Below, one piece after another: positions 1-32,893 of a stretch of DNA of 32,893 bases. Origin of the DNA: Dehalococcoidia bacterium (lineage in GTDB: Bacteria; Chloroflexota; Dehalococcoidia; GIF9; AB-539-J10); assembly GCA_030615625.1 (NCBI GenBank), contig JAUWYX010000011.1:1-32893 (forward strand), read 5' to 3'. A program made the position numbers and the translations under genes. The number at the start of each line of letters is the position of its first letter. Position 1 is the stretch's first letter. Under the pieces are notes generated by a model that was not told the DNA's origin, did not search any database, and saw only the letters and a list, made by a program, of their open reading frames with translations.

Positions 1-1305
1 GCCAGCCATGGCTGTGGTAGCGTCAGTGCTTACCGTTGGTGATTGTTCGCTGCTAGTAAAGCTATTGGGGCCAGTCCAGGCATAGGTATCCATGCCATCT
101 GGACCACCAGTCAGTGTCAGGGTAGCTCCCTCACACACCGGTGAGTTACTTGTTGCCGAGGCAGTGGGGCTGGGATAGATAGTCACATCATAGCTTTGGC
201 TGTCAGGGGTACCTTCATAGTCGGTCACATTGAGGGTTACGGTGTAGGTGCCGGATTCATCGTAGTGGATTATAGGATTCGGTAATAATGTGGGGTCGCC
301 CGCGTTGGAAGTGTAACCACCACCGAAATCCCAAACATATGAATAGGGTTCCACTCCGCCAGTTGTGTTGTTAGTGAATGAGGTGTCCTTGCAGAAGCAC
401 ACACCGTCGTAGTCGAAGTCGGCGATTAGGGGAGCAGGGACTTCATATGGACCGGGGTCATAGTAACACTTCGAGGGAATATCATAGTCAGTGCAGCTCC
501 CATTACAGGTCGGGCATGGCCCACCACCCGTTCTGGGAATCCACTGAGCATAAATATCTTTAAGCGTCATTACACTTCCACAGGGCCAGGTGATGTCTGT
601 TATCTTGACATCATAGGTACCAGCAGAGGGTAAGTCCCCAATTCTGGTGACATAATCATCTACAAAATTTCCATCAACATAAATATCTACAACCGAAACT
701 ACACAGCAGACCCCCTTCCGTCGAGTAACCCTGAACGTTGCCCATAATTCGGCACTGGTAGGCGTCCCTGGAGTACAACTAGGGTCTGCCTCAAGCCAGA
801 TATGTGTTATTGAGGCATCCTTTGCCGTGCAGCCACTAATGCAGCGAGGCCAAGAAGAATTCACTGCCGTCAGACTAACGCCGCTATCAAGCTCAACATT
901 CTTTGCGTTAGTTGCCGCACCAACTGCCACAATCTGACTCGTGTTGGCAACATTGCCAGCTTTATCGGTTACAGTCAGGGTTACATTATACGCTCCGAAG
1001 CTGGCGTATAAGTGTGTGGGATTTTGTGCCCCGCTATGGCGCGTATCATCACCGAAATCCCAATTGTATTTATAGCGTCCTGTCCCGCCCGTGCTCTGGT
1101 CCGTAAACGTGATGCCCTCGCACAAAGGACATTCAGGAACATTAAAGACAAAGTCGGCAACAAGATCGCCAGCAGTGGACTCATTAGCTTCATTAGTTGG
1201 TGCTGGGCCCCTGTCCCCGTGTCCCCTCGCCATCGCAATATCAGCGGGCAAGGTCATGAAAATCAACATGACCACGGTTATTAAAGAAATTATTCTATTT
1301 TTCAT
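1..1305 (-). CDS. Secreted PKD-repeat protein, N-terminal part (runs off the window)
   Basis: Reading from ATG at 1305 down to base 1, I translated 435 codons with no stop, so the gene continues beyond the window. It begins MKNRIISLITVVMLIFMTLPADIAMA, a Sec signal peptide. Residues about 45-125 form a PKD domain (YKYNWDFGDD, then YNVTLTVTD), and residues about 300-375 a second one (YSYVWDFGGG, then YTVTLNVTD). Between them is a cysteine-rich beta-type segment with WLEADP and VDIYVDGNFV stretches. After the second PKD comes an Ig-like unit (SPVCEGATLTLTGG...YAWTGPNSF) typical of long adhesin-like cell-surface proteins. GGGAGGA lies 7 bases before the ATG. Function is probably extracellular binding or structure; the substrate is unknown. 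The partner S8 protease and exported proteins nearby suggest a cell-surface locus. Confidence 0.85.
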   Translation of the reverse strand, partial: MKNRIISLITVVMLIFMTLPADIAMARGHGDRGPAPTNEANESTAGDLVADFVFNVPECPLCEGITFTDQSTGGTGRYKYNWDFGDDTRHSGAQNPTHLYASFGAYNVTLTVTDKAGNVANTSQIVAVGAATNAKNVELDSGVSLTAVNSSWPRCISGCTAKDASITHIWLEADPSCTPGTPTSAELWATFRVTRRKGVCCVVSVVDIYVDGNFVDDYVTRIGDLPSAGTYDVKITDITWPCGSVMTLKDIYAQWIPRTGGGPCPTCNGSCTDYDIPSKCYYDPGPYEVPAPLIADFDYDGVCFCKDTSFTNNTTGGVEPYSYVWDFGGGYTSNAGDPTLLPNPIIHYDESGTYTVTLNVTDYEGTPDSQSYDVTIYPSPTASATSNSPVCEGATLTLTGGPDGMDTYAWTGPNSFTSSEQSPTVSTDATTAMAG

Positions 1306-1325
1306 ATCTATCCTCCCATAGGACT

Positions 1326-1353
1326 AATTAGCTATTACCAATTAGCTATTACC
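1326..1353. repeat. Tandem 14-bp direct repeat in PKD gene leader
   Basis: AATTAGCTATTACC occurs twice head to tail (1326-1339 and 1340-1353), perfectly conserved. It lies between an AT-rich TATATATATA tract and the ribosome binding site of the PKD gene transcribed leftward, so it would be in the 5' leader or an operator. Confidence 0.8.
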
Positions 1354-1756
1354 TTTGTATATATATAGTCGCAAAAAAGGGGAAAATCCCTCACTTTGCC
1401 CAGTACTTTTAGGGGGTTTTTCTGGATTTGCCAACCATGTAGTAGATACCAAGAGTACTAGGGAATCTACTTTCTTTGCCCTGCCTTCCCTTTAAGTTCC
1501 AATATTATGTCTAATGCTAGCACGGCCCTTCCATTTTAGTCAAGTAGTACTGGTTAGAAAGTACCAGGACCAGGCTCCGGGATAATATAAAAGATCAAAA
1601 AGCAAAGGTCAAAAAGCAAAATGACAACTCAAAACGCAAAACTTTTAGAAAGAGGCGGTTGTGTTGTTTACCATTTCAATCGTGAAGGAAGGGATTCCTT
1701 CACGCCTCGGACCCTCATCCAATCGCGTAGATCTGAGGCGGAGATGAACTCCGCCG

Positions 1757-1945
1757 CTACGATTAGCCATTGCGAGGCTGACTCTCCTTTTGTCATTGCG
1801 AGGAGCGAGATTCTTCGCTTACGCTCGGAACAGGCTCCGCAATCTTGGCGGGACTGTTGAGACCTGGGATTGCCACGCCCCGACAAGTCGGGGCTCGCAA
1901 TGACAACCGGGGCTTTAGCCTCATGCTGCACGACCCTAGGGACAG
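1757..1945. repeat. Composite intergenic repeat, copy A
   Basis: It starts with CATTGCGAGGCTGACT, contains a second GTCATTGCGAGGAGCGAG module, then GATTGCC followed by the palindrome CCCCGACAAGTCGGGG, and ends with GGCTTTAGCCTC(A)TGCTGCACGACCCT. The same modules in the same order recur at 3345-3510, which identifies it as a repeat family rather than a gene. The tail at 1952-1986 (TCATGCGCAAGACTATAA) has a relative at 5247-5282. Confidence 0.75.
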
Positions 1946-2035
1946 AAGTTCTATACGAGGTCATGCGCAAGACTATAAACGTCCCTGGCCAATGAGTCCT
2001 AGGTAAAAGGTCATATTACTATATTCTAGGCAAAA

Positions 2036-2068
2036 TGGTACCAAAACGGTACCGATGGGTGATTCCCA
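2036..2068 (+). promoter_or_regulatory. Two small hairpins upstream of S8 protease, sharing a motif with the sigma-factor gene
   Basis: GGTACC-AAAAC-GGTACC forms one stem and TGGG-TGATT-CCCA (2056-2068) a second. The exact 13-mer TGGGTGATTCCCA is found again upstream of the ECF sigma gene (complement of about 4304-4316), and the flanking TACTAT, TTCTA and GCAAAA words are also shared. It may be an operator or a sigma-factor-specific promoter element. Confidence 0.5.
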
Positions 2069-2089
2069 GTGGATAGGATGACTGTTATA

Positions 2090-2095
2090 TATAAT
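2090..2095 (+). promoter_or_regulatory. Putative -10 box (TATAAT) of S8 protease gene
   Basis: TATAAT lies only 5 bases upstream of the TTG start codon at 2101, inside a TTATATATAATATATA tract. If used, transcription would start at or next to the start codon, giving a leaderless mRNA. No Shine-Dalgarno sequence is present at a normal distance, which fits. No good -35 box was found. Confidence 0.4.
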
Positions 2096-2100
2096 ATATA

Positions 2101-3144
2101 TTGAAGAAGCTAAAATATTTAGCCATAGCCCTGACGCTGGTCGAAGTAATCCTCGTTGCTGCGTTAGCATTCGATGTGTTACTTGCCAGAGAAAGCGCAT
2201 CAGCTTATAGTTATTCGCCCGCTTATTATGTGGCACCTGCCGATAATAGCGATTCCTCAAGTTATGGTTCTTCCCCACAGACGACTTACTCTCTCGATGA
2301 CAGCTATCTGGCTGAGAGGTGGGGGGTAAGCAAGATTGAGGCACCCCAGGCCTGGCAAATAACCAGAGGGGACCAGTCAACTATAGTGGCTGTGCTGGAT
2401 ACGGGCATTAATAAGGATAACCTGGATCTGGCTGATAGGGTGGTGGCTGAGGTCAATTTCACCGATAGCCCGACAAGCGATGATATTTATGGGCACGGGA
2501 CCCACATGGCAGGCACCATTGCCTCCATCGCCCCGGAATGTCGGCTAATGAATGTGAAGGTGGCTGATGATGCGGGAAGGTGCAAGCCATCAGTGGTAGC
2601 CAGAGGCATCATCTGGGCGGTGGACCACGGAGCCAAAGTTATCAACATAAGCCTGTCCATGATAGCATCGCCGAATTTGGTAGAAGCGGTAAACTATGCC
2701 TGGAGCCAGGGAGCGATACTTATAGCAGCGGCGGGCAATAAAGGTGGGTCGGAGCCTTCCTATCCGGCTTATTATGTCAATTGCCTTGCGGTGGCTGGCA
2801 CTAATGCAAACAATTCCTTAGCTTTGTTATCCAGCTATGGCGACTGGGTGGATGTAGCTGCTCCAGGCTTTAACATTTACTCTGAATTGCCCCAGAATCA
2901 ATATGGCTATAAGACTGGTACCTCGGCAGCCGGGGCCCATGTCTCAGGCGTAGCTGCCCTGGTTTTCAGTGTCGCTGAGGATAGCAACGGCAACGGCGCA
3001 GTCAATGACGAGGTGCGGTGGGCTATTGAAAATAGTTGTACTCCCATCGCTGGGGATGGTTTGGGGCAGGGACTGGTCAACGCTTTCCAGGCGGTAACAG
3101 AGACAATATCTTCATCTTTATGTTCACCTTCACCTTCACTTTGA
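2101..3144 (+). CDS. Secreted S8 family (subtilisin-like) serine protease
   Basis: The protein has 347 residues. Residues 1-30 (MKKLKYLAIALTLVEVILVA...) are a signal peptide or membrane anchor, 31-70 a Ser/Tyr-rich linker, and about 90-335 the peptidase S8 domain. The catalytic triad is visible: Asp100 in VAVLDTG, His132 in GHGTHMAGT and Ser275 in GTSAAGAHVSG, with oxyanion Asn213 in AAAGN. The usual GTSMAxPH motif is altered to GTSAAGAH. There is no large inhibitory propeptide, as in thermitase-like enzymes. An in-frame TAA at 2092 rules out an upstream start, and TTG at 2101 directly precedes the signal peptide. It likely degrades or processes extracellular protein; nearby exported proteins may be substrates (inference). 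Confidence 0.9.
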   Translation: MKKLKYLAIALTLVEVILVAALAFDVLLARESASAYSYSPAYYVAPADNSDSSSYGSSPQTTYSLDDSYLAERWGVSKIEAPQAWQITRGDQSTIVAVLDTGINKDNLDLADRVVAEVNFTDSPTSDDIYGHGTHMAGTIASIAPECRLMNVKVADDAGRCKPSVVARGIIWAVDHGAKVINISLSMIASPNLVEAVNYAWSQGAILIAAAGNKGGSEPSYPAYYVNCLAVAGTNANNSLALLSSYGDWVDVAAPGFNIYSELPQNQYGYKTGTSAAGAHVSGVAALVFSVAEDSNGNGAVNDEVRWAIENSCTPIAGDGLGQGLVNAFQAVTETISSSLCSPSPSL

Positions 3145-3147
3145 CTT

Positions 3148-3195
3148 CCTCCCAACGAAGCGGGAGCCCTTTGCGGGCTCCCGCAGATTGGGAGG
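3148..3195 (+). terminator. Nested perfect stem-loop after S8 protease gene
   Basis: Starting 4 bases after the stop codon, CCTCCCAA (3148-3155) pairs with TTGGGAGG (3188-3195), enclosing GCGGGAGCCC (3160-3169), loop TTTGC, and GGGCTCCCGC (3175-3184). This is 18 base pairs in two perfect blocks. No T-run follows, so it is a possible terminator or mRNA 3' stabiliser rather than a canonical intrinsic terminator. Confidence 0.55.
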
Positions 3196-3344
3196 GGACT
3201 ACATCGTTGGGGGTCATTGCGAGCTGAAGGCATGGCAATTTCTTGAGCTTGCTTGCGGAGCCTGCCTGAGCACTATGAGATTCTTCCCTTTCACTTCGTT
3301 CAGGGTCAGAATGACATGGGAGTGAAGGGCTCGGAATGACACCT

Positions 3345-3510
3345 CTCTTCTGTCATTGCGAGGCTGACTTTGTCATCCGAAGCAATCTCGTGGAGGGACA
3401 GGAGATTGCCGCACCCCGACAAGTCGGGGCTCACAACGACAGAAAGAGAACAACAATGACATCCGAGGCTTTAGCCTCGTGCTGCACGACCCTGAAGGGT
3501 CGCACTACAG
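3345..3510. repeat. Composite intergenic repeat, copy B
   Basis: Starts TGTCATTGCGAGGCTGACTT, continues with AGCAATCTCGTGG, GATTGCC and the palindrome CCCCGACAAGTCGGGG, and ends with GAGGCTTTAGCCTC then GTGCTGCACGACCCT. It is colinear with copy A at 1757-1945, differing by small deletions and insertions. A diverged partial module lies just upstream at about 3213-3340, and a short relic of the end module (GGGGCTATAGCCTCGTGC) lies near 4541-4560. Confidence 0.75.
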
Positions 3511-3632
3511 AATTTGAAGGTGAAGAATTCCCTGGATACTCAAGACAAATCTAAATCCGAAGCTAGACCAAAATTAAACAGCTATATAAGCTGGATGGGG
3601 ATTCTGTACCGAAATTATGCGGGAGGCTATAA

Positions 3633-4232
3633 TCAGGGGTTGTGGTTGTTTCCCTCCAGGTTATCCCGCATAGCCTTCCGGGCCCGCGACAGCAATCCCT
3701 CAACCGACTTTGGTGAACGACCCATAACCTGACTTATCTCTAGCACGGGCATCTCTTCGAGGTATTTCAATACCAGCACCTCTTGATAATCCTGAGGCAG
3801 GTCCCCCAAAGCCTGGTTAACTGACTGGCGAATCTCTTCGGACTCCAGCACAGTGAGGGTCGCTGGTTCATCGCCCCCGGTTTGCTCCAGCTGCTTCATG
3901 GCATCAAAATCGGGGGGCGATTCCTTGGGTTTAGGCTCTCGCACCTTGCGACGATAAAAGTCATTTATCTTGTGAAATGCGATGCTGCGCAGCCAGGTAT
4001 AAAGCTGGCTGTCACCACGGAATTTATCCAGTGAACCCATGACAGCAAGGAATGTTTCCTGAACCAAATCCTCAGCTACGGCATGGTCTCGGTCTACTTG
4101 TTCCAATACCAGCGTGTAGAGTCTGCTCCTATAAATATTATAGAATTCCTCCATGGCTGTGCTGTCGCCCGAGCGCAGCTTCTCGACTAGCTTAGCTTCA
4201 TAACTTTGAGAGGTAGAATCAGCTACTTTCAT
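3633..4232 (-). CDS. ECF-type RNA polymerase sigma factor (sigma-70 family)
   Basis: About 199 residues from ATG at 4232. Region 2 is seen in AMEEFYNIYRSRLYTLVLEQ...AEDLVQETFLAVMGSLDKFRG...LYTWLRSIAFHKINDFYRRK, and region 4 in LGDLPQDYQEVLVLKYLEEMPVLEISQVMGRSPKSVEGLLSRARKAMRD, the helix-turn-helix that reads the -35 box. An acidic linker joins them. An in-frame TTG at 4289 would add 19 residues, but it has no ribosome binding site, whereas the ATG is preceded by AGAGGCG. It directs RNA polymerase to a small regulon, often for envelope or stress functions. No anti-sigma gene is adjacent in the window. Its upstream region carries the TGGGTGATTCCCA motif also found before the S8 protease, suggesting autoregulation and a shared regulon (inference). 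Confidence 0.88.
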   Translation of the reverse strand: MKVADSTSQSYEAKLVEKLRSGDSTAMEEFYNIYRSRLYTLVLEQVDRDHAVAEDLVQETFLAVMGSLDKFRGDSQLYTWLRSIAFHKINDFYRRKVREPKPKESPPDFDAMKQLEQTGGDEPATLTVLESEEIRQSVNQALGDLPQDYQEVLVLKYLEEMPVLEISQVMGRSPKSVEGLLSRARKAMRDNLEGNNHNP

Positions 4233-4576
4233 ATCGCCTCTATCTATTACATCCTGCTCCCGCAGTATTTTTAGGATATCAGCTAGCAAGGTTTATGGGA
4301 ATCACCCATTTGTACTTTTTGCAGTAGAAAATAGTACTATGCCCCCCTGGAGATGAACCCGGATACCTATCATTACCTCTTGGTCATAGCGAACCCGATT
4401 CGGCGGGACGTGGCAGTCTCTTTGCGCCGGCAATGACAAATGACAAAGCTCAAAGTCCAAATCACAAAATTGAGTAGGTTTGACATTCAAGCATTTGGAT
4501 TTCAGTTGTCATTTGGATTTTGACATTTGGGTTTGTTCACGATGGGGCTATAGCCTCGTGCGCTGAAGTTTAACGG
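4233..4576. other. Spacer upstream of sigma factor with promoter motif and short repeats
   Basis: This 344-base spacer contains, on the minus strand, GTACTATTTTCTACTGC, AAAAAGTAC and TGGGTGATTCCCA (about 4304-4340), the likely control region of the sigma gene. Toward 4430-4530 it has a low-complexity family of CAAATGACAAAG and CATTTGGATTT words in several copies, and a relic of the composite repeat end at 4541-4560. The 62-codon open frame at 4302-4490 shows no domain and is not called. Confidence 0.55.
4304..4316 (-). promoter_or_regulatory. Inverted repeat TGGGTGATTCCCA upstream of ECF sigma gene
   Basis: On the minus strand the sequence reads AAAAAGTAC, AAA, TGGGTGATTCCCA, ATAAACC. The 13-mer is identical to the one upstream of the S8 protease (2056-2068). 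The preceding TACTATTTTCTA and GCAAAA words match that site too. Confidence 0.5.
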
Positions 4577-5146
4577 TCATTCAGGCTTGGTTTTGCGCCT
4601 GAAGTAATAATAGCCACCACAGCCAAGGAGTACTATGCCCACGGTAATCCCGGCGATCAACCCTGCATTGGACTTGCCTCCCGCTATGGGGTTTGTGGAC
4701 ACCAGCAGACGAACATGCAACTTTACAGCCAACAGGTCACTGGATTCGGCAGCGACTCCCAGCCATGTCTCCCAGTCCTCGCCTGCCCATTTTTGCTCTC
4801 GCGGTACAGCTACCGTTACCGTTACATTGGCCTCAGACCCAGCGGCTACCTCGATTTCTTGAGAGGAAAAGCTTATCCAGCTATCATCGGGGAATTCAGA
4901 CCTCCCTTCCCTTCTTTTCTCTTCCGGAGGCTGAAAGGTAGTGACGGTGAAAACATGAGCTAGCTCATCCTTATTATGAATGGTCAGTTCGAATTCTGTT
5001 GCCTCTCCGGGGGGCAAGTTATCTATGTGTACCTCGGCGGGGGAGACACTGAAGTTAAAGTCCTGAGCCAGAGTAAAAGAGGGCAGGAAGATGACCAGTA
5101 AAGCGGCAATGAGTCCAGCTAATTTACAATTGACTGCACAAATCAT
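4577..5146 (-). CDS. Exported Ig-like domain protein with C-terminal membrane anchor
   Basis: The protein has 189 residues. It has a signal peptide (CKLAGLIAALLVIFLPSFTLAQ, about 7-28), then an Ig/fibronectin-like beta domain of about 120 residues (FNFSVSPAEVHIDNLPPGEATEFELTI...NVTVTVAVP...VKLHVRLLVST). It ends with a glycine-rich transmembrane helix (AGLIAGITVGIVLLGCGGYYYF, about 161-183) and a positively charged tail RRKTKPE, giving an outside domain anchored by one helix. The SPAEVHIDNLPPGE part resembles domains in surface proteins that bind or scaffold other exported proteins; the family was not identified. ATG at 5146 follows GGGAGGGAG, and that ribosome binding site sits inside a repeat-derived hairpin. 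Confidence 0.8.
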   Translation of the reverse strand: MICAVNCKLAGLIAALLVIFLPSFTLAQDFNFSVSPAEVHIDNLPPGEATEFELTIHNKDELAHVFTVTTFQPPEEKRREGRSEFPDDSWISFSSQEIEVAAGSEANVTVTVAVPREQKWAGEDWETWLGVAAESSDLLAVKLHVRLLVSTNPIAGGKSNAGLIAGITVGIVLLGCGGYYYFRRKTKPE

Positions 5147-5153
5147 TACAATT

Positions 5154-5282
5154 CTCCCTCCCCTGGCGGGAGGGAGTTAGAGGGAGGGGGAAATCTCGCA
5201 GAGTTCACCCTCACCCTGACCCTCTCCCATCGAGGGAGAGGGATTTTATGCGAGATCATGCGGAAGACTTTAATATGCCCTG
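5154..5282. repeat. Hairpin-bearing intergenic repeat inserted before a start codon
   Basis: Two perfect 9-bp hairpins are visible: CTCCCTCCC (5154-5162), loop, GGGAGGGAG (5168-5176); and CCCTCTCCC (5220-5228), loop ATCGA, GGGAGAGGG (5234-5242). Between them are CCCTCACCCTGACCCT-type words familiar from widespread bacterial intergenic repeats. The right end (TATGCGAGATCATGCGGAAG, 5247-5266, continuing ACTTTAATA) resembles the sequence at 1952-1980. On the minus strand the left hairpin supplies the Shine-Dalgarno sequence of the 189-residue gene. Confidence 0.75.
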
Positions 5283-5285
5283 CCA

Positions 5286-5843
5286 TCAGGCAGCTACTGC
5301 GCTTATGGTGATCTGGGTTTGCATCTGCCTGCCACCGACAAAGTAGGTCGGCGTTAGCAATTTCAGGCCAAATTGCTTGGTATCCCCGGGAGCCAAGCTT
5401 GAGCCACCAGCATAAGGCCAAAATTCACCTTGCGTTTTGGTGATAGGAACATAGCCATCGCCTAAAGGTCCTCGTGTAGTATCGCCAGATATACGGAACT
5501 GTAACCCGTACACGTTTTCCCCATTAGTGCCATCACTGCTCAACGTCCACTTATAGGCGCCAGGATCACCCACCCATGTAGCATCCTCCCCCAGGATAAA
5601 GGTATTGACATTACAATTGCCCCCTACAGTCAGTGTGCACCACTCTATCGGCGGGCTTGTCACGTACTCTGTATCTGCAGCCACTTCTCCCAGCGGCCAT
5701 TGTGTTTTATCCAGGCTGATGGAAATCTCATTGACTCCTGTCATAGTGATGGTTATGGTGCCGCTCTCCCGGGCCAGAGCTGGCAAGGAAAAGATTAAGG
5801 CTAGGATAATGGCTACCACAATACTCGTGATTACTGCTTTCAT
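5286..5843 (-). CDS. Secreted beta-rich protein of unknown function
   Basis: The protein has 185 residues, starting with a clear signal peptide (MKAVITSIVVAIILALIFSLPALA, about 1-24). The mature part is rich in Thr, Gly and alternating hydrophobic residues and predicted all-beta: TITITMTGVNEISISLDKTQW, WCTLTVGGNCNVNTFILG, YGLQFRISGDTTRG, FGLKLLTPTYF, and a final strand MQTQITISAVAA. Two cysteines (in WCTL and GNCN) are close enough to form a disulfide. The layout recalls small secreted surface or pilin-like beta-sandwich proteins, but I do not recognise the family. ATG at 5843 follows a strong GGAGGGG. It lies 139 bases upstream of the anchored Ig-like protein on the same strand, so the two may be co-transcribed through the repeat. 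Confidence 0.78.
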   Translation of the reverse strand: MKAVITSIVVAIILALIFSLPALARESGTITITMTGVNEISISLDKTQWPLGEVAADTEYVTSPPIEWCTLTVGGNCNVNTFILGEDATWVGDPGAYKWTLSSDGTNGENVYGLQFRISGDTTRGPLGDGYVPITKTQGEFWPYAGGSSLAPGDTKQFGLKLLTPTYFVGGRQMQTQITISAVAA

Positions 5844-5888
5844 CTACCCCTCCGAATTTGATGAAACTCTGCTTACTGTATTGGGTCA

Positions 5889-5909
5889 GTCGTTTTCGAA
5901 CAAATCGAC
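5889..5909 (-). promoter_or_regulatory. Stem-loop in the leader of the secreted beta-rich protein gene
   Basis: On the minus strand, GTCGATTT, loop GTTCG, AAAACGAC pairs over eight positions with one mismatch. It lies about 45 bases before the ATG at 5843. Its role is unknown. Confidence 0.35.
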
Positions 5910-6045
5910 TATGATTAAATACTACAACCCTCATCAGCTCTTGTCAAGACCTTGTCCTCATATTCGCTCACAGCCCGCAGAGTATTTGAAATCCATTTGC
6001 TGTTTGCCCAGAAGGGAGTCTTTGACCCGGAAGAGCCCGGCAGTT

Positions 6046-6840
6046 CTACTTTTTGCTCGATTCCTGAGTCGCTGATGTTGCAGCGATTATGGCGGCGCCA
6101 AGAGCGGTAATAATCTGGGGGTGCGGTGGTACCAGGAGGTTGATGTTCAATTCGCTTTCTATGGTCTTGATTAGAGCGATGTTGAGGGCACCGCCGCCGC
6201 AGATGGCGCATGGCTCCCCCAGCTTAAGCTTCTTGACCAGTGAGGAAATCTTGCTTGCCAGGGCTTTGTTAACACCAGCGGCGATGTCTTCTTTTGGTAT
6301 GCCTTCGCTTATTCTGGTGATGGCTTCGGATTCGCCGAAGACAGCGCAGCCCGTACTAAATGTGATGGGGGTCCTTGACCTGGCTGCAAGCGGGCCGAAA
6401 TCACTCAAATCTATTCGCAGCACGTTGGCGATGACTTCAATAAAGCGGCCACCGCCGGCGGCACATTTCTCGCTGGCGGTGAAGTTGGTCACAATTCCTT
6501 CTTCACTTAGCCGTATTACTCTGGTGGATTGACTGGCTACATCGATTACGGTCCTGGCTTGTGGGAAGGCGTTGTTTATGCCTCGGGCAGTGCATACTAT
6601 ATCGCTTGCCTTCTGGCTGGCAAAATAGACATTGTCGGCACCGGAACCGGTGGCAACAGTATTGGCTATGTCATTCTGAGTCAGGTTGACCTTTCTTATT
6701 AACTCCGTCCCTATGGCCTCGGCAGATGTTCGGTAATTAGCTCCAGATATGATTATATGTGAAGCAACAAGCTTGAAGTCTTTAATTATGACTCCTTTGC
6801 TATATGTTGAGCCTATGTCAATGCCCATAAACCAGCTCAT
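6046..6840 (-). CDS. BadF/BcrA-family ATPase subunit (BzdP/BcrD-like) of ATP-dependent acyl-CoA reductase
   Basis: The protein has 264 residues of the ASKHA fold: phosphate 1 motif GIDIGSTYSKGV (6-17), and ATGSGADNV and ICGGGALN near the nucleotide site. Cys126 in ASEKCAAGGGRF and Cys165 in STGCAVFGE correspond to the two cysteines per subunit that hold the [4Fe-4S] cluster between paired activators in this family. The usual DIGGQDAK segment is replaced by DVASQSTRV, a change typical of the second, non-identical ATPase in benzoyl-CoA reductases. It hydrolyses ATP to push a low-potential electron to the catalytic subunits. AGGAG precedes ATG by 5 bases. It is the last gene of a four-gene operon, 8 bases after the preceding ATPase gene. 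Confidence 0.88.
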   Translation of the reverse strand: MSWFMGIDIGSTYSKGVIIKDFKLVASHIIISGANYRTSAEAIGTELIRKVNLTQNDIANTVATGSGADNVYFASQKASDIVCTARGINNAFPQARTVIDVASQSTRVIRLSEEGIVTNFTASEKCAAGGGRFIEVIANVLRIDLSDFGPLAARSRTPITFSTGCAVFGESEAITRISEGIPKEDIAAGVNKALASKISSLVKKLKLGEPCAICGGGALNIALIKTIESELNINLLVPPHPQIITALGAAIIAATSATQESSKK

Positions 6841-6848
6841 CGGTGCTC

Positions 6849-7691
6849 CTAACTGAAGAAGGTGGCTTTTTCTAACCGCCGTGACTTTGTGGGCAAGGCC
6901 TCGCCAGCTGCCACTGCTTTCATGTAGGTTTCCTTTGCCAGGATAGCAGCGCCAAGTGCCCCGGTGAGAAGTGGCTCTTCAGGAACGAAGATTTCGCAGT
7001 CCAGGCTTTCTTTCATTGCCCTAACCATGCCGGTGTTCTTGGCCACACCACCGGTGAGCACCAGGTCAGGCTTTATCCCGAGCCGCCGTGCCAGTGCCGC
7101 TATGCGGCTGGCCAGGGCATCATGAAGTCCGGCTAGAATGTTCTCCAGCTTTTCCCCGCGGGAGAGTAGAGCCACCACTTCTTGCTGGGCGAAGATAGTG
7201 CACAGGTTGCTTATCTGGATTTTTTTGGTGGCTTTCAGGGAAATGTCTCCCATGTCTTCCAGCCTGATGCCAAGTGTAGCCGCAGTCACTTCAAGGAACC
7301 TGCCGGTTCCAGCGGCGCACTTATCGTTCATAACGAAGCTGGTCAGCCTGCCGTTATCAATTTTCATACATTTGGCATCCTGGCCGCCTATATCAATGGC
7401 AGTCCTGACATTGGGGAAAAGACTGGAGACGCCTCTGGCATGGCAGGAAAGCTCTGTTATCTGGCGGTCTGCGAAAGGGACGTTGAGCCGTCCATAGCCT
7501 GTAGCTACGATATAGGAGATGTCATCAATCTGCAGGCTGGCTTGCTCCAGTGCCTGTCGCATAACCTCGTTGGCAAGCTGGCGATACTCCGGACCGGTAG
7601 GGCCCTTGATGGCCGAAAGTAAATTGCCGCTATTGTCCATGAGCACGACCTTGGTCATGGTGGAACCTATGTCAACACCGGCGAAGTACAA
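6849..7691 (-). CDS. BadF/BcrA-family ATPase subunit (BzdQ/BcrA-like), activator of acyl-CoA reductase/dehydratase
   Basis: The protein has 280 residues: phosphate motif GVDIGSTMTKVV (5-16), ATGYGR, SCHARG, DIGGQDAKCMK (100-110), then Cys125 in MNDKCAAGTGRF and Cys164 in SNLCTIFAQ, the expected [4Fe-4S] ligands, and adenosine motif LTGGVAKN. Closest in layout to 2-hydroxyglutaryl-CoA dehydratase activator HgdC and to BcrA/BzdQ. Translation starts at TTG 7691 (TTG TAC TTC GCC), preceded by a perfect AGGAGGT at 5 bases. Having two different small ATPases in one operon argues for a benzoyl-CoA-reductase-type heterodimer; simple dehydratases use one homodimeric activator. Confidence 0.9.
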   Translation of the reverse strand: MYFAGVDIGSTMTKVVLMDNSGNLLSAIKGPTGPEYRQLANEVMRQALEQASLQIDDISYIVATGYGRLNVPFADRQITELSCHARGVSSLFPNVRTAIDIGGQDAKCMKIDNGRLTSFVMNDKCAAGTGRFLEVTAATLGIRLEDMGDISLKATKKIQISNLCTIFAQQEVVALLSRGEKLENILAGLHDALASRIAALARRLGIKPDLVLTGGVAKNTGMVRAMKESLDCEIFVPEEPLLTGALGAAILAKETYMKAVAAGEALPTKSRRLEKATFFS

Positions 7692-7714
7692 GTAGACCTC
7701 CTGGTGGGTTGCTA

Positions 7715-8881
7715 TTAGCTGATTGTCTCAAGGAAGGCTTCGACCCTGGTCCTCAATGGGGCCAGGGCTCCTGTAGTGTAGTCGTATTCTATATAGGTAC
7801 TGGGGACGCCGAGACTATTGAAATAATCTTTGAGCGATGGCATTTCAAAGGCAAAGGGGTCACAATACCTGACGAGCAGCATTACGGCGCCGTTGATTTT
7901 CCATTCTTTGATGATGCCTTTAAGATAGCCGAACCGGCTTTGCAGGTCTCGGGCATAGTCCTTTCTGGTCTCGCCGAGAGTAGCCTGCCTGAAGGTGCGG
8001 GCGCAGGTGATTTCGTTGAGATAGTAGTCGGCCAACCCTTCCAGCGGGTCAGCAGTGAATTTCACCCCGCCTCTGTAAGCCCTGATGCCGCCACAACTTT
8101 CGTTCATCACTACATTTGCCTTAGCTTCAAATACTTGCATGATGTCGGTATCGTCAAGGGTGCTGCTCCATATGAGGAGACGTGCTGATTTCTTTTCTGG
8201 TCCGTCGGTACGGTTTTTGACTTCGCTTATAGTCTCAGTTAGCAGGTCATTTCCTTCGACTACAGGCAGGCTCGTCAGAGCTTTTACTACCTGAACGATT
8301 TCCGTTCCCGAGATAAGGGGTGGAGACGGCTTTGTCAGCTCGTATAGTTCTCTCACTAGAGCCCGCTGCTGGTTATGGGATTTAATGGCTGCCTCAAGCT
8401 TGTCTGTGGACAATTTCTTCTCAGTGAAAGCCTCCAGAGTCTTTCTGAAATCGTTTAGCTGGCTTTTGAAGTATTCCAGAGCCTCGGGACGAACTGTAAT
8501 GGGCATGTCTATGAAGTGAAAGTAAGGATAGTTGGTATAAGATTCCCAGACGCGAGCTGTTTTTTCCTGAGGGTCGCTGGAGTGAATAGTAGCCATACCA
8601 TCAAGGAAATCGTTTTTGCCCTTCAGGGCGCAATCGAGACAGTTGCGCATGATAGGACAGAATGAATGAGGCAAAGCCCTGTCTGCTTCAGTGACTGGTT
8701 CCTTTATATCGCCGCATGTCTGGTACGGGACAAGGTCAAGGGCAGTAAGCATCTCCAACGGGACGTAGACACAAGGATAGCCTATTATCTTTTTTCCTGC
8801 TGCCTTGAGTTCCCTGGCTCTCTGTGAACGATTTAAATAGATTTCCTGGGCTTTGCTGAGACCTTTGTTTTTGTCTGACAT
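7715..8881 (-). CDS. 2-hydroxyacyl-CoA dehydratase / benzoyl-CoA reductase family subunit (BzdN/BcrC-like)
   Basis: The protein has 388 residues of the HgdB/FldC/BcrBC family (PF06050). Family marks include IIGYPCVYVPLEML (Cys37), HSFCPIMRNCLDCALKG (Cys75, Cys81, Cys84), MNESCGGIRAYRG (Cys263) and VRYCDPFAFEMP (Cys340), then TYIEYDYT near the C-terminus. Conserved cysteines hold the [4Fe-4S] cluster that receives electrons from the ATPase partner; which ones are ligands cannot be settled by eye. Length fits BcrC or BzdN. ATG at 8881 follows AAGGAGG. It lies 36 bases after the 447-residue subunit gene and 23 bases before the first ATPase gene. Confidence 0.9.
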   Translation of the reverse strand: MSDKNKGLSKAQEIYLNRSQRARELKAAGKKIIGYPCVYVPLEMLTALDLVPYQTCGDIKEPVTEADRALPHSFCPIMRNCLDCALKGKNDFLDGMATIHSSDPQEKTARVWESYTNYPYFHFIDMPITVRPEALEYFKSQLNDFRKTLEAFTEKKLSTDKLEAAIKSHNQQRALVRELYELTKPSPPLISGTEIVQVVKALTSLPVVEGNDLLTETISEVKNRTDGPEKKSARLLIWSSTLDDTDIMQVFEAKANVVMNESCGGIRAYRGGVKFTADPLEGLADYYLNEITCARTFRQATLGETRKDYARDLQSRFGYLKGIIKEWKINGAVMLLVRYCDPFAFEMPSLKDYFNSLGVPSTYIEYDYTTGALAPLRTRVEAFLETIS

Positions 8882-8917
8882 CGCTGCCTCCTTGTTAGAT
8901 TGAAATCCTGGATTAAT

Positions 8918-10261
8918 TCACCAGTCGTCCCCTGCCTGTTTCCTCATTTTTCTGTAGTGCTCCATGGTTTCCTCGAATGGCTCTGCCTTGGCTAAAGCAT
9001 CTTCAGGGTTAAACAGGCGGAGGTCTACGATATCGCCTTCGATGCTCAGTGAGGGCACCTTCAGTTTCTCCATGAGCATGTCTGAGACGTATGGAAGGTG
9101 AGTAGAGGCGCTACGGCAGCTGATAAGGGGATGAAGAAGCGCCCCGTCGCACTTCCATTCCCTGGCATACTTCAGGTAAGGATAGGCGGTGGTGCCGCCG
9201 AGCACGTCCTGTTTCCGGGCATCTTCGTAGTAGCCGACAAGGAACTGGAGGCTGAATTTGGTGATGCGCTCCAGTGGGTCACTGACCTTGCTGAGGTCGA
9301 TGGGTATAGGTGGATGGTAGCCAACGCTCTCGATGACGAAGTTCCATCCTCTCTCAGCCAGCTTGTCGAAGAAGGCCAGGCTATGCCAGGGGGGAAGCTC
9401 GGCGAATACTAGCCGGTATTTCTCCTCGAGGATGGTGCCTGCATGGTTATTGACTCTATCTTTGACCTCCTTGTACATATCCTGGTAGAGTCTCAGTGAG
9501 TCCTCGAGGTCGCCAGCCAGGAACAGGGCAGCGGGCATGGCGCTCCAGAAGTCCCGGCTGTGCATTGGGCATGGCCTTGCCTTGCGCAGTTCGTTGACTT
9601 CATGCCAAACACGGTTAACCTCTATCATGAGGTTCGCTGTTTTATCCAGCTTGTCCCAGTCCATCTTCTTGCCCACCATGCCTTCCACGAAAGCAACAAA
9701 GTCCCTCAGGTGTTTGACTCCAAGTTTCACCATTCTGTCATAATAGCCTTCGATGAAAAATTCCTTAATGCCGGGGATAGGGGCTTCCAGTGGCCATACA
9801 GGGGCATCCATGTAACGTCCCAGCGCCTGGAACCACTTGTACCTTGCATCGCAGATGGCAGCCGAGGACATTAGAAATAGGGGCTTGGGCATTCCTCCGA
9901 AGGGCGCTTCCGGAGGTATCTGCCCATTCAACTCTTTCATCATCCTGGACGCATAGCCCAGGGTAGTCAGGCTGTAACCACAAAGGTGGGTGGGAAAGCC
10001 CTCGGCATCAGCCCGGTCCAGGTATTGCTGGGCAACTCCTGTAGCCGCGGCAATGGCGCCATAGTTTTCGGGATAGACCACTTCTATATCCATGGCTTTT
10101 AGGATGGGGTCGCCATAGTAGAAATTGAGCATGCCCCAGACGGCAGGTTTGCCCGCTTGTATAGCTTCAACACTCTTTAGATATGTTTCATTTACCTTGG
10201 CCCTGAGCGGGTACATTGATTTCAGTCGGTTTATCGTCTTTTTCCCCTTTTCTACAACCAT
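8918..10261 (-). CDS. 2-hydroxyacyl-CoA dehydratase / benzoyl-CoA reductase family subunit (BzdO/BcrB-like)
   Basis: The protein has 447 residues, first gene of the operon. The fold is that of the larger BcrB/BzdO subunit: Cys94 in THLCGYSL, Cys137 in SSAAICDARYKW and Cys382 in LLHPLISCRSAS are at the three places where this family carries cluster ligands. PCPMHSRDFWSAMPAALFL and YYEDARKQDVL segments are also family-like. It would form the active-site half with the 388-residue subunit and reduce an aromatic or dehydrate a hydroxyacyl-CoA substrate. ATG at 10261 follows AGGAGGT at 8 bases. The BzdO-N-ATPase-ATPase set fits the Bzd branch of class I benzoyl-CoA reductases; the substrate is not proven by sequence. 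Confidence 0.9.
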   Translation of the reverse strand: MVVEKGKKTINRLKSMYPLRAKVNETYLKSVEAIQAGKPAVWGMLNFYYGDPILKAMDIEVVYPENYGAIAAATGVAQQYLDRADAEGFPTHLCGYSLTTLGYASRMMKELNGQIPPEAPFGGMPKPLFLMSSAAICDARYKWFQALGRYMDAPVWPLEAPIPGIKEFFIEGYYDRMVKLGVKHLRDFVAFVEGMVGKKMDWDKLDKTANLMIEVNRVWHEVNELRKARPCPMHSRDFWSAMPAALFLAGDLEDSLRLYQDMYKEVKDRVNNHAGTILEEKYRLVFAELPPWHSLAFFDKLAERGWNFVIESVGYHPPIPIDLSKVSDPLERITKFSLQFLVGYYEDARKQDVLGGTTAYPYLKYAREWKCDGALLHPLISCRSASTHLPYVSDMLMEKLKVPSLSIEGDIVDLRLFNPEDALAKAEPFEETMEHYRKMRKQAGDDW

Positions 10262-10656
10262 AACTAATTGACCTCCTGAGAAAATTCACGTAGTGCTTCG
10301 GTGGTTAGCGCATGCTAGCATAGAAAAGCACGGAAGTCGAGTCACCTGTGTAACATGGTTATACATCACAAATTTGCTGACTCTTTTACCAAGTTGGTGT
10401 AATCCTCGGCAGGAAGCCCCAAAAAACGCTTGGCAGCGGGGGGTCTGCCCCAGCTTTTCGTAGCTAGCAGCAGGCGTTGCCCTGTTGCCTTGGTTTGACA
10501 AACTGCCTCAAGCCCTGGGTATTGCAAAGGCATGGGACCCTTCCTTTCCATGGCTCTGTGGCCTGGGTAGTGGGTCAATTTGAATTCACACGTTGTGCGG
10601 CGATGCACAACTATACATTGACAACTTAACAATGTAGGCAGATAATTCCGACTAAA
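10262..10656. other. Divergent intergenic region between the reductase operon and NYN gene
   Basis: About 395 bases between divergently transcribed genes. It must hold the promoter of the leftward reductase operon, for which I could not pick convincing -35 and -10 boxes, and it holds a clear rightward promoter for the NYN gene (10618-10646). A minus-strand open frame (10366-10704) overlaps the NYN start and has no domain I recognise; its C-terminal part may be a decayed coding remnant. Confidence 0.5.
10618..10646 (+). promoter_or_regulatory. Sigma-70-type promoter of NYN gene
   Basis: TTGACA (10618-10623), 17-base spacer, GATAAT (10641-10646). The start codon follows 10 bases after the -10 box, so the mRNA would have a leader of only a few bases and no Shine-Dalgarno sequence. 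Confidence 0.65.
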
Positions 10657-11220
10657 ATGCACGGGGCTAATAACTTTGCTTTCATTGATGGTGCAAATTT
10701 GCATTACACATATGAGAATTTGGATTGGAAAATAGATTATTCCAAACTCATACTCTTCTTGAAGGCAAAATATAATGTTACTTTTGCCTATTATTTTCTG
10801 GGAAAAATAAACGAAAATTCGAACCTTTACAAAGAACTAGAATCCGACGGCTATTACCTTAAACTTAAAACCCCAACTAAATACACAACTGAAGAAGAGT
10901 ATTGCCCGTATTGTTGGAAAGTAATTGCACCTGAATTAATCAGGTACAAAAGTGATTGCGATTCATTCATGACCCTGGAAATTATTTCTAATATGTCTTT
11001 ATATGATAAAGCTGTGATTATAACCAGTGATGGGGATTTTGATGAACTTGTCAAAGAACTAGTGCGTAAAGATAAATTAAGGTTAGTGTTTGCGCCCTGT
11101 AGAGACGGATGCTCTGGATTATTGGTAACTGCGGCCAGAGGAAGAATTGCGTTTATGGACGATTTTAAGACCAAGCTGAAAAAACTTAGGAGACAACCCT
11201 ATGGGAATCTAGACCCATAA
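10657..11220 (+). CDS. NYN-domain (LabA/DUF88 family) predicted ribonuclease
   Basis: The protein has 187 residues. The PIN-like NYN fold shows its acidic centre: FIDGANLH (Asp11, Asn14), the DCD of RYKSDCDSFMTLEII (Asp102) and ITSDGDFDELV (Asp125, Asp127). These residues bind a divalent metal in NYN nucleases that cut RNA. An insert carries a possible zinc pair, EYCPYCWK (Cys83, Cys86), plus Cys148 and Cys152 (APCRDGC). The C-terminal tail is basic (KTKLKKLRRQ). The gene is noticeably more AT-rich than the flanking operons, has no ribosome binding site and lies alone, which suggests separate acquisition. Its RNA target is unknown. Confidence 0.82.
   Translation: MHGANNFAFIDGANLHYTYENLDWKIDYSKLILFLKAKYNVTFAYYFLGKINENSNLYKELESDGYYLKLKTPTKYTTEEEYCPYCWKVIAPELIRYKSDCDSFMTLEIISNMSLYDKAVIITSDGDFDELVKELVRKDKLRLVFAPCRDGCSGLLVTAARGRIAFMDDFKTKLKKLRRQPYGNLDP
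11200..11219. repeat. Inverted repeat across the NYN stop codon
   Basis: TATGGG (11200-11205) and CCCATA (11214-11219) flank AATCTAGA. It could form a weak hairpin at the mRNA 3' end. No T-run follows. Confidence 0.35.
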
Positions 11221-11581
11221 GATAGTCTCCCGTCATGATACGCTATTATTATATCATACTTGTCAACACCCAGTCAATCCATTAACTGCACAGGTAGTGG
11301 CCTGCTTGATGATCTCTTCTTGCCGCTTGTGGTCCCGCGCCTCTTTCCCAAGGTATGTGGCATCATGTAGCGAAGCCCGCCCAGAATATTGACGAAGTCT
11401 AGCAAATAAGCTACATTTGTGGGTTAGCGAAAGCCATGGTGGGGAGTTCTTGTGGTTCTAGTAACTTGGCGGATTGCCACCTTCCTATGGAGAAACTGGG
11501 TGATAGTCTTCATAATGCGTTTTTTGGGTTGGACTCTGGACTGCTTCTTATACCAAATTATCGCATTGAGTAAACCATCGT
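11221..11581. other. Spacer before the carboxylase operon; no gene recognised
   Basis: A 361-base gap. It includes a consensus-like leftward promoter (11248-11277) aimed at the 3' end of the NYN gene. A minus-strand frame through about 11262-11406 reads like protein (ASLHDATYLGKEARDHKRQ) but has no start or family I can name and may be a decayed gene. The promoter of the rightward operon presumably lies near 11530-11570; no good box pair was identified. Confidence 0.45.
11248..11277 (-). promoter_or_regulatory. Consensus-like promoter pointing antisense to NYN gene
   Basis: On the minus strand: TTGACT (11277-11272), 18-base spacer, TATAAT (11253-11248). Transcription would start near 11241 and run into the 3' end of the NYN gene in antisense. 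Confidence 0.4.
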
Positions 11582-12928
11582 ATGCTCAAATCTGCACTGA
11601 TTGCTAATCGAGGAGAAATTGCTCGGCGTATAATCAGAACCGCCAAGCTGTTGGGTGTCGAGACCATAGCGATGTATTCAGATATAGATGAGAAATTTCT
11701 GTTTGTCCAGGAGGCAGATAAGGCGCTGAGGATTGGGGAAGCTAAACCCAGGGACAGCTATCTCAACATAGACAGAATTATTGCAGCAGCTAAAGAGTCG
11801 GGCGCAAGTGCTATTCATCCCGGATATGGCTTCTTATCCGAAAGGTGGGAATTTGCTCGGAGGTGTGAGACAGAGGGGCTGATATTTATCGGGCCGAGCT
11901 CCGAAGTCATTCATAAAATGGGAGACAAGTACCATTCACGAGAAATAGCTACCAGTTTGGGCATACCCATTCCGCCAGGGAGTGGTATATTGAGCAGTGT
12001 CGAAGAAGCCAAAGAGTGGGCAGCCAAACTTTCCTTCCCGGTTATCTTCAAGGCATCGGCTGGCGGTGGCGGGATCGGCATGATGAAGGTGGAAAAAGTG
12101 GAGGAGGTTGCAGAAGCATTTGATACAGCCACAAACCGGGCCAGACTGGCTTTTGGTGATGAGAGAGTCTATGTCGAAAAATATCTGGAATCACCCCACC
12201 ACATAGAAATCCAAATCCTGGGAGACAAAGACGGCAAAGTGGTTACTTTCCCAGAAAGAGAATGCTCAGTGCAGAGACGGCATCAAAAAGTGATTGAAGA
12301 GTCACCATCTCCTTTCGCTACTGCTGAATTGAGGCATGAACTACGACATGCGGCCAAGCGCCTGGCTCAGGGGATTGGCTATACAAATGCTGGCACCGTT
12401 GAATTTGTCGTTGATAGGCATCGGAAGTTTTACTTTCTGGAAATAAACACGAGGCTTCAAGTAGAGCACCCGATTACTGAAATGATAACCGGTATTGACC
12501 TGGTTGAGCAGCAAATCAGAATTGCGTCAGGCGAATCTTTATTGCTCAGAGAAGACAGCTTGGGCTGGAAGGGATGGGCCATTGAATCTCGTGTCTATGC
12601 CGAGGATTCGGAGAATTTCTATCCATCACCCGGCAACATAGCTAGGTACATTGAACCACGTGGTGAAGGAATAAGGGTGGACTCTGGATATCAGGCTGGA
12701 GACACCGTGAGTCAGTTTTATGACCCCTTGATTGCCAAGCTAGTCGTCTGGGGCGAAGATAGAAACAAAGCTATAATAAGAATGCAACATGCTCTGGACA
12801 ACTATGAAATTACAGGTATCAAAAACAACATTCCTTTCCTCAGAAAAGCTTTTGATTCTGGGATATTCAAATCAGGGAACTATGACACTCATTTCATATC
12901 GAAATTAAAGGAGGGGAAAAATGAGTAA
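11582..12928 (+). CDS. accC: Acyl-CoA carboxylase, biotin carboxylase subunit
   Basis: The protein has 448 residues, the normal length of a stand-alone biotin carboxylase. It starts with the classic LIANRGEIARRI, has HPGYGFLSE (79-87), the ATP-grasp glycine loop GGGGIGM (161-167), the catalytic ECSVQRRHQK stretch (227-236) and EINTRLQVEHP (287-297) with metal-binding Glu and the bicarbonate-site Arg. It uses ATP and bicarbonate to carboxylate biotin on the small carrier protein encoded at 16198. ATG at 11582 fits the family N-terminus, although no ribosome binding site is visible. It overlaps the next gene by 8 bases. It is the first gene of the acyl-CoA operon. Confidence 0.93.
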   Translation: MLKSALIANRGEIARRIIRTAKLLGVETIAMYSDIDEKFLFVQEADKALRIGEAKPRDSYLNIDRIIAAAKESGASAIHPGYGFLSERWEFARRCETEGLIFIGPSSEVIHKMGDKYHSREIATSLGIPIPPGSGILSSVEEAKEWAAKLSFPVIFKASAGGGGIGMMKVEKVEEVAEAFDTATNRARLAFGDERVYVEKYLESPHHIEIQILGDKDGKVVTFPERECSVQRRHQKVIEESPSPFATAELRHELRHAAKRLAQGIGYTNAGTVEFVVDRHRKFYFLEINTRLQVEHPITEMITGIDLVEQQIRIASGESLLLREDSLGWKGWAIESRVYAEDSENFYPSPGNIARYIEPRGEGIRVDSGYQAGDTVSQFYDPLIAKLVVWGEDRNKAIIRMQHALDNYEITGIKNNIPFLRKAFDSGIFKSGNYDTHFISKLKEGKNE

Positions 12929-14492
12929 CAAAATGAGACAGGAGATTGAAAACCTTGCACGCCTCCGCGAGGAAATCAGGCAGATGGGAGGTGAAGAGGC
13001 CGTCAAAAAACAACATGGACGAGGAAAACTAACTGCCAGGGAGAGGCTTGACCTCTTGGTTGAAAAGGGAACATTCGTTGAAACTGGCATGCTTGGTAGC
13101 GAGTTCGGTGTTGATGAACTTGTGCCGGCTGACGGAGTTATTACAGGCTGTGGCAAACTGAATGACGGGGTCCGCATTAGGGACGTGGCCGTGGCAGCTT
13201 ACGATTTCACAGTGAGAGGCGGCTCTATGGGAATTGTCAACGAAACCAAAGTGACCAGGATAAGAGAGATTGCTCTCAAAGAAAGAATACCTATGATATG
13301 GCTGAGTGATTCTGGGGGTGCCCGGGTAAGTGGTGGTGGCTTTAGCGGCGAAAGAGTGGCACTATTTGCCAATACAGGCTATCTCTTTAAGGAAGAATCT
13401 CTGATGTCAGGCATAATCCCACAAATCGCAGCTATGATGGGGCCAGGATACGCAGGTACTGCTTATATACCCGGCCTTTCCGATTTCGTGCCCATGGTTA
13501 AAGGAACGAGTTTTATGGGTTTAGGTGGACCAGCTCTTGTCAAATCGGTGATTGGGGAGAAACTCACTGAAGACGAGCTTGGCGGTTCCAAAATCCACTG
13601 TGAGATTAGTGGCTGTGGAGACCTGGAGGTGAATTCAGATGAGGAATGTATTAAAGCTATAAAAGAATACATTTCTTTCTTTCCTCAGCACTGCGAAGAG
13701 AAGCCGCAGCGAAAGGAGTGGTCAGGAGACCCCATGGCCTTGCTTGATGATGGCATACTGAATGTTATCCCAGACAACCCACGGGAAGCCTACGACATGC
13801 ACGATTTAATAAGATATATCGTGGACGATGGTTACTTCTTTGAAATGAAGCCGAAGTGGGGGAGAAACATTATTACCGGCTTTGGGCGTGTAGACGGTTA
13901 TTCGATTGGAATTGTAGCAAACAACCCAATGTTTTATGGAGGCGTGATTGATATTAATGCCGCTGATAAAGCCACCCGCTTTATATGGCTTTGCGATGCT
14001 TTTAATATCCCGCTTCTTTTCCTCTCTGATGTCCCCGGCTTCATGGTCGGTTCCAAGGCAGAAAAATCGGGCATAATAAGGCACGGAGCCAAGATGATTC
14101 ATGCAGTTGCTGAAGCTACTGTGCCAAAATTTAGCCTGATCGTCAGAAAATCCTATGGTGCCGGGTATTATGCGATGTGTGGCAAGGCCTTCGACCCTGA
14201 CTTGCTAATTGCTTATCCCGGAGCTGAGATATCGGTTATGGGACCAGAGGGTATGGTATCCATTTTTGCCAGAAAGCAACTTGCTGAGGCTGAAAACCCG
14301 CAAGAGATGTTAGCGCGACTTGCCGAGGAGATAAGACCACAGATTAACATATTTAAAACAGCCAAGTCTGGCGTTATAGATGATGTAATTGATCCCAGGG
14401 AAACGAGGAGAGTATTATTCCGGGCTCTTGAGTTTACCAAGGACAAAAAGATATTCAGGCATCCCCGGAAGCACGGGGTCTATCCTGTATAA
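12921..14492 (+). CDS. Acyl-CoA carboxylase, carboxyltransferase subunit
   Basis: The protein has 523 residues with the two crotonase-like halves of PccB/MccB-type carboxyltransferases. The N-half has SGGARVSGG (131-139); the C-half has DVPGFMVG (370-377). At the substrate-specificity region it reads SYGAGYYAMCGKAFDP (411-426), closer to the GAGNYGMCGRAY of 3-methylcrotonyl/geranyl-CoA carboxylases than to the GGAYDVMGSK of propionyl-CoA enzymes, where an Asp sits at that place. It moves carboxyl from biotin to an acyl-CoA; from the motif an alpha,beta-unsaturated substrate is plausible (inference). GGAGGGG precedes ATG at 12921. Context: operon with biotin carboxylase, biotinyl carrier, hydratase and dehydrogenases. 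Confidence 0.92.
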   Translation: MSNKMRQEIENLARLREEIRQMGGEEAVKKQHGRGKLTARERLDLLVEKGTFVETGMLGSEFGVDELVPADGVITGCGKLNDGVRIRDVAVAAYDFTVRGGSMGIVNETKVTRIREIALKERIPMIWLSDSGGARVSGGGFSGERVALFANTGYLFKEESLMSGIIPQIAAMMGPGYAGTAYIPGLSDFVPMVKGTSFMGLGGPALVKSVIGEKLTEDELGGSKIHCEISGCGDLEVNSDEECIKAIKEYISFFPQHCEEKPQRKEWSGDPMALLDDGILNVIPDNPREAYDMHDLIRYIVDDGYFFEMKPKWGRNIITGFGRVDGYSIGIVANNPMFYGGVIDINAADKATRFIWLCDAFNIPLLFLSDVPGFMVGSKAEKSGIIRHGAKMIHAVAEATVPKFSLIVRKSYGAGYYAMCGKAFDPDLLIAYPGAEISVMGPEGMVSIFARKQLAEAENPQEMLARLAEEIRPQINIFKTAKSGVIDDVIDPRETRRVLFRALEFTKDKKIFRHPRKHGVYPV

Positions 14493-14503
14493 GGAGAAAG
14501 CTA

Positions 14504-15289
14504 ATGTACCAGACAATAGTAACTGAAACAAAAGACAAAGCAGGCGTAATTACTTTGTCTCGCGAAGAACGAAGGAATGCTATATCACCGACTATGATAA
14601 TCGAACTTTTTGATGCCCTGAAAAAATATGACGATGACCCAAACATTCTTGCCATCGTGCTGACTGGGGCTGGTAGTAAAGTATTTTGTGCTGGAGCTGA
14701 CCTTGGTGAAGCCATGAACGCCACAACAAGTTTACTCGACCGCCACGAAGAACAAAGGAGATTTGCTGAACTTTTCAAGGTGATCAAGGACTTACACAAG
14801 CCGTTGCTAGGACGGATTAATGGTCATGCCTTGGGGGGTGGATTTGGGCTAGCTTGTTCTTGTGACATAGTGGTCGCCGCCGAAGATTGCCATTTTGGCA
14901 CGCCGGAAATAAACGTTGGGCTGTTTCCCTATGTGATTATGGCAACCTTGCTCCGATCTACTTCAGCTCCAAAACGGCTTCTAGAATTGATGCTGACCGG
15001 CGAAAGACTTGACGCCAGGGAGGCACAACAGCTTGGCCTGGTAAACCATGTTGTGCCGAGAGAACAACTGGATGCAAAGGTAGATGAAATCACCAAGAAA
15101 ATAACCAGCAAAAGCCCGGCTATTTTAAGACTGGGCAGGAGAGCCTTTTACACAATGCGTGACATGGAATATGAGAAGGCATTGGAGTATCTGACATCAG
15201 TGCTGGCAATTAATACGATGGCTGAGGATGTGGCCGAGGGCATTACCGCTTTTCTGGAAAAGCGTGAACCACAGTGGAAAGGGAAATAA
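14504..15289 (+). CDS. Enoyl-CoA hydratase/isomerase family protein
   Basis: The protein has 261 residues, a standard crotonase length. Oxyanion-hole motifs CAGADL (62-67) and HALGGGFGLA (108-117) are present, and both glutamates used by hydratases can be placed: Glu127 in AAEDCHF and Glu135 in GTPEINVGLFP. So hydration of a double bond is the likely reaction, rather than isomerase or dehalogenase activity. The GTPEINVGLFP segment resembles hydratases found beside acyl-CoA carboxylases. AAGGAG precedes ATG. It lies 11 bases after the carboxyltransferase gene, so it probably hydrates that enzyme's product (inference), as methylglutaconyl-CoA hydratase does in leucine breakdown. Confidence 0.9.
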   Translation: MYQTIVTETKDKAGVITLSREERRNAISPTMIIELFDALKKYDDDPNILAIVLTGAGSKVFCAGADLGEAMNATTSLLDRHEEQRRFAELFKVIKDLHKPLLGRINGHALGGGFGLACSCDIVVAAEDCHFGTPEINVGLFPYVIMATLLRSTSAPKRLLELMLTGERLDAREAQQLGLVNHVVPREQLDAKVDEITKKITSKSPAILRLGRRAFYTMRDMEYEKALEYLTSVLAINTMAEDVAEGITAFLEKREPQWKGK

Positions 15290-15308
15290 ATAAAGGAGAG
15301 GCACCATC

Positions 15309-16160
15309 ATGGGATTAGCAGACAAAGTAGTGATCACTGCAGCTTTGACCGGCGTAGCCGCTAACAGAGAGCAATGCAAATGGATTCCCTATACTCCCGA
15401 GGAGATTGCTGAAGAGGCACTAAAAACCTACAATGCAGGAGCTGCAATAGTACATATTCATGGCAGGGAATATGATGGCGCCCCATCCTGGAGAGTAGAG
15501 ATATTTCGCGAAATAATGCAAGAAGTCAGGAAAAGGTGCCCCATTATAATAAATTTCTCCACAGGGGCTGTTGGCGTGGACAGGGATACCAGAATAGGCC
15601 ATATTCGAGAGCTGAGACCGGAAATTGCAGCATTGAACATGGGAACAATGAACTATGCCAAATATAGCCCGAAGCGTAGGAACTTTGTCTTCTCCGTGGT
15701 CTTTCAAAATCCCTTTGATGATATAATGTTCTTTTTGGATACCATGAACCAGAATGGCGTGAAGCCAGAATGTGAATGTTTTGACCTGGGGCATGTGGAG
15801 AGCATTTTACCTTTAATGGATATGGGACTGCTTAAGAATTTTCAAGTCAGCCTCATAATGGGGGTGGTTGGAGGCATGGGAGCCACAGCTAGGAATCTGG
15901 CACATGTGTCTAGTGTAGTTCCTCCTGGAGTAGCCTGGCAGGTCATAGGTATCAGTCAAGAGCAATGGCTCTTGATAAGCACCGCTTTAGCACTGGGCGG
16001 AAATATTAGAGTTGGCCTTGAGGATAATTTCTATTTGTCACCTGGTGAAATGGCCGAAGGAAATGGACCATTAGTGGAAAAGGCGGCAAGGATGGCAAGG
16101 GATATCGGCAGGGAGCCAGCAACGGTGGAAGAAGCTAGAGCTATCCTAAAGTTGAGCTAA
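15309..16160 (+). CDS. Beta-keto acid cleavage enzyme (BKACE, DUF849 family)
   Basis: The protein has 283 residues, the normal length of BKACE/Kce. Zinc ligands of the family are visible: His49 and His51 in VHIHGRE and Glu238 in VGLEDN. The TIM-barrel family also shows INFSTGAVG and MGVVGGMGA. Known members condense a beta-keto acid with acetyl-CoA to give acetoacetate and a new acyl-CoA (retro-Claisen chemistry, as in lysine fermentation). The sequence does not tell which keto acid is used. AAGGAG precedes ATG. Its place between a hydratase and the biotinyl carrier suggests it performs the carbon-carbon cleavage step that HMG-CoA lyase performs in Liu/Atu pathways (inference). Confidence 0.9.
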
Positions 16161-16197
16161 CCGGAGGAGAGGACTAGAGAGGCAAAGTAAGCCAGCT

Positions 16198-16410
16198 ATG
16201 ACAGAAGTGCCATCACCTATTACAGGCAGTGTCTGGAAGATTTTGGTAAAAGATGGAGCATCAGTTAGCGAAGGCGAAACCGTTGTAATCCTCGAGTCCA
16301 TGAAAATGGAGATTCGGGTGAAGTCTCCACATAATGGGAGGGTGGTTGAAATCCGGGTAAAGGAAGGTGACTCTGTCCTCGAAGATGACGTTATTGCCAT
16401 TATTGAGTAA
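16198..16410 (+). CDS. Biotin carboxyl carrier protein (biotinyl domain only)
   Basis: The protein has 70 residues, a bare biotinyl/lipoyl domain. The modified lysine is Lys36 in the exact biotin motif [26 protein letters not shown] precedes it and [18 protein letters not shown] is the symmetrical second half. There is no Ala/Pro-rich linker or extra N-terminal domain as in AccB. It shuttles carboxybiotin between the biotin carboxylase (11582) and the carboxyltransferase (12921). In-frame upstream sequence has no alternative start and reaches a stop at 16153; the GGAGGAG at 16163 is too far to serve, so initiation is weak or coupled. Confidence 0.93.
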
Positions 16411-16446
16411 TGGCCATCGCAATTTGCAGACTAGAGGCTAAGCAAT

Positions 16447-17637
16447 ATGGACTTCAAGTTTACCGAAGACGAGGAAGTATTTAGACGAGAGGTTCGCCAA
16501 TGGCTTGAGCAAGAGATCCCGCAGAGGTGGATTGAGCTTGCCCCCGGAATTTGGGAGGAAACTGAGGAATCTTGGGCGCTTGCACGCGAGTTCCAGCGTA
16601 AATTGAGCCAGAAAGGCTGGTTGGCACCATCGTACCCAAAAGAATATGGAGGCTTGGAACTTAGCCACATGAAACGGCTTATACTTGCCGAGGAGCTGGC
16701 TTACAGCAGGGCTCCATTAAGCATCGAGGTGGAAGTTACAGTGAATTGGGTGGCGCCTTCCATCATGCTCTTTGGCACTGAGAAGCAGAAGAAAGATTAT
16801 GTAAGCAGTATAGCCAAAGGGGACATAATCTTCTGTCTGGGATATAGCGAACCAAATGCTGGCTCTGACCTTGCCTCGCTTCAAACACGCGCTGTAGAAG
16901 TTGGTGATGAGTATGTGATTAATGGCCAGAAGACATGGTGTAGCTATGGCCATCTTGCTGACTACTGCTGGCTTGCTGCCAGAACTGATCCTGATGCTTC
17001 CAAGCACGAAGGAATCAGCATATTCATTGTGGACATGAAGACGCCGGGAATTACTATACGCCCCCTGATAAACATCCTGGATCGCCACTCTTTCAACGAA
17101 GTGTTCTTCGACGATGTGCACATCCCGAAGGAAAACCTGGTAGGACAGAAGAACAAAGGGTGGTATCAACTGATGATAGCTCTTGATTTTGAACGCTCTT
17201 CTATAGGCTATGCTGCCGCAAACCAACGAATCATTGAAGAACTGATCAAGTATGCTAAAGAAACCACGAGAAATGGAGAGCCTCTTGCCAACGATCCTCT
17301 AATCAGGAACGAGCTGGCACAGCTAGCAGTGGAAAATGAGGTTGCCCGCATGATGGCATATCGCATCGCCTGGATGTTCAGTAAGGGTCTTCATCCCAGC
17401 TATGAGTCATCTATGTCGATGGTTTTTATTAGCGAGGTGATGCGGCATACAGCCAATGCTGGGGTGCGAATTCTGGGGCACTATGGAGAACTGGACAGAG
17501 ATTCCAAATGGGCTGTCATGAATGCACGGATAATGCGTATGTGTCTGAGTTCACTTTCGATTGGTGTCGGCGGCGGCTCCAACGAGATTCAGCGCAATAT
17601 CATCGCTATGAGAGGTCTTGGCTTGCCGCGAAAGTGA
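16447..17637 (+). CDS. Acyl-CoA dehydrogenase, probable large subunit of a heteromer (PimC-like)
   Basis: The protein has 396 residues with the ACAD fold: helical N-domain with GWLAPSYPKEYGG, FAD-contact CLGYSEPNAGSDLASLQT and INGQKTWCSYG, and a C-terminal helix ending GVGGGSNEIQRNIIAMRGLGLPRK. At the place of the usual C-terminal catalytic glutamate (YEGTxEIQ) there is glycine, so the base is elsewhere or supplied by the partner. Length and ending match large subunits such as PimC of pimeloyl-CoA dehydrogenase. With the next gene it probably forms an alpha2-beta2 flavoenzyme that makes the enoyl-CoA for the operon; electrons would go to an ETF not encoded in the window. Confidence 0.88.
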   Translation: MDFKFTEDEEVFRREVRQWLEQEIPQRWIELAPGIWEETEESWALAREFQRKLSQKGWLAPSYPKEYGGLELSHMKRLILAEELAYSRAPLSIEVEVTVNWVAPSIMLFGTEKQKKDYVSSIAKGDIIFCLGYSEPNAGSDLASLQTRAVEVGDEYVINGQKTWCSYGHLADYCWLAARTDPDASKHEGISIFIVDMKTPGITIRPLINILDRHSFNEVFFDDVHIPKENLVGQKNKGWYQLMIALDFERSSIGYAAANQRIIEELIKYAKETTRNGEPLANDPLIRNELAQLAVENEVARMMAYRIAWMFSKGLHPSYESSMSMVFISEVMRHTANAGVRILGHYGELDRDSKWAVMNARIMRMCLSSLSIGVGGGSNEIQRNIIAMRGLGLPRK

Positions 17638-17683
17638 ATGAGTCCCGGTATGTTAAATGAACTCATAAGACAGGGGGAATAAT

Positions 17684-18817
17684 ATGGACCTTGGTCTGAG
17701 CGAAGAGCAGGCAATGCTAAAGGAATTGGCTCGTGACTTTCTACAAAAAGAATGCCCTAAACGATTAGTCAGGCAACTGGATGAGAGTGACGAGGGTTAT
17801 TCCTCTGAGTTGTGGCACAAGATGGCAGAGCTGGGCTGGATGGGTTTGGTGTTTCCTGAAAAATATGGGGGCAGCGAACGTAACTTCCTGGATTTGACAA
17901 TCCTTCTTGAGGAAATGGGATATAATATCGTTCCTGGCCCGTTTTTCTCCGCCGTAGTCCTCGGTGGACTAACTATACTGACAGCAGGAAGCGAAGAGCA
18001 GAAAATAGAGTTTCTGCCCAAAATCGCCAGTGGGGAAATGATTCTTAGCCTCGCCTTAACTGAGCCAACTGCTAGTTATGATGCCGCATCAGTTAAGACC
18101 AAAGCTATAGCTCGTAATGGTGAGTATGTCATCAAGGGCACCAAGCTGTTTGTCCTTAATGCCAATGTTGCCGACTACATTCTGTGTGTCGCCAGGACAA
18201 AAGAGACAAAGAACCCAGAAGACGGCATAACCATTTTTCTTGTAGATGCCAAAAGCCCCGGCGTCAAGTGTACTCTACTTAAAACTCTGGCACGTGACAA
18301 GCAATGTGAAGTTGTCTTTGATAATGTGACTGTGTCAGAGAAAAGCATAGTAGGTGAACGAGATAAGGGATGGCCGATAGTAAAGGATGTTCTCCAAAAA
18401 GCTACGGTGGCTAAGTGCGCGGAGATGGTCGGTGGTGCCCAAGCAGCATTGGATATGGCAGTTAATTATGCCAAGGAGAGGGTGCAGTTCGGCAGGCCTA
18501 TTGGTAGTTTCCAGGCTATCCAGCATTACTGTGCCAATATGGCCACGGATGTTAGCGGTTCACGGTTTATTACATATAAAGCAGCCTGGAAGGTAAGTGA
18601 AGGCCTTCCACTTGCCTTAGATATAGCTATAGCTAAGGCATGGACAAGCGAGGCTTATGGACGAGTTACCCTATCAGCACACCAAATATTCGGGGCCATC
18701 GGCTTTACCATGGACCATGACATACACCTATATTATAGGCAGGCAAAAGCCGCCGAGATAATTTTTGGTGATGCTGATTTTCAACGTGCTATTATAGCTC
18801 GAGAATTGGGTCTCTAA
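17684..18817 (+). CDS. Acyl-CoA dehydrogenase, probable small subunit of a heteromer (PimD-like)
   Basis: The protein has 377 residues, ACAD family: MAELGWMGLVFPEKYGG near the N-terminus, LALTEPTASYDAASVKT in the middle domain, then YAKERVQFGRPIGSFQAIQH and the small-subunit ending HQIFGAIGFTMDHDIHLYYRQ. The FAD-binding middle loop differs from the canonical TExxxGSD (TEPTASYD), common in the non-canonical partner of heteromeric FadE pairs. GGGGGA precedes ATG. It is the last gene of the operon, 46 bases after the large subunit. Substrate unknown; PimCD suggests dicarboxylyl or medium-chain acyl-CoA, but this is only an analogy. Confidence 0.88.
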   Translation: MDLGLSEEQAMLKELARDFLQKECPKRLVRQLDESDEGYSSELWHKMAELGWMGLVFPEKYGGSERNFLDLTILLEEMGYNIVPGPFFSAVVLGGLTILTAGSEEQKIEFLPKIASGEMILSLALTEPTASYDAASVKTKAIARNGEYVIKGTKLFVLNANVADYILCVARTKETKNPEDGITIFLVDAKSPGVKCTLLKTLARDKQCEVVFDNVTVSEKSIVGERDKGWPIVKDVLQKATVAKCAEMVGGAQAALDMAVNYAKERVQFGRPIGSFQAIQHYCANMATDVSGSRFITYKAAWKVSEGLPLALDIAIAKAWTSEAYGRVTLSAHQIFGAIGFTMDHDIHLYYRQAKAAEIIFGDADFQRAIIARELGL

Positions 18818-18887
18818 TAGTGAAGTTTTTATCTTAGGGAAAGGCATTCGTGGGTAGTCTCACCTGACACTTCATCAATAATGCTAC

Positions 18888-20093
18888 TTACTCTGACTTC
18901 AGCCTGCTCTTTCTTATAAACCTGTCCATTCTTTTCAGTGCTTCTTCAATATTAGGTAACGAAGTAGCATAGCAGCAACGGACAAAACCTTCACCGCATG
19001 GTCCAAAGGCAGTGCCCGGGACTACGGCAACTTTTTCTTCCAACAGCAGCTTTTCGGCAAACTCCTCTGAATTCATTCCGGTAGTTTTTATAGAGGGAAA
19101 GGCATAGAAAGCGCCCTTGGGCTCGAAACAGGGCAAACCAATCTCATTCAATCTCTTGACCATGAAGCGACGGCGTCTGTTATATTCTTGAACCATCTTT
19201 TCGACCTCGCTCTCACCGTTTCTCAGGGCCTCGATGGCTGCCACCTGTGCCATCGCCGGGGCACAGAGCATGGTGTATTGATGGATTTTTGTCAGGGCTT
19301 GGATGAAACGGCGGTCGGCTGCCACATAGCCAATGCGCCAACCGGTCATGGCATGCGATTTAGAAAATCCGCTAATCAGGATGGTACGCTCCTTCATCCC
19401 GGGAAGGCTGGGAAAGCAAATATGCTCCACCCCGTAGACTAAACGGGCATATATCTCATCAGATATTACCAGTAAGTCATTTTTTTTAGCCAGCCCCGCA
19501 ATAGCGTCAGCCTCTTTTTTGGACATGACTGCGCCAGTGGGATTTGTTGGGTAACCTATCAAAATAGCCTTCGTCTGTTTCGTGATATGGGCTTCAATAT
19601 CGGTTGCCCTGACAACAAAGTTGTTTTCTTCGCCTGTGGGAACAAGAATGGGCACGCCGCCAGCCAGAATTACGTTGGCGGGATAAGCAACATAGCAAGG
19701 GTCGGGAATTATGACCTCGTCACCGGGATTGATAATTGCTCTCAGGGCAAGGTCTAATCCTTCGCTAGTTCCTACAGTAATGAGAATTTCATACTCAGGA
19801 TCATAACTCAACCCGTAACGAAGCTCCAGGTAGCTGGCTAATTCCTGACGTAGTTCGGGCATGCCGGAGTTCGAGGTATACATGGTATAGCCTTTTTCCA
19901 GAGAATATGTGCCTGCCTCCCTGATATGCCAGGGAGTAACGAAATCAGGCTCACCGATACCAAGCGAGATAACGCCTTCCACGGAAGAAAGCAGGTCGAA
20001 GAACTTCCTGATGCCCGATGGCGGAAGGTTAGTCACCTTTTGTGAAATTAGGTTATCCCGGGCTTGAGTTGGAGCGGACTTTGTGTTCAGCAT
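18888..20093 (-). CDS. Class I/II pyridoxal-phosphate aminotransferase (AspC-like)
   Basis: The protein has 401 residues, fold type I. PLP-lysine is Lys245 in SGFSKSHAMTGWRIGY; Asn184 in YPTNPTG, Asp212 and Tyr215 in ISDEIYA, and Arg253 complete the cofactor site. LGIGEPDFVTP near residue 45 is the substrate-closing loop. It moves amino groups between an amino acid (aspartate, alanine or aromatic) and 2-oxoglutarate; exact specificity cannot be read. ATG at 20093 is one base past the stop of the Lrp-type regulator gene, so translation is probably coupled. The regulator next door suggests control by an amino acid. Confidence 0.92.
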   Translation of the reverse strand: MLNTKSAPTQARDNLISQKVTNLPPSGIRKFFDLLSSVEGVISLGIGEPDFVTPWHIREAGTYSLEKGYTMYTSNSGMPELRQELASYLELRYGLSYDPEYEILITVGTSEGLDLALRAIINPGDEVIIPDPCYVAYPANVILAGGVPILVPTGEENNFVVRATDIEAHITKQTKAILIGYPTNPTGAVMSKKEADAIAGLAKKNDLLVISDEIYARLVYGVEHICFPSLPGMKERTILISGFSKSHAMTGWRIGYVAADRRFIQALTKIHQYTMLCAPAMAQVAAIEALRNGESEVEKMVQEYNRRRRFMVKRLNEIGLPCFEPKGAFYAFPSIKTTGMNSEEFAEKLLLEEKVAVVPGTAFGPCGEGFVRCCYATSLPNIEEALKRMDRFIRKSRLKSE

Positions 20094-20094
20094 A

Positions 20095-20577
20095 TTACGG
20101 TGTTATCGGTAAACGTTTATTTATTTCCTTGGGAAGGTGAAAAGTCTCGCCGTTTTCCTTATATCGTTTGAGAAGAAAGTGGGTGACGGTGCTTTGCACT
20201 CTCTCCAGAGGAGCTAGTTTCTCCGTGACAAAACTGGAAATTCCCTGCATATTTTTGCCTTTCACCAGTAGGGCTAGGTCATAGGTGCCGGAGACCAGAT
20301 AAGCAGAATATACTTCAGGGAATTGATAAATGCGCTCGGCAATGGCATCGAACCCGACATCACGTTGTGGCGCTACTCTGACTTCGATTAAAGCCCATAT
20401 ATCTTCCTCGCCTAACTTAGGCCAATTTACTATGGTTTTATATTTCAGAATAGTCCCGTCTTTCTCAGCTTGTTTAATTATTTTTTCTACCTCACTGACA
20501 GGTTTATCCACCATGGTGGAAATCTGTTCCGGAGTTGCCCGGCCATTCTGTTCCAGAATCTCAAAAATCTCTTTCAT
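20095..20577 (-). CDS. Lrp/AsnC family transcriptional regulator
   Basis: The protein has 160 residues. An N-terminal winged helix-turn-helix (FEILEQNGRATPEQISTMVDKPVSEVEKIIKQAEKDGTI, about 5-43) is followed by an AsnC/RAM ligand-binding domain (EDIWALIEVRVAPQ...VYSAYLVSGTYDLALLVKGKN...VQSTVTHFLLKRYKE). Proteins of this kind form octamers that sense amino acids. It sits between a small conserved protein gene (9 bases upstream) and the aminotransferase gene (one base downstream), so it most likely regulates this operon. GGGAG lies 6 bases before ATG at 20577. Confidence 0.92.
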   Translation of the reverse strand: MKEIFEILEQNGRATPEQISTMVDKPVSEVEKIIKQAEKDGTILKYKTIVNWPKLGEEDIWALIEVRVAPQRDVGFDAIAERIYQFPEVYSAYLVSGTYDLALLVKGKNMQGISSFVTEKLAPLERVQSTVTHFLLKRYKENGETFHLPKEINKRLPITP

Positions 20578-20586
20578 GAGTTCTCC

Positions 20587-20805
20587 CTAAAGCATCAATT
20601 CAACTGCAGACCATTGGTCAGCTGCTTCATTGTAACACAGTTCAAATAGTTTGCCATCCTCAGTAATAACTTTGAATAGTCTTCTCCCTGGTTCTTGCCA
20701 AGCTTTTTCTACTGACTTTATTCCAAGTTCCTTTTCTTGCCAGACAAAAGACCGTGGTTCTTCAGCATAGACATAGCCTGAATAGCATTTCACCTTTATC
20801 TCCAT
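20587..20805 (-). CDS. Small conserved protein of unknown function (72 residues)
   Basis: The sequence starts MEIKVKCYSGYVYAEEPRSF and ends VITEDGKLFELCYNEAADQWSAVELML. It looks like a compact beta-rich domain: a KCYSGY strand, an EKAWQEPGRRLFKV core and a final LFELCYNEAADQW strand pattern seen in small uncharacterised cytosolic proteins. I do not assign a function. AGGGG lies 7 bases before ATG at 20805, and it is the first gene of the operon with the Lrp regulator and aminotransferase. Part of its 3' end is duplicated just upstream at 20831-20911. Confidence 0.7.
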   Translation of the reverse strand: MEIKVKCYSGYVYAEEPRSFVWQEKELGIKSVEKAWQEPGRRLFKVITEDGKLFELCYNEAADQWSAVELML

Positions 20806-20830
20806 ATTTTGCCCCTACATACTATAAGAT

Positions 20831-20911
20831 TCAATTCAACGACAGATCGTTGGTCATTCGGCTCATTATAATACAGTTCAAGTAGTTTACCATCGTCAGT
20901 AACAATTCTGG
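20831..20911 (-). pseudogene. Diverged duplicate of the 3' end of the 72-residue gene
   Basis: Bases 20831-20911 align with 20595-20675 at a constant offset of 236. The encoded ends match: VTDDGKLLELYYNEPNDQRSVVELNL against ITEDGKLFELCYNEAADQWSAVELML. The frame stays open, and a 69-codon frame (20796-21005) runs through it, but its N-terminal half shows no similarity to the intact protein and overlaps the argF start and promoter. It is best read as a truncated gene copy left by a local duplication. Confidence 0.65.
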
Positions 20912-20939
20912 AGCTTGTTGTAAAGTTGTGTTCTATTAA

Positions 20940-20968
20940 TTGACAAACGTGATACGCTGAAGTAGTAT
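20940..20968 (+). promoter_or_regulatory. Promoter of argF-der-plsY-gpsA operon
   Basis: TTGACA (20940-20945), 17-base spacer, TAGTAT (20963-20968). The argF ATG is 15 bases downstream, so the leader is short. The -35 lies beside the duplicated gene fragment. Confidence 0.65.
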
Positions 20969-20983
20969 CAAGAGAGACGAAAG

Positions 20984-21913
20984 ATGAAAAAAGATTTGCT
21001 CTCAATAGCTGACTTTAGCCGCAAGGAAATTGAACACCTCATAGAGCAGGCCTGGCGCATGAAACAAGAAGGGGCATCGCCTCTCCTTTCAGGAAGAACC
21101 TTAGCTCTTCTCTTTGAGAAGCCTTCCTTGCGGACGAGGGTCAGTTTCGAGATGGCTATGTATCAGCTTGGCGGACACAGCATCTACCTATCTCCAGAAG
21201 AGGTGGGCTTGGGCAAGCGAGAGCCAGCGGCTGACATAGCTCGAGTGCTCAGCCGCTATGTCGACGGCATCGCCGCTCGCACATTTTCCCAGGAGACTTT
21301 GCGTATTCTCGCTGGCCATTCTTCTGTGCCCGTAATTAATGTCCTTTCCGACCTGGAACACCCCTGCCAGGCTCTTTCCGACCTTTTTACCATCTATGAA
21401 AAGAAAGAGAGGCTTCCTGGCTTGACTTTAGCATTCATTGGCGATGGCAATAATGTAGCCAATAGCTTGCTTCTCTCTGCCTGTCTATTGGGCATGAATT
21501 TCCACTTCGCCTCTCCACCAGGCTATGAAATTAAAGGGGAGGTATTGAGTCAGGGGAAAGGATTTGCTATTCGGAGCGGCAGCCAGATTCTGTTAACTGC
21601 TGACCCTCACGAGGCAGCTAAAGGTGCTGACATAGTATATACTGATGTGTGGGTTAGCATGGGCCAGGAGGCTAAAGCAGAGAAACGCCGTCTTGCCTTT
21701 TCAAGCTACCAGGTGGATAATAAATTATTAAGCTTGGCTAAAGGAGATGTTTTGTTCATGCATCCCTTGCCGGCCCACCACGGCGAGGAAATTTCCGCCG
21801 GGTTGCTAGATGACCCCAGATCAGTGGTCTTTGACCAGGCAGAAAACAGGCTTCATCTACAAAAGGCATTACTGGTGAAGCTGCTATCAAATCCAAAGGT
21901 ATCAGGCAAATGA
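20984..21913 (+). CDS. argF: Ornithine carbamoyltransferase
   Basis: The protein has 309 residues. Carbamoyl-phosphate loop SLRTR (48-52), HPCQ (126-129), the ornithine signature DVWVSMG (221-227) and HPLP (260-263) are all in order. The DxxxSMG motif points to ornithine rather than aspartate as acceptor. The enzyme makes citrulline for arginine synthesis in the cytoplasm. The last motif is normally HCLP in this family with the cysteine contacting ornithine; here Pro replaces Cys, as in aspartate carbamoyltransferases. It is the first gene of a tight operon; the stop overlaps the der start. Confidence 0.9.
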   Translation: MKKDLLSIADFSRKEIEHLIEQAWRMKQEGASPLLSGRTLALLFEKPSLRTRVSFEMAMYQLGGHSIYLSPEEVGLGKREPAADIARVLSRYVDGIAARTFSQETLRILAGHSSVPVINVLSDLEHPCQALSDLFTIYEKKERLPGLTLAFIGDGNNVANSLLLSACLLGMNFHFASPPGYEIKGEVLSQGKGFAIRSGSQILLTADPHEAAKGADIVYTDVWVSMGQEAKAEKRRLAFSSYQVDNKLLSLAKGDVLFMHPLPAHHGEEISAGLLDDPRSVVFDQAENRLHLQKALLVKLLSNPKVSGK

Positions 21914-23250
21914 CCAGGCCTATTGTAGCCATTGTGGGTAGGACCAACGTGGGCAAGTCCACCTTACTTAACCGCCTGGCGAGCAGGCGGATAGCTGTAG
22001 TTGCTGATTTGCCGGGAACTACCAGGGACCGCGTTTTTGCTTTTGCTTCCTGGCAGGGGCGGGAGTTGATTGTGGTTGACACTGGTGGCTGGCAAACAAA
22101 GCCATCTACGTCTTTGGAACAAAAGGTCAAGCAGCAGGTCGAAGCAGCCATTGCCCAGGCGGATGCCGTCATCTTCATGGTAGATGCCAGAGATGGAGTT
22201 ATTGCTGCCGATGACGAAATTGCTGATGTGCTGCGTGCCGCCAATAAGCCTATCATACTGGCAGTAAACAAGGTGGATTCTGCCAAACAAGCAAATCAGG
22301 TGGCCGATTTCTATCACCTGGGCATGGGTGAACCTATAGCCATCAGTGCCCACCATAATCGAGGGATAGACGATTTGATGGATGCTGTGTTAGCTTCTTT
22401 GCCCCCGCAACCTACCAGTATTGCGGAGCCGGGAGAAATTAAATTAGCTATTGTTGGGCGACCTAATGTAGGCAAGTCAACTTTGTTGAACACATTGCTA
22501 AGAGATGAAAGGGCCATTGTCCATGAGTCTCCGGGGACAACTCGCGACTCGCTTGATGCTATAATTCGGTGGGATGATAAGGAAATCTTACTTGTCGACA
22601 CCGCTGGGATTAAACGGCGCGGAAGGGTCGATGCTGGAGTGGATTATTATAGTTTGCTCCGCGCCCTCCAAGCTATCAACCGCTGCGATGTTGCCTTGTT
22701 GCTAATCGATGCCAGTGAATTTATTACTGCCCAAGATATGCATATCGCTGGCTATATTATTGAGGTTGGAAAGGGTATAATATTGTTGGTCAACAAATGG
22801 GACCTTGTTCCCCAGGAACAAAGACAGGAATTCAAACGTAGCGTGGAGCAAAGACTTAGATTTGCCTCCTATACACCTATCATTTACATCTCTGCCAAAC
22901 TAGGGCAGGGGATAAACAGGATTCTACCCCAAGCCTGGGAAATCTGGCAGGAAAGACAAAAGCGAATACCGCAATCAGAAGTTAACGAGTTAGTCAAACA
23001 GGCAGTAGGTAGCCATCCCCCACCCCGCACAGGTTCTAGGCAGTTGCACATTGCCCGAGCCTATCAAGATGAATCTCAACCAGCCACTTTCGTTCTCAAG
23101 GTTAACTATCCTCAACTGGTTCACTTTTCCTATCAACGCTACTTGGAAAACAAGCTTCGCCAGAGCTTTGGTTTTCGCGGCGTTCCTTTGAAGTTAATTT
23201 TCACCAAGGCTGCCCGTAAAATCAATAGAAAGATGGAGGCGAGAGCATGA
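21910..23250 (+). CDS. der: Ribosome biogenesis GTPase Der (EngA)
   Basis: The protein has 446 residues with two tandem GTPase domains: GRTNVGKS (10-17), DTGG (57-60) and NKVD (120-123), then GRPNVGKS (183-190), DTAG (230-233) and NKWD (295-298). A C-terminal KH-like domain (HFSYQRYLENKLRQSFGFRGVPLKLIF) completes the family plan. It assists assembly of the 50S ribosomal subunit. ATG at 21910 overlaps the argF stop (ATGA), and its own stop overlaps the plsY start, indicating coupled translation. Confidence 0.96.
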   Translation: MTRPIVAIVGRTNVGKSTLLNRLASRRIAVVADLPGTTRDRVFAFASWQGRELIVVDTGGWQTKPSTSLEQKVKQQVEAAIAQADAVIFMVDARDGVIAADDEIADVLRAANKPIILAVNKVDSAKQANQVADFYHLGMGEPIAISAHHNRGIDDLMDAVLASLPPQPTSIAEPGEIKLAIVGRPNVGKSTLLNTLLRDERAIVHESPGTTRDSLDAIIRWDDKEILLVDTAGIKRRGRVDAGVDYYSLLRALQAINRCDVALLLIDASEFITAQDMHIAGYIIEVGKGIILLVNKWDLVPQEQRQEFKRSVEQRLRFASYTPIIYISAKLGQGINRILPQAWEIWQERQKRIPQSEVNELVKQAVGSHPPPRTGSRQLHIARAYQDESQPATFVLKVNYPQLVHFSYQRYLENKLRQSFGFRGVPLKLIFTKAARKINRKMEARA

Positions 23251-23894
23251 TGATAACTGAGTTTGTTGCTGTAGTTGTCATCGCTTATCTCCTTGGTTCC
23301 ATTCCCTTTGGCTTGATAATAGGCAAGCTGAAAAGTGGCGTTGATATCAGGGAATATGGAAGCGGCAAGACTGGCGCCACTAATGTTATGAGAACTATAG
23401 GGACCAAGCTCGGCATTTTAACTCTGGTTCTTGATGTGGTTAAAGCTGCTGGGGCAGTGATGCTAGCCACAGTAATTATAGATGGCGGCAGCGGTATCTT
23501 AACCATTGGTAGCGTGTCTGTTCATTGGCAGCATATAGCCCAAGTTGCAGCTGGCCTGGCCGCAATAGCAGGACATAACTGGCCCGTATTTGCTAAGTTT
23601 AAAGGGGGTAGAGGAGTAACTGCCTATTTTGGCACACTGTTCGCTATTTTCCCTCCCGCGGGCATACTGGGTGCCGAAGTTGTAGTTATAGCAGCACTAC
23701 GCAGCCGGCACATGTCCATGGGTTCTATTCTTGGAGCCTCGGCTGCTTTGTGCTTAATGATACCCTTAACCATCTTGTACGGGTTCCCTCTCATTTACTT
23801 GGCTTATGGTTCAGTAGTTGTCGCACTGCTCATCTACCAACACCAGGACAATATAAAACGCTTAAGACAAGGCACAGAACGCCGATTATGGTGA
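23247..23894 (+). CDS. plsY: Acyl-phosphate glycerol-3-phosphate acyltransferase PlsY
   Basis: The protein has 215 residues, an integral membrane protein. The three PlsY motifs are visible: YLLGSIPFGLI with the GS pair (14-24), GSGKTGATNVMRTIG (38-52) and GHNWPVFAKFKGGRGV (109-124). About five hydrophobic helices alternate with them. It transfers an acyl group from acyl-phosphate to glycerol-3-phosphate, the first step of phospholipid synthesis. GGAGG lies about 8 bases before ATG, which overlaps the der stop. Its product needs glycerol-3-phosphate made by GpsA, encoded next. Confidence 0.95.
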   Translation: MMITEFVAVVVIAYLLGSIPFGLIIGKLKSGVDIREYGSGKTGATNVMRTIGTKLGILTLVLDVVKAAGAVMLATVIIDGGSGILTIGSVSVHWQHIAQVAAGLAAIAGHNWPVFAKFKGGRGVTAYFGTLFAIFPPAGILGAEVVVIAALRSRHMSMGSILGASAALCLMIPLTILYGFPLIYLAYGSVVVALLIYQHQDNIKRLRQGTERRLW

Positions 23895-24874
23895 AAAGGC
23901 ACGAGAGCGCATGCTTAAAAGTTACTATCATAGGCAATACCTCTTGGGGCAATACCTTAGGCGTTTTGCTGAGTGATAAAGGGGCAGCGGTAAAACTGTG
24001 GGCGCGAAGCGAGGCTGAGGCCAAAGAATTAAACCAAGGACGGCGTAGTTATTCCTCTACCAGCCACATTGGGGAAGCCTTAAACGGAACTGACCTGACA
24101 ATCTGGGCGGTTCCCTCTCAAAAGTTGAGACAAAATGTCAGCCAAGCCAAGGATTATCTCACTAAGTCGATGCTATTGATGAGCGCTGCCAAAGGATTGG
24201 AAGTAAATAGTGGTAAGAGGATGTCACAAGTGCTGGCAGAGGAGATTGCTCCTTCCTTAAGAGAGCAAATTTGCGTTCTCTCTGGTCCCAATTTAGCCAA
24301 GGAAATTGCCCAAGCCCTCCCCGCTGGTTCGGTCATTGCTGCTCAGGATATAGCTTTAGCGGAAAGAGCGCGGGAACTGATGGAGTCGCCCAAATTCTTT
24401 CTGTCCACTAGTGACGATGTTATCGGAGTTGAATTAGGCGGGGCCCTGAAAAACATTATAGCTTTGGGCGCAGGCATGATAGATGGACTAGGCTTAGGTG
24501 ACAACGCTAAGGGAGCCTTTATTGCCTGGGGATGGGCTGAGGTTGTTTCCTTAGGGGTAACTTTGGGGGCCAGGGCTGGCACTTTTTATGGTCTAGCCGG
24601 TTTAGGCGACCTAATAGCTACTTGCTCCAGCACTCTAAGCCGCAATCATTATGTTGGCTACGAACTGGCTAAGGGGCACTCCTTATCTGAAATATCTGCC
24701 TCTATGCCGCACGTCGCCGAGGGAGTCGCTACCACTGCGGCAGCCCACCAGTTGGCGAAAAACCAGGGGCTTAAATTACCAATTATCAACCTTATTTATA
24801 GGATTCTTTTTGAAGGCTTGTCCCCAAGTCAAGCATTGATTGACTTCAAAGAACTAGCAGCAAGCCATCACTGA
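23888..24874 (+). CDS. gpsA: NAD(P)-dependent glycerol-3-phosphate dehydrogenase
   Basis: The protein has 328 residues from ATG at 23888; GTG at 23891 is equally possible and would give a 4-base GTGA overlap with the plsY stop. Rossmann motif reads IIGNTSWGNTLG (15-25), where the middle glycine of GxGxxG is Thr. LSGPNLAKEIA, ELGGALKNIIALGAGMIDGLGLGDNAKGAF and GLAGLGDLIATCSS are GpsA family signatures; the Lys in GALKN is the catalytic residue. It reduces dihydroxyacetone phosphate to glycerol-3-phosphate for PlsY. An in-frame extension back to 23750 would bury the start inside plsY and is rejected. Confidence 0.94.
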   Translation: MVKRHESACLKVTIIGNTSWGNTLGVLLSDKGAAVKLWARSEAEAKELNQGRRSYSSTSHIGEALNGTDLTIWAVPSQKLRQNVSQAKDYLTKSMLLMSAAKGLEVNSGKRMSQVLAEEIAPSLREQICVLSGPNLAKEIAQALPAGSVIAAQDIALAERARELMESPKFFLSTSDDVIGVELGGALKNIIALGAGMIDGLGLGDNAKGAFIAWGWAEVVSLGVTLGARAGTFYGLAGLGDLIATCSSTLSRNHYVGYELAKGHSLSEISASMPHVAEGVATTAAAHQLAKNQGLKLPIINLIYRILFEGLSPSQALIDFKELAASHH

Positions 24875-24881
24875 TCCCAGG

Positions 24882-25961
24882 CTAGACGTCTGGAGGCGGT
24901 TCGGTTCGAGGCAGTACCTTAGCCAATTCTTCAAAAAGATGCTGCTGGTTTTTATCCAGGTGTTGTGGAGTTATTATAGCTACTTTGACGAGCAAGTCTC
25001 CTCTTCCCTTGCCATCAATATAAGGGATTCCCTTACCTTTAAAGCGAAAGGTTTTCCCATTTTGAGTTCCTGACGGTATTTTTAAATCTACCTTCCCATC
25101 TAAAGAAGGCACTCTTACCTCATCGCCCAAAGCAGCTTGAGCAAAATTGATGGGTAACTCGTAAAGAATGTCACTGCCATCTCTATGGAATAAATTGTGT
25201 GGCTTTACTGAAAAAGTGACATAGAGGTCGCCGGGGGGGCCTCCATATAAGCCAGCACTTCCCTCTCCATCCAAGCGTAATCGTTGCCCATCATCCACAC
25301 CAGCAGGAATTTTAACCATTACCTTGCGCTTCACCTTTATTCTTCCCCTGCCCCGGCATTGAGAACAAGGATTGCTTATTACAGTGCCACTACCTCCACA
25401 GCGAGAGCAAGTGGTGATATGAGTGAAGCGCCCAAAAATACTTTGCTGAACTCTCCTCACTTGCCCTGTGCCGCGACAATCAGGGCAGGTCTCAGGATTT
25501 GTCCCTGGTTCGCTGCCAATGCCATGGCACGAAGGGCAGAACTCGATGCGTTGTATTTCAACTTCTTTACTACAGCCGAATACCGCCTCCTTAAAGGAAA
25601 GAGTGAGGTGACTTTGTAAGCTGTCCCCCCTCTGTGGAACACGCTGAGCAGTCCGTCCAAAGGGGGTGTTAAAACCACCGAAGAAAGATTCAAAAATATC
25701 TCCCAGTCCGCCAAAGCCAAAATCGGGAAAGCCTCCTGCAACATCTATTGTGCCATAGCGATCATACCTGCTCCTTTTCTCGGTGTCGGAGAGAACCTGG
25801 TAGGCCTCGTTTATTTCCTTAAATTTCTCCTCGGCTCCTGGCTCTCTATTGCGATCAGGATGGTACAGTTTCGCTAACTTGCGAAACGCCCTCTTAATTT
25901 CCTCATCACTAGCGTTTCGAGGCAATCCCAGCACTTCATAATAATCTTGTTTTATCGCCAT
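24882..25961 (-). CDS. dnaJ: Chaperone DnaJ (full-length, type I)
   Basis: The protein has 359 residues: J domain with HPD at 34-36, a Gly/Phe-rich linker ([21 protein letters not shown]), then the complete zinc-binding domain with four CxxCxGxG repeats (Cys142/145, 159/162, 185/188, 199/202) and a C-terminal substrate domain. It stimulates the ATPase of DnaK and binds unfolded proteins. The stop lies 7 bases from the convergent gpsA stop. No Shine-Dalgarno sequence of normal spacing is seen (AAAGG is 2 bases from ATG), which fits the near-leaderless promoter at 25970-25999. dnaK and grpE are not in the window. Confidence 0.95.
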
Positions 25962-25969
25962 AACCTTTA

Positions 25970-25999
25970 AGTATAACCCTTAAATGGCTATACTGACAA
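25970..25999 (-). promoter_or_regulatory. Promoter of dnaJ
   Basis: On the minus strand: TTGTCA (25999-25994), 18-base spacer, TATACT (25975-25970). The start codon at 25961 is 8 bases after the -10 box, so the mRNA would start at or within a base or two of ATG. Confidence 0.55.
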
Positions 26000-26041
26000 C
26001 TTTTAGCTACTGAACTTGCAAATAGCTGACGTCTTAAGAAG

Positions 26042-26050
26042 TGATATAAT
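26042..26050 (+). promoter_or_regulatory. Extended -10 promoter of the NUDIX gene
   Basis: TGATATAAT (26042-26050) is an extended -10 element; no good -35 was found at 17 bases, as expected of extended -10 promoters. The GTG start at 26060 is 9 bases downstream, giving a near-leaderless mRNA. Confidence 0.5.
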
Positions 26051-26059
26051 CATGGTGCC

Positions 26060-26605
26060 GTGAAACAGCAAATTGAAAAAATCCTCCGTCATCATAAGAA
26101 AAGGAAAATCACCGGCGGAAACCTTAAGACTTCAGCCGTGCTTATACCTCTTTTTTATAACCAAGGCCAATATTATGTCCTGTTTACCGAAAGGAGCGAC
26201 GAGGTAAACTTTCACAAAGGGCAGGTCTGCTTTCCCGGGGGGACTCACGAGCCATCTGATTCCAGCTTACTCCAAACTGCCCTCAGGGAGAGTGAAGAAG
26301 AGATAGGTTTAGAGGCTAAGAATATTGAAATTTTGGGGGAGCTTGACGATATGCTGACCTTTGTCACTAACTATGTTATTTCGCCTTTTGTTGCCTTCAT
26401 ACCCCATCCTCACTCTTTGAGGACCAATGGCAGAGAAGTCAAGGGAACCTTTTCTGTTCCCCTGTCATTTTTGATGGATGAAGCCAATTTCAAGCAAGAT
26501 TCTTACGCCTATGAATATGAAGGGCATATCATCTGGGGGGCTACCGCGAGGATTTTAAGACAGTTCATCGATTTGTTGAAATCTGAGAGCGGGGCCCTGC
26601 AATAG
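26060..26605 (+). CDS. NUDIX hydrolase, CoA pyrophosphatase-like (NudL family)
   Basis: The protein has 181 residues. The core Nudix helix is LLQTALRESEEEIGL (70-84) with the metal-binding REsEEE, preceded by QVCFPGGTHEPSDSS, the combination typical of NudL/CoA pyrophosphatases (UPF0035), which cut CoA to phosphopantetheine and adenosine diphosphate. GTG at 26060 is the first possible start; an ATG at 26052 is out of frame. No ribosome binding site is visible. The stop (TAG, 26603-26605) directly abuts the stop of the convergent hsp20 gene. Confidence 0.85.
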   Translation: MKQQIEKILRHHKKRKITGGNLKTSAVLIPLFYNQGQYYVLFTERSDEVNFHKGQVCFPGGTHEPSDSSLLQTALRESEEEIGLEAKNIEILGELDDMLTFVTNYVISPFVAFIPHPHSLRTNGREVKGTFSVPLSFLMDEANFKQDSYAYEYEGHIIWGATARILRQFIDLLKSESGALQ

Positions 26606-27061
26606 TCATTTCTTCTCTTTAGCCTTGACTTTAATTGCTTTGGGCTTTATCTCTTCGGCTTTGGGTATAGTCAGAGTTAGAACACCATCCTCCATCGTCG
26701 CCTCAGCCTTGTCTGTCTGAAGCCCGCTGGGAAGGACCACGCTTCGGGAAAAAACACCGTAGCGTCTCTCTTGGTACAGGTAGTCTTCTCTCTTGACCTA
26801 CTGTTCCGCTTTGCTCTCCCCCTTGATAGTCAAGGTTTCGCCAGTAATATCAATGCTGACATCCTCCGGCTTCAACCCCGGCAAAGCTGCCTTCACCACC
26901 ATCTCGTTGGGGGTCTGGTAGACATCCAGGGCTGGAGCTTCTGCTCCATCAAGTGTGCTGAGGATGCGCGAGGGTCGGACAAAACTGTCGTCAAACAGCC
27001 TGTCCATTGCCTGTCTCAGGCTCATAAGTTCAGTAAAGGGATGCCATTTCTCTATAGCCAT
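26606..27061 (-). pseudogene. hsp20 small heat-shock protein gene interrupted by one in-frame TAG
   Basis: From ATG at 27061 the frame encodes MAIEKWHPFTELMSLRQAMDRLF... and the first half of an alpha-crystallin domain up to KAEQ, then TAG (26800-26798, codon 88). The same frame continues without shift for 63 sense codons to TGA at 26606: VKREDYLYQERRYGVFSRSV, LPSGLQ, EDGVLTLTIPKAEE, KPKAIKVKAKEKK. Those are the expected second half of the crystallin domain and the C-terminal I-x-V tail, so the full protein would be 151 residues. A single substitution (for example GAG to TAG) explains it. The 87-residue product lacks the dimerisation strands and is unlikely to work as a chaperone. TAG also ends other genes here (NUDIX, hspR), so general codon reassignment is unlikely; sequencing error remains possible. 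AGGAGG precedes ATG. Confidence 0.88.
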
Positions 27062-27083
27062 TTATCTCGCCTCCTTTCTTTGT

Positions 27084-27102
27084 ACTGAGCCCCACTCTCA
27101 GT
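27084..27102. promoter_or_regulatory. Inverted repeat ACTGAG-N7-CTCAGT in the hsp20 leader
   Basis: ACTGAG (27084-27089), CCCCACT, CTCAGT (27097-27102), perfect arms. It lies just downstream of the predicted hsp20 transcription start (about 27105). The 7-base spacing is that of the HspR operator HAIR, although the arm sequence differs. It could also fold as an mRNA hairpin. Confidence 0.45.
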
Positions 27103-27111
27103 TCAGTTAAT

Positions 27112-27140
27112 ATTATAAGAAAGTTAAACAATTTTGACAA
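27112..27140 (-). promoter_or_regulatory. Promoter of hsp20 gene
   Basis: On the minus strand: TTGTCA (27140-27135), 17-base spacer, TATAAT (27117-27112). Its -35 box overlaps the -35 box of the opposite dnaJ2 promoter. Confidence 0.7.
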
Positions 27141-27157
27141 AAAAATTAAACAATTTT
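27124..27157. repeat. Two TTAAACAATTTT direct repeats in the divergent heat-shock promoters
   Basis: Perfect 12-mers at 27124-27135 and 27146-27157, 22 bases apart (about two helical turns). The first lies in the hsp20 promoter spacer, the second in the dnaJ2 promoter spacer, so one regulator could cover both promoters. Confidence 0.7.
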
Positions 27158-27162
27158 ATAAT
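27134..27162 (+). promoter_or_regulatory. Consensus promoter of dnaJ2-hspR-clpC operon
   Basis: TTGACA (27134-27139), 17-base spacer, TATAAT (27157-27162): a perfect sigma-70-type match. Transcription would start near 27169, about 20 bases before the ATG. A promoter this strong needs repression, consistent with HspR encoded in the operon. Confidence 0.8.
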
Positions 27163-27188
27163 TAACGTAAAATCATTAGAGAAAAGAG

Positions 27189-28175
27189 ATGGCAGGCAAG
27201 GATTATTACCAGATTCTAAGTGTAAGTAGGAATGCTTCAGAAAAGGAAATCAAGCAGGCCTACCGCCGTTTGGCTCGCAAACACCATCCTGACCTCAACC
27301 CCGGCGACAAATCGGCTGAGGCAAAATTTAAGGAAATAAATGCGGCTTATGAAGTCCTCTCTAGTCCTGAAAAGCGAAAGAAGTATGACCAATTTGGTGA
27401 ACAATGGGAATATGCTGAGCAATTTGCTAAATCCGGGGGGCAAGGACGAGTTAGGTGGGATTTCGACAGGGGTGGCACAACTTTCGAATATGGCGACCTG
27501 AGCGGCTTTGGCAACATTTTTTCAAGCTTGTTCGGCGATTCTGGTATAGGCTCCAGGATGAGGCGTGGACCACGACGTGGTCAGGATATAGAGTCCCCCA
27601 TCGAGGTAACTCTTGAGGAGGCTTACCATGGCTCTATGCGTGTTATACAGCTTCAAACCGAGGAGCCCTGTACAGCTTGTGGCGGCACGGGCAGAGTGGG
27701 CAATCGAGTCTGCACTATTTGCAATGGTGCTGGTGGGAAAGTAATTCCCAAGCGACTGGAGGTTAAGATTCCAGCGGGAGTTAGAGATGGTTCGAGGATT
27801 CGTATAGCAGGGGAAGGCGGGCCCGGCCGTGCCGGGGGCAACAAGGGCGACCTCTATCTCGTAGCGAAGGTTCTGCCCCATAAGCTCTTTGAGCGCAAAG
27901 GAGATGACCTTTACACTGAAGTCTCAGTGCCTTTAGCAACCGTCATGCTGGGTGGCGAGGTCGGATTGCCCACTTTGAATGGCAATCTATCTCTTAAAAT
28001 TCCACCGGAGACTCAGAACGGCAGGGTTTTCCGCATGGCAGGGAAGGGCATGCCCCAGCTAGGCAATAGCAAGTACGGCAATATGTTCGCCAAGGTAAAA
28101 GTGGTTCTGCCCACCAATTTGACCGAGGAGGAAAAAAAACTATTTGAGAGATTGCGGTCTCTGCGACCAACATAA
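27189..28175 (+). CDS. DnaJ-family co-chaperone with short zinc finger (DnaJ2/CbpA-like)
   Basis: The protein has 328 residues: J domain with HPD at 33-35, Gly-rich linker ([18 protein letters not shown]), a reduced zinc site with only two CxxC pairs (Cys161/164 in PCTACGGTG and Cys175/178 in VCTICNGAG) instead of four, and the DnaJ C-terminal domain ending [18 protein letters not shown]. It is the first gene of the HspR operon, and differs from the full dnaJ at 24882. It probably works with DnaK in heat-shock recovery. AGAGAAAAGAG precedes ATG at 27189. Confidence 0.92.
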
Positions 28176-28189
28176 AGCGAGGTGCCACG

Positions 28190-28552
28190 ATGATGGACTG
28201 GGAATCCAAACCGAGATACGTAATAAGCATAGCCGCCAGGATGATAGGCATAGAAGCTCACACATTGCGGTATTATGAAAGGCTGGGCTTGGTACAGCCA
28301 GAGCGTTCGAGTGGCAATATACGTCTCTATTCGGAGGAAGACGTTGACCGCTTGCGCTATATTAAGGCTCTGATGAGCGATTGTGGCATTAATTTGGCTG
28401 GAGTGGAGGTGGCGTTGAGGTTGATGCAGAGGATGCAAGAGATGCAACAGCAACTTGAGGAAATGGAGAGAAAAATTAAGAAAGTTGCCGAAGCTGAAAT
28501 AGAAGACATCATAGAGGACATAATAGAAGATGCAGAATGGAAGGAGGTGTAG
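28190..28552 (+). CDS. hspR: MerR-family heat-shock regulator HspR
   Basis: The protein has 120 residues. The MerR helix-turn-helix reads YVISIAARMIGIEAHTLRYYERLGLVQPERSSGNIRLYSEEDVDRLRYI, followed by the INLAGVEVALRLM helix and a coiled coil (MQRMQEMQQQLEEMERKIKKVAEAE). The C-terminus is acidic. HspR represses dnaK/clp/hsp20 operons until heat stress. Its place between dnaJ2 and a Clp ATPase is the classic HspR operon layout. It likely binds the promoter region at 27084-27157. It stops with TAG at 28550-28552, 4 bases before the Clp start. Confidence 0.9.
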   Translation: MMDWESKPRYVISIAARMIGIEAHTLRYYERLGLVQPERSSGNIRLYSEEDVDRLRYIKALMSDCGINLAGVEVALRLMQRMQEMQQQLEEMERKIKKVAEAEIEDIIEDIIEDAEWKEV

Positions 28553-28556
28553 AAAG

Positions 28557-30989
28557 TTGAAACCAGAGAGATTTACTGAGCAAGCGCAAGAGGTTCTAGA
28601 AGCCTCACAGGAGCTAGTTCGTCGCTATCGCCATAACCAGTGGGATGTGGAGCATATTCTATTGGCCTTACTGGAGCAGGAAAAGGGAATAACTGGGGAC
28701 ATATTGCAGATGCTAGGTGTAGATATCGAAGCGGTAAAACAGCGAGTAGGAGCAACGCTTGAGAGTTTCCCCAAAATAGCTTACGAAGCAACGCAAATTT
28801 ATGCTACCCCGCGAATTTCCGCTCTTCTCGAAAATGCCAACGGGGAGGCTGACAGGCTCAAGGATGAGTTTGTCAGTACTGAGCATTTGCTCATTGCTAT
28901 TGCCGGGGAAACCAAAGGTGAAGCCGCAACAATTCTAGCTGAATCTGGCGTTAACCAGGAAAAGATTTATCAAGCCTTGCAGAAAATTCGTGGCGGACAT
29001 CGAGTTACCGACCGTCAAGCGGAAAGCAAATACCGCTCCCTGGAAAAATATGGCCATGACCTCACGGAATTAGCTCGTCAGGGCAAACTCGACCCTGTAA
29101 TTGGGAGGGAAAACGAAATCAAACGTGTGACGCAAATACTTTCCCGGCGCACCAAGAACAATCCCGTGATTATCGGCGACGCTGGCGTGGGCAAGACGGC
29201 CATTGCTGAGGGATTAGCTCAGAAGATTGTCGCTGAAGATGTTCCCGATTCCCTGAAAGGGAAAAAGGTGGTGGCTTTAGACATGGGAGCACTGGTGGCG
29301 GGAAGCAAATTCCGCGGGGAGTTTGAGGAAAGGTTGAAGGCAGTTCTAGATGAAGTCCGGCAGGCGGCCGGCGAAGTTATTATGTTCATTGATGAGCTTC
29401 ACACCGTGGTAGGAGCCGGAGCTGCCGAAGGAGCAATCGACGCCAGTAATATGCTGAAGCCAGCACTGGCTCGTGGTGAGATTCAATGTATCGGGGCTAC
29501 TACACTCGACGAGTATAGAAAGCGTATTGAAAAAGATAAAGCTCTGGAGAGACGTTTCAGCCCTGTTTATCTCGATGAACCCGGCGTAGAAGCCACCATA
29601 GAGATGCTCCGAGGACTTCGTCCCAGATATGAAGCACATCACAAAATAAAAATCGAGGATTCCGCCCTGGTAGCTGCTGCCAAGCTGAGCCAGAGATATA
29701 TATCCGATAGATTCTTGCCTGACAAGGCAATTGACTTGATCGACGAAGCAGCCAGCAAGCTACGCATCGATATGGAAAGCGCTCCCGAAGAAGTTAAAAC
29801 ACTGGACCGGAAGATGAAGCACCTGATTGATGAAGAGGAGGCTGCTTCGCAACGGCAGGACTACCAGAAAGCTACCGAATTGAAGGCGGAAAGGATGCGC
29901 TTGGAACAAGAGCACAATAAGGCCAAACTGCAATGGCAGCAGGAGAGGAAAATTGACAGTGTGGTAGACGAGGAGGATATCGCCGGACTGGTTGCCCAGT
30001 GGACGGGCATACCCGTTTCGCGGATGATGGAAACGGAAACTGATAAATTGGTTCATATGGAGGAAAGGATTCACCAGAGGATAGTGGACCAGGAAGAGGC
30101 AGTGGCTGCTGTCTCTGAGGCCATCAAGCGAGGCCGAGCCGGGCTCAAGGACCCCAAACGCCCCATTGGCAGCTTCATTTTCCTCGGCCCTACCGGCGTG
30201 GGGAAAACCGAGTTGGCTCGCGCTTTAGCCGAGTTCCTCTTCGACGATGAAGAGACCATGGTAAGACTGGACATGTCAGAATATATGGAAAAGCATACCG
30301 TATCCCGTCTTATCGGGTCGCCACCGGGATACGTGGGGTATGAAGAGGGAGGCCAATTGACCGAGGCAGTGCGCCGCCGTCCCTACCGAGTCATCCTGTT
30401 CGACGAGGTAGAAAAAGCTCATCCCGACGTCTTTAACATACTATTGCAGATGCTGGAAGACGGCAGGCTTACCGATGGGCATGGCAGGACTGTGGACTTC
30501 AAAAACACAGTGGTAATCATGACCAGTAACCTGGGCACTGAGGAATTCCAACGTGGGGGAATTGGTTTTCCCCGTAAAGAGGAAGGCGACGAACAAAGAA
30601 TGAGAAGCGCTATAGAAAGTGCCTTGAAACGAACCTTCCGCCCTGAGCTACTCAACAGGATAGATGATGTCATTATATTCCACCCTCTAACTGAGGAGCA
30701 CTTGAAGAGCATCGTTGACCTACTTATCCATGAGGTAGAACGGAGGTTGGCTGAGCGTGGTATTAAGCTTGAAGTCAATGAGGAAGCCAAAGTTTGGTTA
30801 GCTCAGAAAGGCTACGATCCTGTATACGGAGCTCGCCCCTTACGCCGGGCTATTCAGAGGTATATGGAAAATCCTATGTCGACAAAGATATTGCAGGGCG
30901 AGTTCAAAGAAGGAGATACCATAGCTATTAGCGTGCAGGAGGATAACCTGAGTTTCGCTGCTCTGAAAACTGCCAGGGCAAAAAAGTGA
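28557..30989 (+). CDS. clpC: ClpC-type AAA+ ATPase (Clp protease ATP-binding subunit)
   Basis: The protein has 810 residues from TTG at 28557, preceded by AGGAGG at 9 bases. The double Clp N-domain spans 1-145, AAA1 has GDAGVGKT (207-214) and MFIDE (276-280), and AAA2 has GPTGVGKT (544-551) and ILFDE (613-617). The middle coiled coil (about 405-465) is short, as in ClpC; ClpB has a long one of about 120 residues. The tripeptide IGF (669-671) sits where ClpC/ClpA carry their ClpP-docking loop, absent from ClpB. So it likely feeds a ClpP protease rather than acting as a pure disaggregase. HspR operon context says it is heat-induced. An extended frame from 28530 would overlap hspR and is not favoured. 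Confidence 0.88.
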
Positions 30990-31069
30990 ATAAACTTGTT
31001 CAGCAGCTCGCTCTCCTCCAGAACCTTTTTCCTTTGCCACTCTGAACCCTCAGCTTCCTGTCGTCCCCT

Positions 31070-31098
31070 TTGACGCTTATGAATAAAGCTGGTAAGCT
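31070..31098 (+). promoter_or_regulatory. Promoter of glycyl-tRNA synthetase gene
   Basis: TTGACG (31070-31075), 17-base spacer, TAAGCT (31093-31098). The ATG is 24 bases downstream with AAAGGAG in between. Confidence 0.45.
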
Positions 31099-31122
31099 AA
31101 GAAACTCAAAGGAGACCTGGAG

Positions 31123-32469
31123 ATGTCTGATAAAGTGGATATGGATAAAATCGTTTCTCTGTGTAAGCGGAGGGGGCTTATTTTCCCCAGCAGCGAAATA
31201 TATGGCGGTTTAGCTAGCTGCTGGGATTATGGCCCTATGGGGGTGGAGCTTAAGCGCAATGTTAGAGACGCCTGGTGGAAGTCAATAGTCCATGAGCGGG
31301 ATGATGTAGTAGGTCTGGACACATCAATCATGATGCACCCGGGAATCTGGGCAGCTAGCGGCCACATTGATAGCTTCAGTGACCCCCTGGTAGAGTGTAA
31401 ATCTTGTCACCTGAGGTGGCGTGCTGGCGAAATAGAGGGCAAGAGATGTCCCAAATGTGGTGGTGAGCTAACCGAGCCTCGCATGTTCAACCTGATGTTT
31501 AAGACTTCTATGGGTCCTGTGGAGGAGGAGGCAAGCACAATCTACCTCCGCCCCGAAACTGCCCAGGGCATATTCGTTAACTTTGATAATGTAATCACCA
31601 CTTCCAGAAAAAAGTTGCCTTTGGGCATCGCCCAGATAGGCAAATCTTTCCGCAATGAAATCACCCCCGGCAATTTCATATTCAGGACCAGGGAGTTTGA
31701 GCACATGGAACTGGAGTACTTCGTTAAGCCCGGGACCGACGAAGAGTGGCTTGATTACTGGGTCAAGGAGAGGTTTGACTGGTATGTCAAACTGGGTGTC
31801 AGGAAGGAAAGTCTTCGCCTGCGCCAGCACGGCAAAGATGAGCTGGCCCACTATGCCAGGGACTGCTATGACATCGAGTATCTCTTTCCTATGGGCTGGT
31901 CAGAGCTGGAGGGTATAGCCAACAGGGGCGATTTTGACCTTATTCAGCATGCCAAATGTAGCGGCAGAGAGCTCGGTTACTATGATGCTGAGGCTGGCGA
32001 AAAGTATGTTCCCTACGTTATTGAGCCTTCGGCTGGCGTCGACCGCTCTGTCCTGGCTTTCCTCATTGATGCCTATGAAGAAGAGGAAGTCGAAGGAGAA
32101 AAGAGAACAGTTCTACACCTGCACCGTTCTCTGGCTCCTATTAAGGTAGCTGTTTTGCCTTTAAGCAGGAATGAAAAATTAACCCCCTTGGCTAAAGAAG
32201 TTTTCAACAAACTGTGTCCAAAGTTCGTGACCGATTACGATGATTCACAAAGCATAGGGCGGAGATACAGGCGTCAGGACGAAATCGGCACCCCGTTCTG
32301 CGTTACCATAGATTTTGAGTCTCTAGAGGATAAGCAGGTTACCATTCGGGAGAGGGACAGCCTGGCGCAAATTCGGGTGCCCATAGAGGAACTAGAGAAA
32401 AACTTATCAGCCAAACTCAAAGGAGAGGCTTTCGACGCCTCAGCATTATGGGCCACAAGACAGAAGTGA
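31123..32469 (+). CDS. glyS: Glycyl-tRNA synthetase (alpha2, class IIa)
   Basis: The protein has 448 residues. GLIFPSSEIYGGLASCWDYGPMGVELKRN opens the catalytic domain; motif 2 is FRNEITPGNFIFRTREFEHMELEYF and motif 3 is IEPSAGVDRSVLAFL. An insert carries a zinc-type site, CKSCHLRW...RCPKCGG. The C-terminal anticodon-binding domain includes VAVLPLSRNEKLTPLAKEV and YRRQDEIGTPFCVTIDFES. It attaches glycine to tRNA-Gly. It is the single-chain homodimer form, not the alpha2-beta2 GlyQ/GlyS form. Ribosome site AAAGGAG at 9 bases. Confidence 0.96.
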   Translation: MSDKVDMDKIVSLCKRRGLIFPSSEIYGGLASCWDYGPMGVELKRNVRDAWWKSIVHERDDVVGLDTSIMMHPGIWAASGHIDSFSDPLVECKSCHLRWRAGEIEGKRCPKCGGELTEPRMFNLMFKTSMGPVEEEASTIYLRPETAQGIFVNFDNVITTSRKKLPLGIAQIGKSFRNEITPGNFIFRTREFEHMELEYFVKPGTDEEWLDYWVKERFDWYVKLGVRKESLRLRQHGKDELAHYARDCYDIEYLFPMGWSELEGIANRGDFDLIQHAKCSGRELGYYDAEAGEKYVPYVIEPSAGVDRSVLAFLIDAYEEEEVEGEKRTVLHLHRSLAPIKVAVLPLSRNEKLTPLAKEVFNKLCPKFVTDYDDSQSIGRRYRRQDEIGTPFCVTIDFESLEDKQVTIRERDSLAQIRVPIEELEKNLSAKLKGEAFDASALWATRQK

Positions 32470-32520
32470 GAATTCTGCACTTTGCTGTGCCTCGTCATAC
32501 AGTACATGCCTATAGAATAA

Positions 32521-32544
32521 GTATAAAAATAGGTATAAAAATAG
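32521..32544. repeat. Tandem repeat GTATAAAAATAG x2 before hicB
   Basis: GTATAAAAATAG occurs twice head to tail (32521-32532 and 32533-32544). It is AT-rich and 65-90 bases upstream of hicB, so it may belong to the promoter or operator of the toxin-antitoxin operon. Confidence 0.5.
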
Positions 32545-32608
32545 ATGTTAGCGTCACAAAAATCGTAAACTATGCTAAGATACTAGAAGGGATTTTGTGA
32601 GGCAGAAA

Positions 32609-32806
32609 ATGGAAACTAAATTGAACATGATTTACTGGAGAGGTGAGAAATTCTGGGTAGGGAAGTTACTTGAACACCCTGAGATAATGACGCAGGGGAA
32701 AACTTTAGAAGAACTTGAAGATAATATGAAAGATGCCTATGCACTGATGACGATGGAAGACGTACCAGATGAGCATCTGGTTAAAGAACTTAAGTTATCA
32801 GTATGA
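32609..32806 (+). CDS. hicB: HicB-like antitoxin
   Basis: 65 residues from ATG at 32609 (GAGG at 7 bases); GTG at 32597 would add four residues. METKLNMIYWRGEKFWVGKLLEHPEIMTQGKTLEELEDNMKDAYALM is the HicB partial RNase-H-like fold, which binds and blocks HicA. There is no C-terminal DNA-binding domain, so operator binding would rely on another element. Its stop overlaps the hicA start by 4 bases (ATGA), the antitoxin-first arrangement. Confidence 0.85.
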   Translation: METKLNMIYWRGEKFWVGKLLEHPEIMTQGKTLEELEDNMKDAYALMTMEDVPDEHLVKELKLSV

Positions 32807-32893
32807 GGAGGAAAGACCTCATCAAGAGGCTATCTGACGCAGGGTGCGTTCTTGTGAGACATGGGCCCCGTCACGACCTATACAAAAATCCTG
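32803..32893 (+). CDS. hicA: HicA-like mRNA interferase toxin, N-terminal part (cut by window end)
   Basis: Thirty codons are visible: MRRKDLIKRLSDAGCVLVRHGPRHDLYKNP. HicA proteins start with a similar helix (LIKxLxxAG) and a strand ending in xGSHHxYKNP, with His as catalytic residue; here GPRHDLYKNP keeps the His. It starts inside the hicB stop (ATGA) and reads to the edge. HicA toxins cut mRNA, and the preceding HicB neutralises this. Confidence 0.8.
   Translation, partial: MRRKDLIKRLSDAGCVLVRHGPRHDLYKNP

Follow-up and report, generated by a model that had tools for sequence, protein, structure and literature searches.

A probable young nonsense mutation in the sole hsp20 gene of a Dehalococcoidia genome, within a genus where this gene is repeatedly lost

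The window, i.e., the whole stretch of 32,893 nucleotides that was analysed, carries a gene for a small heat-shock protein (sHsp), hsp20, on its minus strand, running from 27061 to 26606. The sequence-only reading had described an hsp20 gene cut by a single in-frame TAG and was silent on strand; read on the plus strand, 26606–27061 is not the hsp20 gene. Once the minus strand is read, the described anatomy stands. The translation (MAIEKWHPF...SKAEQ*VKREDYLYQ...IKVKAKEKK*) contains exactly one internal TAG, at codon 88, and no frameshift; the same frame stays open for another 63 codons until a TGA that abuts the neighbouring gene, and the downstream half holds both of the named signatures, LTLTIPKA and IKVKA. 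The TGA (26606–26608) touches the TAG stop (26603–26605) of the convergent nudix hydrolase gene. The features of the locus are collected in Table 1.

Table 1. Features at the hsp20 locus, in coordinates of the window.
Feature	Position	Strand	Basis
hsp20, codons 1–87 from the ATG; N-terminal arm plus the initial part of the alpha-crystallin domain	26801..27061	-	translation, Pfam match
In-frame TAG, codon 88 (CTA on the plus strand)	26798..26800	-	Glu (GAG/GAA) in 17/17 aligned orthologues
hsp20, second part behind the stop (63 codons and TGA); remaining alpha-crystallin domain and IKV (I-x-I/V) tail	26606..26797	-	translation, Pfam match
Ribosome-binding site AGGAGG of hsp20	27070..27075	-	sequence, alignment with relatives
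Hairpin ACTGAG-AGTGGGG-CTCAGT, presumed 5' leader of hsp20	27084..27102	-	genus alignment
Promoter-like site of hsp20, TTGTCA-17-TATAAT; TTGACA box of relatives lost by upstream deletion	27112..27140	-	alignment with relatives
Divergent promoter-like site of dnaJ1, TTGACA-17-TATAAT (12/12); -35 overlaps the hsp20 -35 through the deletion	27134..27162	+	alignment with relatives
nudix hydrolase gene, convergent, intact, conserved neighbour; tree marker	26060..26605	+	alignment, Pfam
dnaJ1, intact, conserved neighbour; tree marker	27189..28175	+	alignment, Pfam

Read across the stop, the frame matches the Pfam HSP20 family (PF00011) with 84.6 bits against a curated cut-off of 20.8. Taken alone, the first half matches profile positions 2–41 (27.7 bits) and the second half positions 44–101 (50.4 bits). 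Solved structures matched by the protein include HspA (6ewn) and Hsp16 (3w1z), and its nearest named sequences belong to Dehalococcoidia or Chloroflexi genome bins. Like Hsp20/alpha-crystallin sHsps, the gene encodes the full domain and an I-x-I/V tail across the stop; unlike them, it carries TAG at codon 88, so that no uninterrupted frame covers the whole HSP20 domain and only about 41 of the 102 profile positions would be made as written. It is the sole Hsp20 match in the window's genome (G000; 1.62 Mb, 19 contigs, a 96.7% complete bin), and a search for the gene on plasmids gave no match. The MerR/HspR-like regulator, dnaJ and clpB genes around it are all intact. A pair of dnaJ genes (27189–28175 and 24882–25961) flanks hsp20 and nudix, one of them with a full CXXCXGXG zinc-finger domain and the other mostly without that region (20.8 bits, below the Pfam cut-off).

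Comparison with related genomes, which the sequence-only reading had proposed, was informative about both the stop and the gene. The TAG replaces a conserved glutamate: codon 88 is GAG or GAA in all 17 aligned orthologues, with GAG in the nearest intact ones. As in a nonsense pseudogene, the stop is missing from the orthologues and lies inside a conserved domain. Besides the stop, the hsp20 of G000 has only two unique residues, A41E and V54M. When codon evolution was modelled along the species tree, the window branch had an omega of 0.25; omega = 1 is rejected there (p = 0.0004), and the difference from the background is not significant (p = 0.22). Because there are only these two unique residues and omega = 1 is rejected on the branch, the mutation is probably recent relative to the split from the nearest relative. 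As to relaxed selection after the stop, an omega of 0.25 that does not differ significantly from the background would be expected if the stop is young, and the well-conserved second half fits a young mutation, as it would fit readthrough too.

Wherever contigs of genus members span the locus, they show the order hspR-dnaJ1, hsp20, nudix, dnaJ2, and at this fixed site hsp20 is broken differently in six relatives. In G017, the nearest relative of the window's genome (DnaJ1 96% identical), the first ~72 codons are deleted. G001 has a 2-bp deletion near codons 84–87, G010 an extra C near codon 29 together with AAG in place of the ATG start, and G002 an inserted base near codon 84 that shifts the frame, together with a change of ATG to ACG. 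In G019 and G007, near-complete deletions with different junctions have left just a few codons at either end. Some of the relatives' indels lie in or near homopolymers, that of G010 in a C-run and that of G002 near a G-run, and might partly reflect faulty assembly; such an origin is harder to reconcile with the lost start codons or with the deletions in G017, G019 and G007. Apparent stops in the hsp20 homologues of G020 and G026 were rejected as lesions, being normal gene ends. A second, different Hsp20 is present in G001 and G007; a search of G019 (99% complete) found no Hsp20 at all. Outside the genus, in another family of the same order, hsp20 has an internal deletion in G056 (L179) and is reduced to a C-terminal remnant in G053 (L180).

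Most of the losses within the genus belong to the clade of the window's genome. In a tree of dnaJ1 and nudix, G000, G017, G010, G019, G001, G007 and G011 form one clade (94.7/83 support), within which some nodes are weakly supported, notably the placement of G010. Six of the seven members of this clade are without an intact hsp20, G011 alone having kept one, as against one of ten scored members elsewhere in the genus (G002; Fisher p = 0.0037, not corrected for relatedness). Judged from codon substitutions, selection on hsp20 is weaker in the window's clade than elsewhere in the genus, with an omega of 0.24 versus 0.14 (p = 0.007); for broken tips, omega is 0.25 versus 0.14 (p = 0.009).

Overall, this hsp20 is very probably a nonsense pseudogene of recent origin and belongs to a series of separate losses of an sHsp that the genus can do without. 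A point mutation would have turned the Glu88 codon, most likely GAG, of the sole hsp20 into TAG. Translation is predicted to end within the alpha-crystallin domain; the 87-residue product would lack the rest of the domain and the C-terminal I-x-I/V tail, and from this anatomy the function of the small heat-shock protein has presumably been lost. Such losses would have occurred repeatedly and independently in the genus, mostly in the window's clade, under weaker selection, and the remaining heat-shock genes (dnaJ, the MerR/HspR-like regulator and clpB) presumably suffice. Of the three interpretations offered by the sequence-only reading, i.e., a very recent nonsense mutation, an assembly error or regulated readthrough, the first is supported by the replaced glutamate, the two further unique residues, the rejection of omega = 1 and the losses in six relatives, and regulated readthrough is not. 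An internal restart behind the stop was considered and rejected, as the first in-frame ATG comes only far into the second half and a GTG sits in mid-domain, yielding no sensible second protein.

An unlikely alternative is that the TAG stems from a faulty assembly or consensus, or from a minority allele, with the Glu codon and an intact gene in the population. The TAG is known from one assembly, which comprises 19 contigs, a single base makes up the entire difference, and the remainder of hsp20 is conserved, all of which would suit such an error. However, no internal stop interrupts any of 20 essentially full-length ABC ATPase domains in this genome, so that stop-making consensus errors are not common in it, and the fact that close relatives have independently lost just hsp20 makes a genuine stop far likelier a priori.

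Programmed or suppressor-driven readthrough of the TAG, yielding full-length Hsp20, is extremely improbable. As in UAG readthrough by pyrrolysine or suppressor-tRNA systems, an in-frame UAG is followed by conserved codons; the 63 downstream codons retain the domain, and the low omega on the window branch points the same way. Unlike in those systems, the stop at codon 88 occurs in none of the aligned relatives, and readthrough would have to be an innovation of this one species. Nor was the machinery that the sequence-only reading had suggested looking for found in the genome. No tRNA with a CUA anticodon was present among its tRNA matches (ARAGORN; genome 96.7% complete), three weak tRNA-like matches not being called tRNAs by that program. 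The PylS N-terminal family TIGR03912 gave no match, and the C-terminal family TIGR02367 reached at best 28 bits against a cut-off of 178, with control genomes likewise under the cut-off. Release factor RF1 is present, TAG is an ordinary stop that ends five of the 26 main genes in the window (the frame then closing within 3–25 codons), and the RNA fold behind the stop is no stronger than in shuffled sequences (z = -0.24). The more specific proposition that useful readthrough occurs at the UAG of codon 88, perhaps more so in heat stress, and sets a low, controlled sHsp level in this species alone, is likewise very improbable.

It is very unlikely, finally, that the 87-residue fragment is a functional shortened chaperone: sHsp N-terminal arms are able to bind clients, and the start codon and ribosome-binding site of hsp20 are intact, but the fragment reaches only Pfam position 41 of 102 and no relative keeps the first half by a shared truncation, the lesions elsewhere taking away the 5' part or all of the gene, or shifting the frame at other sites.

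The reading as a young nonsense pseudogene agrees with precedents in the phylum, and the loss of hsp20 by a nonsense mutation is an ordinary kind of event. HSP20 is depleted in genome-streamlined SAR202 of the Chloroflexota (PMC11994032), and in the Anaerolineaceae an Hsp20 orthologue occurs only in thermophiles (PMC10937449). As in those cases, an Hsp20 gene is absent inside a group whose relatives keep one; unlike in those cases, separate lesions that differ from species to species lie at one syntenic site, so that the loss is caught under way. A full-text search of the literature found no account of this genus. In this genus, a chaperone gene has been lost time after time from its constant place next to dnaJ, through a stop, a frameshift or a deletion, leaving some species without any intact Hsp20. 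The dispensability of sHsps thereby becomes testable by comparing the habitats (temperature, stability) of species that lost the gene with those of species that kept it.

Upstream of hsp20, the promoter that the sequence-only reading had taken to be still intact is so only in part. Most relatives have two separate divergent promoters for hsp20 and dnaJ1, each with TTGACA-like and TATAAT-like boxes. In the window's genome, ~36 bp between the divergent -35 boxes are missing relative to the aligned relatives, and with them the original -35 box of hsp20. A promoter-like match persists: the -35 box of hsp20 is now TTGTCA (one mismatch), which is the dnaJ -35 box read backwards, at 17 bp from TATAAT. 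To judge from the alignment, this upstream deletion may be a second, milder lesion. Between the -10 box and the ribosome-binding site, a hairpin with a 6-bp stem lies in the presumed leader. A role as a regulon-wide operator was rejected, as the hairpin occurs as a single copy in the genome within three mismatches, and covariation in it did not exceed that in shuffles. It is conserved genus-wide (90% mean column identity) and has been kept in G019 and G007 despite the deletion of hsp20.
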